This document shows, piece by piece, positions 1-64,000 of a DNA stretch of 64,000 nucleotides (positions are counted from its first letter, which is position 1; each line of letters opens with the position of its first letter). The notes beneath the pieces are model-generated. The model was not told where the DNA came from and made no database searches. It saw nothing but the letters and a program-made list of their open reading frames with translations. Location: positions 1 through 64,000 of the forward strand of contig JAJCXK010000071.1 of assembly GCA_029263475.1 (NCBI GenBank). The letters run 5' to 3'. This DNA is from Candidatus Nitrosopumilus sp. (GTDB lineage Archaea > Thermoproteota > Nitrososphaeria > Nitrososphaerales > Nitrosopumilaceae). The position numbers and the translations under genes are program-made.

Positions 1-120
1 GCAGCAGACAAGGCGGCAGCAGACAAGGCGGCAGCAGACAAGGCGGCAGCAGACAAGGCGGCAGCAGACAAGGCGGCAGCAGACAAGGCGGCAGCAGACA
101 AGGCGGCAGCAGACAAGGCG
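1..120 (+). repeat. Eight perfect tandem copies of a 15-bp unit gcagcagacaaggcg (encodes AADKA)
   Basis: Read directly; copies are identical, then the sequence diverges at gcagcggcatca. Confidence 0.97.
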
Positions 121-405
121 GCAGCGGCATCAAACACCACGCAACCAACTCAATGCGGTCCTGGAACGATTCTTAAAAATGGTGCTTGTGTGTTGGATGA
201 GCGATGCGGTCCTGGAACGATCTTGGAAGATGGCGCATGCGTTCTTGATTCTGCAGTTCAGTCATCTGGTTCTTCCTCCTCATCTTCTTCTGTAAAGGGA
301 ATGGGTAAGGAAATGATCATGGGAATCGTTATCGCATTTGTAGCTGCCGGTACCATAGGAATAATTCTTGCACTGATGTCCAAAGCCAGTAAGAGTAAGC
401 GTTAA
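1..405 (+). CDS. C-terminal part of a surface/membrane-anchored protein: AADKA tandem repeats, two CGPGTIL-x-x-GACVLD motifs, Ser-rich linker, C-terminal TM helix and basic tail; 5' end outside window
   Basis: Frame 1 is open from base 1 to the stop at 403-405; the track ORF (190-405) is only its 3' part. Confidence 0.75.
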   Translation, partial: AADKAAADKAAADKAAADKAAADKAAADKAAADKAAADKAAAASNTTQPTQCGPGTILKNGACVLDERCGPGTILEDGACVLDSAVQSSGSSSSSSSVKGMGKEMIMGIVIAFVAAGTIGIILALMSKASKSKR

Positions 406-917
406 TCGCAAGACAAGTCTTCTGAGTTCATCATTTTATCGAAATCAAACCCTGACATCTGAGATGTGGATGAATGTGGAATTATTCCTAGTATTGGCGT
501 GTCCGTGGTTATTGTGATGATGAATTGGTTGGGGTCAAGCCTGATATTTCCGCCATTGAACATGAAATCAAATGTCATAAAGATGTGCTGAGCTTCAGAC
601 CTTTCATCTGATGCAAAAGTTCCCTCTTGCACAGTAGATGAATATGGACTCATCGTCAATGGCTTGATGATATATGAACCCATGTGATCTGATTGATAAA
701 ATACAGATATCTCAAATTTTTGAAATGTAGTCCAAAATGGCATCGCGTTGCAAAACTCCACTTTGCCTTCATTTAGCATTGCAAAAAAATTAAATTCTCC
801 TGGATTGTCCCATCTGTACTCTAACTGCTGTGCGCCGACAATGCTTAGTCCTGAATGGGCAATCAGAATTACAATTGCAGCTATTGCAATTGCGGTTATT
901 ATTGTATGTCTATTCAT
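402..917 (-). CDS. Hypothetical secreted protein (N-terminal signal/TM segment)
   Basis: 171-aa ORF with N-terminal hydrophobic stretch. Confidence 0.7.
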   Translation of the reverse strand: MNRHTIITAIAIAAIVILIAHSGLSIVGAQQLEYRWDNPGEFNFFAMLNEGKVEFCNAMPFWTTFQKFEISVFYQSDHMGSYIIKPLTMSPYSSTVQEGTFASDERSEAQHIFMTFDFMFNGGNIRLDPNQFIITITTDTPILGIIPHSSTSQMSGFDFDKMMNSEDLSCD

Positions 918-1606
918 ATTTCATTTCCACTTTCTATTGGAATGGAAATGATGTCTTCATCGACCAGATAGCTCATCATCTGAGAAAACTCATTGTCTGA
1001 AATCATTCCCTGAATCCACCAGTATGCGCTACTTTTTGCCCAATTTGGAATGTATATCTCACGAATATTTTCATCGGTAATTTCAAAAGGTATATCGATT
1101 AGGCTTACGTCAATGTATTTTTGAAATGCATCTACTAGGTAGCCATCTGGCATCTTGTCGTTGAGCCATTCTATAACAAACTGTCTGATCACTTCTGGAA
1201 TGCAGATGTTGTCAGAATCAATCACGTTGAATTCTGCTGTAATCTTTGAACCTGCATATTCTACGTCAACGAAATATTTTCCTAACTGAAATACCTCTTT
1301 TTCAAAAGCAAACGGCGATGGAATCGGATTCTTCAAACTTGCTATTTCAATCGGAATTGCACTGCTTCCCTTGCCTGATTCGTCCCTGATGTGAATTATT
1401 GCAGGCTCTCCAGTAATTTCTGAAACTTCAATTGTGTAAAACAACCTTTCACAGTAGCTGTAAGTTGTCTTTTCCATTATTATGGAAACTGGGGATTCTG
1501 CACTGACTGTTGGTAATGACGCAAAGCTTGTCACCAAAATTAAGCTTAAAATGATGATCTTTAGCTTCACGTATTTTCTGAAAATACTGTTCAATAAAAG
1601 TCTCAA
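914..1606 (-). CDS. Hypothetical secreted protein with C-terminal WAKSSAYWWIQGMISDNEF-type motif
   Basis: 230-aa ORF overlapping its downstream neighbour by 4 nt; signal peptide; motif recurs in thaumarchaeal secreted proteins. Confidence 0.7.
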   Translation of the reverse strand: MRLLLNSIFRKYVKLKIIILSLILVTSFASLPTVSAESPVSIIMEKTTYSYCERLFYTIEVSEITGEPAIIHIRDESGKGSSAIPIEIASLKNPIPSPFAFEKEVFQLGKYFVDVEYAGSKITAEFNVIDSDNICIPEVIRQFVIEWLNDKMPDGYLVDAFQKYIDVSLIDIPFEITDENIREIYIPNWAKSSAYWWIQGMISDNEFSQMMSYLVDEDIISIPIESGNEI

Positions 1607-1788
1607 ATCATACTGAGAAATCTTTTTTAATAACTGGAATCAACTTGATTTATCGAGTTTTCTGCGGAAGCAAATTCTTTGAGTATGCGGATTGCAATAT
1701 CCCCCTCAAGGAGAATTTTATTGTCAAGTGTTTCTTGTTACCGCTGTTTGATTTACAGTTATTAATGGGGGATTTTACAATCCTGAAT

Positions 1789-2244
1789 ATGCCTAGTTAT
1801 CAAGACCAAACGTGGATCAGACTTTGGAAAGAAAATTCTCCTGAAATACGTGAACGTGTAATTGGATGGCGTAAACAAACAGCAGTTACACGTATTGACA
1901 AGCCTAGCAGATTACAAAGAGCTCGACGATTGGGTTACAAGGCAAAGCAAGGAATTATTGTCATTAGAATGAGAGTTGGAACTGGTGGTATGAGAAAACA
2001 AAGACCTACGGGTGGTAGAAGGCCAAAACATCTTGGTGTTACAAGAATCAAGGCTGATGATGACATGAAGACTGTGGCAAACAGAAGGGTTCTTGAGAGA
2101 TACCCAAATATGAAACTTTTAGGTTCCTATTTTGTCTATAAAGATGGAAAGCATTATTGGTTTGAGGTAATCTTGGCAGATCCTGATCATCCTAGAATTG
2201 CTCAGGATAAAGAACTAAACAAAAGAGTTCCTAAATCTGCCTAA
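1789..2244 (+). CDS. rpl15e: Ribosomal protein L15e (start probably ATG at 1789, not 1645)
   Basis: MPSYQDQTWIRLWKE...RARRLGYKAKQGIIVIRMRVGTGGMRKQRPTGGRRPKHLGV. Confidence 0.95.
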   Translation: MPSYQDQTWIRLWKENSPEIRERVIGWRKQTAVTRIDKPSRLQRARRLGYKAKQGIIVIRMRVGTGGMRKQRPTGGRRPKHLGVTRIKADDDMKTVANRRVLERYPNMKLLGSYFVYKDGKHYWFEVILADPDHPRIAQDKELNKRVPKSA

Positions 2245-2245
2245 A

Positions 2246-2800
2246 TTGAAAACAATACTGTTCACTTTTGTTGTGCTTATTTTCGTTTTAACACCTGTTT
2301 ATGGTCAGTTGCTGTCTGATGCGACTGGACTGGTGAATCAACTGGATGTGGAAATCGGTGGGCAAACATTTGAAGTCAAGACCGTTTCAAATTTCAATGT
2401 GAGGGATTTTGAATTTGACGTGGATGACAAAAAACTGACACTTTTCATTTCTAGCGGTCTGGAAAATAACCTTGGTGAATTGATAATTCCTAAGAGTCTC
2501 TTGGGAGGCAACATGACATTTTATCTTAATGATGATGAATACTTTCCAAAGGTAGATGCAACTGAAAGAATTAGTTTTGTAACGCTGAATTTTACGGGTT
2601 CTGGAGATAACAAGTTAGATATTCTTGGAACCACCTACTTTTTTGGCTTGACTGAAAAAGATGATATCCTTGAAAATCAACCTATCTCCGCTATACCTCC
2701 TATTGAGAATACAAATGATTCTTTGTTATGGATATTTTTTGCTGTTCCTTTGGTTATAGTAATAGTATTCGTTGCGATAAAAATCAAGAAAAGAAATTAA
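2246..2800 (+). CDS. Hypothetical secreted protein with C-terminal TM anchor
   Basis: 184-aa ORF (TTG start), signal peptide, C-terminal hydrophobic segment plus KIKKRN. Confidence 0.65.
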   Translation: MKTILFTFVVLIFVLTPVYGQLLSDATGLVNQLDVEIGGQTFEVKTVSNFNVRDFEFDVDDKKLTLFISSGLENNLGELIIPKSLLGGNMTFYLNDDEYFPKVDATERISFVTLNFTGSGDNKLDILGTTYFFGLTEKDDILENQPISAIPPIENTNDSLLWIFFAVPLVIVIVFVAIKIKKRN

Positions 2801-2835
2801 GACTTATTTTTATCCTATTTTGACTAACTAACAGC

Positions 2836-2916
2836 ATGGACAATGCAAAAATGTCTCTGATTGGGGGATTTGTTACTGTAGTTGTAATGTCAATAGTATT
2901 GGTTTTTGTTCGCTGA
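2836..2916 (+). CDS. 26-aa single-TM microprotein (MDNAKMSLIGGFVTVVVMSIVLVFVR)
   Basis: Manual translation in an intergenic gap; hydrophobic, terminal Arg. Confidence 0.4.
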   Translation: MDNAKMSLIGGFVTVVVMSIVLVFVR

Positions 2917-2917
2917 T

Positions 2918-3583
2918 CTAATCTTCGTTTATCATTTGTTGAATCAACGACTCTATGTGGCCTGTTTGTCCAAATGACACGTCTCTGAGTATTCCTTTTC
3001 TGTCTACCAAGATAGTTGATGGGGTGCCTTGCAAGGAAAATTTTTCAAATGTTTCGGCAGAATACTCTTTTGATTTCATGTGGCCCTTTACCCTTTCAAT
3101 AATCTGATTTCTGTATTCTTCTGGTTGTGAGTCAAAGTCTGGAATTTGTGGGTAGATGAATTGCATTATTTGTTCTTGGCTAATTTCTCCCGCAGATTTC
3201 GTCAGGTTGTCCATTCCCAATGGAAATGGAATTTTAAATGATAGTTTGTTGCCTTCTTGTAATTTACCATATGTTGCAAGTGCAGACTTTGTCTCTCCTA
3301 CTACTTCTCCTGTCTCTGCCAACATCTTCAAATTATCCAAAGTATTTTTATCAAAATCTTCAAATGCCGTGGCAAGACCCAAAACCCTTACTCCGTCGTC
3401 TTTGTATTTGTTATATATGCTGATTGCTTCTGGAATTGCATTCATAAAACATCCTGGACAATTAACCTGAAATACCTCAAGCAGTACGATGTGATCCTTT
3501 TCCTGCTCAAAGTTAGTTGGAGCCCCTTGCACCCATTCTGAAACTCCAAAGTTTGGTGCTTTTTCTCCTATTATCGCGCTCAT
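2918..3583 (-). CDS. Thioredoxin-fold/TlpA-peroxiredoxin-like protein
   Basis: AhpC/TSA-like start (GEKAPNFGV), CPGC motif, GTPSTILVDRKG. Confidence 0.8.
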   Translation of the reverse strand: MSAIIGEKAPNFGVSEWVQGAPTNFEQEKDHIVLLEVFQVNCPGCFMNAIPEAISIYNKYKDDGVRVLGLATAFEDFDKNTLDNLKMLAETGEVVGETKSALATYGKLQEGNKLSFKIPFPLGMDNLTKSAGEISQEQIMQFIYPQIPDFDSQPEEYRNQIIERVKGHMKSKEYSAETFEKFSLQGTPSTILVDRKGILRDVSFGQTGHIESLIQQMINED

Positions 3584-3682
3584 ATTTCGTTCTTTGACTT
3601 TTTACATTAAATAGATATCTGAATTAACATTTGATCTTTTTTCAAGTAACCTAATATAGGACGCGCAAATTTTTAAAGCAAA

Positions 3683-4171
3683 TTGCAGGCAGTAACTCAA
3701 GAAAGATTGTCCCTTTTTGCGGAAATGGAATCAAAGTACGAGCAAAAAGATGCCAAATATTTCATTTCTCTGTTAGAACATCCTGATTATGTAGTTAGAA
3801 CTAGGGTTGCATGTATTTTGGTTGATTTTGGAGGCGAAGATAAAGTTCCCTACATTGCTAAGATTTTAAAAAATGATGATAATGAATTGGTTAGACATGA
3901 GGCAGCTTTTGCCTTGGGTCAAATGTCCTATTCCAGTGCAATTCCGCCCCTGACTGATGCCACCCTAAATGATCCAAGCATGTTTGTTAGACATGAGGCA
4001 GCTATTGCCCTTGGTGTTGTTGGCTCCAAGGAGGCAAAAGAGACCTTGGAAAAGGCGTTAAACGATCCAGAGCATCCAGTCGTAGAATCTGCAGTTGTCG
4101 CTCTGTCTAATATTGAGTTTATGGAAAAGTTAAGTAAGAACGAAAACTTTGCAAAGTTGACAGGTGGATGA
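3683..4171 (+). CDS. HEAT-repeat (PBS-lyase-like) protein
   Basis: Repeated VRHEAAFALG / VRHEAAIALG helical motifs; TTG start. Confidence 0.8.
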   Translation: MQAVTQERLSLFAEMESKYEQKDAKYFISLLEHPDYVVRTRVACILVDFGGEDKVPYIAKILKNDDNELVRHEAAFALGQMSYSSAIPPLTDATLNDPSMFVRHEAAIALGVVGSKEAKETLEKALNDPEHPVVESAVVALSNIEFMEKLSKNENFAKLTGG

Positions 4172-4172
4172 G

Positions 4173-5492
4173 ATGAATTTTTCATATGGAGTAATAGTTG
4201 CAGTTGGTATTCTGGCTGCAATATCTATAGGGTTCATTTCAATGGATCCGCAAAGTGTAATTGAACCCCGAGTAGTTTCTACGAATGAAAACCCTGTTGC
4301 TTGTACAATGCAATGGGAGCCAATGTGTGGCGCTGATGGTGTGACGTATGGAAATTCTTGCATGTTGGCAGCATCTGATGCCGAGTTGGATCATGAAGGT
4401 GAATGTGTGGCTGAAGTGATTATTGTTAATTCGCATATTATGCCAAAAACTGCAACAGCTGGAAATATTCTACTTATTGAGGTTGAATTCAGAGATGATG
4501 ATAAAAAAATAATTGATCATGTAAACTATGACATTTTTGCAACTCAGGATGAAGACACAATTCTGTCTGATCCTAGTTCTCACAGACATCCTGGAATGCA
4601 TCCGATTCACGAGACATCTGTTTTGAGTGAATCACCATTTGAGATCATCGTTGTCCTCCAAGGCTTGGGTCATGGTGATGAAATTACAGAACCAAAAGGA
4701 ATTGAAACCATGATGACTATAACGCCTGAAGCAATGGTGGAACCTGTAGTTTCTGTATCTCCAATGACTGTGGCGATGCCTGAGAATCATTCAGTTGATA
4801 CTGCTGAAGGCTCTGGGGCTCCTGGATGTGAGGAGACCGACGAATGTTTTCTTCCATATTCTTTAGACATCAAAGTCGGTGATACTGTAACTTGGAACAA
4901 TATTGATACTGCGGCCCATACTGTTACTAGCGGAAGTGTCGCTGATGGTGTTGATGGCTTGTTTGATTCTAGTCTGTTTATGTCCGGTACAAGTTTTGAA
5001 TTTACGTTTGACGAGACTGGAACATTTGACTATTTCTGCATGGTACATCCGTGGATGGTAGGTCAAGTGGTCGTGAACGATGTTGTCGTTGAAGACATGG
5101 AAGCAGTGGCTGAAGACATGGAAGCAGTTGAACTAATTGAGCTTGAACTAGAAGTGATATCCCAACCAATATCTGAATCTGAAAAATCACCCATGATTGT
5201 GTCTGTTTCCCTTCCGATAGGCTCTGGGGCTCCTGGATGCGAGGAAACAAATGAATGCTATATCCCCTATCAAGTAAACATTGAAACCGGTTCTACTGTC
5301 TCTTGGGTAAATGATGATTCTGCAGCCCATACCGTAACCAGTGGAACCGTAAGTGCGGGATTGACTGGTGTATTTGACTCTGGAATATTCATGGCAGGTT
5401 CTACTTTTGATGTCACGTTTGACGAGACTGGAACATTTGACTATTTCTGCATGGTACATCCGTGGATGACTGGCCAAGTAATCGTGAACTAG
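4173..5492 (+). CDS. Kazal-type domain fused to two plastocyanin-like cupredoxin domains; N-terminal TM
   Basis: CTMQWEPMCGADGVTYGNSCML...GEC (Kazal pattern); two copies of GSGAPGCEET...AAHTVTSG...FDYFCMVHPWM (type I copper site). Confidence 0.85.
   Translation: MNFSYGVIVAVGILAAISIGFISMDPQSVIEPRVVSTNENPVACTMQWEPMCGADGVTYGNSCMLAASDAELDHEGECVAEVIIVNSHIMPKTATAGNILLIEVEFRDDDKKIIDHVNYDIFATQDEDTILSDPSSHRHPGMHPIHETSVLSESPFEIIVVLQGLGHGDEITEPKGIETMMTITPEAMVEPVVSVSPMTVAMPENHSVDTAEGSGAPGCEETDECFLPYSLDIKVGDTVTWNNIDTAAHTVTSGSVADGVDGLFDSSLFMSGTSFEFTFDETGTFDYFCMVHPWMVGQVVVNDVVVEDMEAVAEDMEAVELIELELEVISQPISESEKSPMIVSVSLPIGSGAPGCEETNECYIPYQVNIETGSTVSWVNDDSAAHTVTSGTVSAGLTGVFDSGIFMAGSTFDVTFDETGTFDYFCMVHPWMTGQVIVN
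5004..5057 (+). repeat. 54-nt direct repeat, copy 1, inside the dual plastocyanin gene (copy 2 at 5415-5468)
   Basis: acgtttgacgagactggaacatttgactatttctgcatggtacatccgtggatg occurs identically at both positions. Confidence 0.95.
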
Positions 5493-5545
5493 ATATTTTA
5501 ATTATATTTTCTAATCTTCCTTCCTTTATGGTATGTGGATTAATT

Positions 5546-5701
5546 TTATGGTGATATTAATTGCCAATCATTTTTTCCGCACTTGCACTGTTTGTTGTAT
5601 GCGTTGATGTAATCCATGTATTCTAAATCTGTACATGGTCCTTGATCTGGAATGATGATTTTGGATTTGCATTTTCTACACTTGGCAATAAAGTCATTCA
5701 A
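5546..5701 (-). CDS. 51-aa putative zinc-binding microprotein (LNDFIAKCRKCKSKIIIPDQGPCTDLEYMDYINAYNKQCKCGKNDWQLISP)
   Basis: Manual translation; CxxC...C...CxC; TTG start. Confidence 0.45.
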   Translation of the reverse strand: MNDFIAKCRKCKSKIIIPDQGPCTDLEYMDYINAYNKQCKCGKNDWQLISP

Positions 5702-5819
5702 TATTTTTGATTGTAGATATTACTAAAAAACTAAATGACTATTTTATTTTATATTTGTTTTTTTAGAATCGATAAAGTCAAAATCAAAATATGTATATTC
5801 GCTTGTATTGTTAATGCTT

Positions 5820-7889
5820 TCACAGAGCAGTTACTATGCTACTCTGTTCGGATGATTCAAATTTGTAAATCTGTTCTACTGTTGAGTCCTCAAAAATTTC
5901 TGCATCATGTGTGATGATTAAGAATTGCATGCGTGATTCAGAGTTTGAAATGTCTGACAGTTGTGAAAGTACGCTTACAAGGGATTTTTTCCTTTCTACA
6001 TCGAGGTGAGTTGTAGGTTCATCAAGTATCATCAGGTTGAGATTTGATGCTCCAAGAAGGCTTGCCATACCCAATCTTAGTGCCAGGGCAACGCTGACTT
6101 TTTCGCCCCCGCTGAGGGATTCCAATTCCAAAACTTCACTTTTTGAATGACATGCAATAGAAATATCCCTTGCCTTTTCTGAAAGTGAAACTCTTTGAAT
6201 CTTGGTGTTCAATAATGATAGATATTCTGATGCCTTGGCAGAAATTGTGTTTAATGCCCACGATCTGAGACTGGTAGCAACTGGTCCGTCCCTGCTGAAA
6301 ACATTAGTCTGAATCTCACTGAGACTTGTAACGTACTCTTTGACAACCTTTAATTCTGAAATTGCCTTCCTGATTACGATGATCTGCTGCTCTCCTTTTG
6401 AAATCTTTTCCAGGATTGCGCCTATCTGCTGATCTACATGTGATAGATCTATCTGTTTTTCATTGGCTGATCTTTTAAGGTCGTTGAATTGCTGCTCATC
6501 AAATCCGTTTGTTTCTGCTTCCAATTTTACAATGATGTCAAAAATCATTTTTGCATGCTGGTCTATTTCCGACATTTCAGTCATGTTCTTTTTTGTGATT
6601 AAGGGGATTTTTTGTTTCTTGGATTCTGTATCGCTTTGAATTTTTACTAGGTCTTCTTTACTGTTGATGGAATGAGCTCTGAGTGTAGCTTCTGCATCTC
6701 TGGCGCTTTGTAATTTCTCTAAAAATTCTTTTCTCTTTTGTCTGTACATGCTGCTTTCTTCTTCTTTTGATTTGATCATCTTTTGTAATTCTGTTATTTC
6801 CTGCTGAAGGTGTTCCTCTTGAAAGAACGGATTCAGCTTTTTTACATCTGAATCGCATACGGGACATTTATTGTCTTTAATTTGGAGCTTGGATGCAAGT
6901 GATAGTTTTTCTTTTAGCGATATTGTTTGATTTGCCATCTCTTGATTTTTTCTTACTGTATTGTCTATTGCATCCTCAACTTTTTGAATTTTTGATTCCA
7001 AGTCTGCTTTTAGTCCTAAGTGCTCAAAACATCCATCACAATCACGTATTTTACGCTCATTTTCATTAATTTCACGCTGAATTTCACGTATTGCTTCTTT
7101 TGCATATGCTGAAAGTTCCTTTTTTCTTGATTCTAGCTGGTTAATCTTGTCAATTTTTGGTGCATCAATTTCAATTTTTTTCCTGATTTGGCCTACCTCA
7201 TTTTTTAGTTTCTCTTGGATTCTATTCAGTTGTTCTCTTTTGGGCTTTGCTTCGTTAATTTCATTTTCATATTTTTGCATATCTCGCATCAAAATTTCGA
7301 TATGCGTATCGTCATACCCCACATCTTGTTTTATCTTTTCGCGAAATTCTTTGTTGACTGTCTTCATAGACTCTGATGCAACATCCAGTCTGTCGATTCC
7401 TATTATTGCGTTAAGTAGTTCTTTGAATTCCTTTGGCTTTGCGTTAATTATGGCATTTAATTCCCCTTGCTGAACAATTGATGCAATCTTCAGCTTTTCA
7501 AAATCAAGACCTATGACCTTTTCTATCTCATGTGTCATGGATTCTCCGAATTGCTTTCTTTCACCTGCTGCAATTTCTGTCCGTTCATTTCCATTTATTT
7601 CCGCAAACGTTGCGGCAAGAGTTCCTTTACTGTCAATCTTTCTTACTGCCTCAAACTGCTTGTCGTTTATCGTAAACCTGATCTTTGCAAATCCTTGGGC
7701 TGCACCCCGTTTAATCAGTCCCTTGTTTGATTTTCTTGTATGTTGGCCAAATAATGCAAATGTGATTGCGTCAATTATGCTTGACTTTCCCGCACCATTG
7801 GATCCTACGAAAACTGTAACTCCGTTTTCAAATTCTAACTGTGTATTTGAATGAGATAAAAAATCACCAAGTTCAATTGAAGTGATCAT
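5820..7889 (-). CDS. rad50: DNA double-strand break repair ATPase Rad50
   Basis: Walker A GSNGAGKSS, zinc-hook CPVC, SGGEKVSVALALRLG, LMILDEPTTHLD. Confidence 0.95.
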   Translation of the reverse strand: MITSIELGDFLSHSNTQLEFENGVTVFVGSNGAGKSSIIDAITFALFGQHTRKSNKGLIKRGAAQGFAKIRFTINDKQFEAVRKIDSKGTLAATFAEINGNERTEIAAGERKQFGESMTHEIEKVIGLDFEKLKIASIVQQGELNAIINAKPKEFKELLNAIIGIDRLDVASESMKTVNKEFREKIKQDVGYDDTHIEILMRDMQKYENEINEAKPKREQLNRIQEKLKNEVGQIRKKIEIDAPKIDKINQLESRKKELSAYAKEAIREIQREINENERKIRDCDGCFEHLGLKADLESKIQKVEDAIDNTVRKNQEMANQTISLKEKLSLASKLQIKDNKCPVCDSDVKKLNPFFQEEHLQQEITELQKMIKSKEEESSMYRQKRKEFLEKLQSARDAEATLRAHSINSKEDLVKIQSDTESKKQKIPLITKKNMTEMSEIDQHAKMIFDIIVKLEAETNGFDEQQFNDLKRSANEKQIDLSHVDQQIGAILEKISKGEQQIIVIRKAISELKVVKEYVTSLSEIQTNVFSRDGPVATSLRSWALNTISAKASEYLSLLNTKIQRVSLSEKARDISIACHSKSEVLELESLSGGEKVSVALALRLGMASLLGASNLNLMILDEPTTHLDVERKKSLVSVLSQLSDISNSESRMQFLIITHDAEIFEDSTVEQIYKFESSEQSSIVTAL

Positions 7890-9028
7890 GAATTTCTTTC
7901 CTTTTTCATCTTTTCAAAATTCTCAAACACTACTTGTGTTGCCTCTTTTATTTCTCCCGTTGCAAAGACTGGAAGCAACTCTTTGATTGCAAACTTTGCT
8001 GATTCTTCTGACCCTAGGGCATTTATTGATAACCTGTACATTTCGTCATCTATGGCATTTGGTCTGTCCAGAAACACCGATGAATCTGAGACTTGCTTTG
8101 CACTGATTCTCCAAAAACATCTGAGAACCTGCGAATTCAGCCTTGCAATCTGTTCCTGAATGTGATCCGTTTCTATCTTTTCACCCTGGATATTTATCTC
8201 AATGATCGGTTTTTTTGTATCATCTGATATTTTTTCAGAAATCTCATCTATTGTCTTTGTAAGATCTGAATAATCTGTCTTAAATGATGCCTGTGGTCTT
8301 GCGTCTAGCTCAATCCAGTTTGGTATCGCGTCCTTTCCTGAAATATCTACCTCTAAGAATCCCTTTTTCACCTCTTTGATTCCCTCACTTGTTGTCAATT
8401 CAATGGAACCCGGATATGCGACAGGACCGTTGAGGTGACTAAACTGCTGTATATCCTTGTCGTGAAGATGACCCATTGCATAATATGTGAAATTCTTTGG
8501 TAGGTCAGTTGATTGTAGCTCTCCTGCAAACTTGTTGAATTCTGTAATTCCCTGATGTAACAATAAAATTTTATGACCTGAATGTTGTTGGGCTTTTTTG
8601 TCTATTGCTGCAAATTTTTCTTCATATTGAGAAATTTCTGTTTTTCTTATCTTATCAAAACCTGCTATGAGTATACCTTTGTAGTCTACAGGATTGCCTT
8701 GACCAACATACTTTGAAAATCCCAAGTTGTGATACACGTATGGAATGGGTGTAGTTCTGATCCTACTGATGTCGTGTTCTCCCAAAATAAAAAATGAGTC
8801 AATGTCATTTTGCTTTAGTCTCTTTAGTCCATTACCCATCTGCACAATCGCGGTTCCGTTGGGATTGGGTATGTGAAAAATATCTCCGGAAAAGATTACA
8901 AAATTGACATGATCTTTTATTGATGTGTCGATAGCCTGATTGAACACATCAAACACGTCTTGTTCACGTTCCTCTGAACCATACTGAACTAGTCCCAAAT
9001 GAGTATCTGAAATGTGTGAGAATAGCAT
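7886..9028 (-). CDS. mre11: DNA double-strand break repair nuclease Mre11
   Basis: HISDTHLG, SGDIFH, GHLHD phosphoesterase motifs; overlaps rad50 by 4 nt. Confidence 0.93.
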   Translation of the reverse strand: MLFSHISDTHLGLVQYGSEEREQDVFDVFNQAIDTSIKDHVNFVIFSGDIFHIPNPNGTAIVQMGNGLKRLKQNDIDSFFILGEHDISRIRTTPIPYVYHNLGFSKYVGQGNPVDYKGILIAGFDKIRKTEISQYEEKFAAIDKKAQQHSGHKILLLHQGITEFNKFAGELQSTDLPKNFTYYAMGHLHDKDIQQFSHLNGPVAYPGSIELTTSEGIKEVKKGFLEVDISGKDAIPNWIELDARPQASFKTDYSDLTKTIDEISEKISDDTKKPIIEINIQGEKIETDHIQEQIARLNSQVLRCFWRISAKQVSDSSVFLDRPNAIDDEMYRLSINALGSEESAKFAIKELLPVFATGEIKEATQVVFENFEKMKKERNS

Positions 9029-9029
9029 G

Positions 9030-10562
9030 TTAATCCAATAGCAAGTCTTTTTGCACCAGTCCTTGCGTTGATTCTACTGCAATGTCTTTCATCTTCTCTG
9101 CCTTTGCCCATGCGTTTACTGCGCTCTGATCTGCCCCCATTATCTTTTCCTTCACTTCGTCGACGTGTACTAATGATGGAAGATTTGTCCATTGCCCTAC
9201 TAGTACTGCATCTCCGACGTTAAGTGATGCGAGCTGTGCAATTAGTTCACGACTGGTGGACTCTGTAGCTGAGGCTATTTGTCTTTGGTCGTCTTCTTGG
9301 ATGATCTTCATGATTGCAAATGATCCCATCTGACTCAATACGTTTAGATCTACACTTCTGGGTCTTTGAGATACGACGCCCAGCCCCAGCCCGAACTTCC
9401 TTCCCTCTCTGGCTATCTTTGCTGCCCAATACTTTGCACTGGTATCGTGATCCTTTGGAATGAATACGTGCGCTTCCTCGATGATTATGAAAAGAGGTGA
9501 ACTGAATCTGAAGTTTCTCTCCTTCTTTGTTCTTCCATGTCGTGCTATGCTTGCATCCTTTCGATCCTTGAGCAGCTGCTGTAAGTAAAATGCGACGGCA
9601 ACGTTTGCTTGCTTTTCTGATAGCTCTGAAATGTTTAGGATATTCGTACGACCTTCCTTGATGAAGCTGATTGGATCTCCCATGTCAGGATCCAATATGT
9701 CCTCGAATCTTCTTTGGGCTTCCTCTATGATGTCTTGAACTCTGTATGCTGATGTCCTGATCTCTTTGATCTTCTTGTCTTCGGAATTTACGATAAAATC
9801 CACTTCGTTTTCCAGCTTGCTCCAAAATTCCTTTGATTCTTTGACATGTTTTGTAAATGCCATTCTTAAAACACGCTGCTGCACGTTTGCACCGTCTCTG
9901 ATCTCCAACACTTCTGAGAGTTGTTCCGCATCTAACAGTCTTGGATTAATTTTTGCGTCTATCACGTTGACCCGTGGAATATTCAGGCCTGTGTAATCAT
10001 TGTGATAATCAAATATTATGACGGTTCCTTTCAACTTTGAAATCTGTTTTGTTACTAGTGATACCAGGTTACTTTTCCCCATTCCTGTCATTGCCAAGAT
10101 TCCAAGATGTCTTGAAACAATTTTATCCAGATTCACTTTGGCATCCACTGACTTGTTACGTAGTAAATTCCCGATGCTTACCCATCCTTCTTTTTTGGGG
10201 CTGAATATTTCCTCTAGGTCCTGCTTTGTGGGTGGGGTAATTTTTGTACCTGGAATTGGTGGAATCGCAGGTATCATTGATTGCCCCCTTCGCAAATTCT
10301 CTAAAAATCCCAAAATCCCTATGTGTGCCGTGAACGTCTTGTCTCTTTTGTTGATCTCTGCAATTTCGGTACTTTCTGATGCCTCGTCAAAGTTCTTCAC
10401 ATCAGTAAATGCCGCACTCGAAATTGATGATCTTTCCACCAGTCCAAGAATTTCTCCCTCATCGGAATCTATCTTGATGTATTCTCCTACTGACAGGGCT
10501 CTGGAAGTCATTGCGGTTACGAATGTGGGTTTTGATTCGCCTATCACGTAACCTAAACTCAA
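9030..10562 (-). CDS. herA: HerA-type bipolar DNA helicase/ATPase
   Basis: GMGKSN Walker A, IIEEAHVFIP Walker B; between nurA and mre11. Confidence 0.92.
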   Translation of the reverse strand: MSLGYVIGESKPTFVTAMTSRALSVGEYIKIDSDEGEILGLVERSSISSAAFTDVKNFDEASESTEIAEINKRDKTFTAHIGILGFLENLRRGQSMIPAIPPIPGTKITPPTKQDLEEIFSPKKEGWVSIGNLLRNKSVDAKVNLDKIVSRHLGILAMTGMGKSNLVSLVTKQISKLKGTVIIFDYHNDYTGLNIPRVNVIDAKINPRLLDAEQLSEVLEIRDGANVQQRVLRMAFTKHVKESKEFWSKLENEVDFIVNSEDKKIKEIRTSAYRVQDIIEEAQRRFEDILDPDMGDPISFIKEGRTNILNISELSEKQANVAVAFYLQQLLKDRKDASIARHGRTKKERNFRFSSPLFIIIEEAHVFIPKDHDTSAKYWAAKIAREGRKFGLGLGVVSQRPRSVDLNVLSQMGSFAIMKIIQEDDQRQIASATESTSRELIAQLASLNVGDAVLVGQWTNLPSLVHVDEVKEKIMGADQSAVNAWAKAEKMKDIAVESTQGLVQKDLLLD

Positions 10563-11395
10563 CCCAGTACCTCACGTGAACCTATTTCGTTGCTTAAACC
10601 TAACAAGCTAATCATCTTTGAAAGTTCTTTGTCAGATATTTTACAGTTATTGTGAGCAAGCTTGAGTGAATATGGATATCCTCCCACGCTGGTTTTGAAT
10701 AGTTTGTTCATCGTCGATCTTATTTTATCTTCATCGTGGTGTTCGCCCAGAAACTCCAGCTTGATGATGGGGGTTGAATCACTCAATCTTACAAATGTTG
10801 AGGAGATTATTTTATCTGTCCCGTATTTTTTTTCTACGAATATTTTACTAAATCCTGGATTGTTTGTTACGTGGTTATAGTAGAAAATGTCTCCTGCAAG
10901 AGATCCTAGTTTTTCAAACTGTTTTCTAGTGTTTGATGTCTTTGCGACAAAGATCACATTGTCTTTCTTCATCATCGTTTTAACAATCAATGATCCCAAT
11001 CTCGCTTGTCTCGTCATCAGTTGAGAATGAAGTGAGCCATCCATAAGCACCATGTCCACGTCGTCTACAGTTTTCTCACATGCCTCTATTTCCATTTTAC
11101 TAGCTATGCTTGAAATGTCGTCTGCTGCACCAAGCCCTGATTGATGTAGATCTACCAATACCTCGCCATCATATTTTACTGAAACTGCCGTAGTTGCCCA
11201 CAGCTCAATACCTTGAAATTTTGTGTTGTTGAAACTGCTATCAATTCCAGCTGTGATCACTTCTTCTTTTGTAGGCGTGAATTCTATCCAATTCTCTCGT
11301 GCTTTTTGTAAAATCTGCTCAAACTTTGGACCTTTTAGAATTCCAAGCATCTTGTCTCTGTTAAGAATAGCATCTTTGTATACGGTATTGAGCAC
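10559..11395 (-). CDS. nurA: NurA 5'-3' nuclease
   Basis: NurA-like AGIDSSFN... and LMDGSL acidic motifs; overlaps herA by 4 nt. Confidence 0.85.
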   Translation of the reverse strand: MLNTVYKDAILNRDKMLGILKGPKFEQILQKARENWIEFTPTKEEVITAGIDSSFNNTKFQGIELWATTAVSVKYDGEVLVDLHQSGLGAADDISSIASKMEIEACEKTVDDVDMVLMDGSLHSQLMTRQARLGSLIVKTMMKKDNVIFVAKTSNTRKQFEKLGSLAGDIFYYNHVTNNPGFSKIFVEKKYGTDKIISSTFVRLSDSTPIIKLEFLGEHHDEDKIRSTMNKLFKTSVGGYPYSLKLAHNNCKISDKELSKMISLLGLSNEIGSREVLG

Positions 11396-11468
11396 AACAA
11401 TACTTTGCCGGTTTGAATAAAATCTTTAGGTTATGTTAAACTTTGACAAAGATGATCTACCAAATCCT

Positions 11469-12449
11469 TTATCCTATTCTGCCATTTAGAATAATTTTTT
11501 CATCCGTATTTGATGGGGTGGATCTGTCAATGTATCTGATCTCATACTTGTCTCCGATGTGAACTGGCTTTCCATCTATCTCTCGTGGGATCTTAATCAT
11601 TACTTCAAATGTACTTGTGTTGGGGCCTGTTTCAATTAGGTATGCGGAATTTGCATCAAATCTTGGATTGGCAAGTGTGGTCCTGATCCCTCCTTCTCCT
11701 CTGAATTCTAATTTACTTAGAGATATTTTGTCCTCGTCTTTTGAGTCTCTGTTTGCATCCGGCTCATAAATTCTTACAACAAACTCGTGTCCAATTCTGG
11801 AACCGCCTCCAGATGACTCTATGTTGGCAAATGTTTTCGTAAGTGGGATTGATTTTACCAGTACTCTTTTATCTCCTGAATGATCGGAATTATCAAGATA
11901 TTTTATCAATACGATGTCATTTTGATTCAGCTTCCTTCCGTCAATTGTATCTGGCAATTTCAGCTTGATGTAAAATTTACCCGTGTCCTGCCCCGTCTCA
12001 ATCATATTTTTAGGACCGTCAATTGCAATTCCGTCAATTGTAAATTCAAACAATCCTTGAATCGGAATAACCTCAACTCCCCCATGTGCCACGTTCAAAT
12101 CATGATCTGTGATGTAAAAATTCACTATTGACATGCTTGATGCTGGAACTGTCTCAATCTCTTTTTCTGATGCTGGAACGGTCCTAATCTCCTTTTGCAA
12201 ATCTGTAAATTTTATTGAATTAAACAGCATTCCTCTCTGATGCATCTTTTCAACTGTTTCTGGTTTTACACAAGCAGGCGTGCCGTTATTTCTAATCACC
12301 AATTCTAACCCTGTGTTGCACTGAATTTCTTCCACCAAAATGCCGTTTTTCAACTGTTTTTTGGGTGATTCCATGTCCGCATTGGCAAAACTCATCATTG
12401 AAAGTATCGTTATTGTCATGATGCTAAACAAAATTTTATTTGAACTCAA
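11469..12449 (-). CDS. Hypothetical secreted protein (thaumarchaeal beta-sandwich-like)
   Basis: 326-aa ORF, signal peptide, CNTGLELVIRNNGTPACVKP motif. Confidence 0.7.
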   Translation of the reverse strand: MSSNKILFSIMTITILSMMSFANADMESPKKQLKNGILVEEIQCNTGLELVIRNNGTPACVKPETVEKMHQRGMLFNSIKFTDLQKEIRTVPASEKEIETVPASSMSIVNFYITDHDLNVAHGGVEVIPIQGLFEFTIDGIAIDGPKNMIETGQDTGKFYIKLKLPDTIDGRKLNQNDIVLIKYLDNSDHSGDKRVLVKSIPLTKTFANIESSGGGSRIGHEFVVRIYEPDANRDSKDEDKISLSKLEFRGEGGIRTTLANPRFDANSAYLIETGPNTSTFEVMIKIPREIDGKPVHIGDKYEIRYIDRSTPSNTDEKIILNGRIG

Positions 12450-12546
12450 GATTTGTTTTGTTTTAGTTTTTTTATCTTAAATAGATTGATGGTGAATCAT
12501 TCTTGATTTTTCTTTAGCATCATATTGGAGAGTGTTTTTTCAATAG

Positions 12547-13119
12547 ATGGAAGAAATTTTGGAATTGGTAAGAGATGCTGAACTGTTTGCAAAAGAAAAA
12601 CTTTCTGGACTTGTCAGAAACGATGGAATAATTTCATGTTCAAAACATTTGGATGACGTAGTAAATCGACTAAAGAGTTTGGGTGTGGTAGATGAGGAAA
12701 TCCTTTGTTCAGGTTGGCTTCATGATACTATGGAACAGACTGATCTAAGCTTTGATGATTTGTACGAGAGATTTGGCAGCAAAGTTGCAGTATCCGTGTC
12801 GGATCTTACTCCGGACATGACGTTGTCAAAAAAGAAGAGAGAGCAGGCATATGTCAGACAGCTTGGGGATTCTTCATTTGATTCAAAGATGATTAAATTG
12901 TGTGATATCTCTGCAAACTTGAGTGATCTAAAAAACTATGACACGTCAAAATCGAAAAAATTACGTCTGGTGAGGCAACAGAGACGTTATCTGTTGGCAG
13001 TCAAAGATGATTTATTATCCAACATCGACTATCCCAAAATTCAAACTCTGCTGGCAAGTATAGAACAAGTACTAAACAGATTTGCTAAAAGACCGTCTAA
13101 AACCAAATCAAAACAATAG
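12547..13119 (+). CDS. HD-domain protein resembling SpoT/MESH1-type (p)ppGpp hydrolases
   Basis: HLDDV...GWLHDTMEQTDLSFDDLYERFGSKVAVSVSDLT. Confidence 0.7.
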   Translation: MEEILELVRDAELFAKEKLSGLVRNDGIISCSKHLDDVVNRLKSLGVVDEEILCSGWLHDTMEQTDLSFDDLYERFGSKVAVSVSDLTPDMTLSKKKREQAYVRQLGDSSFDSKMIKLCDISANLSDLKNYDTSKSKKLRLVRQQRRYLLAVKDDLLSNIDYPKIQTLLASIEQVLNRFAKRPSKTKSKQ

Positions 13120-13173
13120 TGATTTTTGTGTAATTGCTAGAATTAATTAAGTAATCTTTTCTAATGATACTGT

Positions 13174-13992
13174 TTGACACGAATTGGTCTGTTAGGGTGT
13201 GGTGTGATTGGTACTCAAATTGCAATTGCAATCGACTCTGGCAAAATCCCTGCAACCCTTACTCATGTATATGATGATTCCAAAGAGGCATCTACAATAT
13301 TGGTTGAAAAATTAAAAAACAAACCTGAGATTGTTGAAAATCCTCATCTGCTATCTTCTCATCCGGTAAACATCATAGTTGAGGCCGCATCTCAAGATGC
13401 TGTAAGGGATGTCGGATTGAGTGTTCTTCAAAATAAGCGTGATTTTATGATCATGAGTGTTGGAGCGCTACTTGATGAATCAATCTATGAGATATTGTCT
13501 GATGCTTGCAAGGACTTCAAAAAAACAATACTTCTTCCCTCTGGTGCAATTGCCGGTCTGGACGGAATTAAATCGGTTAAGGATGAGCTAGAATCTGTAT
13601 CTATCACAACAACCAAACATCCTCGTTCCTTAATGGGTGCAAAGTTTTTTGAACATTCCGAAATTAGTTTGAATTCTATCAATTCACCAACGGTGATTTT
13701 TGAAGGATCTGCAAAAGAAGCAGTATCTTTATTCCCTGCAAACATCAACGTTGCAGCACTGCTCTCTTTGTCTGGAATTGGCAGTGACAAAACTGGTGTA
13801 AAAATTGTCGCTGATCCTGATGCTGATAAAAATACTCATCATATAGAGGCCTTTGGAAAATTTGGAAAGATGGCCTTCACCATTGAGAACTTTCCAGATC
13901 CTGAAAATTCAAAAACGAGCAGGTTGGCCATTTTATCTGCTATAGAAACTCTGAAAAAATACTGCTCGGATGATATTCAGATCGGCACATAA
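13174..13992 (+). CDS. nadX: L-aspartate dehydrogenase
   Basis: Rossmann GLLGCGVIGTQIA; GAIAGLDGIKS; next to nadA; TTG start. Confidence 0.85.
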   Translation: MTRIGLLGCGVIGTQIAIAIDSGKIPATLTHVYDDSKEASTILVEKLKNKPEIVENPHLLSSHPVNIIVEAASQDAVRDVGLSVLQNKRDFMIMSVGALLDESIYEILSDACKDFKKTILLPSGAIAGLDGIKSVKDELESVSITTTKHPRSLMGAKFFEHSEISLNSINSPTVIFEGSAKEAVSLFPANINVAALLSLSGIGSDKTGVKIVADPDADKNTHHIEAFGKFGKMAFTIENFPDPENSKTSRLAILSAIETLKKYCSDDIQIGT

Positions 13993-14085
13993 TATGGCAA
14001 TAATTGCCACATTTGGCGATTTTCTAGAAAATTTTGGTCTACTTCATATTCTTTAAATCCAATCTGATTTGAGTTTCTACTGTTT

Positions 14086-15042
14086 ATGCTGATGCAACAA
14101 TCATCTCATCTTAAAGATGAGATTTTGAGACTGAAAAAAGAAAAGGATGTGGTAATTTTGGCACACAATTATCAAATTCCTGACGTGCAAGATGTGGCTG
14201 ACTTTACTGGGGATTCTTTGGGTCTCTCTAGGCAGGCAGCTACAGTTTCGCAAAAGACTATCTTGTTTTGTGGTGTAAACTTTATGGCCGAGACTGCCGC
14301 AATTATCAGTCCTCAAAAAACTGTTTTAATTCCTGATTTGGAAGCTGGCTGCTCGTTATCTGACTCTATCACCGTTGATGAATTACGCAATTGGAAAAAA
14401 CAGCATCCTGGTGCTATTGCAGTTGGGTATGTCAATACCACTGCGGAAATCAAAGCAGAACTTGATTATTGCTGTACCTCGTCAAATGCTGTGAATGTAG
14501 TAAAAGCAATTCCTGATGATCGAGATATTTTATTTCTACCTGACATGTTTCTTGGCTCTTACGTTGCAAAAATGACTGGGAGAAAGAATATGCACATTTG
14601 GGCTGGTGAGTGTCATGTTCATGCTGGAATCACTCCTGAGGATGTCACTAAAAAATTAAACTCTATGAAGGACACTGAGTTCGTGATTCATCCTGAATGC
14701 AGCTGCACCACTCCTTTGATGTATGATGTTGCAGACGGCAGCTTTGATGATCAAAAAGTCTCAATTCTTTCTACTGAGGGGATGCTAAATCATGTAAAAA
14801 AGTCAAACGCAAAGAACTTTGTTGTTGCCACTGAGACCGGGATTCTATATCGTATGAAGAAAGACAATCCTGATAAAACCTTCATTCCAGCTTCTGAAAA
14901 AGCTGAATGTCAGTATATGAAAATGATCACGCTTGAGAAGGTGTATGACGCATTGGTGCATGAAAAAAATATTGTCACTGTTCCAAAAGTCATTGCTGAC
15001 AAGGCCCGTTTGGCCATAGATAGAATGCTTGCAATTAGTTAA
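14086..15042 (+). CDS. nadA: Quinolinate synthase A
   Basis: LAHNYQIPDVQDVADFTGDSLGLSRQA; HPECSC; conserved Cys residues. Confidence 0.95.
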   Translation: MLMQQSSHLKDEILRLKKEKDVVILAHNYQIPDVQDVADFTGDSLGLSRQAATVSQKTILFCGVNFMAETAAIISPQKTVLIPDLEAGCSLSDSITVDELRNWKKQHPGAIAVGYVNTTAEIKAELDYCCTSSNAVNVVKAIPDDRDILFLPDMFLGSYVAKMTGRKNMHIWAGECHVHAGITPEDVTKKLNSMKDTEFVIHPECSCTTPLMYDVADGSFDDQKVSILSTEGMLNHVKKSNAKNFVVATETGILYRMKKDNPDKTFIPASEKAECQYMKMITLEKVYDALVHEKNIVTVPKVIADKARLAIDRMLAIS

Positions 15043-15058
15043 ACAGTGTGTGTGATTT

Positions 15059-15451
15059 TTGACCGGATTGTTTGGCAGGACTTCAAAAGATCCTAATCTC
15101 AAAACCAATGTTGAAAAATTTAAAGAATTTAAGAAACTGCTTAAGGCAAAAAAATACGATGAATCTTTGAATGCAGGTCTGAATCTATTAAAGACAGCGC
15201 CGAATCATCATGATGCATTGTTCATGGTGGGGAGCATTTATTATTTAAAAAACAAGCACAGGTTGGCAGTCTCATACTTTGAAAAATCCCTTGGCATCGG
15301 AGAATATGACGTCGATGTATTGCTTTTGAAAGCCTATTCTCATCAAAAATTAGGTGAACACAAGCGAGCAATTTCCTGCTGTGAGAAAATTTTGGAAATT
15401 GATCCAAAAAATAAATCCGTGGATGAACTACTGCGAGAATTAGAACTTTAA
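15059..15451 (+). CDS. TPR-repeat protein
   Basis: Repeated 34-residue helical motifs. Confidence 0.7.
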   Translation: MTGLFGRTSKDPNLKTNVEKFKEFKKLLKAKKYDESLNAGLNLLKTAPNHHDALFMVGSIYYLKNKHRLAVSYFEKSLGIGEYDVDVLLLKAYSHQKLGEHKRAISCCEKILEIDPKNKSVDELLRELEL

Positions 15452-16269
15452 ATCTCCAAGCTCATGTCAATTCCTTGAACCGAATTTGTAATGCTTCCAA
15501 CTGAGATAATGTCTACCTCTGTTTGTCCGTATTTTGAAATATTTTTTATGTTGATTCCTCCTGATGCTTCGATCTTCACTTTGCTTCGAAGTTTTTGATC
15601 CTTGAGTGTCTTGATGGCCTTTTTAATTTGAGATGGGGTAAAATTATCTAGCATGATTATCGTTGCATTCTCTTTTGCTGCAAGCACTGCATCTTCTATA
15701 TTCTCAACCTCGACCTCGAATTTTATGTGTTTCTTCTTCGTTTTTTTAATCAATGTCTGCAGCGATTCCCCTACTGCGATATGATTATCCTTTATCATCA
15801 CCATTTCATCTAGTCTTAATCTGTGTTTTTTACCTCCTCCAATCTCAACCGCCTCTTTGTCAAAATATCTTAGTCCTGGAGCTGTTTTTCTTGTAGCGTA
15901 AAGTTTTGTCTTCTTTGGAATTTTTTTAACCATTTCATTTGTCTGAGTTGCGATCCCACTCATTCTTGTGAGGAGATTGAGAACAGTTCTTTCGCATGTC
16001 AGTATGTTTTTTGCATCTCCTGTGATGATCATAATGCTTTGATTTGGTTTTATTCTGGAGCCGTCTTTTTTTAAAATTCTGGTGTGGCATTTCTTTAATT
16101 TGAAAATCTCTTTCGCATAGGATGCCCCTGCCACAATGGCGTTTTCTCTGGAAATAATTCTAACAGATATTCTTTTCTTGTCTAAAAGCGCACTTGTGAT
16201 GTCTCCTTTTCCAATATCTTCGTCAAGAAATTGAGCTAATTGTTTCTTGGAATTAAATTTCAATGTCAT
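15448..16269 (-). CDS. nadC: Nicotinate-nucleotide pyrophosphorylase (carboxylating)
   Basis: DEDIGKGDITS, TRKTAPGLR, GGGKKHRLRLDEMVMIKDNH. Confidence 0.95.
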   Translation of the reverse strand: MTLKFNSKKQLAQFLDEDIGKGDITSALLDKKRISVRIISRENAIVAGASYAKEIFKLKKCHTRILKKDGSRIKPNQSIMIITGDAKNILTCERTVLNLLTRMSGIATQTNEMVKKIPKKTKLYATRKTAPGLRYFDKEAVEIGGGKKHRLRLDEMVMIKDNHIAVGESLQTLIKKTKKKHIKFEVEVENIEDAVLAAKENATIIMLDNFTPSQIKKAIKTLKDQKLRSKVKIEASGGINIKNISKYGQTEVDIISVGSITNSVQGIDMSLEI

Positions 16270-16308
16270 TATTTAACGATAATGTAATTTTAAAGATTTA
16301 GAAACTTT

Positions 16309-16497
16309 CTATGTTACTTTGATTGCATACTTGCCTTTTTTTGTAATGTTGAGTGTTTTTGAGATTTCTGAATTTGTAGGATCAACAACTAGTACAACTC
16401 CGTTCCAATCTGGCGTCAAGTCTGATGATTTACAACTCGGACACACTTTGAGAGTAGTTACAAATTTACATTTACGACATGCCATTTCTCTAGCCAT
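16309..16497 (-). CDS. spt4: Transcription elongation factor Spt4 / RNA polymerase subunit E''
   Basis: MAREMACRKCKFVTTLKVCPSCKSSDLTPDWNGVVLVVDP; the track ORF is over-extended at its N-terminus. Confidence 0.9.
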   Translation of the reverse strand: MAREMACRKCKFVTTLKVCPSCKSSDLTPDWNGVVLVVDPTNSEISKTLNITKKGKYAIKVT

Positions 16498-16498
16498 C

Positions 16499-17086
16499 TT
16501 AACTTGCCTCTGCTTTAGTTGGTTCATCTGAACCGCCGTTGGCTTTTTTAATTTCTTCTGCAATCCATTCATCTGCACCCAGGAATGGTTGTCTACATGT
16601 AATTCCGATTTTACCCATAGCAGCTGCCTTACCAAGTGAAACTGCGGTGATTCTTGCACGGAGTACTGAGCCCACTTTGAGAGTTCTTCCACTTTGATTA
16701 GCTAAAATCATTCCCGACTTGACATCACTCTTTAGATAATCATCCATCACTTGTGACAAGTGAAGTAACGCATCTGTTGGACCGATTCTGACAAATGCTC
16801 CAAAGTCAGTGATGTCTACAATTTCACCTTGGACAATTTCTTGTAATTTTGGATAAAATGTCAATGCTTCAAATTCAACTTTATGAAAAGTTCCACCGTC
16901 TCCGGCGATCATTTTTCCCATTTCGTCTACTTTTGCATCTAAAATCATTATGATGTAGCCTAAATCTGCATTAATCATGCTCTCGTATTTTTCTTTGAGA
17001 ATGTTTACTGCTGCCTTTTTGAGCGTGGTTCCAAACAGTCTTGGGGGAATCCTAACAACATCAACTAGGGTGGATATAGAAAACAA
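16499..17086 (-). CDS. rpo7: DNA-directed RNA polymerase subunit Rpo7 (RpoE1)
   Basis: DVVRIPPRLFG, S1 domain GEIVDITDFGAFVRIGPTDALLHLSQ. Confidence 0.93.
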   Translation of the reverse strand: MFSISTLVDVVRIPPRLFGTTLKKAAVNILKEKYESMINADLGYIIMILDAKVDEMGKMIAGDGGTFHKVEFEALTFYPKLQEIVQGEIVDITDFGAFVRIGPTDALLHLSQVMDDYLKSDVKSGMILANQSGRTLKVGSVLRARITAVSLGKAAAMGKIGITCRQPFLGADEWIAEEIKKANGGSDEPTKAEAS

Positions 17087-17459
17087 ATGTACTATTTTTC
17101 TTGAATTTCAATTTATGAATGTTTAGGTGATTTATGCCTAAATTTTCAAAGATATCATTAATTTTTTAAACAAATAACATTTTTTTAATGTCTGATTGAT
17201 GTTTGAGCGATATGAAATAATCGATCTATTCATGATGGAGTTGAATGATCGAGTTGAACTTTGTTTATTTCAAGTTTTATCTTTTTGAAATGATTATGAG
17301 ATGGGAATATTCAAAGAATCACCTTCCAACGATTACCTGTTGTGACAAATTATCTGTAAAATTAGAAGATGTGTTTGATATTATTTTAAATTTGTAAAAT
17401 AAAAGAAACTGCTCTGAACTAACAGTATTTAATAGAATTATAATGACTTGATAAATAAG

Positions 17460-17657
17460 ATGGCGGAAAAATGTCCTGATTGCGGATTGACATTACTGCT
17501 TACTGCTTACAGTCCTAACACAACAAGCGGTAAGGAGAGAATCGGATTTAATCCAATTTTAAGTGAGAGAGAGGTAAAACCCGAACAAAAGCTAGGAAAA
17601 TTATGCAGAAAATGCCATTGGAATTCTATGGGAATATCTCAAAAGGATTTGGAATAA
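17460..17657 (+). CDS. Small zinc-ribbon protein
   Basis: MAEKCPDCG...LCRKCHWNSMGI. Confidence 0.6.
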   Translation: MAEKCPDCGLTLLLTAYSPNTTSGKERIGFNPILSEREVKPEQKLGKLCRKCHWNSMGISQKDLE

Positions 17658-17766
17658 TTCGTTGAAAATTGAATCGTTTCACGTCAATATGTGTTGAAAA
17701 GTCCAGACTAGTACTGTATTGCCACTCCGCTTATGTTTAAATAATGTAAATCTGCTTTTTGACGCA

Positions 17767-18894
17767 ATGGTTGGAATAGATCAAGTTCTTGAAAAACTCA
17801 GTACTGTCATTGATCCTGATTTGAAAAAAGATATCGTATCTATGGGCATGATAAAGGACTTGGAGCTAGCTGATGGCAATTTGAAATTTACTTTGGAATT
17901 AACAACTCCTGCATGTCCCTTCAATGTGGAAATTGAAGATGATGTACGAAAAGCCGTTGGAGAATTGCCAGATTTGAAAAATTTTGACATGAATGTAACG
18001 GCAAAGGTGATGGAAGGACGTTCACTTGATGATGATACTGGAATGAAAACTGTTAAAAATATTATTGGAGTTGCAAGTGGAAAAGGTGGCGTTGGAAAAT
18101 CCACTGTTTCTCTAAATTTGGGATTGGCATTGGCACAAGAGGGGGCCAAAGTTGGATTATTGGATGCTGATATTTACGGTCCTAGCATTCCATTGATGCT
18201 TGGAATGAAAGATGGTTCAATGGAAGTTGAAGATAACAAACTTCAACCTGCGGATTCTCACGGGCTAAAGGTTGTGTCTTTTGGTTTCTTTGCAGATCAA
18301 TCAAATCAGGCAGCAATTTACCGTGGTCCAATTATCTCTGGAATCCTAAAGCAATTTCTCGTTGATACTAACTGGTCTGAATTGGATTACCTCATTGTAG
18401 ATCTTCCTCCCGGAACTGGTGATATTCCATTGACCCTTGCACAGACAATTCCAATTACCGGAATTCTAGTTGTTACTACGCCACAGGATGTTGCAAGCCA
18501 TGTTGCGGTAAAGGCAGTTTCCATGTTTGAAAAGTTGAACGTGCCAATCATCGGTGTAGTTGAAAATATGAGTCACTTTATCTGTCCAAACTGTGATGAT
18601 AAACATTACATCTTTGGCGAGGGAGGTGCAAAGAAAATCAGTGAACAGTTTGACATGCCATTCTTGGGTGAGATTCCGTTGAATGCTGGAATTATGTCTG
18701 GTTCTGATCTTGGCAAACCCATTATGATTACGAATCCTGAATCTCCAAGTGCCGTAGCCTTCAGAAAGAGTGCAAAAAATATCGCAGCCCAGTGCAGCAT
18801 TATTGCTGCAAAATTGCAAGAAGAGGTGGCATCTGAAAACGCTACTGGTGATGGTGAAGAACAATCCTCATCAGAGACAACTACTACGACATAG
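17767..18894 (+). CDS. Mrp/NBP35-type P-loop ATPase with N-terminal DUF59 domain
   Basis: GVASGKGGVGKSTVSLNLG; DUF59 N-terminus; CPNC. Confidence 0.93.
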   Translation: MVGIDQVLEKLSTVIDPDLKKDIVSMGMIKDLELADGNLKFTLELTTPACPFNVEIEDDVRKAVGELPDLKNFDMNVTAKVMEGRSLDDDTGMKTVKNIIGVASGKGGVGKSTVSLNLGLALAQEGAKVGLLDADIYGPSIPLMLGMKDGSMEVEDNKLQPADSHGLKVVSFGFFADQSNQAAIYRGPIISGILKQFLVDTNWSELDYLIVDLPPGTGDIPLTLAQTIPITGILVVTTPQDVASHVAVKAVSMFEKLNVPIIGVVENMSHFICPNCDDKHYIFGEGGAKKISEQFDMPFLGEIPLNAGIMSGSDLGKPIMITNPESPSAVAFRKSAKNIAAQCSIIAAKLQEEVASENATGDGEEQSSSETTTTT

Positions 18895-18905
18895 TCTAGA
18901 TTTCC

Positions 18906-19400
18906 GTGAACTTACCTGACTCCTTAAGAGAACAATTGAAAATTCCTTTGGGGGTTCTTTTACCTGAAAGTCAGGCCGACAAACAAAATATCCAAAAATT
19001 TCTTTCAGATGATTCGTATGTAATCACTGTCGGCGACAGAACCACTGAGAAAATGATTAATTTTGACCTGATTCCGTCACTGCAAATTATTGACGGTCAG
19101 GAAAAAAGAAAAAAAAGAGAGCCGCCAAAAATTGCTAATGCTGTAGAATTGACTGTGGATAATCCAGCAGCTGAAATTACTCAACAATGCATTGACATTA
19201 TAAAAAAAGCACTTGACATGAAACCCCCTGTTAGAATCAGCGTTAACGGGGAGGAAGATCTTCTTGTTCTGCCCGTTTGCGTTCATGCCCCGGAAAATTC
19301 AGTTGTCTTGTACGGACAACCAAATGAGGGACTGGTCATAGTCGAGATTACTCCACAAATTAGAAATAAAACACAAACTCTTCTTGATTCAATGGAATAA
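18906..19400 (+). CDS. DUF359 family, likely GTP-dependent dephospho-CoA kinase
   Basis: GDRTTEKM...KREPPKIANAVELTVDNPAAEIT, VNGEEDLLVLP, YGQPNEGLV. Confidence 0.8.
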   Translation: MNLPDSLREQLKIPLGVLLPESQADKQNIQKFLSDDSYVITVGDRTTEKMINFDLIPSLQIIDGQEKRKKREPPKIANAVELTVDNPAAEITQQCIDIIKKALDMKPPVRISVNGEEDLLVLPVCVHAPENSVVLYGQPNEGLVIVEITPQIRNKTQTLLDSME

Positions 19401-19587
19401 TTGGGGTGTGATGAGACGGTGGCTGTATGATTGATGATTACCCTACTAAAACTTCTGACCCTATTAATTCATAAATCAAAAGTTACTGCTTGATACATAA
19501 TTTTTCTATTGGTGTCAATAACGTTTGGTTGCGCGTATGCAAAATAATGACATTTCAAAATAAACGCATATTCTTCAAAGATTGACA

Positions 19588-19965
19588 ATGAAGTTAGACT
19601 CTGAACTCACATTACGAATTTTAGAAAAAGTAGGTGTATATTCCAATAGATTTTCAATTCCTGAACCTAAAATGTTACTTACTACAAAGGAAGTTCTTGA
19701 CATGCCTCGTAAAATGACTGAGGGTAGGAGAACCTCTGCTTACAAATACTATGGTGTATCATACCTCCAACACAATCTGGTTTTTATCAATGTGCGAAAA
19801 ATTCCTGACGAAAAAATACTGGAGAATACAATCGTTCATGAGCTAATCCACATGAGGTTTCCATATCTTGCACATGGAAAAAGATTCAACAAACTGGTCA
19901 GACAGGGCCTAAAAGGAAAATCATTTTTACCCTACCGAAAAAGGAGTAAAACCCTTGGCGTTTGA
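19588..19965 (+). CDS. SprT-like zinc metalloprotease
   Basis: HELIHMRF...HGKRFNKL motif. Confidence 0.75.
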   Translation: MKLDSELTLRILEKVGVYSNRFSIPEPKMLLTTKEVLDMPRKMTEGRRTSAYKYYGVSYLQHNLVFINVRKIPDEKILENTIVHELIHMRFPYLAHGKRFNKLVRQGLKGKSFLPYRKRSKTLGV

Positions 19966-20070
19966 TCTAGTTCCAAATAATTAATTGAATATTCTGTAGT
20001 AATCCAATAGGCGTGTTGAATATTCCATCTGAAAATTATTTGATCCGCTGTATGCTGTTTTTGATTCGAG

Positions 20071-20262
20071 TTACTGCTGTACGTCATCTACAATTAACGT
20101 CATGTCTAATTCATCAATTTGATCTTGTATCGCTTTTTTTAAAGTCATGTTGTGCTTGTCGCAGAATTTGAAATAGTTGTCAGCCGTATGAAAACATCCA
20201 CAAATCCACTGTGTTTCCTTGTCTCCCTCTACTGTCCACTTGGAATATTTGTGTTCAGACAT
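20071..20262 (-). CDS. Small hypothetical protein
   Basis: 63-aa ORF between annotated genes. Confidence 0.5.
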   Translation of the reverse strand: MSEHKYSKWTVEGDKETQWICGCFHTADNYFKFCDKHNMTLKKAIQDQIDELDMTLIVDDVQQ

Positions 20263-20319
20263 GTTTTGTAAGTGATTGGCAGTCTAAAGAATTTTTCTTA
20301 AATAAAAAGGAAAAAATGT

Positions 20320-20577
20320 TTAAGGACAGCCTTCCATCTTTTGGATAAAGTAGCCGTTGTCCTTAATTGCCTGCTCTACAGGCTCTGGTGCTCCTTGTGA
20401 GTGACAGAAAGTACATTCATTTGTTGTCATTTCTGCTTCTCCTTCGCCGACAGATTTGAGCCATTCTTTACCGTATGTAAGGGCCTTGTCGTGATCTTTT
20501 TCACCAGTGATTACATCAAAGTGCATGGTATGTCCATCTGCTGCTTTGACATAAGTGTCGTATACGTGAATTTCCAT
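20320..20577 (-). CDS. DUF2024-like protein
   Basis: MEIHVYDTYVKAADGHTMHFDV. Confidence 0.7.
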   Translation of the reverse strand: MEIHVYDTYVKAADGHTMHFDVITGEKDHDKALTYGKEWLKSVGEGEAEMTTNECTFCHSQGAPEPVEQAIKDNGYFIQKMEGCP

Positions 20578-20664
20578 GATTCTAATCAAAAAAAGGGATA
20601 TTTAATCTAAAACGCAAATTCGTATTTACCCATACACAATTAATCTTGTGATTCAAATTCTGAG

Positions 20665-21961
20665 ATGACAATGTTGGGACTCACAAAACAGCAGAAAACC
20701 GTTGTACTGGGATCTTGGTTGGGTTGGTCCCTTGATGGATATGATCTGGTCTTGATGTTACTTGTGATCCCGCTGATCAGTGAGCTGTTTTTCCCACTGG
20801 CAGATCCAACGTTTGCTATACTTGCTACTTTTGCAGCGTATGTTGTTACTCTGATCATGCGTCCGTTTGGAGGTGCGTTCTTTGGAAATTTTGGGGACAA
20901 GTTTGGACGTAAAAAATCAATGATCATCACCATCATGGGATTCTCAATTGCAACGTTTGCAACTGGACTGTTGCCTACATGGGAAATGGTGGGACTGATG
21001 GCACCGATATTTCTAATACTGTTGAGATTCTTGCAGGGGTTTTTTGCAGGGGGAGAATGGGGCAGCGGTGCCGTAATAACAATGGAGACGGTACCGAAAA
21101 AACATAGGGGGTTGCTTTCGGGATTTCTTCAAAGCAGATTCAATTTCGGTTTTGTAATTGCCGCAGTTGTATTTCAATTCACACTGTCAATGTTTCCGGC
21201 AGAACAGTTTGCAGAGATAGGGTGGAGGGTGATGTTTTTCACTGGAATCATTCCTGGACTTGTTGCGCTGTTTATTCGATTTAAAATGTCAAAGTCGGAA
21301 GCATGGTTGACAAAGCAGAAACAAACCGAAAAAAAAATCACCTATGCGTCAACTGCTTTTTTCAAAACCTGAACGAAAGCGATTCTTTTTTGCATTGATC
21401 TTGATGACTGGACTTATGTTTTCATACTATGCCTCAATGGGATTCTTTCCAACATTCTTGCAAAACTATATGGTTTTGGAAAAATCTGAAATTGCATCTC
21501 TGATGATAGTTGCAACCGTTACCTCTCTTACCGGAACCATCTTTGCAGGATATCTGAGTCAGATTATAGGACGGATGAGGGCGATTGCTGTTTTTTCATC
21601 TGCCTCTCTAGTTCTTGCAATACCTGTTTTGTATGGCTTGTTTAATGCTTCAACTTTTTTTGAAAGAATCATCTTCACAATCATTCTGATCATGATTGCC
21701 ACTTCTGGGTTTGGTCCTATGCCTGCATTTTTATCTGAGCGATTTTCAACTGGTATTAGAAACAGTGCGAGCGGATTTGCCTATAACGGAGGCTTGCTTT
21801 TTGGTTCATGGGCTCCATTAATTGCAGTTAGTCTACTATCTGGTAAAGGAGATCTTATACCGTTTTTGCTTGCTACAACTGTGATTGTTGGTGCCTTGAT
21901 AATGATTGTGGGTGCCAAAATTAATCCCGAGACACGTGATGTTGATCTTGCAAAGTCTTAG
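20665..21961 (+). pseudogene. MFS transporter split by a frameshift (track ORFs 20665-21372 and 21344-21961)
   Basis: First ORF has TM1-6 with GDKFGRKK; second continues with TM7-12; a 9-A run lies just before the break. Confidence 0.8.
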
Positions 21962-22009
21962 GATCTCTTGTTTCGCAACTGTTTTCTAATCCTGGAGTGA
22001 CAAATATCT

Positions 22010-22398
22010 ATGAAGTATTTTGTTGAAGTCAAGATAACTCCATCTTCAGACATACTTTTAGAGTTAGATGATGCAAATTCTCCAAACACAGTGCATGATT
22101 TTATTGAAAAATTACCCTTTACGGTGAATCTTAATGTGTGGGGCGATGAAATCTACACTTCAAAATCACCTGTCTCCCAATCTGAAGAAAATGCCAAGTC
22201 TACTGTATGTCTAAATGACGTTGATATTGGCCAACTGGCAAGGCGATATGCCTATTTTATGGTCCGACGCCGATGGGAAAACCTGGGGAAATCACTCCTG
22301 CATCACCTGTCAACATAATTGGGAAAATTATCTCTCCTGACAAATCTGTTTTGGACAGTGTAAACAGTGAGCGTGCAACTTTCAGATTGAAGTCTTGA
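22010..22398 (+). pseudogene. Cyclophilin-like (TM1367/DUF369-type) protein with a frameshift near 22221-22227
   Basis: N-terminal ORF reaches VWGDEIYTSK...; another frame supplies YWPTGKAICLFYGPTPMGKPGEITPASPVNIIGKI up to the stop at 22396-22398. Confidence 0.75.
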
Positions 22399-22399
22399 A

Positions 22400-22825
22400 T
22401 TATTTTTCTATTATTTGTATTTCAGTGATATCTGATTCTAGGATGAATGCCTTGAAGTTTTTATTGATTCCTGAATAGATTATCCATGCTACTGGATTAC
22501 TCTGCATGAATTTTTCATCCGTGTTTGATGGAAATGCATCTGAATTGGGATGTGAATGGAAAATACCTACAATCTCCATCCCTCTTTCCTCTGCTGTCCT
22601 GTATGCTTCAATCAGCTGCTCATTTGAAATTGTAAAGCTCATGGGAGATTTTTCAATATTTTCAGTCAGAAAAATGTCTGAAATTTTGTTTACTTTTCCA
22701 AATAGTATGGCACATGATTCGTTGGGCTTTTGGTTTTCTGAATATTCTGATAGGATTTTTTTGTCAGATTGTGATATGATGATTTCCTGCAAGTCTATTC
22801 TACGTTGACAGTTCCTATCATCCAT
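22400..22825 (-). CDS. JAB1/MPN+ (JAMM) metalloprotease-like protein
   Basis: E...GIFHSHPNSDAFPSNTD = JAMM motif. Confidence 0.85.
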   Translation of the reverse strand: MDDRNCQRRIDLQEIIISQSDKKILSEYSENQKPNESCAILFGKVNKISDIFLTENIEKSPMSFTISNEQLIEAYRTAEERGMEIVGIFHSHPNSDAFPSNTDEKFMQSNPVAWIIYSGINKNFKAFILESDITEIQIIEK

Positions 22826-23892
22826 GGGTGCAAAATACAATAGTATTCGTAGCTTCCTGCTTCTGAAAACGTGAACTCATACAAGTCTCCTGCAGACATT
22901 ATGTCTGAATCAAACACTTCGTCATATCCTACATCTGGGTTGCCTGAAGTTGCAGTATGCATTGTACTGTCTACATTTTCCCATACCACTGTGGTTCCAA
23001 CTGACACATCAATTATTTCTGGATCATAAAACAACTGTCCTTCGTCGGGAATTGCAGCGCCGTCTGGAATCATCACCTTGATTGGTTCCTTTGCCTGCTC
23101 AATAACTATTGATGCGACCATCCATGGATGTACGATGCACAAGTATTCGTATTCACCAATTTCCATGTCTGTCGTATCTAGTCTGTACACTTCACCTGCG
23201 CCCATCAAACTGGAATCAAACGTTTCTCCAAAGTCTGTTGCACTCGTTACTGTATGCGCCACTGTGTCCGCATTCGTCCATTCAATGGTATGCCCCTGTG
23301 AAACTATTGCGATATCTGGTGCATAGTCTGGATTTCCTTCCTGCGCTGAGTCTACAAGAATCTCAATTGCAAATATCGGTCCAGACGGTGTGATGTCTGT
23401 TTCTGGCTCTTCGACTCCTATTTCTTGAGGGATCATGTATGTGTCTGGAGCTGAGAAAATCCCAAATGATACCCACATGATTATTCCCATCGCCGATGCG
23501 ATTGCTGAAATTCCTCCAACTGGTTTTGCAACGCTTGGATGTTTCATTGATAAATATGCAAAGACAATTGCGGGGAATGCAATAGCCATTAAAATTCCTG
23601 CTAATGTCACTGTAAAGTTTGATGTATTCATGGTACCCATGGCATACATTCCAAATCCTAACGATATCGACAAAATTACTAAAGCCGTTGCTTTGGCCCT
23701 GTTGCTAGTTGAGACGCCTCCATCTAAGATGCCTGCGGCTAGAAAAATCAATCCGACAAACATTGTAAGCCCAGTCAAGGCATGCATGCCGTCAATGAAT
23801 GTATGTGCGATTCCTGCATACGACAGTGTAAGTCCAGCCAAGCCTATGGCTGTGAGTCCCATTCCAGGCATCATGAGGTCCCAATTACTCAT
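22795..23892 (-). CDS. Polytopic membrane protein with two C-terminal plastocyanin-like domains
   Basis: Several TM segments; two HTVTS/HTATS...YEYLCIVHPWM/YEYYCILHPWM copper sites. Confidence 0.85.
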   Translation of the reverse strand: MSNWDLMMPGMGLTAIGLAGLTLSYAGIAHTFIDGMHALTGLTMFVGLIFLAAGILDGGVSTSNRAKATALVILSISLGFGMYAMGTMNTSNFTVTLAGILMAIAFPAIVFAYLSMKHPSVAKPVGGISAIASAMGIIMWVSFGIFSAPDTYMIPQEIGVEEPETDITPSGPIFAIEILVDSAQEGNPDYAPDIAIVSQGHTIEWTNADTVAHTVTSATDFGETFDSSLMGAGEVYRLDTTDMEIGEYEYLCIVHPWMVASIVIEQAKEPIKVMIPDGAAIPDEGQLFYDPEIIDVSVGTTVVWENVDSTMHTATSGNPDVGYDEVFDSDIMSAGDLYEFTFSEAGSYEYYCILHPWMIGTVNVE

Positions 23893-23990
23893 TCAAAATA
23901 GCTGATAGGATTAAGATACTTAATCCTTGCGAAATATGGCAGATCACCTCGACGAAGAAATTAAATGGCTTTGGAATAGTGTAGAGTGAA

Positions 23991-24884
23991 TTGGGATTTA
24001 ATGAAATACTGGAGATATCAAAACCTAGAATTGTGGTTCTTTTAGTAATTACTGCAGTTACGTCCATGTATGCAGCTAGTAAGCTGGTTCCTGGTACGCC
24101 TGAGCTTGAATATTGGTATTATTTACACATAATCGTGGCTGGTGGACTAGCTTCTGCTGGCTCTAGTGCTCTGAATCACTATTATGACAAAGACATAGAT
24201 CCGAAAATGACTAGAACAAGTAAGAGGCCCATTCCATCTGGACGGATGAAGGCATCAAATGTCTTGGTTTACGGGTTGGCTGTAAGCTGCATCTCCGTAA
24301 TATACGGTTATTTTGCATTAAATGCTGTTTCTGCATTCTTTATCGCGGTAGGAATTTTCTCATATGTGATAATTTACACTGTATGGCTAAAACGTAGAAA
24401 TTCTTCAAACATTGTAATTGGCGGAATCGCCGGTAGTGCTGCAGCATGGGCAGGATGGACTGCAGCTACGGGAAGTATGGATCTGTTGGGGTTCTTGGTT
24501 GGATTCCTGGTGTTTGTGTGGACTCCTTCTCACTTTTGGTGCCTTGCGATGAAAATCAAAGATGAATATGCTCAAGCCGAAGTTCCAATGCTTCCTGTGG
24601 TAATTGGAATGCAAAAAACATCAAAGTTTATCTTGGGTAATACGCTGATTTTGATTCCTTATTCCTTACTGCTTTCGTTTATTCCTGATGGCATGGGAAT
24701 CGTTTACACTGCTATTGCAATTGTTTCTGGAGTGCTGATGCTTGTCTATCACTACAAACTGACAAAGAATCCGACCTCAGAGTTTGCTTGGAAAGCGTAC
24801 AAGGTTACTGCACCATATCTGACAATAATTTTTGTAGCAGTTGCGTTGGATGCAGCATTTCACTATAATTTGCCGTCGTTTTAA
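23991..24884 (+). CDS. ctaB: Protoheme IX farnesyltransferase (heme O synthase)
   Basis: KPRIVVLLVITA, NHYYDKDIDPKMTRTSKRPIPSG, WTPSHFWCLAM. Confidence 0.93.
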   Translation: MGFNEILEISKPRIVVLLVITAVTSMYAASKLVPGTPELEYWYYLHIIVAGGLASAGSSALNHYYDKDIDPKMTRTSKRPIPSGRMKASNVLVYGLAVSCISVIYGYFALNAVSAFFIAVGIFSYVIIYTVWLKRRNSSNIVIGGIAGSAAAWAGWTAATGSMDLLGFLVGFLVFVWTPSHFWCLAMKIKDEYAQAEVPMLPVVIGMQKTSKFILGNTLILIPYSLLLSFIPDGMGIVYTAIAIVSGVLMLVYHYKLTKNPTSEFAWKAYKVTAPYLTIIFVAVALDAAFHYNLPSF

Positions 24885-24887
24885 TAA

Positions 24888-25184
24888 TTATTTGTCTACG
24901 CCGGGAAAGCTTGCCTCGTAGTCTTTTTCCATAGCTTCCTTGTTTTGTTGTTCTATTTTATCGACTGTTTTTTCAACCACCACTACCTCTATCCTTCGTT
25001 CATCTTTTGTTATCCATGATACGGTGATGAGTCCTAAAATCTCCAAGTCCAAAAGTATTTTGTTAAATCTGTCATTTGCAATTACGTGTCCGTCTTTAAC
25101 CAAGCTTTTAGAAAGCTCAACATCTGTTAGACGATCCACTTCTTTGATTTTATCATATACTGTATTTCGAATTGGTATTGCCAT
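24888..25184 (-). CDS. Small winged-helix-like hypothetical protein
   Basis: 98-aa ORF immediately downstream of the Cdc48 gene; helical pattern. Confidence 0.6.
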   Translation of the reverse strand: MAIPIRNTVYDKIKEVDRLTDVELSKSLVKDGHVIANDRFNKILLDLEILGLITVSWITKDERRIEVVVVEKTVDKIEQQNKEAMEKDYEASFPGVDK

Positions 25185-25186
25185 TT

Positions 25187-27364
25187 TTATCCGTAGAATG
25201 ATTTATTCTCTGTCTTTGGTACAACGTTAGATATACTTTCCTTTACTGCATTATACCAATGATCCACTTCTTTAGTGATGGATGGGTTAATTTGATTCAA
25301 ACTATTTGAAAAGTCCTGATTTGAAATTTCTGTTGACTTTCTCCTCATTGCTTCAACCGCAGATTCTCTGCAAAGTGCGGCAAGGTCTGCACCTGAATAA
25401 TTCTGAGTGGTAATTGCAATCTCTTGCAATTTTACATCCTTTGCCAATGGCATTTTTTCTGTCAAAATTTTGATTATCTCCAATCTTCCTTTTTCATCTG
25501 GGGGTGCTACATAAAGTGTTAAATCTAATCTGCCTGTTCTTAATAGGGCATTATCTAAAATATCTGGCCTGTTTGTTATTCCAATCACCACTACCCTTGA
25601 TGATGAACCCTCTTCGATCTCAGTCAGAAGCTGACTCAGCAGTGTCTCACCTCCTGCATTTTCTCCAGATTTGGAACGTATAAGCGAGTCCAGTTCATCG
25701 AAAATCACCACGCATGGTGAAGCTGCCTTTGCTTTTCTAAAAATTTCCCTGATGGCTTTTTCAGATTCTCCTAACCACTTTGAAAATACTTCTGGACCTC
25801 TAACCAAAATCATGTTTGCACCTGTTTCGGTAGCTAGTGCACGTGCAAGTAGGGTCTTTCCACATCCTGGTGGACCGTAAAGCAAAGCTCCTTTTGGCGG
25901 TCTTATTCCCATCTTTGTAAATTTACTTGGCTCCTTCATCGCTGTGGTAAGGTTGTCTGATAATGATTTTTTTACGTTCTCCAGTCCACCAACGTCACGC
26001 CACCATACTTTTGGTCTTTCAACATAAAATTCTCTCATTGCCGTGGGAACCACGTCTTGCATTGCATCATAAAAGTCAATTAGCTTAATCTGCATGGATT
26101 GTAATACTTCTGTTGGGATTTTCTCAGTTTCAAGATCTATTTCTGGTAGATATCTTCTGATTGATTTTAGTGCCGCTTCCCTGCACAGTGATTTAAGATC
26201 CGCACCTGTATATCCGTGCAAATCCAATGAAAGATCCTTAAGATCTATGTTGTCACTGAGTGGCATTCCTCTGGTATGAATTTCAAGAATTTCCAATCTT
26301 CCCTCTTCGTTTGGTACTGATACCTCAAATTCTCTGTCAAATCTTCCTGGCCTTCTAAGTGCTGGATCAACACTGTCTGGTCTATTTGTTGCACCTAGTA
26401 CGACTACATTTCCTCTGTCATCCAAACCATCCATCAACGCTAACAATTGGGCAACCACTCTTTTTTCTACGTCTCCATAGACTTCTTCTCTTTTTGGAGC
26501 TATTGCATCGATTTCATCTATGAATATTATGCTTGGAGCATTATCTTTTGCATCTTTGAATATGTCTCTGAGCTTGGCTTCTGTTTCTCCATAATACTTG
26601 TTCATGATTTCAGGACCGTTTATCGGATACATGTTGGCCTCTGATTCACTTGCTATTACTTTTGCAAGTAGGGTCTTTCCACATCCTGGCGGACCGTAAA
26701 GTAAAATTCCACTATGTGGCTCAACTCCTAGTCTTGCAAACAATTCCGGATGTTTTAGTGGTAATTCTACGATTTCACGCATTGCCTTTACTTCCTGTCC
26801 TAATCCTCCTACTTCTTCGTACGTCACCCTGACTTTTCTATCTACGGTTGTTTCTTTTGAAATACTAAGTACTGTAGTCCTATCCATCTTGACTACTCCT
26901 TTGGGAGCTGTTTTTGTAATTTTGAAATCTATGGAATTTCCTAAAATCATCACTGATATCTCATCGCCATGTGCAATTGGCATTCCTTTTAATCTGTCTT
27001 GAATAAAATCTGTAAATTCCTTGTCTATTGAAATCGAACCGTTAACTGGTATTAGTGATACTGTTTCTGCAATCTTTGATATGGCTCTTCTAATCTTGAC
27101 AAAATCGTTTAATGACGCGCCAACATTCTTTCTTGTTTGTCCGTCAACCCTTACGATATTTCTTTCTTTTTCGTCCTCATCTATTGGCCACACTACTGCA
27201 CAGCTAGATCTTGAACCCATAATCTCAATTATGTCTCCTGGTGAAACCTTGAGAAAATCCATAGCTTCTGGGCCTATCCTTGCACGTTTTTTACCTATAT
27301 CTCGTTGTTTTGCTTCACCAATTCGCATCTGCAAAGGCTCGTCTTTGCGTGCCGAAAAAACCAC
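25187..27364 (-). CDS. Cdc48/VCP-like AAA ATPase
   Basis: Two AAA domains ([26 protein letters not shown]) plus N-domain. Confidence 0.95.
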
Positions 27365-27646
27365 CTATTTCATGTCTACTGACATTCTACTCATATTGAG
27401 TACTTCAAATTCACTTACGCCATCTACTGCTCTTATGGCTGCTTCCAATGCATCCATTTGACCTTCTTTATCTTCGACAATAAACTCTGCCTTTATGCAT
27501 TCTAATCCGAATGCCAATGGTTCTTTTGCATGTCTTTTCATTGAAATCCCATCTTTTAATGATGATTTTATAGATTCAGCCAATTTATCAAGATCTACTT
27601 CCATTCCCTTAGGGAGAATTTTAGTGATTAGCAATAATTGAGCCAT
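27365..27646 (-). CDS. ef1b: Elongation factor 1-beta
   Basis: [19 protein letters not shown]...[21 protein letters not shown]. Confidence 0.9.
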
Positions 27647-27650
27647 ATTT

Positions 27651-27833
27651 TTAAGGTCCCTGAAAATTACATGAAGAACAAGTATAGTCTCTTGCCGCTT
27701 CCCTGCAACTTTGACATCTCCAAATTAAATCCACGCCACAACCCGGGCAGTTAAATTTCACGCATTTATCATTAGGCATAATATGTCTGTGACAGCAACT
27801 ACATGTTGGTAATGAAATAGTAGATGACGACAT
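27651..27833 (-). CDS. Zinc-ribbon RNA-binding-type protein
   Basis: Four CxxC pairs (CSCC, CPGC, CQSC, CSSC). Confidence 0.8.
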
Positions 27834-27886
27834 GTTCAAATTTTCTGCAAACATCATTTATACCTTCCCTAAAAATTAAACTTGAT

Positions 27887-29035
27887 TTAACGTAGTTTTT
27901 TAACTTCGCTACTCATTAGAATCTGAACTGTTTTCATGGAACCTTTCAATCCTAGTAATCGAATAATTGATCCGGTGTGAAAGTCAAAATCATCTTTTTC
28001 AGAAATTTCTTTAATTATTTCCGGAGTGATGGAATCAAATAATTGGTTTATTGTATTGTTGTCAATTCTTTCCAAAATTTTTCGTGCCAATGACTGTTTT
28101 TCAAACTCTTTGCCAAATCTTGAAGTCCATCTTTTTTGATATTGATTAAGATCGCTCTGGTTACCTGTTTTTAAAAATTTGGAAATTGCTTGTCCTGCAA
28201 AAATGCCTCCCATGCCACTAGTGAAAATTCCTCCTGCAGTTGTTGGTTTTGCTTGTCCTGCGGCATCTCCTATGAACACTGTTTCATTTTCTACAAATTT
28301 TTTAATGGGGCCTTTAATCCATATGGGTGCAAAAATTTTCCTTATGGTTGAAAATTCACCCCTATCTTTGAGAAAACTATCCATTACTTCTGAAACATTG
28401 ATGCCTCTTCCTGCAATACCTACTTTCCCTTTACCCTCACTTGAAGGTATTATCCATGCAAAAAATCCCGGATACTTTTCTTGATCAAAAATCACTTCTA
28501 CCTTTCCGTTCCTGATCCACTTTGCGTAAATTTCATACTGTGCTGATGATAAAATTCCTGTCCTATCTCTGTGAATGAGTGAAGATACTCCCCTGGCATC
28601 GACAAAAATGCTGCAATCTATGTGTTCCTCATTTGTTCTAATGCCAGTTTTTGTTTTTTCTTGAAAACTTGTTCTTACTTTAATAATTGTCCCGTTATTT
28701 TGAGCCTGAAATGCTATTTGCTTATCTAGCTCTCTTCTGCTGATTTCAATAACTTTTTGCTTTTTTGAATTAATTGTAAAACTATTTCCACTTGGAGATG
28801 TGATCTTTGCATGTTCTATTTTATGTTCAAAAGTTTTTCTAAATGGGATAATACCTATCTCGTTTAATCCTGAAATGCTGACAAGACCTCCACAATGCTC
28901 TGGTGTTCCGATCTCGTAATCTTCTTCAATCACAAGTACTGTGAACCCCTTTGAGGAAATCTCCCTGGCACATAGCAATCCTGAAATACTTCCACCTGCA
29001 ATCACTACATCAAAACCCACAGATATGGTTTCCAA
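27887..29035 (-). CDS. Geranylgeranyl reductase family FAD-dependent oxidoreductase
   Basis: VVIAGGSISGLLCAREIS, EHCGGLVS, FIGDAAGQAKPTTAGGIFTSG. Confidence 0.88.
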   Translation of the reverse strand: METISVGFDVVIAGGSISGLLCAREISSKGFTVLVIEEDYEIGTPEHCGGLVSISGLNEIGIIPFRKTFEHKIEHAKITSPSGNSFTINSKKQKVIEISRRELDKQIAFQAQNNGTIIKVRTSFQEKTKTGIRTNEEHIDCSIFVDARGVSSLIHRDRTGILSSAQYEIYAKWIRNGKVEVIFDQEKYPGFFAWIIPSSEGKGKVGIAGRGINVSEVMDSFLKDRGEFSTIRKIFAPIWIKGPIKKFVENETVFIGDAAGQAKPTTAGGIFTSGMGGIFAGQAISKFLKTGNQSDLNQYQKRWTSRFGKEFEKQSLARKILERIDNNTINQLFDSITPEIIKEISEKDDFDFHTGSIIRLLGLKGSMKTVQILMSSEVKKLR

Positions 29036-29401
29036 ATCAATTATTTAATTCAAAAGAAATGGATGATAATCACACTATTATTGCAAAATTTGATATTCTA
29101 AATTTCATTTATTGAGTCGGTGTTCAAAATATTCAAAAATATGTTAAGATATTAGAATCAAAAATAATTATATTTTTGATGATGGTTCTAATACTGATCT
29201 TGAATTTTCAAAAATACTATTTACTTGATGCTAATGATTGGATGAACAAATGAATGGTATGGTGTCTGTTGTAAAATGAAATAGTATTTTTGTAAAATTA
29301 TATTCCTGTGTTTGATTGTTATTTCAAGATTAAGATTTTGAATCCAAGTACTGTGTTCATATGGGTGTGCTGGAGTCAGTCATTCGGGTCGTTGTATTTT
29401 T

Positions 29402-29521
29402 TTAATTTTCCTGTTTTTGGAGACGTTGTTTCCTGCACTTGTTACAAATGGCCTCAAAGATTTCATCGTCAAACACTAGTGATACTCCTGAAGAGTGACA
29501 TTTTGAACATAATCCTTTCAT
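29402..29521 (-). CDS. 39-aa zinc-ribbon microprotein (MKGLCSKCHSSGVSLVFDDEIFEAICNKCRKQRLQKQEN)
   Basis: Manual translation; CxxC...CxxC. Confidence 0.5.
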   Translation of the reverse strand: MKGLCSKCHSSGVSLVFDDEIFEAICNKCRKQRLQKQEN

Positions 29522-29777
29522 GGAATTCTAGTGATAATTAGAAGAAATTTGAATGATGTTGTTGAAATTTGATTCGATCATGGTCAACAGTTTTTCAGGT
29601 TTGAAATTAACTATATTTTATGTAATGTAAGCCGTGAACAAAGTATCTTTGAATCTGTCTTGGATTTGGTGTCTGATCATTAATTATTTCAAATTTAACG
29701 TGCTAAATTTTGTAAATATGGGCAGTTTGATGTTTTAAATTCAAAAGTTTTTCATTAAACCTATTTTTCATGATTGT

Positions 29778-30131
29778 ATGGGAGATATCAAACAGGTTAT
29801 CGTAGTCAGAACTGATCTTGGCATGGGGAAAGGAAAGATTGCCGCACAAGTGGGACATGCTTGTGTTCTCGGAGCTGAACATGTAAGAAAATCGCATCCT
29901 GAGTGGTATCGTGAATGGTGGGGAGGACAGGAAAAGGTGGTCGTTAAAGTCTCTGGAATCAAAGATTTACAAGAAGTAAAAAGACACGTGATTGATTTGA
30001 ATCTTCCTTGGTCTGAAGTAACTGACGCTGGCCATACCCAAATTACCCCTGGTACAACAACATGTATTTCAATTGGACCTGCTCCTGAAAATTTGATTGA
30101 TAGAATAACTGGCGATTTAAAATTACTATGA
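29778..30131 (+). CDS. pth2: Peptidyl-tRNA hydrolase (Pth2)
   Basis: VVRTDLGMGKGKIAAQVGHA...TDAGHTQITPGTTT. Confidence 0.95.
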   Translation: MGDIKQVIVVRTDLGMGKGKIAAQVGHACVLGAEHVRKSHPEWYREWWGGQEKVVVKVSGIKDLQEVKRHVIDLNLPWSEVTDAGHTQITPGTTTCISIGPAPENLIDRITGDLKLL

Positions 30132-30183
30132 ACTGCATTTTGTTGGAATAAGATATAACAAGGCTATCGTTGTTTTTTATTAT

Positions 30184-31785
30184 ATGAATAAGAAAGGACT
30201 CTTGGTTGTTCTATTTTTTGGCGGAATCATGGTAACTTCTGGGTTTGGACTTCAAAACATGATGACTCCTCCTGAACAAGATGCACCTGATTTGACATTG
30301 ACTGGAACTCCGTCTGACAATTTTCCTGATGAGCAACGAGCTCAATTTTGCGGTTCAAGTAATGCAAAGTCAACAATCTATGTCAAAGAATTTTCAATTC
30401 CTACATTATGCACAAATCCATTATCTGTTGTAACTGATTATGATGGAAACGTCTGGTTCACTCAAACTAATACCGGAAAATTGGCAAAGTTTGATCCGGT
30501 TACAGAAATGTTCACCGAATATGAAAATCCGTTGTGGCCTCAGGGTGCACGTTCAATGATGTGGGGAATTGATTATGCTCCAGATGGAAACGTCTGGTTC
30601 ACTGATGAATCATATGATTCTATATGGAAGTTTTCTACAATTGATGAAAGATATGATAGGTTGTCATATCCTTCTGAAGGAAATTCTTTGCCACAAAGAC
30701 TACTGGTGGATGGTTCTCAAATAATTATTAATGATTTCACTGGAAACAAGTTGACATTTTTGGATCCAAATCAATCTGGAGATGACATTAACTATCTCAG
30801 CATTCCGTCCCCTGTGGATGAGTCCGTAACTGCTGGGTTCGCAGTGGATGCGAATGACAATATCTGGTACACTAACTGGCTATTCCAGCAAGGCGGAGTC
30901 TTGGTAAAATTTAATCAAAATGGATATCTTGATTCTGTTGCAAATTCTGATGACAAATTCCTTCCATTGCTTGACTTTATCGAGGTTTATCAGCTTCCTC
31001 CAGAACTACTTACTCCAAATGGTGCAGAGGTTACAGATGATGGGATGATTTGGTTGGCAGATACCACGTCATCATCGTTCTTTAGTTTTGATCCATTGAC
31101 TGAACAGTTCGTGCAATATGTGACTGCTGATCCGTTGCTAAGCACGTATGGCAACCAGACTGGGATAGTGAAATCTCCTATTTCTAGACCATACTGGGTT
31201 GAATCTGATGATCATGGAAGAATTGTTTTTAATGAGCAAACTGCAAATAATATTTCCGTAATGGATCCAAAATCTCAATCTCTTGTAGAATACCATGTTC
31301 CTTCAAAGAATCCTAATTGGGGCGACTGTGATCCTGGCACTGGTACTGTATTGAATGATTGTGGTGTTGCCCAAATTTTTGATTTTACTGTTGATGGTGA
31401 AAAGATTTGGTTCACTGAATGGGTTGAAAATAATATTGGAGTTGTTGACACGTCTATTCCGTTACCCTTGGAAATCCAGTTTGATTTGGATTCTATGATC
31501 CTTGCTCCTGGAAACTCACAAGACTTTGATTTTGTTATCGTTTCTAAATCTGAAGAGAATGTGGATGCTGTTTCATTAGTGATGTCCTCGACAAGGGATT
31601 TTCTAAGTGTTAGTGCCGATGATAAATCCACTTCTGCGTTCAAACTAAATTCTGATTCTACCGTGTTAATTTCAACTACAATTCATGCTTCTGAAGATGC
31701 TATTCCTGGAACATACAAAGTCTTACTTGGTGTACAATTACCTGAAGTAGCGATTAGCAAATATGTTACAGTGACAATAGGGTGA
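30184..31785 (+). CDS. Vgb/streptogramin-lyase-like beta-propeller protein, signal-anchored
   Basis: Repeated DGNVWFT / DNIWYT / GMIWLADT blades; N-terminal hydrophobic segment. Confidence 0.82.
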   Translation: MNKKGLLVVLFFGGIMVTSGFGLQNMMTPPEQDAPDLTLTGTPSDNFPDEQRAQFCGSSNAKSTIYVKEFSIPTLCTNPLSVVTDYDGNVWFTQTNTGKLAKFDPVTEMFTEYENPLWPQGARSMMWGIDYAPDGNVWFTDESYDSIWKFSTIDERYDRLSYPSEGNSLPQRLLVDGSQIIINDFTGNKLTFLDPNQSGDDINYLSIPSPVDESVTAGFAVDANDNIWYTNWLFQQGGVLVKFNQNGYLDSVANSDDKFLPLLDFIEVYQLPPELLTPNGAEVTDDGMIWLADTTSSSFFSFDPLTEQFVQYVTADPLLSTYGNQTGIVKSPISRPYWVESDDHGRIVFNEQTANNISVMDPKSQSLVEYHVPSKNPNWGDCDPGTGTVLNDCGVAQIFDFTVDGEKIWFTEWVENNIGVVDTSIPLPLEIQFDLDSMILAPGNSQDFDFVIVSKSEENVDAVSLVMSSTRDFLSVSADDKSTSAFKLNSDSTVLISTTIHASEDAIPGTYKVLLGVQLPEVAISKYVTVTIG

Positions 31786-32981
31786 TACCTGACTTAGATT
31801 CTCAAATTGGAATAACCGTTTACAGTACCCAGTTTACTGGGATTGGAGGGAAAATTAGAGTCCAGTCAAAAGACTTTGAAGTAACAGAATTAATTTCTGA
31901 AAAAATTCAAAATTCCATAAATGATCAAAGCGGTTATGCCGTGTACAATCTGAAAAAGAAAAAAATTGATACCAATCATGCGCTATCTGGCATCTTTAGG
32001 CAAAAGGGTATTCGTCTTAAGGCTCTTGGACTAAAAGACGCATCGGCTATAACCGAACAGTTTGTCTGCTCTGGAAATAAGGGAAGGGCGATTGAAAATT
32101 TTTCAACCGACAAATATTCACTAGAGCATCTTGGATTTGTAAAAAAACCCCTATCAAAAAAAGACATGATTGGAAATCATTTCAAATTAAAAATTACCGG
32201 GTGTCAAAGCGGCTTATCTGATTTTACAGAACATAACAAAATCCTGAATTTTTATGGCTATCAGAGATTTGGTTCAAAAAGACCTGTTACCCATCTTATT
32301 GGAAAGGCAATCTTACAAAGGGATTTCAAAAAAGCAGTTGATTTGATACTATCCTTCACTTCTTCATACGATTCAAAAGAAAATACAGAGATTCGTGAAA
32401 AACTTTCAGATGTGGAAAACTATGGAAAATATCTTGATAAAGTTCCTTTGCAGATGGATATTGAGCGAATGGTTCTAAAGGAAATGATTGAGCATGGCGA
32501 GCCGATTCGCGCAATTCGAATTATTCCCGTTTCTCTGAGGCGATTTTATGTTCAGGCATATCAATCGTTTATCTTCAATCAATCTCTAAGTACTGCATTT
32601 TTGGATGGTGAGGATCTGTTTGAGGCACAATCTGGTGATGTCTGTTTTGACTCACACAGTATCATTGGAAAATATGGTAAAGGATCGGATCAGAGATTGG
32701 CATTGCCCTTTGTAGGTTACTCTTATTATAAAAAAACAAGATTTGACTTTCAAATCTCAAAAATATTGGAGCGTGAGGAGATTTCTCCAAAGGATTTTTT
32801 CATTAAGGAAATGCAGGAAGTAAGCAGTGAGGGTGGTTTTAGACATGCTGCAATAAGATGTTCTGATTATGAATCCCACTGTGATGATGTGGTTGAATTT
32901 TCTCTATCTAGAGGATCTTTTGCCACGATTTTGTTAAGAGAAATAATGAAGCCTGCAAATCCCATGCTAGCTTGTTTTTGA
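31782..32981 (+). CDS. truD: tRNA pseudouridine(13) synthase TruD
   Basis: RVQSKDFEVTE, GLKDASAITEQ, GYQRFGSKRPVTHLIG; GTG start overlapping the upstream stop. Confidence 0.92.
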   Translation: MIPDLDSQIGITVYSTQFTGIGGKIRVQSKDFEVTELISEKIQNSINDQSGYAVYNLKKKKIDTNHALSGIFRQKGIRLKALGLKDASAITEQFVCSGNKGRAIENFSTDKYSLEHLGFVKKPLSKKDMIGNHFKLKITGCQSGLSDFTEHNKILNFYGYQRFGSKRPVTHLIGKAILQRDFKKAVDLILSFTSSYDSKENTEIREKLSDVENYGKYLDKVPLQMDIERMVLKEMIEHGEPIRAIRIIPVSLRRFYVQAYQSFIFNQSLSTAFLDGEDLFEAQSGDVCFDSHSIIGKYGKGSDQRLALPFVGYSYYKKTRFDFQISKILEREEISPKDFFIKEMQEVSSEGGFRHAAIRCSDYESHCDDVVEFSLSRGSFATILLREIMKPANPMLACF

Positions 32982-33104
32982 GGTTCTTTTTTACAAACTT
33001 TACGTATTCTTGAATTAATGTATTTTAAAGAAAACCTGAATAATTTGGAAAACATGATGTATGATGATCGTCTTTATTCTGACTCCCTTTATTCGCGAAA
33101 CCTG

Positions 33105-33308
33105 CTATTTCCTTCTGAGAAATACAAATCCTGCACATAAAGTGATTATTCCTACCATCAAAATTTGTATCCCATACGTAATCCAGTCTGGATTGGAATG
33201 CATGAATGATGACTCTGGGCCTAACATTGATCTGCCCTGAAGGTGAAATATGATGCCAAAAATACTTGAAATGGAGCCTATTATGACTAGGCTTTTCCCT
33301 ATTTTCAT
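33105..33308 (-). CDS. Small two-TM membrane protein
   Basis: Two hydrophobic segments. Confidence 0.55.
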   Translation of the reverse strand: MKIGKSLVIIGSISSIFGIIFHLQGRSMLGPESSFMHSNPDWITYGIQILMVGIITLCAGFVFLRRK

Positions 33309-33410
33309 GTTTTTCTTTTTACATTCCATTAAAAAAGGGTAAAGAGAATTGATAGTTTGACCAAATGATTTTTTGATTCAGTTTTTAATTATTTTTTTTT
33401 AAAATCAGGC

Positions 33411-34097
33411 ATGGTTAGCTGGAATGAAACGCAAGAATCTAGCAGCCATGGCCACATGGGGCTGATCTTATTTGCCACTTCTGCCACTCTGGCCGTCATT
33501 TTATTTTTAATTTTTCATCCTCAGATAGAATCCATCAACAAAGAATCTCCAATTCTGATTAACATCATGTTCATTCCTGCGATGGCTGTGGGATTTCTAT
33601 ACGGAATTAGGATTACTCAGAGGGCTGTAAATCCTTCGGAAATTCGCAGTCCAATCAAAAGATCAATTGTAAAAATATTCTTATTCTTTTTTGTCATTGG
33701 TGGCATGTTCAGTTCTGTAAACTTTGCAATAAACGGAGGCAGTGTAATGCCTAGTATTGAAATTTTGGAAGGTGGCCTTTTACCTTGGGTGAATAGCTTT
33801 GTTTCGGCGAATGGCGGTGCAACTTTCCTGATTCTTACTAGCATCGGACTCATGGCGGCTGCGACCAAAAGGATTGTTGGAATGGATGCTGGATTCCTAA
33901 ACAGGATGGTGACCTTTGTCGGAACCTTCGTATTCTTTACAATGCTCGTTCTAAGCTTCACAAAATCTGATCCTACATCTTCGGGCGTCTTCTTGTATAC
34001 GTTTTATCAGGCAGGCATTGTGGGTGGGGCATTTTACGCAATGAACCAACTTACTAAAAACAAAAACATGTTTGAAGATTTTAAAAATGGATTCTAG
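33411..34097 (+). CDS. Polytopic membrane protein, hypothetical
   Basis: 228 aa with several TM segments. Confidence 0.7.
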   Translation: MVSWNETQESSSHGHMGLILFATSATLAVILFLIFHPQIESINKESPILINIMFIPAMAVGFLYGIRITQRAVNPSEIRSPIKRSIVKIFLFFFVIGGMFSSVNFAINGGSVMPSIEILEGGLLPWVNSFVSANGGATFLILTSIGLMAAATKRIVGMDAGFLNRMVTFVGTFVFFTMLVLSFTKSDPTSSGVFLYTFYQAGIVGGAFYAMNQLTKNKNMFEDFKNGF

Positions 34098-34098
34098 C

Positions 34099-34353
34099 CT
34101 ATTCCCATTCTGAAGGATCTACAAATATGCCTGACGCCTCATTGTTGATTCTTTCTCTGTATTTCACACATTCGTCAGCCTTAAAATTGTCCGCCTTGCA
34201 TTCGTTAAATTGTATTGTATTGTCTCTTGATATGTTATCTGCAAACAACACATCTCCCCCTATTGCCAATGCGATAAGTGCCACTGCTGCAAGACTTGCT
34301 GAAACCAGAATCATAGAATATCCTACCTGTGCGTGATTGCGAGGGTCTTTCAT
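34099..34353 (-). CDS. Small membrane-anchored hypothetical protein
   Basis: 84-aa ORF with one TM segment. Confidence 0.6.
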   Translation of the reverse strand: MKDPRNHAQVGYSMILVSASLAAVALIALAIGGDVLFADNISRDNTIQFNECKADNFKADECVKYRERINNEASGIFVDPSEWE

Positions 34354-34443
34354 TTACCAGAAATCGATTACCCTTGAATTTAATCTTTTCAAGTGGATAT
34401 TTTGCGATCAAATACGTGACACTAGAAAATTTTTTGGGAAAAA

Positions 34444-34974
34444 TTGAAAAGAAAGTACCTGAAAATACCTTCATTGAGCATCCAAATCCTTCAATATGAG
34501 TTTCTAGGCCCAATTCCACTTGAAGAATGGGGTCCTCCTATGGAAAAATTGGTCTATTTGATTCTCTCCTTTGATAAAGACAAATTCAATATTCTCTATG
34601 TCGGAAAATGTGAAAAGACTGATGATGAATCATTTTTCACTCAACATCCGAGTCATAGCTGTTGGACTAAGAATATGGGGTATGAAAAATCATTATTTTT
34701 GGCAATCCTGCCTTTGTTTGAATCTGGTGATGGTGAGAGACAAAATGTTGTGAACAGAATTGTATCTCTCTACAAACCCGTGTGTAATTCTGCTGATGTT
34801 GCAGAAACAAAACCTGACTATGTTGTGAGAAAATCTGAAAAAATGAATCATGAACCTGAAAAGATCTCTTGCCTTTGCTGTGGTTCTGAAATGGTTCCTG
34901 AGAAAATTCTTAAAAAATCCACGCTTTTTAGATGCACTGGTTGCGGATTGAGCGATACAAAGGTTAACTCTTGA
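34444..34974 (+). CDS. Hypothetical protein with C-terminal zinc ribbon
   Basis: CLCCGSEMVPEKILKKSTLFRCTGCG. Confidence 0.65.
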   Translation: MKRKYLKIPSLSIQILQYEFLGPIPLEEWGPPMEKLVYLILSFDKDKFNILYVGKCEKTDDESFFTQHPSHSCWTKNMGYEKSLFLAILPLFESGDGERQNVVNRIVSLYKPVCNSADVAETKPDYVVRKSEKMNHEPEKISCLCCGSEMVPEKILKKSTLFRCTGCGLSDTKVNS

Positions 34975-35197
34975 CTTTATTTTGAACATCAAATAGCTGT
35001 AACGTTAGTAAATCTATTGCTTTTTTCAAGTGCTGAAATTCATTTATTGAATGCATTTGACCCTCTACCAAGGCTCTTTGAATCTTGATTAAGTTCTTTT
35101 GTTGTTCATCTGTTGCAACAATTTCCATGGCATTAAGTTTTGAAAGTAAATTGTCTAGATCCTTCAGCATCTCGTCAGACGGCTTGTGTTTATCCAT
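34964..35197 (-). CDS. Small helical hypothetical protein
   Basis: 77-aa ORF. Confidence 0.5.
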   Translation of the reverse strand: MDKHKPSDEMLKDLDNLLSKLNAMEIVATDEQQKNLIKIQRALVEGQMHSINEFQHLKKAIDLLTLQLFDVQNKVKS

Positions 35198-35229
35198 ATT
35201 TTATCAAAATAATTTTGACATATGAATCG

Positions 35230-35382
35230 TTACAAAAGCTCCTCGTCAATCTTTCGAATGGGGTCGATGTATTGCCTACACGTGCATGTTGGAATTTGAC
35301 ATTTCCCTGCCTTGATTATGGAATCACTATTTTGATTTGGTGCGTGAACTTCATCCGTGTGATGACATCTGTTACAGTTCAT
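35230..35382 (-). CDS. 50-aa putative zinc-binding microprotein (MNCNRCHHTDEVHAPNQNSDSIIKAGKCQIPTCTCRQYIDPIRKIDEELL)
   Basis: Manual translation; CNRCHH...C...CTC; absent from the ORF track. Confidence 0.5.
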   Translation of the reverse strand: MNCNRCHHTDEVHAPNQNSDSIIKAGKCQIPTCTCRQYIDPIRKIDEELL

Positions 35383-35418
35383 ATCGAAAATCCATTTCTT
35401 CAATACCTTGTCAGCAAA

Positions 35419-36453
35419 TTACGGAATTAAAACTGCCCTTGCTTCTATTTTGGAATCTTTTAATCTCTTGAGTGCTTCATTTGCTTCCTCTAATGGGAAT
35501 ACTTGGGAGATCACTTCGATATTTTTTTCATCGCATATCTTGATGACCTGTTCCATATCTTTTGTGGATCCTATCAGAGTGCCCCTGATCGTCTTTTCCT
35601 CAAATGCCATAAATGTAGGATTCTTCCCCACAGTTGCAATGACAATAAGACCTCCTTTTTTCACTGATTTTATCGCCGTATCTGTAACAATATCTGCTGG
35701 TGCAAAAACTATCGCTGCATCCAACATCCCGTGTTTTTCCTTTAATGCTGTAAGAAACTCTTCTTGATTTTCAGAAAATATCATGGTGTCTATTGCGCCT
35801 AATCTTTTTGCAACATCTAGGTGATTTTCTGATCTGGAGAATGCGACTACCTCACAATCTTCTACTTTTGCAAATTGTACTGCCATATGACCAACTCCTC
35901 CTATTCCAAAGATTCCTATTTTCTTCTTTGGCTTTGGTTCTGATGCTTTTACTGCTTTGAACGCTGTAATTCCTGCGCAAAATAACGGTGCGGCATATTC
36001 AGGTTTCATATTTTCTGGAATTTTGGTGGCAAAGTCTTCTATGACCGTGATGTATTCTGTATATCCTCCCTTGAAAGATTCCCCTGTAATCACTGACGAT
36101 TCACAGAGATATTCTTTCCCCTCGTTACAATATTGGCATTCATTGCACGCCTCTAACAGTGGTGTAATGCCAGCTCTGTCTCCAACTTTGAATTTTGTTA
36201 CCTTGTCTCCAATCTGAACTATTTTCCCAACTACCTCGTGACCTGGAATAGTTGGCAGCGCTGGAGGAATTCCAAGGTCTTTCCAGTCTCCTTCTATCCC
36301 GTGAAGCTGAGAATGACAGACGCCGCAGGCCTCAATTTTTAGCAAAATTTCATTTGATCTTTTAATTTCATGTCTGTCAATTTGAGTAAGTTTTAGCGGG
36401 TGTGTTTCAATCTTTGCACATTCTGAAAGTACCATCGCACGCATTTTTTCCAT
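35419..36453 (-). CDS. Zinc-dependent alcohol dehydrogenase
   Basis: GVCHSQLHGIEGDW, GHEVVGKI, C-x2-C-x2-C-x7-C structural zinc site, GIGGVGHMAVQ. Confidence 0.92.
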   Translation of the reverse strand: MEKMRAMVLSECAKIETHPLKLTQIDRHEIKRSNEILLKIEACGVCHSQLHGIEGDWKDLGIPPALPTIPGHEVVGKIVQIGDKVTKFKVGDRAGITPLLEACNECQYCNEGKEYLCESSVITGESFKGGYTEYITVIEDFATKIPENMKPEYAAPLFCAGITAFKAVKASEPKPKKKIGIFGIGGVGHMAVQFAKVEDCEVVAFSRSENHLDVAKRLGAIDTMIFSENQEEFLTALKEKHGMLDAAIVFAPADIVTDTAIKSVKKGGLIVIATVGKNPTFMAFEEKTIRGTLIGSTKDMEQVIKICDEKNIEVISQVFPLEEANEALKRLKDSKIEARAVLIP

Positions 36454-36697
36454 AGTCTTACGCTAAAAACATGAAATTTTAAGATTCGTTATTTCATTTT
36501 TTTTATTTGTGATGTGATTGTTGTGAATTGACACTCTTAGACTCATATGGGATTAATTGCATATGTAGTCATCCAGCGGATGTTGAAATTATCATCAATC
36601 TGATAAATCCGATGGCCAGAGATTGGGCTATCCTAAGCAATAGACCAATCTCGCTTTTACACTAAGATTTATTTGCAAAATTCATGTAATGTAAAAC

Positions 36698-36931
36698 ATG
36701 CCTGAAATTTCCAATGAGGATCGTGAAAGGGTGAGATTACTGCAGCTTGTTACAAGTTCTAAGAATGAATTTAAGAAATTGTCTTTGCAGCAACTAAGTA
36801 GATTGCAGGAATTGATTGAAAAAAAAGATTACAGTCATGATAATAAAGCACATAAATCTAAAATGAAACTACTTAAAAAAATAAATGTTAGAATCTATGA
36901 ATTAACTGAAGGGCGTGGTATTTGGGACTAA
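36698..36931 (+). CDS. Small helical hypothetical protein
   Basis: 77-aa charged ORF. Confidence 0.5.
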   Translation: MPEISNEDRERVRLLQLVTSSKNEFKKLSLQQLSRLQELIEKKDYSHDNKAHKSKMKLLKKINVRIYELTEGRGIWD

Positions 36932-36973
36932 TTCCCTAACTAGGTACAAATATTCAAATGAATTTGATTAATC

Positions 36974-39001
36974 GTGGATAAAAACAGCCTCATCAACGAA
37001 AGCAGTCCCTACCTACTTCAGCATGCAGATAATCCTGTTGATTGGTATGGATGGAATGATGAAGCACTAAAAAAAGCAAAAGATGAAAACAAGCCCATTT
37101 TCCTGAGTATCGGATACAGCGCATGCCATTGGTGTCATGTAATGGCTCACGAATCCTTTGAAAATGAAGATGTTGCTGAATTCATGAATGATAATTTTAT
37201 TAACATAAAAGTCGATCGTGAAGAACGACCTGACATCGATGACATTTATCAAAAAGTTTGTCAGATAGCAACGGGTCAAGGCGGTTGGCCGTTGAGCCTT
37301 TTTCTTACACCTGATCAAAAGCCATTCTATGTGGGAACATACTTTCCTGTTTTAGATTCACATGGACGTCCAGGTTTTGGAAGTATTTGCAGACAATTGT
37401 CGCAAGCATGGAAAGAAAAACCAAAAGACATTGAAAAATCTGCCGAGAAATTCCTGGATGCGCTAAATAAACCTGAGACTGTTTCGGTTACATCAAAATT
37501 GGAGCAAACAATTCTTGATGAGGCTGCCATGAATTTGTTTCAACTTGGTGACCCTACATACGGTGGATTTGGCTCTGCCCCAAAATTCCCTAATGCTGCA
37601 AACATTTCATTTCTATTCAGATATGCCAAGCTATCGGGATTAGGAAAATTCAATGAATTTGCACTCAAAACTCTTAAAAAAATGGCCAAGGGTGGCATAT
37701 TTGATCAAATTGGAGGTGGTTTTTCTAGATATTCTACAGATGCCCGATGGCTGGTTCCTCATTTTGAAAAAATGCTTTACGACAATGCTTTGATTCCCGT
37801 TAACTATGCTGAGGCTTATCAAATCACGCAAGATCCTTTCTACCTTGACGTAATGCAAAAAACACTTGACTTTGTATTGCGTGAAATGACTTTGCCAGGT
37901 GGAGGGTTTTATTCTGCATATGATGCAGACTCTGAGGGTGTTGAGGGAAAATTCTACGTGTGGAAGAAAAGTGAAATCAAAGAAATTCTTGGCGGCGACG
38001 CTGATCTTTTCTGTCTTTATTATGATGTCACTGATGGCGGGAATTGGGAGGGACATAACATCTTGTGTAATAACCTTGATGCCTCTGCGGTGGCTTTTAA
38101 TTTTGGAATTACTGAAGAAGAGGTGCATGGAATTTTAAAATCATGTTCTGAAAAATTGCTAAAAGTTCGTTCCAAGAGGGTTCCTCCTGGTTTGGATGAC
38201 AAAGTATTGGTTTCCTGGAATTCTCTGATGATAACGGCATTTGCAAAAGGGTATCGGGTAACAAATGATGTACGATATCTTGATGCCGCAAAGAACTGTG
38301 TTTCTTTTATCGAAAAGAATCTTTTTGTAGATGGTAAATTGCTTCGAACTTATAAAAATGGAATTGCAAAAATTGGCGGGTATCTTGAAGATTATTCTTA
38401 TTTTGTCAATGCGTTACTTGATGTCTTTGAAATTGAACCTGATCCAAAATATCTTGAACTGTCACTGAGGTTGGGACGTCATCTGGTTGATCATTTCTGG
38501 GATTCTGATAACGATGGCTTCTTTATGACATCTGATGAGCATGAAAAATTGATTATTCGTCCAAAGAGTAACTATGATTTGTCTTTACCTTCTGGAAATT
38601 CTGTTTCATCTTTTGTCATGCTAAGGCTGTACCACTTATCCCGAGAACAGATTTTTCTTGAAATCGCCACTAAAATCATGGAATCTCAAGCACAAACCGC
38701 AGCTGAAAATCCGTTTGGATTTGGTTATCTGTTGAATACCATTTCCATGTACGCGCAAAAACCCGTGGAAATCACTATTGTCAATACTGAAAATTCATCA
38801 ATCTGCAACTCTTTACTTTTGGACTATCTGCCAAACTCAATCCTGATTACTGTCCGTAACGCTTCTCAGTTAGATGGCCTTTCGCAATATCCTTTCTTTG
38901 CTGGAAAGCTTTTCGAAGATCATACATCTGTTTTTGTTTGCAAGAATTTTACATGTTCATTACCTTTGCACACTCTTGATGAGATAAAATCGACTCTTTA
39001 G
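36974..39001 (+). CDS. Thioredoxin-domain protein, YyaL/DUF255 (SSP411-like)
   Basis: [43 protein letters not shown]. Confidence 0.92.
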
Positions 39002-39318
39002 ATTTTTTTTAAATCTACTGCAACTATGTTTCCCACCTGCGGTCTTCCCATGCTGTCGTATCTTGATTTTGGCATTGCCATCGTCATCTGTGTTTGTTGA
39101 TATGATTTGATGTTGACGGTAGGCTGTGCCTGTAAAATTGCTTCTAATAATGGCATTACCTGCTCCTTTGTTTCTGCGTCTAGTTTGTTTGAAACATTTT
39201 CAATAATCATTTGTTTTTGTGAAACTGGTTCAGTTGAAACATTCTCAATCAGTGTCAGCTGTACCATCTGACCGTTATCCACCACCTGTGTGATTTTAAA
39301 CTCATTTGCATCTGACAT
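38998..39318 (-). CDS. Hypothetical protein
   Basis: 106-aa ORF convergent with the DUF255 gene. Confidence 0.5.
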
Positions 39319-39349
39319 GATGATTACATATCTTTTTGATGATTTATCT

Positions 39350-39442
39350 TTAACGAATAGAAAAATACAGTGACACCACGGCAGTCACCATTGCTGCCAT
39401 TACTCCTAACACAAAGATGATTTTACTGCCATCCACCTTCAT
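39350..39442 (-). CDS. 30-aa single-TM microprotein (MKVDGSKIIFVLGVMAAMVTAVVSLYFSIR)
   Basis: Manual translation in an intergenic gap. Confidence 0.45.
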   Translation of the reverse strand: MKVDGSKIIFVLGVMAAMVTAVVSLYFSIR

Positions 39443-39471
39443 AAAATCAATTTATTCTAGTTGGAATTAAA

Positions 39472-39567
39472 CTATCTGATTTTTTTCCAAAACTGTTTGT
39501 GGCTAATCTTTGATGCATAATCCTGAGCATCATCGCTCTCAATTGTGTAAAATTCCCGTTGTTGCAT
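39472..39567 (-). CDS. 31-aa charged microprotein (MQQREFYTIESDDAQDYASKISHKQFWKKIR)
   Basis: Manual translation; just upstream of the TM microprotein on the same strand. Confidence 0.3.
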   Translation of the reverse strand: MQQREFYTIESDDAQDYASKISHKQFWKKIR

Positions 39568-39591
39568 TTAAACTGGAGTTGGCATGTTCGA

Positions 39592-39966
39592 TTAAGTTGA
39601 AACGATGCCTGATTTACCCTCATCTAAATTGGCATTGTTTTTCTGGATATGTTTCTTTTTTTGTTCTTCTTCGATGGGTTCTTGTCTTGGTGGGTTTAGT
39701 ATTGATTTCTTGATTAATGCTGCACGTTGTTTTATTATGTTGTTGAATTCTCCCATGTCTTCCAAACTTGGTGTCTGTTGTTGATTCTGATATGCCTGCA
39801 AAAACCCTGAATACACACAACCTGTAATGATACCAAATGCCGTATCTGGAATTGATTCTACTTCCGGAACAAAATTTTCTGCTATTTGTTTGTATGATTC
39901 AGATTCACTAATGTAATAGTCTACTAAGCTGTCTATGAAATCCAGATTGTCCTTGGAAATTGCCAT
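39592..39966 (-). CDS. Hypothetical protein
   Basis: 124-aa ORF. Confidence 0.5.
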   Translation of the reverse strand: MAISKDNLDFIDSLVDYYISESESYKQIAENFVPEVESIPDTAFGIITGCVYSGFLQAYQNQQQTPSLEDMGEFNNIIKQRAALIKKSILNPPRQEPIEEEQKKKHIQKNNANLDEGKSGIVST

Positions 39967-40038
39967 GCCTTTTCTTAATTTTTTAGTTTATTTAATTGTC
40001 TTTGATAATTATTTATTTGCTGATGATTTGTTTTGTAA

Positions 40039-40497
40039 GTGTTGTGGAAATTAGAATCCGATGAGGATTTTTTTAGAATTTATGATTCTAAAAAATTTGT
40101 TGCGGGATATTTTGATCCTGATTACGGTGATATTTTTCCTAAATCCAATTCTGAAGAGATTATTTCATCCATGCTAAAAAACCGTGATAAAATTTCAGGT
40201 GGCATAATCATGGTTCCTTTTGTAAAATTTGGTTTGTTTGATTCTGATTTGAATACCTCTCTGACTAAGGTTGAAGAACAGGTTTCTCAAGTAAATGAAC
40301 GCTTACAGATGTGGAAAAATTTTCTGTCTGAAACCCATCGTCAATCACATTCAATTAGGATTTCTCATACTGATCAGGACATGTTAACAATATCATTCCA
40401 AATCCGTTTCTCAAAGCCTACACCTCTTGATAAAACGTCATTATCTGAAGAAATAACTCCTACTTTGGATATATTACAAAAAATTGGTTTGTTATAG
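40039..40497 (+). CDS. Hypothetical protein
   Basis: 152-aa ORF. Confidence 0.5.
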   Translation: MLWKLESDEDFFRIYDSKKFVAGYFDPDYGDIFPKSNSEEIISSMLKNRDKISGGIIMVPFVKFGLFDSDLNTSLTKVEEQVSQVNERLQMWKNFLSETHRQSHSIRISHTDQDMLTISFQIRFSKPTPLDKTSLSEEITPTLDILQKIGLL

Positions 40498-40513
40498 TAG
40501 TTTATTTTTCTTC

Positions 40514-41203
40514 TCAAGGGAGATGGTCCTTTTTCCATTTTTCTGCATCATTGGTACAGTTGAACCATTCCACTTCTATTTCTTGTGAATCAAATTCATT
40601 CATTTCATTTTTAAATTCTAGATCACATTGGTTATTCATATTATCAAAGATTTGAATTACTTTTTGCTTGACTCCATTTTGTGGGGCTGAGAATTTCCCT
40701 GCTTCGTCATAATTTTTTATTCCTTTTTTGGCTGATTGAAATTCAGCTAATCCTAGATTTTCATATTCATATGCTTCTTGGATTTGAGTATCTGATCTTA
40801 TTTTAGCTGATTCATCACCTGTCATAATCCATTTGATGAATTCCACATCACTTTCTAGCTGAGTTTGAGATGAAATCTTGAATAATTCTACTGAACTTTC
40901 GAATAATTCTGGAGTTTCCAATGAATCATATCTGTAAATCACTTGCTCAAATTTGTTCAAATGGTCTTCATAGTGCATCAATAACTCTTCCTTGGATATG
41001 TCTCCCTCGTCCCATTTGGTTTTTTCAGAATAAAATTTCACTTGCAATTCTGCTACATCTTGCTGAATTTGTGCTAACTCATTCCCGAATTGAAATCCTT
41101 TCTGCTTAGTTTGATCTGCCGAATAATTGTATACTATGATTGATCCGATGATGAGAATTGCTACTACTGCGATTACAATGTTCTGAATTTTATTTTTCTT
41201 CAA
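40514..41203 (-). CDS. Hypothetical membrane-anchored protein
   Basis: N-terminal TM, coiled/helical remainder. Confidence 0.55.
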   Translation of the reverse strand: MKKNKIQNIVIAVVAILIIGSIIVYNYSADQTKQKGFQFGNELAQIQQDVAELQVKFYSEKTKWDEGDISKEELLMHYEDHLNKFEQVIYRYDSLETPELFESSVELFKISSQTQLESDVEFIKWIMTGDESAKIRSDTQIQEAYEYENLGLAEFQSAKKGIKNYDEAGKFSAPQNGVKQKVIQIFDNMNNQCDLEFKNEMNEFDSQEIEVEWFNCTNDAEKWKKDHLP

Positions 41204-41490
41204 AGGTAATCTATGTAATTTCCATTTTCGTCTAATTTTAATTCAATTTTAAATTCTGTACCGCTGATAAATGAATCATTGCGAGTGGTTCTTACCCTTC
41301 CTATTACTAGCTCATATGGCCAAATTTCTACGACTATCGCTCCAACTGTGGCTGTTGGCGTTTCCGTAATCGTCATGTCTTCTTTTTTAACCCCGTGTTT
41401 TTCTAGCATGTAAATCGCATGATCTAGTAATGGTTCTGGATTGTTATAGTTCAGTACCCAGACAGTTCCTTCATAGTCAATCTTTTGCAA
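41200..41490 (-). CDS. Hypothetical protein
   Basis: 96-aa ORF overlapping the next gene by 4 nt. Confidence 0.5.
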   Translation of the reverse strand: MQKIDYEGTVWVLNYNNPEPLLDHAIYMLEKHGVKKEDMTITETPTATVGAIVVEIWPYELVIGRVRTTRNDSFISGTEFKIELKLDENGNYIDYL

Positions 41491-41522
41491 TTTGAAAAAT
41501 CCTAATTTTACTCATATAACAA

Positions 41523-41756
41523 TTATTCGGGAACTATTACATTCAGTGTCATTGTACTTACTACTCTGGATAGTTTTCTAACTGTCGCAATCACTTTTTC
41601 AAATCCCTCCTGTCCTTCTGTTTGAATTTCTGCAATCACATCATATGCCCCAAAAGTTAGATATGCGTTGTTGATATCTTGCATTCGTTTAAGCTCCTCT
41701 AGAATATATTCTTCAGACCCTAAATCACAATTTAATAAAATGAATCCCTTATGCAT
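41523..41756 (-). CDS. Stand-alone Lrp/AsnC ligand-binding (RAM) domain
   Basis: EEYILEELKRMQDINNAYLTFGAYDVIAEIQTE. Confidence 0.8.
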   Translation of the reverse strand: MHKGFILLNCDLGSEEYILEELKRMQDINNAYLTFGAYDVIAEIQTEGQEGFEKVIATVRKLSRVVSTMTLNVIVPE

Positions 41757-41807
41757 CTTTTTACCTTGGAATAATTTATGAAGTTCTGCTCTTTAAGTTT
41801 TCCAGTT

Positions 41808-43112
41808 TTACCATCTGCTACGTCCGCCGTAGCTGTTTCGATTATCTTTATCGTCTGTTCTTTTCCTGCTTCCGCCTCTGTCATCTCTGGATCTTCCATA
41901 TCCTCCTGAACGGCCCCCTCCTCTAGAATAGCCTGATCTTGATTGTCCGCCGTATCTTCTGGAAGATGTTTGTCTCTTTAGTGGATCTGGAATCGAAATT
42001 TGAATTCCCATTTCTTGGTTTAGATCTTTGATTGGAACCTTGATTTGACGTTTGATTAGATTCCAGTCTCCAACTGACGAGTATGATACAAATGTCACTG
42101 CTTTGCCTTCTGCACCTGCCCTTGCGGTTCTGCCAATTCTGTGAAAGTAAACCATCTCAACATTTGGAACGTCATAGTTGACTACTAATTCCACCCTTGG
42201 AACATCTATACCTCTTGATGCTATGTCTGTTGCAACTAGGATGTCTGCCTTTCCATTTCTAAATTTAGCCATTGACTGTTCTCTTCTGTGCTGTGACATG
42301 TCGCCCTCTATTGCGACTGCATCATATTTTTCTTGATGAAGGAATTTTTGAACATCTCTGGTTCTATATTTTGTAGAACAAAATACTATGCATTGACCTT
42401 TTACTGGCTTGAGAAAATCTAATAGATATTTGAATTTGTCCCTGTCTTTGATCACTAGAAATGATTGATCAATGCCCTCTCCACTAAGATCATCTGCATC
42501 CAATAGGAATTGTTTTGGATTGTTTAGATAGTCTTCAGATAGTCTTAGAATTTGGGTTGGCATGGTTGCAGAAAATAATGACATGACTCTGTTTTCTGGT
42601 GCCAAATCTAAGATAAATTGGATGTCATCTATGAATCCCATGTCTAACATTGTATCTGCCTCATCCAAAACAATGTGGCTGATGTCTCTGAGTTCTATTG
42701 AACCTCTTTTGAGATGATCGATTAATCTGCCTGGTGTTGCTACAAGAATTTCAACTCCTCTGTGCAGTGTATCGAGCTGAATTCCCATTCCCTGACCGCC
42801 GTAAATTGTCGCTACTTTGAGTCCTGTATATTTTCCAAATTTTTTGATTTCATCTGCAATTTGCATCGCAAGCTCTCTTGTAGGTGCCATGACCAATCCC
42901 TGAATTCCCTTTTTTGGCTGAATTTCTTGCAACATTGATAATGCAAATGCTGCAGTTTTTCCTGAACCTGTATGAGCTTGTCCTACAACATCTCTTCCTG
43001 AAAGTAATACTGGAATGGCTGCCTCTTGAATTGGAAATGCCTCTTCAAAACCTTGTTCTGTAATTCCTTTCAGCACATCGTCGCTTAATCCTAAATCTTG
43101 AAATTTTGTCAT
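41808..43112 (-). CDS. DEAD-box RNA helicase with C-terminal RG-rich tail
   Basis: AHTGSGKT, DEAD, SAT, HRIGRTARAG; C-terminal GGQSRSGYSRGGGRSGGYGR. Confidence 0.95.
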   Translation of the reverse strand: MTKFQDLGLSDDVLKGITEQGFEEAFPIQEAAIPVLLSGRDVVGQAHTGSGKTAAFALSMLQEIQPKKGIQGLVMAPTRELAMQIADEIKKFGKYTGLKVATIYGGQGMGIQLDTLHRGVEILVATPGRLIDHLKRGSIELRDISHIVLDEADTMLDMGFIDDIQFILDLAPENRVMSLFSATMPTQILRLSEDYLNNPKQFLLDADDLSGEGIDQSFLVIKDRDKFKYLLDFLKPVKGQCIVFCSTKYRTRDVQKFLHQEKYDAVAIEGDMSQHRREQSMAKFRNGKADILVATDIASRGIDVPRVELVVNYDVPNVEMVYFHRIGRTARAGAEGKAVTFVSYSSVGDWNLIKRQIKVPIKDLNQEMGIQISIPDPLKRQTSSRRYGGQSRSGYSRGGGRSGGYGRSRDDRGGSRKRTDDKDNRNSYGGRSRW

Positions 43113-43213
43113 TTTGTTTTTTCTCTTTAGCAATAACGAAAAAGCTTATTGCCCACTCGTTATTATTCTGATGCTTAGCATTGATTTTGGTCTAATAAAC
43201 GCTTGTTATTTTT

Positions 43214-44023
43214 CTATGTGTCTAGCTGAATATCTATCACTTTCTTAAAACTTTCAAATGGCTGGGCTCCTTTTAGCTCCACATAACCTATTTCATCATT
43301 CCCTACAAAGAATCCTGGGGTTCCAGAAACTCCGTATTCCCTTCCTTCGTTAAGATCATTTTTAATTTCTTCTATGTATTTTCCACTTGTAAGACATGTA
43401 TCAAACACCCCTTGTTGCAATTGCATGTCTGAAGCATATTTGCTAAACAAAGATATTGCATCTGCAGTTGCTAGTTTGTTCCATTCATTTTGTTTTTCAA
43501 ACAACATGTCATGCATTTCTCTGAACTTACTTTGCTCATTTGCGCATTCTGCTGCCACTGATGCTGGTAGTGCGTTTGGATGGATGCTTTGAATTGGGAA
43601 GTCTCTGAAAATCAGTTTTACTTTGCCCTGATCAATGTATTCCTCAAAAATTAATGGGAGTGTTTGAGTGTGGAATCTGGCACAAAATGGGCACTGAAAA
43701 TCTGAAAATTCAATTATTGTAATTGGTGCGTTTGGATTTCCCATGATTGGATCATCGTCTGCTGAAATTTTTATTGGTGCTACTGCCGCCTGTTTTGTAG
43801 GTAATTGATTCTGCAATAGTTTTAGTTCCATCTTGGCCAATGCCTCGTCCAAGTCTTTTTCAGTAATTTGATCCGAATTTAATTCTGACACATATGATCC
43901 TGATAGGAATGCTGCAATTCCTACTGCTATGATCAATCCCACAATCACGCTGTTAAACGTTGATTTTTTAACTGATATATTTTCACTATGTTTTTCATTA
44001 TCTCTGAATTCATCAAAACTCAT
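43214..44023 (-). CDS. DsbA-like thiol-disulfide oxidoreductase, membrane-anchored
   Basis: FSDFQCPFCARFH; cis-Pro GTPGFFVG. Confidence 0.9.
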   Translation of the reverse strand: MSFDEFRDNEKHSENISVKKSTFNSVIVGLIIAVGIAAFLSGSYVSELNSDQITEKDLDEALAKMELKLLQNQLPTKQAAVAPIKISADDDPIMGNPNAPITIIEFSDFQCPFCARFHTQTLPLIFEEYIDQGKVKLIFRDFPIQSIHPNALPASVAAECANEQSKFREMHDMLFEKQNEWNKLATADAISLFSKYASDMQLQQGVFDTCLTSGKYIEEIKNDLNEGREYGVSGTPGFFVGNDEIGYVELKGAQPFESFKKVIDIQLDT

Positions 44024-44466
44024 TGGGTTGATTCATAGTTTAGCATACTTATTCGTATTGCCAATTTAGGATACGTTTTTCCTCATCTAATTTCTTGTAG
44101 TTGTAATGTCTTATAATGACAAAATTCAGATTATTTGATTTGATGTAAACCCAATGTTAAATGAAATTTGATTTAATTTGTTGATGAAGTGTAAATCCTA
44201 GCTTAATCATTTGTCAAAGCAAGTTAATTAATTTCCTATTTTGCCAGAGTCTTCATGAAAAGTCATTGCATGGAGTGCTCTTTTTCTACAGAGGAGCCTG
44301 GAGAATTATACGTTCATTTCATGAACGTACACACCAAAATCATAGTAAAGTCCAAAAGGAATCCTATGTACTCGTTGGACAGCTTTGCTGGATGATTTTC
44401 TTATTTCTGAAACATTGTGAACGTGTTTCGCAGTTCTATCGTGTGGATCATGAGTATAAAAAATGA

Positions 44467-44540
44467 AGCCAATGACGGGATCTGAACCCGTGACCTATTG
44501 ATTACAAATCAATTGCTCTACCAGGCTGAGCTACATTGGC
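44467..44540 (-). tRNA. tRNA-Thr (anticodon TGT), no intron
   Basis: Reverse strand GCCAATGTAGCTCAGCCTGGTAGAGCAATTGATTTGTAATCAATAGGTCACGGGTTCAGATCCCGTCATTGGCT folds as a cloverleaf; loop TTTGTAA. Confidence 0.95.
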
Positions 44541-44663
44541 ACGAAATAAAATGAATTTTTTGAAGGTTTAAAGTGTTACCTGTGATTTGTTTGAAAATTA
44601 CTTTCTTTTGATATTGTCCAATTCACCGTCAGTTTATAATAAAACCTCATTTCCATACTTGTC

Positions 44664-44891
44664 ATGAGATACATCAATCCAATTAGAGTTAAGGTTTTGA
44701 TGATGATGTTTTATGCTACTGGGATAATGGGTTTGATAATAGGATTAGTTATTGCTCCTCCTTCTATGACGATAATGATCACTTTCATGAGTCTTGTCAA
44801 CATTGGATTGGGGGCATTTTTCACATTCCTATTTCTGACACAGATTCAGAAAGAGCCTGATAAACGAAAGAAAAAAAGAAAGTCTGGTTAG
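44664..44891 (+). CDS. Small two-TM membrane protein
   Basis: 75 aa, two hydrophobic segments, Lys/Arg tail. Confidence 0.6.
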   Translation: MRYINPIRVKVLMMMFYATGIMGLIIGLVIAPPSMTIMITFMSLVNIGLGAFFTFLFLTQIQKEPDKRKKKRKSG

Positions 44892-44975
44892 AATGTCTGT
44901 TGATGGTTTTAAAAAAATTAAAAGATTAATTTTTATTTAAAGTATAAATAATAATTCTCTTCCTTCAATTCAGAA

Positions 44976-45527
44976 ATGCTTGACTTGATTGCAAAGAACT
45001 TGTTTCTTACAAAAGGTAAGGGTGTTCATGAGGATAGGTTGACCAGTTTTGAATACGCGTTAAGGGATGCAGGTATTGCCGGAACCAATCTGGTTTTAAT
45101 TTCAAGCATTTTCCCACCTCAGGCAAAACTCATTTCCAGAAAGGAAGGGCTAAAAAAAATCAAACCCGGACAAATTCTGTTTACAATTTATTCCAAAAAT
45201 CAAACAAATGAACCCCATAGGGTGTGCTCAGCATCTGTAGGTCTTGCTCAACCTAAAGACAAGTCCAGATATGGATATCTTTCTGAATACGAATCTTTCG
45301 GTCAAAATGAAGGTCAAGCTGGTGATTATGCTGAAGACATTGCAGCACAAATGCTGGCATCCTCATTGGGGATTGCTTTTGATGCTGATAAAGCCTGGAA
45401 TGAAAAAAGACAGCAGTGGATGATTTCCGGAGAAATCTACAATACTCATAACATAACTCAATCCACGAAAGGTGACAAAGATGGAAAATGGACGACTGTT
45501 TTTGCCGCAGCTGTACTTTTGCTTTAA
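44976..45527 (+). CDS. pdaD: Pyruvoyl-dependent arginine decarboxylase
   Basis: NLVLISSIFPPQAKL (self-cleavage region), GYLSEYESFGQNEGQAGDYAEDIAA. Confidence 0.9.
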   Translation: MLDLIAKNLFLTKGKGVHEDRLTSFEYALRDAGIAGTNLVLISSIFPPQAKLISRKEGLKKIKPGQILFTIYSKNQTNEPHRVCSASVGLAQPKDKSRYGYLSEYESFGQNEGQAGDYAEDIAAQMLASSLGIAFDADKAWNEKRQQWMISGEIYNTHNITQSTKGDKDGKWTTVFAAAVLLL

Positions 45528-46715
45528 TTATTTTTTATACCCTTTAAGGTAAAACAAAGCAGCTGCACTAGATGCTATTGCAATTATGATGACCACAACT
45601 ATGGATTCATCGAATTCTTGTTTTTTCGTTTGCGTGTTTTCTCCTCCTAGCGAAAATTCTAATTCATCACTGCTTACTGACGTTTTTTTACCAAAAATGT
45701 ATTTTCCTTGTATTACCTGACCCTCTTCAGGATCAAAGACCCATCCGTGGTTTGTAATGTCTGTTGGAATTCTTTCGTCATCTATGATTTGAGTCGAAAC
45801 AATATTACCTTCGACATCTGAGATATTGGTCTCTTCAGGAGATATTATGACTACTTGGATGATTGAGTTCAAAGGATAAAATCCTTCAGAAAAATACTCT
45901 GATCTTTTTAATTCAGTTGTTTGTAAAAATTTCAATGGATCAATTTTGTCCGTGTTTGATGGCGTTTCAGAATAGTTTGTTGATACTTTTAATTGCAACA
46001 ATGATTTGTTTTCTGAAGGTATTATGGAGAATGTCATTTTTGCATTCTCATCCGTTGAAAGATTCCTTGCAACGTCATAAAACCCTCCTGATTCCCTGAT
46101 TATTTTTGGAATCAAAATAGCTGATATTTTTTCATACATTGAGGTCGTATCTTCCATGGGCATGGTGTATACTGCTGAAATGGTTCCTTTACCTGAGATT
46201 ACTCCTGATGTCTGCAACGTTGTATTCACCTCATCACTGGGCTGGATGAATGTGGAGTGAAGTTTTGCTTTTGTGTCAAACATGTCATTTATTTCATCTA
46301 TGAACTGTTCTGATATGTTTAATGTTGAATTTTGAATTGCCGGGAAGTTTGTATCATTTGGGTTTCTCTTTACGTTTATCAAAATACATGACTCATTACT
46401 TACTCCAAGTATGCATTCATCTTGATTTGTTATAATTACTGCTGCAATGTGGTCATTTTCTCTGATTCTTTGTTCCACATTGGCTGGAACTTTTATTTCT
46501 TGAATGCTGGTACTTTGTAAAGTGATTGATGCCGTGACATCCTGAGCTGTTTTTTTATCAATCATTATCTGAGCGGTTTCTTGAAATGTTGCAAGACTTA
46601 TTTCTTGAGAATGTGCATAATTTACTGAAATTCCTGTTAATACAATCATTCCAATTAAAACAATTGCTTTATGCATGGATTGTGTTTCTGATGATGAAAT
46701 TATAAATTTACTCAT
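45528..46715 (-). CDS. Hypothetical secreted protein with C-terminal TM anchor
   Basis: 395 aa, signal peptide, C-terminal TM. Confidence 0.65.
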   Translation of the reverse strand: MSKFIISSSETQSMHKAIVLIGMIVLTGISVNYAHSQEISLATFQETAQIMIDKKTAQDVTASITLQSTSIQEIKVPANVEQRIRENDHIAAVIITNQDECILGVSNESCILINVKRNPNDTNFPAIQNSTLNISEQFIDEINDMFDTKAKLHSTFIQPSDEVNTTLQTSGVISGKGTISAVYTMPMEDTTSMYEKISAILIPKIIRESGGFYDVARNLSTDENAKMTFSIIPSENKSLLQLKVSTNYSETPSNTDKIDPLKFLQTTELKRSEYFSEGFYPLNSIIQVVIISPEETNISDVEGNIVSTQIIDDERIPTDITNHGWVFDPEEGQVIQGKYIFGKKTSVSSDELEFSLGGENTQTKKQEFDESIVVVIIIAIASSAAALFYLKGYKK

Positions 46716-46821
46716 ATTTTTGCATTTGATGTCGCTATTTTGTTACATGTTTTTTATTTTTTTTAATGAAAATGTTTTGTCTGGTAACTAATATTCTCAT
46801 GCTTGTAACTATCTAGATAAC

Positions 46822-47394
46822 ATGGCATTGATCCCTCTACTTGTTGATATATTTCTAAACCCTGTCATTCAGTTAATTGCAGTCTTGAGCGCATTTTGCA
46901 TTGGTTTGTTTCAGGGAATAATTTTGGGCAGGGCGATTCTTCTCAGATTCCCGCGCTTGCAAAATCATGTAAAAACCGTATCTGTTTCCATGTTTGTTTT
47001 ATTTTTGATAAATGCAATTTTGAGCGTTCCTCGTTTTGCCTCCTCTGAAAAAGTTAGTCTTTCTAATTTATCTGCAAATAGCCCTGGTGAAGTGGCTTCT
47101 GCTCTTTTTTTGATTTTTGGTATGAATACGGGGTTTTTGACGGTGTTAGCAATTTCTGTTACTGTGACCAGCTTTGTTGTGTTGAAATTCACTTCTCTTA
47201 ATGGAATATCTAAGGCGTTTGTTTTCTTTTTTAGTGCTCTTTTGTTAGTGTTAACTGCAGTCAGTAGGTTTACAGATCTTACTCCGAGCACTTTTGAGGT
47301 TTTATTGTATTTTCTTTATCAGTTAGGAATCACTATTGGTATTTTGATGGGAAGTATTAGAAAAATTAAACCAAAAAAACTGGGACTAAAGTAA
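46822..47394 (+). CDS. Polytopic membrane protein, hypothetical
   Basis: 190 aa, several TM segments. Confidence 0.65.
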   Translation: MALIPLLVDIFLNPVIQLIAVLSAFCIGLFQGIILGRAILLRFPRLQNHVKTVSVSMFVLFLINAILSVPRFASSEKVSLSNLSANSPGEVASALFLIFGMNTGFLTVLAISVTVTSFVVLKFTSLNGISKAFVFFFSALLLVLTAVSRFTDLTPSTFEVLLYFLYQLGITIGILMGSIRKIKPKKLGLK

Positions 47395-47462
47395 TTTCAA
47401 ACGTTTAAATCTGATTGCCTTGGGTTTTGAGTGACATCGAATTCAAACCGTTCGGGGAACAA

Positions 47463-47491
47463 GCCGACAGTCCATGCGTTGGACTGTCGGC
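47463..47491. terminator. 12-bp perfect hairpin gccgacagtcca-tgcgt-tggactgtcggc between convergent genes
   Basis: Arms 47463-47474 and 47480-47491 are exact reverse complements. Confidence 0.55.
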
Positions 47492-47508
47492 CCCATTAAT
47501 TCTAAAGT

Positions 47509-49281
47509 CTAATTTAGTGATGATAGTGTATTCACTTGCTTTTTGATATAGTTAAAACCTTCTTGCCAGAATTTTGTAGAACTGATGTCAAATCCATATT
47601 CTAAGAGCAGTTTTTCTGGCTTTTTGGAACCGCCTGCTGCAAGAATGTTAAGATATGCTGGTACGAAATCTTTTCCTTCTTTTTTGTATCTTTGAAATAG
47701 CGATAGCGCAAGCAAATTGCCAAAAGAATACGCATAGCAGTAAAATGGCGTGTGGTAGAAATGTGGAATGCAACTCCATTCTATGGCAAAGTCTTCTGAC
47801 AATGTAACTGCGTTTCCAAACTGGGTTTTGAGATTTTGCAAGTATGTCTTTGATATTTCATCTATTGTGGTTCCTTCTCCGATCTGTTTATGGGCATCGA
47901 CCTCGAAGATTGTAAAAAATGATTGCCTTTGTATCGTTGCGTACAAGTCATCTATTTTCTCTGATAGCATTGTCTTTTTTTCATCATCAGAAATTTTGTC
48001 AGACATGTTGTCATACAAAAGTAATTCTGAGAATGTAGATGCCGTTTCTGCTAAGGGTAGTGGAGCATCTTGGACCAGAATGGATCTATCTTGGGCAGCC
48101 TGACTGTGAACTGCATGTCCCAATTCATGAGCTAAAGTAAACACGTCTCTAGATTTACCCGTAAAATTCACCAGTACGTATGGTGTAATTTTTGGAGTCA
48201 GTGTGCTGCAAAATGCCCCGTCTCTCTTTCCTTTTCTGATATCTGAGTCAACGTGGTTTTCATTGAATACCTTTCTTGCATATTCTTCCAATGTACTGCT
48301 AAATTTTCCAAGTGATTCAAACACTAATTTTACTGATTTGTCATATGAGTAGTTCTTTTCTTTGATATTTGAGGCTGCAGGGGCATACAAATCATACCTT
48401 CGCAATTTTTTCATTTTCAGCATCTTTGCTTTTTGCATAAAAAATTTCTGAAAGACGGGGGAATTTTTTTTACATACTGCAAGTAGGGAATCAATGGTTT
48501 TATCATCAACGTCATTTCCAATGTTTCTCATGGATATTGGCGATTTGTATCCGCGTATCTCTATGCCCTCATCTTTCCAATTAGTTACAATATTCTGATA
48601 TGTTTCTCCGACAACTCCTTTATTCTCTGAGTATTTTGTAAGGATTGTTTTGTATGCCGTCTCACGGATTTTTGGGTTTGTACTTCTGACATAGTTTGTA
48701 AGTTCTTCTCTTGTCATTGTTTTGTATTTGTTACCTACTTTCATTTTGTATTCAAACACGTTAGTGATTTTGTCGTATAGTTTTACAAGAGCCGATATTC
48801 CTGTAACGTCCAGCGTGTTGATGATCCTTTCTTCAGGTTCGCTGAGTGCATATTTTGCAAATAGTCTTTTATGTGAAAGGTACTCTGTAATTTCTCCGGC
48901 ATCTTTCATGAGTCTCTTTGCATTTTTATCATCAACCTGGGTCTTCCACCACAAATCAAAAAATAAAATTTTATTTGAAATCTCAGATCCTAACTTTGAC
49001 ATTTTTGTCATTAGTGATGTTGCCTCATCAGATTGTGTATCCGAAGAGTATGACAATGATGCATAACCTCCAACTTTACTCATGTTCTCAGAAATTTCCT
49101 CAACTTGCTGTATGATGTTCATAAATTGTTTAGAAGACATTTTAGGATTTAATTTTGATTTGATTTTTTCAAATTTTATTGCCTGTTTTTCTAACTCCTG
49201 AATTTGTTTTTGAAATGCCGGACTTTTTTGATTTTTGACTAATTCTGATAAATCCCACTTGCCTAGCTGATATTCTGACAT
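47509..49281 (-). CDS. pepF: Oligoendopeptidase F (M3 family)
   Basis: LAHELGHAVHS zinc site and M3B architecture. Confidence 0.92.
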   Translation of the reverse strand: MSEYQLGKWDLSELVKNQKSPAFQKQIQELEKQAIKFEKIKSKLNPKMSSKQFMNIIQQVEEISENMSKVGGYASLSYSSDTQSDEATSLMTKMSKLGSEISNKILFFDLWWKTQVDDKNAKRLMKDAGEITEYLSHKRLFAKYALSEPEERIINTLDVTGISALVKLYDKITNVFEYKMKVGNKYKTMTREELTNYVRSTNPKIRETAYKTILTKYSENKGVVGETYQNIVTNWKDEGIEIRGYKSPISMRNIGNDVDDKTIDSLLAVCKKNSPVFQKFFMQKAKMLKMKKLRRYDLYAPAASNIKEKNYSYDKSVKLVFESLGKFSSTLEEYARKVFNENHVDSDIRKGKRDGAFCSTLTPKITPYVLVNFTGKSRDVFTLAHELGHAVHSQAAQDRSILVQDAPLPLAETASTFSELLLYDNMSDKISDDEKKTMLSEKIDDLYATIQRQSFFTIFEVDAHKQIGEGTTIDEISKTYLQNLKTQFGNAVTLSEDFAIEWSCIPHFYHTPFYCYAYSFGNLLALSLFQRYKKEGKDFVPAYLNILAAGGSKKPEKLLLEYGFDISSTKFWQEGFNYIKKQVNTLSSLN

Positions 49282-49546
49282 GTGATTTTGGTCTATTGCA
49301 ACTACTAAAAAATGAATACGTAATTCATAATTGCCTCATTTTCTGATGTATGTTCTTCATGGTTGGTTCAAAAAATCAATTTTAATAACAAAATCTGTAT
49401 TTTTCCGTTAAATCTGTAAAATTGTGCCTGCAATCATATTCAATCTCTTTCCAGTCCGATCTATTGAGTTTGAAGCGTTTTTTTCTGAAAAATCATCAAA
49501 TAAATCGGTTCTTATATGATATAAACATCAGAATATTTGAACTGTT

Positions 49547-50479
49547 TTGGTTTTAGAAATTATTAATGCTGATTCGACTTGTGGGCGTTGTGGAAAGAAC
49601 TCCATGCTTACTGATAATGTTACTGGGGAAAGATTTTGTGGAAAATGTGGCTACGTGATCACTGAAACCCTGCAGGATTCGGGACCCGAATGGAGATCGT
49701 TCTCAAAAGAAGGAGGGGCAGATCCAACTAGAACTGGTGCTCCAACATCACTTGCAATGCATGATCGTGGTCTTGCAACAATCATTAGTCCAATGAACAA
49801 GGATTCTTCTGGAAAGCCTCTCACGTCGACCATGAAAAGTACCATTGAAAGACTACGAACTTGGGATAGCAGAAGTAAGGTAAATGCATCGTCAGACAAA
49901 AATCTTAGACAAGCGTTAAGCGAATTATCTACGTTAAAAGACAAACTTTCACTTTCTGATGCAGTAATTGAAAAGGCATCGTATATCTATAGAAAAGCAT
50001 TGGAAAAAGGTCTGGTAAAAGGTCGTTCCATCTCTGCATTGATTGCCGCATCTTTGTATGCTGCCTGTCGTGACACTGAAACTCCAAGAACGCTAAAAGA
50101 TGTTGCAGATGCTGGAAACATTAAGAAAAAAGATATTTCAAGATGTTATAGGATATTGCATCAAGAATTAGAATTAAAAATGCCTGTGGTTGATCCAGTT
50201 CAGTGTGTCGCGAGAATCGCAAGTTCTATTGGAATTACTGAAAAAACAAAACGATTTGCAGTTAAAGTGCTTAAAGATGCACAGGCTCATGAGGAGTCTG
50301 CCGGAAAAGATCCTATGGGGTTGGCAGCTGCGGCATTGTACTTGTCATGTGTTAAAAATGGTGAAGATAAGACCCAGCGTGACATTGCGGAGGCCGCAAA
50401 TGTCACTGAGGTAACAATTAGAAATAGATACAAAGGCCTGAGATTAGACCAAAATATGGATATGATTGGAGGTAAATGA
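49547..50479 (+). CDS. tfb: Transcription initiation factor TFB
   Basis: CGRCGKNSMLTDNVTGERFCGKCG zinc ribbon; two cyclin-like repeats. Confidence 0.95.
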   Translation: MVLEIINADSTCGRCGKNSMLTDNVTGERFCGKCGYVITETLQDSGPEWRSFSKEGGADPTRTGAPTSLAMHDRGLATIISPMNKDSSGKPLTSTMKSTIERLRTWDSRSKVNASSDKNLRQALSELSTLKDKLSLSDAVIEKASYIYRKALEKGLVKGRSISALIAASLYAACRDTETPRTLKDVADAGNIKKKDISRCYRILHQELELKMPVVDPVQCVARIASSIGITEKTKRFAVKVLKDAQAHEESAGKDPMGLAAAALYLSCVKNGEDKTQRDIAEAANVTEVTIRNRYKGLRLDQNMDMIGGK

Positions 50480-50483
50480 TGAT

Positions 50484-51044
50484 ATGACTCAAACAAAACC
50501 TATAATTGCAATAGTTAACGTTGTGGCTTCTGCTACCATTGAGCAAAAGCTGGATCTTGTAGATATAACAAAAAAATTCCCCGCAGTTGAGTATCATCCA
50601 GAACAATTCCCTGGTGCGGTTTTCAGATTAAAGAATCCTAAAACTGCTACACTACTTTTTGGTTCTGGAAAAATGGTCTGTACCGGGGCAAAATCTCAGG
50701 AGTTGGCTGAGACTGCTGTATTTGAAGTGGTGAAAATATTGCGAAAAGGTAAAATAAAGATCAAAAATGATCCCATTGTTTCAATACAAAATATTGTGTC
50801 CTCGATCAATCTTGGAGGAAAGGTTAACTTAGAACAAGCAGCTAGAACTCTTCCAAGAAGCATGTATGAGCCTGAGCAATTCCCTGGACTAATTCACAGA
50901 ATGCTTGATCCTAAAACCGTAATTCTGATTTTTGCATCTGGAAAACTAGTTTGTGTTGGTGCAAAGCTTGAGAAAGATGTGCATCGCTCAGTAAATCAAA
51001 TTCATGCTTTGCTTGAAGAAAAAGATCTGATGGTTTACGAATAG
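50484..51044 (+). CDS. tbp: TATA-box-binding protein
   Basis: Two TBP repeats (YHPEQFPGAVFRLKNPKTATLLFGSGKMVCTGAKS / YEPEQFPGLIHRMLDPKTVILIFASGKLVCVGAK). Confidence 0.96.
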   Translation: MTQTKPIIAIVNVVASATIEQKLDLVDITKKFPAVEYHPEQFPGAVFRLKNPKTATLLFGSGKMVCTGAKSQELAETAVFEVVKILRKGKIKIKNDPIVSIQNIVSSINLGGKVNLEQAARTLPRSMYEPEQFPGLIHRMLDPKTVILIFASGKLVCVGAKLEKDVHRSVNQIHALLEEKDLMVYE

Positions 51045-51103
51045 TATTCTCTAATTCAAAAAATATTCTTACAAAACTGAACTGTGTCCTTATTTGATGG
51101 GTT

Positions 51104-51367
51104 TTACGTGCTATGATAGTATTCTTTGTGAATGTAGCACCATTTCCAAATATTTTCTGGCACTGCCTTCATGACTGCATGTCCTGTTTCTTCAAAGTGT
51201 TTTGTAGCATGTTTTCCAATTGATGAATCACAACAACCTACATGTCCACAAGTTAGACACATTCTAAGTGCAACTGTGGGTAGATGCTCTTTCTGGCATT
51301 CCTCGCAATTTTTTGTATTTTGAATCACTTTTTTTTCTTGGATAAAATGTTCGCACTCTTTTGTCAT
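51104..51367 (-). CDS. UBP-type (ubiquitin-hydrolase) zinc-finger protein
   Basis: C...CEEC...LRMCLTCGHVGCCDSSIGKHATKHFEETGHAV. Confidence 0.8.
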   Translation of the reverse strand: MTKECEHFIQEKKVIQNTKNCEECQKEHLPTVALRMCLTCGHVGCCDSSIGKHATKHFEETGHAVMKAVPENIWKWCYIHKEYYHST

Positions 51368-51368
51368 G

Positions 51369-51908
51369 TTAGAATTTTTTTAAAGTGCTCTTGTATCGCT
51401 TTATTGATTCATGAATTACACCTTTAGCCTCTTTGGCATTCTTCCATCCTAGTATCTCAACTTTTTTTCCTTCCAATTCTTTGTATACTTGGAAAAAATG
51501 CGCAATTTCTGAACGACTGTGATCTTCAATGTCTGTAATGTCTGAAGTGTGTAAGTATCTCGGGTCGTTAGTTGCTACGCATATTATTTTATCATCTGAT
51601 TCCCCATCATCTTTCATTTCAAGTAATCCTATTGGTTTGGATTCGATCAATATGCCTGGATATGTGGGATTGGTAACGATAACTAATGCGTCAAGCGGAT
51701 CTCCGTCTTCTGATAATGTCTGAGGTATCAAACCATAGTCTCCTGGATAGTGAAATGGGGAGAATAACACTCTGTCAAGTTTCATCATATTGTGCTTTTT
51801 ATCATATTCATATTTGTTCATAGAGCCTTTGGGAATTTCTACTATGACATTTATGATGTCTGGAATGTCATTTCCAGGTTCTATATCATGCCAAAAATTT
51901 TTACTCAT
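51369..51908 (-). CDS. ppa: Inorganic pyrophosphatase
   Basis: VIVEIPKGSMNKYEYDK, YGLIPQTLSEDGDPLDALV. Confidence 0.95.
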   Translation of the reverse strand: MSKNFWHDIEPGNDIPDIINVIVEIPKGSMNKYEYDKKHNMMKLDRVLFSPFHYPGDYGLIPQTLSEDGDPLDALVIVTNPTYPGILIESKPIGLLEMKDDGESDDKIICVATNDPRYLHTSDITDIEDHSRSEIAHFFQVYKELEGKKVEILGWKNAKEAKGVIHESIKRYKSTLKKF

Positions 51909-52007
51909 TTTCTGGCTCTTGGTTTAGACATTCGGTATATGAATTCTCTGAAAGATGCGGTGATTTGGAATTTAGTAAAATCTTTTATCATGTTTAGTTA
52001 TTGGTTT

Positions 52008-52580
52008 ATGGTGGCAAAAATTGCAGTGATAATGGGCTCTGTTCGATCTGAAAGACATGGAATCAAAGTGGCAAAATGGGTAGTTTCCAAATTGAAGAAT
52101 AATGATCATGATGTCTTCCTTGTTGACCCTTTGGAATTGGATTTGCCAATACTGGATAAAATGTACAAGGAAATGAAATTCCCTTCTGAAAAATTACAAA
52201 AACTACAAAAAATAATTAATGATGCTGATGGGTATGTCCCAATCACTCCTGAATACAATCACAGTATTTCTTCTGCGCTAAAGAATACTTTGGATTACTT
52301 CCTGGAAGAATATTTTTTCAAACCATCTGCAATAGTATCCTATTCTGTTGGAAATTTTGGCGGAATTGTTGCAGGAAATCACCTACGTCAAGTTTTGGCA
52401 GAGATGGGTATGCCTGCCATTCCGTCACAGTTGCCAATTTCTAGGGTCCATGAGACGTTTGATGCTGATGGAAAATTACTTGATGAAAATTATGACAGAC
52501 GATTTTTAAAATTCCTTGACGAGTTTGAATGGTATGTCTCGGCGTTAGCAAAACAGAGAGAATCTGGTACTCCTTATTGA
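52008..52580 (+). CDS. NADPH-dependent FMN reductase family
   Basis: IAVIMGSVRSERHGIKVAKWV...TPEYNHSISSALKNTLDY; track ORF N-terminus over-extended. Confidence 0.88.
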   Translation: MVAKIAVIMGSVRSERHGIKVAKWVVSKLKNNDHDVFLVDPLELDLPILDKMYKEMKFPSEKLQKLQKIINDADGYVPITPEYNHSISSALKNTLDYFLEEYFFKPSAIVSYSVGNFGGIVAGNHLRQVLAEMGMPAIPSQLPISRVHETFDADGKLLDENYDRRFLKFLDEFEWYVSALAKQRESGTPY

Positions 52581-53003
52581 CTATGTCAGGTCATTGACAT
52601 TTGGGATCACCCTGTAGATTTTTACCGTGTAGTTCCCTTCGAATATATTTATGAATTCACCCGTATTGAAATCCAAGTTCCTGACTCTGAATTTGTATTC
52701 ATATGATCCGTCTCCCTTGACATCCACTTGTGCAAAGTGAACTGGATCTTCTCCCTTGTAGAATTGTATTATTATTGGAAATCTCTCAACATAATCTGTT
52801 GCCTCTCCTCTTACTGTGCCCCATGGCAGCTCATTTTCTTGAGGAACACTCATAGTAGTCGTTGTCTTTTCCAAACTAATTTTTTCATTAATTGGCGTAA
52901 TGGTTACTTGGTTAGATTCTGCTGAAACATTTCCTGGAACCGTCATAATTCCAAATGCTGCCATTACTGACGCAATCAACAATGCATTAGATTTGACTCT
53001 CAT
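52581..53003 (-). CDS. Hypothetical secreted protein
   Basis: 140 aa with signal peptide. Confidence 0.65.
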   Translation of the reverse strand: MRVKSNALLIASVMAAFGIMTVPGNVSAESNQVTITPINEKISLEKTTTTMSVPQENELPWGTVRGEATDYVERFPIIIQFYKGEDPVHFAQVDVKGDGSYEYKFRVRNLDFNTGEFINIFEGNYTVKIYRVIPNVNDLT

Positions 53004-53208
53004 TATACTTTATGTCTAAAAAAGTAATTTAAAAAATTTGTTACTAATTACTATTCATGGTGTCAACACTCTTTTCTTTCTCCGGGTGTATCTCTTAATT
53101 TCAATATGTGCTGCATATGTCAAATTATGATTGATCTGGTAATATTGATTGATAATGTAAATTGCGTCTATGTGTTGTTAAAGAATTATTGAAAAAATGA
53201 TCTTCGAT

Positions 53209-53358
53209 CTAGCTGGTAACAATTTTTTTCGTGCCCCATTTGAGGTTGAATTCCTTTTCAGTGATTTTTACTCTAGATTTGCACTTTACACACCTGCGCA
53301 TTTTGGTACTTTTAGAATATCTCCAAACGTGGGCCTCACTTATCTTATTACAGTTCAT
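53209..53358 (-). CDS. Small basic CxxC protein
   Basis: MNCNKISEAHVWRYSKSTKMRRCVKCKSRVKITEKEF. Confidence 0.45.
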   Translation of the reverse strand: MNCNKISEAHVWRYSKSTKMRRCVKCKSRVKITEKEFNLKWGTKKIVTS

Positions 53359-53469
53359 GGTTTGGCTCTTTTTCACTAGTATTTTATTCATAGCATTAGG
53401 AAAATAATCCTCATATGGTTAACTGATCAGGAAACAAAATACATTAATCAAAATAATAGACTGTTAGAT

Positions 53470-53547
53470 GTGAAATTAGGGATAAAGCTTTTGATAATTG
53501 GAATCATTGCAATTCTTGCACAAGTTTTTGGAAATCTTTTATTTTAA
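53470..53547 (+). CDS. 25-aa single-TM microprotein (GTG start; VKLGIKLLIIGIIAILAQVFGNLLF)
   Basis: Manual translation in a gene-poor gap. Confidence 0.35.
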   Translation: MKLGIKLLIIGIIAILAQVFGNLLF

Positions 53548-53821
53548 AATCAGTTTGAATTTCTGTGACTCGAAAATGACTGTCATCGTATCTATGACAT
53601 TTCTCTTGTCTTTGACACATGATTAAAAAATAAGCCTGTCTGAAATTAAGATGATTATGTTCTTTGAACATCTATGTTGTTGATGTAACCTGATGGAAAT
53701 TCCTTTAAAACTTGAATGATGTTGGATGCAATGGTTAACTTTTCAAATTCGCCAATCTAATTCTAGAATTTTAATCTGCAACATGCGAAATTCTTAAATC
53801 CCAAATTCGCCTATATTATAT

Positions 53822-54001
53822 ATGGCTACGCGTGATGATCTTAGGAATGATATTCTTAAAGTCACTGAAGAACAGCAAAAATTAATGGAGTTGAGGAAAT
53901 CCTTCTTGGGTTCAAAGAACAATGAAGATCAAATGAACGCATTTCGAATGACGACTCAGATTATGAAATATGAGGATTTTATCCGGGATGCAGAAAAATA
54001 A
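53822..54001 (+). CDS. 59-aa helical protein (MATRDDLRNDILKVTEEQQKLMELRKSFLGSKNNEDQMNAFRMTTQIMKYEDFIRDAEK)
   Basis: Manual translation; clean ATG-TAA ORF just below the 60-aa cutoff. Confidence 0.5.
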   Translation: MATRDDLRNDILKVTEEQQKLMELRKSFLGSKNNEDQMNAFRMTTQIMKYEDFIRDAEK

Positions 54002-54748
54002 CTTAGAACAATGGACTGACTAAATTTAGAATTACAAACATCTTAAATTTGACTTTGTCTGTTTCTTTAATTTCTAAACAAAATACCTGTCGATGAATAT
54101 CTTTTTTCATTTCATCATATTATGGTTGAACTATTATGCGGTATGATTTTTCATAATCTCTGATACTCTTTACTACTTGCCAATCTTTGACATTCTAAGT
54201 TTTTGTTTCACGTGTTGTTGGAAACTTGTTCTTGGTCGTATATGTCATCGTTGGATTTGTAATTTTGTATGTGCCAATATTTTTAGACCTCTGTTTCTTA
54301 TCAATTCAGATAATTATTTTATCTCTAGAATCTTGAGTAAATCTCTATCTATAGAATCGTTGACATCATGAAAATTGCTGTTTCTAGAAAGTTCTGGGGT
54401 TTTTTGTTTCCCTTCCAAATGGAGTGAATTTTGGATTGATGTGGGTGAATGAACTGAATGGGAATTGCTCTTGCTGTATCTCTTTTTTTCGTTCCCGTAT
54501 GCTTAGAATTTGGTTTGATTTTGACATGTTGACTTTATATTTTTTTAAGAAATAGTTTACTGATTTGTAGTTTTAAATTATTTGGATTAGAATTTTATTT
54601 TGATGATTGCGATTAAAATAATTTCATGTGCGCTGAATTGAATTTCCAAGTTTATGTTTTTTAGAAACTTGATTCTAAATCACAATCGATTTTTTCAGTT
54701 ATGGCTTCTTGTATTGATTAAGTATTTGTTGTGATGCCTTTTTCTCTC

Positions 54749-56592
54749 TTAAATGATATTTTTCTTATCCCTCCATGTCAGTGCTTCTTTCATATCTTCT
54801 TCATTTACGCGATCATCTAAAACCCATTTTGGGAAATTAATTTTAAACCATTCTGGGATTTTGTTTTGAGCATTTTCACTTGTAGGCATTCCTAGATAAT
54901 TCATAATTTCAGAGTCTGTAGCCGAATTTGATTGGTTCCTCCCCATTTTTCTATCATGTTTCTAAAATCGTTTGACTGAATTGCTGCTGATGTTTGGGCA
55001 TCTATCATGTTTGAAGATTCGCTTGTACTTGACACCTGTTTCTCTTCAACGTGTTTTTTCTTTGACTCTGTTACCTTGATCACATCTGAAAGAATCGTAT
55101 CCTGGGAGTTTCTGTTGGTATCCCACATTCTGATTATTATGTCTGATGTCTGCATCTCTTTTTCAAATGTGACATCGAAACTCAATTCCAACTTGTTATC
55201 TATCTCTCTTTGTGTCATATCAACGTCTGAGAAAAATTCATTGGGATCGAAAAATTGAAGTTGATTGTTTGAATCAAAAGTGATGTACGTATCACTTTGG
55301 TGTATCTGACGTGTATGACCATTAAGATTGGTAAATAATCCTACAAACTCGATTGCAGACTTCCCTGAATTGTCATTAATCAACATGGTCAAGTTGAATT
55401 TCTCCCCTGTTTCAATCACATGTGTGTCTATTTTGTTAGAATAGTTTAGTTCTGATATCTCTAACCCGTTAATCACTAGGGGGAATTCATTATCATCATA
55501 CACTTGATTTCTGATTGACGGTGGTGATTTATCGCCACTACCTCCTCCGCCACCGGAATTCATTGCAGGGATTACTGCATAGGTTGAAAAGTGTTCAAGA
55601 AATGCAGTATATCCGCAAGATTCTGTTGTATCGCCATTGGTGTTTCTGAAAACAGAAATGCCGTTAAAGCTAGTTGCTCCTGTATCGCTTACTGAAGCTA
55701 GGTTGATGTTTGGACATTGCACAAGTCCGCTTTTGACACTTGTTGGATGTGTTAGATGATTCGAATTTTCTATGGGTCCCATAACAAACGATATTGATGG
55801 GGTTTCCTTGAATTGGTCTTTTTGATCCAGATTGACTGAATTGGTCAATGCCAATCCTTGGGCTTCAAATGTCATGTACATTACTGCCGCGTTTACTTTT
55901 GGTATGGTGTCTTTTGGTTCTTCAGTAAATGAAGCTCCGAACTTTAAACTATTGATGTTTTCATTTGCTACGAATTGTATTCCTTTGATGATTCCTCCGT
56001 TTGCCAATCCTTCATTGTTATTGATTGAGATGTGTATTTCCTGATTCTTTGCCAATTCGTTTACTGAAACTACTGCAATCTTCCCTTTGTCTGATTTATC
56101 TAATGATATGATTGTTGCAGGAACTGACCACGATGAATTTGGGTTTTGATTCTGGTTATCTATTTTGTATTCTGTCACCTTGAATTGATCCGCAATATTT
56201 CTAATTGTATCTCCAAAACCTGCATCACCACTGACATTGCTTGTGTCATCTTGATTGATTGGGGAATCAAATGGATTAATCACGTCAAATGATACGAATG
56301 TCCCGTCGATAAAAATTTTGATCTTTTGATCCGTATTTCCTGAATCGAACTTCTGCACTCTGTCGTTTCTGGTGTCTGCAACGTAGATCATTCCATTGGA
56401 GTCCACGAACACGCCTCTTGGCTCGTCAAGCTGACCTGCGTCTGTTCCTCTGCCATCCCCTAACGCAATGACATTCCCGCCGACATCCATTTTCAGAATT
56501 CTGTCGTTTCTGGTGTCTGCGACAAACACGTTACCTTGAGAATCGACAAACACGTCAGACGGATCACTTAGTTCCTCTGTCCCGAAGTTCAA
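54749..56592 (-). pseudogene. NHL-repeat protein, apparently 5'-truncated and frameshifted near its 3' end (track ORFs 54901-56592 and 54749-54946)
   Basis: NHL motifs SDPSDVFVDSQGNVFVADTRNDRI; tail ...FRNMIEKWGGTNQ in one frame continues as SNSATDSEIMNYLG...IPEWFK in another; no signal peptide. Confidence 0.65.
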
Positions 56593-56600
56593 AATCTCAT

Positions 56601-57371
56601 CCTCATGGACATTGGATTAGCTCTGATGGAAAATACATGGTAACGCCTAACTTCATCGGTTTGTCTTCTAGTATCATAAATCTTCATGATGGAACTTCAG
56701 AAAATGCTGTTGATGCAACTACTGGAAGTCCTGTAATGTTGGCTCCAATTGCGACTGGGATGGTGGGGAGTGGTGATAAGTACTATACTACCGACTTTTT
56801 GGGAAATACTTTGAGTGTTATTGATCTTGATACTAAAAAAATAATTAAACAAGTTAACTTGCAGGATCCTGCAGTTGGAACCGGACTTCCAATTCAAACC
56901 CCTGTCAGTCCTGATGATAAATGGATGGTAACTGCAAATGTAATTGCAGCAAAAATGACTGTACTTGACACATCTACTGATACAATTGTAAAAACTCTGG
57001 AATGTGATCCTGGCTGTCATGGTGTTCAATGGGGTGCTAAAGATGGTGGTGGCTACTATGCATATGTCTCAAGCAAATTCTCAAACGCACTAATCGTTGT
57101 AGATCCTGATGTAAATGGCGATGATGATGGATCAGATGCAGATGTAGTTGGAAAGATTCTTCTCAATCAGCAGTTTTCAACCGGTATGGATGATCGTGTA
57201 ATTGAATATGCTGGAATGGGTGGACAAGGAGTTCTTACAATACCCAATGTTTATGATGGATGGATTGATGCAACTGTTGCAGAATGTGGTGCAACTGAAG
57301 ATCCCTGCTCTCAAGAAATAGTTGATTATATTGGAGAACTTACGTCTTCACAGCAACAAGCATTGCCATAA
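56601..57371 (+). pseudogene. YVTN-type beta-propeller protein, apparently missing its N-terminal half
   Basis: In-frame PHGHWISSDGKYMVTPN precedes the track start; propeller repeats; no signal peptide. Confidence 0.6.
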
Positions 57372-57517
57372 GTTGTATCAAATTCTGTCAAAGTCATTTT
57401 TAATACTAATGTTGCGTCTGTGAAGTTTAATTTTAAATTTCTATAGTTGACATCCTTTTTTGTCAGTACAGCAAGTTCCTTGAGCTTTATAGATAAATTT
57501 AGTAAAAGATCCCTTGT

Positions 57518-57727
57518 CTAATCCAGATCCTCTTTTGCATATTTGACAAACTGACTGACTCGTTGCTCAAAGTCTCCTTCGAGGATTTCTTCAAAAATCT
57601 TGCAAAGTACGTGACGTAGAGTCCTGGTGTATTTTTCCCTGGTCTCCTTGGCCTTGATTCCATGATGAAACATCTCTAGGGGGCTTTCCTTGCCTATCCT
57701 TTGGAATTCTTCTCTTGTTATCTTCAT
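57518..57727 (-). pseudogene. Probable N-terminal fragment of a tyrosine recombinase/integrase
   Basis: MKITREEFQRIGKESPLEMFHHGIKAKETREKYTRTLRHVLCKIFEEIL...FVKYAKEDLD resembles thaumarchaeal integrase N-terminal domains; no catalytic domain follows. Confidence 0.45.
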
Positions 57728-58011
57728 GTTTTCACTCTTTCTTGGCTGTGGAACTACAAAAAGGGACACTAGAGGGATGGACCGGATGGTGTCTGTGACT
57801 TGCAAGAGATGGACCGTGCAGTTTTTTCTCCAATTGTTATTTTTTGTTGTCTGGAAACCGTCATTATTTTTCTACGTCTTCTAAATGCAGTTACATCTTG
57901 AAAAAGTTTTCTTATGTATATTTTTGGCTCAAATTTGATTGGGAACACAATGTGTATTGGGATATAGTTAGGGCGTTGATTAATGCACCCACGTGGAAGA
58001 TCTAAAAAAAT

Positions 58012-58116
58012 ATGAACGAATTTAATTTTGTGCCCACAATTGAAGTATTGTCAAATGAGGCAGTAATCGCCACGGTTCCACTGTGTCAGAAATGCAAAAT
58101 GTTCTGGTACTCATGA
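58012..58116 (+). CDS. 34-aa microprotein (MNEFNFVPTIEVLSNEAVIATVPLCQKCKMFWYS)
   Basis: Manual translation; single CxxC. Confidence 0.25.
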   Translation: MNEFNFVPTIEVLSNEAVIATVPLCQKCKMFWYS

Positions 58117-58213
58117 CGGGAATGTACTCCAAGTGCTTCTGCTCTAGAGTCTCGTTGCAGTTTAATGAGAAAAAATTCCAGATTATTTTTTCATCTGGTA
58201 TGCCGAATCCTTT

Positions 58214-58391
58214 TCAGATATGCATAAATAGATAATATTATTTGAGATGAAATTAGGTTTCATCAATGGATGCCAACAGATGTCATGCTTGTGGGAGAAC
58301 CTTCTATGATGGCATGGACACATACTGCTCCTTTCAGTGCAGTTTTCTTGCGTCAACGACAAAGAGAAAATTTTATCATAAAAAGGAACTA
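58214..58391 (+). repeat. Left arm of an imperfect inverted repeat (right arm approx. 63826-64000)
   Basis: gatatgcataaatagataatattat and most of the coding region match the reverse complement of the window end. Confidence 0.85.
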
Positions 58392-58397
58392 AAATAA
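58266..58397 (+). CDS. 43-aa zinc-finger microprotein (MDANRCHACGRTFYDGMDTYCSFQCSFLASTTKRKFYHKKELK); inverted paralog at 63820-63957
   Basis: Manual translation; CxxC...CxxxC; near-identical reverse-complement copy in the same window. Confidence 0.7.
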   Translation: MDANRCHACGRTFYDGMDTYCSFQCSFLASTTKRKFYHKKELK

Positions 58398-58647
58398 ATT
58401 TCAAGTGTTCTCTTGTTTTAATTTCATCTCTGTTTTTATTCCAATCATATTTAAAAAATAAGGGTTTTAGGATTGGATGTTTTTGATGAAACATCATCTC
58501 AGGGATTATCTTCCAGATGATCATTTTCTCATCAGGACTGCGAAAAATATCCAAATTGTTTGAGTCATCATTGAATGAAAATGTTGATCACATGAAAATG
58601 GAAAGTGGTGAATTGATTGGAATCCTGACCAATCTTGTTTCTTGGAG

Positions 58648-58746
58648 ATGTGTGTGGTATGTGGCAAGAAGACAGTTAATGCAGAGCACGAAAGTCATCT
58701 GAAATTCCAGGTCGAGACGCATGAAATGAACATAAAAGGAATCTGA
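58648..58746 (+). CDS. 32-aa C2H2-like microprotein (MCVVCGKKTVNAEHESHLKFQVETHEMNIKGI)
   Basis: Manual translation; CVVC followed by His pairs. Confidence 0.35.
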   Translation: MCVVCGKKTVNAEHESHLKFQVETHEMNIKGI

Positions 58747-59012
58747 TGCAAACAGTCAAACGAATCAAAAAAAAAAAGAACACAGCCCATGCAAAATCCC
58801 GTTTGGTTTCCTTTAGAGTAATTCAAACTCATGGGGTAGAGGTGGACTCGTTCTGATATCATTATGGAATTATCAAAGATAAGCATGTCTATGGATTTGT
58901 ACTGGGATCAGTGAAAAATATTTAAAAAGTTTTTGAGAATCTTGAAAATATCGTAACGTTAGTTGCAAATTTTACATACAGATTCATAAACTCATAATTT
59001 TCCAACCGTTTC

Positions 59013-59171
59013 ATGGTTACATACCGCCTGACGTGCAAGAACTGTGACATGGATCATACTCATGAGGCAGAGCAAATTGAAGGCGTGTCAGAATTCTGGA
59101 AGAACTGGAACAAGGCACACGGCGAGAACATGAAGTGCATCCATGATTATGTCATTGAGACCTTGGATTGA
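59013..59171 (+). CDS. 52-aa Cys/His microprotein (MVTYRLTCKNCDMDHTHEAEQIEGVSEFWKNWNKAHGENMKCIHDYVIETLD)
   Basis: Manual translation; CxxC...C..H. Confidence 0.5.
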   Translation: MVTYRLTCKNCDMDHTHEAEQIEGVSEFWKNWNKAHGENMKCIHDYVIETLD

Positions 59172-59208
59172 CAAAAAATAAGGATTACCTCATAGGAAAG
59201 AAAATGCA

Positions 59209-59421
59209 ATGAGGGCATTCATAGTCATATCCAACGAATATGCAGAATCTGGAATTGCCGGAGTATTTGAGACATTGGAAAAAGCTGTTGAACTTATTTC
59301 CGAATCGACGAGATTTTTTCGTGATCTTACGATTGAATTATGGGAAGATGGCAAACATTTGGCAGTTTGGTCTTGTGATCCGTATGACTTGAAACCAGAA
59401 TTGATATGGGGAAAAAGTTAG
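59209..59421 (+). CDS. 70-aa hypothetical protein
   Basis: Clean ORF, same strand as neighbouring micro-ORFs. Confidence 0.55.
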   Translation: MRAFIVISNEYAESGIAGVFETLEKAVELISESTRFFRDLTIELWEDGKHLAVWSCDPYDLKPELIWGKS

Positions 59422-59562
59422 ATGACAGTCAAAATACTGTATAATCTGAATAATGCATTCCCTGAAGATTCTGAAAGTAGAGCCCTCAGGGAAAGAATCT
59501 CGGTAATGCCTCAGATGTACGGGGCTTCACTTTTGTCCTTTCCATGCCACAAAATAAAATAA
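59422..59562 (+). CDS. 46-aa microprotein starting directly at the upstream stop (TAGATG)
   Basis: MTVKILYNLNNAFPEDSESRALRERISVMPQMYGASLLSFPCHKIK. Confidence 0.4.
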   Translation: MTVKILYNLNNAFPEDSESRALRERISVMPQMYGASLLSFPCHKIK

Positions 59563-59630
59563 TATTTAAAAATATCTCAGATTATTTTGAGAGTGATAAT
59601 GCATGATACATGAATAATCAAGCATTGTAA

Positions 59631-59723
59631 TTATTGAAGATGTCCTGCTGCAATAAATTCACATTGATATGAGCCATATCCATCCATTACGGCATTCATT
59701 ATTGTTCTTCTTCCGCAGGCCAT
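59631..59723 (-). CDS. 30-aa microprotein (MACGRRTIMNAVMDGYGSYQCEFIAAGHLQ)
   Basis: Manual translation. Confidence 0.3.
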   Translation of the reverse strand: MACGRRTIMNAVMDGYGSYQCEFIAAGHLQ

Positions 59724-59762
59724 AACATCTATCGGATTTTATTTGTATCTGTTTAGATTTCG

Positions 59763-59873
59763 TTATACTTTACCTCTGGCATTACAATCAATACAGGGTA
59801 TTGATCTAAATCCATTACCGCCAACAACTACTACACTGCCAAGGCCATCACACTTTGTACACTTTTCCATCAT
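59763..59873 (-). CDS. 36-aa DnaJ-zinc-finger-like microprotein (MMEKCTKCDGLGSVVVVGGNGFRSIPCIDCNARGKV)
   Basis: CxxCxGxG plus CxxCxxxG pattern. Confidence 0.5.
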   Translation of the reverse strand: MMEKCTKCDGLGSVVVVGGNGFRSIPCIDCNARGKV

Positions 59874-60281
59874 TTTACAGATTCCGCCTTGTCGTATTAT
59901 TTAAATTTTGAACCTTATTGTAGAATTAGATTATGTTTTATTTTTATTGCCATTTTAAAATATTTTTTAGTATTAATTCCCATACCCTGTAATGGAGAAA
60001 TAGTCTGTGTTTTTTCTTTAGTATCTGAAAAATTTCTTTGGCGTATTGGTTTTATGTCGTTTTTTTATAACAGAGCATCTTAAATCACATATCGTCATAT
60101 CTGTTAATCGTAGTAATGGATTGACCATTCATGCTCATACTCTGAGCCAGAAAATATTAATCATGTACTTACTCTTGAAATTCTGAATCTCATAAGCACT
60201 TCTCATTTCTATCCATCTACGAGTGATCTGTGAAGACGCAGTACCAAATGATTAAAATTCAAACATTTTACCCCGCTTTTC

Positions 60282-60485
60282 ATGGGTGGCTGTTCAAACC
60301 AGTGTCTGAAACATAATGCAGTAAGACCTGGCAAAACTGGGTCGAGATATCAAGTCGGTCAGAAGTACTGTACTCACTGTGTATTGTTTGTTGAATGGGA
60401 TGGAATGCATTGTCCCTGCTGTCATTTGAAACTGAAGACTAGTTCGAGGAACCGCCGCTACAAGACGGACGTCAAGCGGATTTAA
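60282..60485 (+). CDS. Small zinc protein, tandem paralog A
   Basis: RYQVGQKYCTHCVLFVEWDGMHCPCCHLKLK. Confidence 0.7.
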   Translation: MGGCSNQCLKHNAVRPGKTGSRYQVGQKYCTHCVLFVEWDGMHCPCCHLKLKTSSRNRRYKTDVKRI

Positions 60486-60579
60486 TGAGGCAAGTGATGA
60501 TCGATGTATTGTTTTACCATGATCGAGATAGTTTCAAACCAAAATAGTTCAAATCTGAAACTGTTTTGTACGTATCATC

Positions 60580-60777
60580 ATGGCCTGCAATGACCAGCAC
60601 AACCGATACAAGGTTTCAAAGCCGTATGGCGGCACAAGATACGGCAAAGGCCAAAAGTATTGCAGTACGTGCGCTGTGTTCATGAAGTGGGATGGCGTAA
60701 GATGTCCGTGCTGCAACTACAATCTAAAGTACAGTCCGAGAAAATGCAGCACTAAGATTGGGGTTCATCGATTTTAG
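60580..60777 (+). CDS. Small zinc protein, tandem paralog B
   Basis: RYGKGQKYCSTCAVFMKWDGVRCPCCNYNLK. Confidence 0.7.
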   Translation: MACNDQHNRYKVSKPYGGTRYGKGQKYCSTCAVFMKWDGVRCPCCNYNLKYSPRKCSTKIGVHRF

Positions 60778-61063
60778 ATTGAACCAAAACGATCAAAGTC
60801 TTACAAGTTTATTTGAAAATTATTATAAGAAATTTTGTTAAACGTTGGTCAAGACACTACTTTAATATACAAAATTCTCCGAATTCCAAATTTTTACCGT
60901 TATCGTAGATGATGCATTACAGGATGCCAAAATAACCGAAGGACAACTCCATGAAATGTTAAATGCAGTCTAAATGTCAATCGTCGTATTTTTTTTCTTT
61001 ACGTCTGAATTAACTATTGATCAATTGCCATTTGTTTATTAATCTCAAGAATATTTATCGTGT

Positions 61064-61453
61064 ATGAACAGCGTAGTATGGTTTGAAATGCCGTTTGATG
61101 AATCCGAACGCGCACAGAAATTCTACAAGGACGTGTTTGGTTGGCAAATTAATCCAGTCCCAAACATGGAGGATTATCTCTTGGCTAATACGACTGAGTC
61201 TGATCCGCAGACGATGCAGCCAAAGAATCCTGGTGCAATCAACGGGGGAATGTCCAAAAGAAACTCAAATACGGCACAAAACCCCGTAATTGTAATTCAG
61301 GTAGACTCAATCGATGAACATGTCAAAAAAATTGAAGGTTCAGGTGGCAAGATAGTGATGCCCAAGACAGACATCGGTACATTTGGCTTTTATGCAAGAG
61401 TTTCAGATACCGAAGGAAACGAAATTGGCATATGGGAACAATCAAAACAATAA
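61064..61453 (+). CDS. Glyoxalase/VOC superfamily protein
   Basis: VVWFEMPFDESERAQKFYKDVFGWQI...FGFYARVSDTEGNEIGIWE. Confidence 0.88.
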   Translation: MNSVVWFEMPFDESERAQKFYKDVFGWQINPVPNMEDYLLANTTESDPQTMQPKNPGAINGGMSKRNSNTAQNPVIVIQVDSIDEHVKKIEGSGGKIVMPKTDIGTFGFYARVSDTEGNEIGIWEQSKQ

Positions 61454-61625
61454 TTTTATTTTTTTATTCTAATCTCTAACCTGACTCATCTTCGTCTGAA
61501 CTGCGCCTTGCAGGTCTGACAGGAATATACATGATTGTAAATGCAATCCATGATCAAATTTTCTATTTAGCATTCACTGAGAAATCATTCATCGTGGTTT
61601 TATACAAATTTTGAAAACGCAGAAC

Positions 61626-61733
61626 ATGGAAGAATTTCACTATCAGCTAAGTTGCGGATGCCTGATCCATGACGACTCTGGCTAATTGCACGAGGAATGT
61701 CTCTCTCATGAGCAGATGCACTCTGTACAGTAG
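61626..61733 (+). pseudogene. Microprotein ORF with one in-frame TAA: MEEFHYQLSCGCLIHDDSG*LHEECLSHEQMHSVQ
   Basis: Reading frame continues with a Cys/His pattern on both sides of the stop at 61683-61685. Confidence 0.4.
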
Positions 61734-61947
61734 CCATAACTTTTCTTTTTCTTTTCTTTTCGTTTTATATTCATGCCATACAGATGTGATGTCCTTCTAA
61801 GCGGCCAAAACTTGATTTTCAAAATATCTTACAGAGATTATTGATGAATGGCAGGCATTCATGGCCTATTTTACACATGATAATCCCGGGGTAGTTTTTT
61901 CCAGACTTGCAGACACCTTGATATCTGGGATTTCTTGGCTATGATCA

Positions 61948-62058
61948 TTGCCGAAATGGAACTGCAAACATTGTGACATGGCATTGACAACGATGGATCC
62001 AAACCGATACATGTCATGTCCTCATTGCAAAAAGGCGATGAAACAGATTTCTAATTAG
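61948..62058 (+). CDS. 36-aa zinc-ribbon microprotein (TTG start; LPKWNCKHCDMALTTMDPNRYMSCPHCKKAMKQISN)
   Basis: CxxC...CxxC. Confidence 0.5.
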   Translation: MPKWNCKHCDMALTTMDPNRYMSCPHCKKAMKQISN

Positions 62059-62637
62059 ATTATTTTTAGAAAGTCAGAGTGATTGTCCTGTCTCTATTGA
62101 ATTGGTTTTGACAAACAATCCCTCATCAAATTGAGTATCGCAACTATTATGATTGTGTGATGTTTTCCCGACTTCCTGAACCATTACGTTAAATTTTGAT
62201 TTAACACTATTCATGCCAAAATTTGTAGTTGGGAATTGCATGAAAATGAAAAATGCATCTATTACACAATTTCTATCATTTGTACCAATTTTGTTATTAA
62301 TGTCAACAAACTATTCTAATCATTAAGCGACTGTCATACAGTTTACCAAACTAACCATAACCTGGCCTGGCTTCCCAATGTCTACATGACTCATCGGGCA
62401 TGATCATTATCTTCTGTCTGAGTTTTAGATTTCTCAGAATTCTGTATCTTATTTAGATACTTTTTGAAAATACCATATTTTGAAAAATAATGATCCGACA
62501 ATTCTCAAATGCTTTTGATTTTTTGCTCAAACCACATTTTGTAGTCACCAAAAAAGTCATCATCTAAAATAATTTAAAAATATTGCGGATAAATTATCCA
62601 TATTGTTTAAATCCAAGAATTACAACCTACATTTGCT

Positions 62638-62742
62638 ATGGACTATAACAAAAAAGTTCAATACGACTACGACACATTCGATGATTTCGATCATGATCAT
62701 TATGATGATGATTCAGAATCAGAGTATGATTTTGAGGATTAA
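62638..62742 (+). CDS. 34-aa extremely acidic microprotein (MDYNKKVQYDYDTFDDFDHDHYDDDSESEYDFED)
   Basis: ATG-TAA ORF with TATA-like ataatttaaaaatat upstream and a hairpin plus T-tract at the stop. Confidence 0.55.
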   Translation: MDYNKKVQYDYDTFDDFDHDHYDDDSESEYDFED

Positions 62743-62761
62743 CAAATAATCCTCTTTTTTT
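62734..62761 (+). terminator. Hairpin gaggatta-acaaa-taatcctc followed by T7; overlaps the stop codon of the acidic ORF
   Basis: 8-bp perfect stem, 5-nt loop, T-run 62755-62761. Confidence 0.7.
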
Positions 62762-62882
62762 ATTTTTACACCTATTTACGGCTACTGCTTTTATCTTTAA
62801 AAAAGGTCAAGCACGCGTCAGAAATAATTTCATTCAGTTGGGGTCTGTAAAAAAATAAGTTAAAAAATAATGAAAATATTGG

Positions 62883-62906
62883 AAAAAAACTGATTTGAGC
62901 ATCAGT
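62883..62906 (-). terminator. Minus-strand hairpin actgat-gctcaa-atcagt followed by T7; overlaps the stop of 62902-63150
   Basis: 6-bp perfect stem; A7 on plus strand at 62883-62889. Confidence 0.6.
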
Positions 62907-63150
62907 CTTCTTGGTCTAGCAGAATTCCTATCTTCTTGATTGTCATCTCTTCTGCCTTGAGATGTTTTTTCAGAAGGTTCTGATGATCGCGTTTGTGCTT
63001 TTGAAACACTTGTCGCAGTTTTCCCCTGGTCTTTGCATTTTTTAGCTGCTTGTCATAATCGACATGCATCTTTTTTATGCCTTGGCCAAGATCACCCAGA
63101 GTCTTTTTTCCATTGGATGAGACTGCAGTTATGATGGATTTTGATGTCAT
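62902..63150 (-). CDS. 82-aa basic helical protein
   Basis: MTSKSIITAVSSNGKKTLGDLGQGIKKMHVDYDKQLKNAKTRGKLRQVFQKHKRDHQNLLKKHLKAEEM...; track start (TTG 63177) probably too early. Confidence 0.6.
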   Translation of the reverse strand: MTSKSIITAVSSNGKKTLGDLGQGIKKMHVDYDKQLKNAKTRGKLRQVFQKHKRDHQNLLKKHLKAEEMTIKKIGILLDQED

Positions 63151-63252
63151 GAGTCCATCGAGCAGGATGCCATACAAAAGTCGGGTTGGTGCAAAATACT
63201 AGACGGTACGGCAAATCAATGCATGCATCAAATACTCATGAATTATGTTTGC

Positions 63253-63378
63253 TCACAGTTCTATGCCATGTTTTTCCTTGACATGCAAAACAAAATTGGA
63301 CTTCTTTTTGGTTGTGAAATCACAACATGTGCATTTGAACATTGATTGCTGTCTGGGCGAACCAGTCTTTCTTGCCAT
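63253..63378 (-). CDS. 41-aa C2H2 zinc-finger microprotein (MARKTGSPRQQSMFKCTCCDFTTKKKSNFVLHVKEKHGIEL)
   Basis: C-x2-C-x12-H-x4-H exactly; missing from the ORF track. Confidence 0.65.
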   Translation of the reverse strand: MARKTGSPRQQSMFKCTCCDFTTKKKSNFVLHVKEKHGIEL

Positions 63379-63379
63379 T

Positions 63380-63517
63380 TTACACAAACCTCGCATAGCA
63401 GTAACCGCATCGTCTCATCTTGGAATATGTGCCTAGGGGCTTGCGGCAATTGCCGCAACACGTCACCAGATCCTCGTCTTTTGTGTCATCCAAAACATTT
63501 TCTCTGTATTCTATCAT
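63380..63517 (-). CDS. 45-aa zinc-ribbon microprotein (MIEYRENVLDDTKDEDLVTCCGNCRKPLGTYSKMRRCGYCYARFV)
   Basis: CGNC...CGYC; stop 1 nt upstream of the next ATG. Confidence 0.65.
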   Translation of the reverse strand: MIEYRENVLDDTKDEDLVTCCGNCRKPLGTYSKMRRCGYCYARFV

Positions 63518-63600
63518 TGCCTCTTCTCTCCGCAATCTCTGCATTCGATATCATGATCAAAGAACCTCTCACTGCATTTTTCACATCTGTAGACTGTCAT
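63514..63600 (-). CDS. 28-aa zinc-ribbon microprotein (MTVYRCEKCSERFFDHDIECRDCGEKRQ)
   Basis: CEKC...CRDC; ATGA overlap with the next ORF. Confidence 0.6.
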   Translation of the reverse strand: MTVYRCEKCSERFFDHDIECRDCGEKRQ

Positions 63601-63601
63601 G

Positions 63602-63700
63602 TCACAATGAGTCTCCCGTAATATGGCAGATACACGTGCAGAGATGTAATGTCATTTCTTTCATCCTGTGACCGCAAGCCATGCAGTTAATTATTGTCAT
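63602..63700 (-). CDS. 32-aa Cys/His microprotein (MTIINCMACGHRMKEMTLHLCTCICHITGDSL)
   Basis: CMAC...CTCIC; stop 1 nt upstream of the next ATG. Confidence 0.55.
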   Translation of the reverse strand: MTIINCMACGHRMKEMTLHLCTCICHITGDSL

Positions 63701-63703
63701 TGC

Positions 63704-63784
63704 CTAAACTCCTCTGATATCCCATAGGCGTGAAATGTAGTTAAGGATGCCGATCGACAGTTTGAGAATCTCGTTGATATTCAC
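63704..63784 (-). CDS. 26-aa amphipathic microprotein (GTG start; VNINEILKLSIGILNYISRLWDIRGV)
   Basis: Ends 3 nt before the next ATG; weak start. Confidence 0.3.
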   Translation of the reverse strand: MNINEILKLSIGILNYISRLWDIRGV

Positions 63785-63819
63785 CAATGTGAATTCCAAT
63801 TACGGCCTACACTTGAGGC

Positions 63820-63957
63820 TTATTTCAGATCCTTTTTATGATAAAATTTTCTCTTTGTCGTTGACGCAAGAAAACTGCACTGAAAAGAGCAGTATGTGTC
63901 CGTGCCATCATAGAAGGTTCTCCCACAAGCATGACATCTGTTGGCATCCGTTGACAT
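63820..63957 (-). CDS. 45-aa zinc-finger microprotein (MSTDANRCHACGRTFYDGTDTYCSFQCSFLASTTKRKFYHKKDLK); inverted paralog of 58266-58397
   Basis: Manual translation; near-identical to the other copy. Confidence 0.7.
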   Translation of the reverse strand: MSTDANRCHACGRTFYDGTDTYCSFQCSFLASTTKRKFYHKKDLK

Positions 63958-64000
63958 GACCTGATTTTGTTTCAGATAATATTATCTATTTATGCATATC
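63826..64000 (-). repeat. Right arm of the imperfect inverted repeat, reaching the window edge
   Basis: Reverse complement begins gatatgcataaatagataatattat as at 58214. Confidence 0.85.

Follow-up and report, generated by a model that had tools for sequence, protein, structure and literature searches.

The window analysed here is a stretch of 64,000 nucleotides at the beginning of contig C71 (JAJCXK010000071.1) of Candidatus Nitrosopumilus sp., whose 2.29 Mb assembly consists of 91 contigs and is 95.6% complete with 8% contamination. Near the end of the window, the minus strand carries a compact run of six short open reading frames (ORFs) between positions 63957 and 63253, which we call A to F in reading order. 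ORF A (63820..63957) encodes a zinc-finger-like microprotein of 45 aa with the pattern CxxCGR-x8-YCSxxC followed by FYxKKxL. ORF B (63704..63784) starts with GTG and encodes 26 aa without cysteine. ORF C (63602..63700, 32 aa) contains CMACG...CTCIC, ORF D (63514..63600, 28 aa) the CEKC...CRDC pattern of a mini zinc ribbon, and ORF E (63380..63517, 45 aa) the CGNC...CGYC pattern of a zinc ribbon. ORF F (63253..63378, 41 aa) encodes a single C2H2 zinc finger and belongs to a multi-copy family. All six ORFs are present with the lengths given in a preliminary description of this DNA, and the Cys/His patterns that it reported for five of them are seen in A, C, D, E, and F. The patterns of A, C, D, and E are paired Cys knuckles of a broader Cys/His type, and the canonical CPxCG proline is found in none of them.

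The described junctions were also found: TGA-c-ATG between C and D, an ATGA overlap between D and E, and TAA-a-ATG between E and F, which correspond to spacings of +1, -4, and +1 nt. Together with Shine-Dalgarno (SD) cores on the same strand before each of C to F, this spacing makes the four ORFs a coupled array. AGGAG (63709..63713) lies 8 nt 5' of C, GGAG (63613..63616) 12 nt 5' of D, a second GGAG (63528..63531) 10 nt 5' of E, and GAGGT (63388..63392) 9 nt 5' of F. These cores give modest support, since matches of at least 4 nt occur at approximately 25% of the positions on the array strand. No SD core precedes A or B. A TATA-like box, ATAAATA (63987..63993, minus strand), is located approximately 30 nt 5' of A and is a candidate promoter for the array; no promoter-like box was seen directly 5' of C, D, E, or F. 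ORF B has no Cys or metal motif, no SD core, and no homologue in the loci examined, and it is therefore excluded from the array. It is probably not a gene, or else a leader peptide, so that "about six" zinc microprotein genes become five. If B is not a gene, the gap between A and C is 119 nt, and A may for this reason be a separate unit.

The preliminary description considered such a cluster unlikely to arise by chance, and the motif statistics bear this out. We counted ORFs of 24-60 aa in which C-x2-C is followed by a second half-site of CxC, CxxC, H-x3-5-H, or H-x3-5-C. This strict two-half motif occurs in four array ORFs on a single strand, whereas 3000 dinucleotide shuffles gave at most one. 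ORF A was left out of the count, its site being of the looser form C-x2-C...C-x3-C. Codon-usage scoring was dropped as a coding test because genes that are certain, even F, score like background.

Zinc micro-ORFs are also in excess across the genome. Counting over 1.16 Mb of this genome gave 204 ORFs of 24-80 aa with a Cys motif, about three times more than in shuffled sequence (50-76), and the part of the genome that had not been selected for the presence of F contained 142 against 46-70. The excess was likewise seen in 400 kb of a relative with a closed genome, G055 (72 against 15-30 in shuffles), and none was seen in a 50-kb stretch of E. coli (3 against 2-9). Same-strand runs of at least three motif ORFs occurred four times in the 1.16 Mb versus never in five shuffled sets, and the array in the window is the longest such run within the examined half of the genome. 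Runs on contig C48 contain TAATG and ATGA overlaps, and further overlaps are present on C61 and C81. Members of a single family of microproteins were found beside varying partners. The genome-wide excess and the other coupled runs mark the array as an extreme form of a genome-wide tendency, not as a unique system. The plus strand of the window also holds two members (60282-60485 and 60580-60777) of a large microprotein family with the pattern RYxxGQKYCxxCxxFxxWDGxxCPCCxxxLKxxPR, of which more than 20 distinct matches were found in the sequence examined.

Judged from its sequence, F is certainly a gene. Members of its family are 41 aa long from start to stop, in one case 42, and align from the first to the last codon. 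The consensus MARKxGSPRQQxxFKCxxCDFxSKKHxxLVLHxKExHDIEL is conserved from the initial Met to the terminal IEL. The ligand positions C16, C19, and H32 are invariant, and H37 is present in more than 90% of the members. For the copy in the window, the dN/dS check gave 0.08-0.14 (about 0.1) where dS could be computed, and these codon comparisons show purifying selection on F. The protein has the C-x2-C-x12-H-x3-5-H arrangement and the predicted beta-beta-alpha fold of a C2H2 finger. It passes the Pfam family zf-H2C2_5 with a score of 27.8 (cut-off 27), and its AlphaFold model is strand-strand-helix (E-E-H) with a mean pLDDT of 76, which is moderate confidence; a second model, of 45 aa, reached a pLDDT of 72, also moderate. 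A profile search of the PDB matched C2H2 profiles, including CTCF fingers, and the solved structures nearest to F are eukaryotic C2H2 fingers. No Foldseek match reached E 0.001, as is expected for so short a chain. The finger has basic flanks with a net charge of +6. Matches to PHROG families are weak.

The F family is confined to a narrow group of organisms. Eight copies are present on separate contigs of this genome and seven in G055, and a few further species of the same genus have one copy each. A search of 401 genomes at E 1e-5 detected the family in no other genus of the class. A scan of a genome collection with F gave two matches in metagenome-assembled genomes (MAGs), one of them a Thaumarchaeota archaeon. 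Elsewhere, F stands alone or with other partners. On contig C17 it is preceded by another zinc micro-ORF with an ATGA overlap, and in the window it directly follows E and has no TATA box of its own. The family of the micro-ORF that precedes F on C17 has a member in the window itself at 61948-62058 on the plus strand, a zinc microprotein of 36 aa with a TTG start and the pattern PKWNCKHCDMxxTTMD...CPHCKKxM. Longer proteins with a C-terminal C2H2 finger that is weakly related to F were noticed in six relatives (L029-L034, from G007, G025, G033, G040, G045, and G002); they contain hydrophobic, membrane-like stretches.

ORF A is also a gene, as the conservation of its family indicates. It matched 29 of 101 genomes at E<=1e-3, and about nine loci showed the full-length pattern. 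The nine full-length members share C-x2-CGR-x8-YCS-x2-C with a basic FYxKKxL tail, and C8, C11, C23, and C27 are invariant among them. A second copy of A lies in the window at 58266..58397 on the plus strand, inverted relative to the array, and encodes 43 aa, its start codon being shifted by two codons in frame. The duplicated segment is 239 bp at 89% identity and spans only the gene and approximately 107 nt upstream, with the TATA-like box kept. A 192-bp inverted repeat considered as the ends of a mobile element was thus rejected, because the repeat is limited to A and its upstream region and a single microgene has been copied together with its promoter.

As a unit, the array is not conserved in the relatives searched. 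A search with each micro-ORF recovered families for A and F and no homologue for B, C, D, or E. The Cys/His conservation in homologous loci on which the preliminary description had made its case depend is present in the homologues of A and F, but the order A-C-D-E-F was found in no relative searched. Of the tandem microprotein system that it proposed, the compact coupled run beyond chance stands, and a conserved multi-component system is not supported, the order being seen only here.

The neighbours of the array are a gene for a VOC protein and a TATA-binding protein (TBP) gene. After a gap of 102 nt, F is followed on its own strand by G (62902..63150), which encodes a basic protein of 82 aa. 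G is 82-84% identical in G055 and G018, has a 77% identical copy on contig C29 of this genome, and belongs to no Pfam or PHROG family. It is probably a unit separate from the array. The TBP gene lies beyond the window (C71:64111-64671, or L006:7112-7672, plus strand) and is divergent from A. This back-to-back position is suggestive, but none of the relatives examined shares it; the idea that the array is a conserved neighbour of TBP genes was rejected, as the array is absent from the TBP loci of seven relatives. Two TBP genes lie 13 kb apart on this contig, the one at 64111-64671 and another in the window at 50484-51044. The assembly has 10 TBP-like matches, compared with 1-6 in most relatives, and with 8% contamination some of them may not belong to one cell. 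A very acidic ORF of 34 aa (MDYNKKVQYDYDTFDDFDHDHYDDDSESEYDFED) is located at 62638-62742 on the plus strand of the window, and a 74% identical copy lies near a TBP gene in G022 (L136).

The reading that we favour, and to which we give an even chance, is that an operon encodes single-domain zinc microproteins that would act as nucleic-acid-binding or adaptor regulators and would partly be exchanged with mobile elements. A single archaeal promoter 5' of A would drive transcription of A, C, D, E, and F, and the translation of C, D, E, and F would proceed by SD-dependent, coupled initiation. By analogy with AFV1p06 and Brz, F would most likely bind DNA or RNA, or dock onto another regulator. C, D, and E may be fast-evolving, zinc-ribbon-like companions that were joined to F and A by microgene shuffling, and some of these microgenes may travel on proviruses and integrated elements.

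A possible, though more doubtful, explanation takes the last point further, with the microgenes serving viruses or integrated elements mostly as early or accessory genes and the array being a domesticated or stranded piece of one. Three of the eight F copies (a raw count) are located in provirus- or integrase-bearing regions. Around the copy on C48, coupled zinc micro-ORFs are densely packed along one strand, within a one-strand gene block that has an MCM helicase, a DNA methylase, a nuclease, and a weak terminase match. On C81, a terminase large subunit gene (E 1.7e-34) lies 4 kb away from the F copy, and methylases, ParB, and a weak HNH match are found in the vicinity. The copy on C10 adjoins integrases and a primase-like gene. 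The patchy distribution of F within one genus fits such cargo as well, and AFV1p06-type C2H2 microproteins of crenarchaea are all viral or proviral (PMC3541406). The regions themselves (G000; C48, L124:1963-15978; C81, L127:904-16261; C10, L123:530-8698) include an SNase and have many zinc micro-ORFs among their virus-type genes. With contamination at 8%, the source of some of these contigs may be another population or virus particles, which leaves the sequence relationship of F unchanged. Against the cargo explanation, inspection of the ORFs near the array and on the rest of contig C71 recognised no virus or integrase gene, and the neighbours are those named above. A 95-aa ORF at 57518-57805 that was considered as an integrase remnant matched no family. 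The F profile found no match in IMG/VR, plasmid and phage collections gave no DNA match, and the F copies on C82 and in G055 share a common chromosomal neighbourhood. The hint of mobile elements in the preliminary description thus holds in part, for F paralogs in virus-like regions and not for the array in the window.

It is unlikely that the genes are limited to A and F (and G), with C, D, and E being products of chance or decay, although these three are orphans with background-like codon usage. No homologue of C, D, or E was found in 101 relatives. A search of 96 genomes of the genus with the C-E DNA returned nothing except F and two short matches judged to be chance; the match of D in G002 is a different C2H2 micro-ORF, and that in G157 lies in a frame that is not of zinc type. 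A protein search with E gave insignificant matches only, and its pattern had no match in IMG/VR. Since no homologue exists in these sets, coding is not established by conservation for C-E. However, the 321 bases of C-E contain three motif ORFs, and among 30000 shuffles two occurred in three cases and three never. Each of the ORFs has an SD core and coupled spacing, and comparable runs occur elsewhere in the genome. The motif statistics, SD sites, coupling, and comparable runs argue for C, D, and E as genes.

A role in metallothionein-like metal storage or in metal sensing, in place of nucleic-acid binding, is very improbable. C, D, and E are rich in cysteine (4-5 Cys in 28-45 aa), and the available part of one report ties several Haloferax zinc microproteins to stress adaptation (PMC6562870). 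However, the C2H2 finger of F is of the classical type, both A and F are basic proteins, and the spacing of the ligands would fit structural zinc sites and not metallothionein clusters. The least probable explanation, a broken longer multi-finger protein of which C to F are frameshifted pieces, would account for ORFs in successive frames with one-base junctions but is largely refuted by the ends of F, which coincide with those of free-standing homologues, by an ATG and an SD core for each ORF, and by the lack of a long fused homologue in a DNA search of 96 genomes of the genus.

An operon of zinc microproteins would have counterparts in several known systems, as archaea are known to have a class of small zinc-finger proteins. 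AFV1p06, the closest model for the action of F, comes from an archaeal virus and consists of one C2H2 finger for which DNA binding has been shown (PMC3541406). Set beside F by description, its family likewise consists of archaeal proteins of very small size, with one classical C2H2 finger and flexible tails (PMC3541406). Its members come from viruses and proviruses, and some F copies also lie in such contexts. AFV1p06 belongs to another lineage and lacks the fourth ligand, whereas F has both histidines, is chromosomal at several loci, is multi-copy, and is arrayed here with other zinc microproteins. The report on AFV1p06 found no homologue of its family in Thaumarchaeota (PMC3541406).

Brz, the closest model for the ribbon-type members, is a small zinc-finger protein needed for high bop transcript levels, according to the available portion of its report (PMC2253796). 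There, Brz and other small CPxCG proteins appear as very short zinc fingers that are abundant in archaea and often unannotated, and some of them adjoin genes that they regulate; they differ in being of the CPxCG zinc-ribbon type, and that portion describes no tandem coupled arrays (PMC2253796). In Haloferax volcanii, 49 of approximately 400 micro-proteins contain two C(P)XCG motifs, and the phenotypes of zinc micro-proteins include stress adaptation, biofilm formation, and swarming (PMC6562870, PMC11241148). These proteins are mostly of the C4 type and from another phylum, and no array is described in the parts of the two reports available (PMC6562870, PMC11241148). The surroundings of F on C48, C81, and C10 are similar to integrated mobile elements of Thaumarchaeota, namely tailed proviruses and cryptic elements that carry terminase, MCM helicase, and integrase genes (PMC6563490). 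The accessible text of that report mentions no C2H2 microprotein array (PMC6563490), and the array in the window lies in no recognisable element. A limited literature search found no coupled array of unlike members, no thaumarchaeal 41-aa C2H2 family, and no presence of such a family in provirus-like regions.

A broader proposal, which we regard as speculative and rather improbable, is that Nitrososphaerota possess fast-turnover, combinatorial cassettes of zinc microproteins in coupled arrays, exchanged with their viruses, and that the members modulate the expanded TBP/TFB transcription machinery to the benefit of host or virus, the array here lying back to back with a TBP paralog. Genes of 28-45 codons fall below annotation size limits, so this layer of archaeal genes is mostly unseen. 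The window indicates that zinc microgenes can form coupled arrays, and that one C2H2 family of 41 aa has expanded in a small number of species and has members in provirus-like regions as well. The window provides a testable set of minimal single-finger candidates for the study of transcription regulation in archaea and their viruses.
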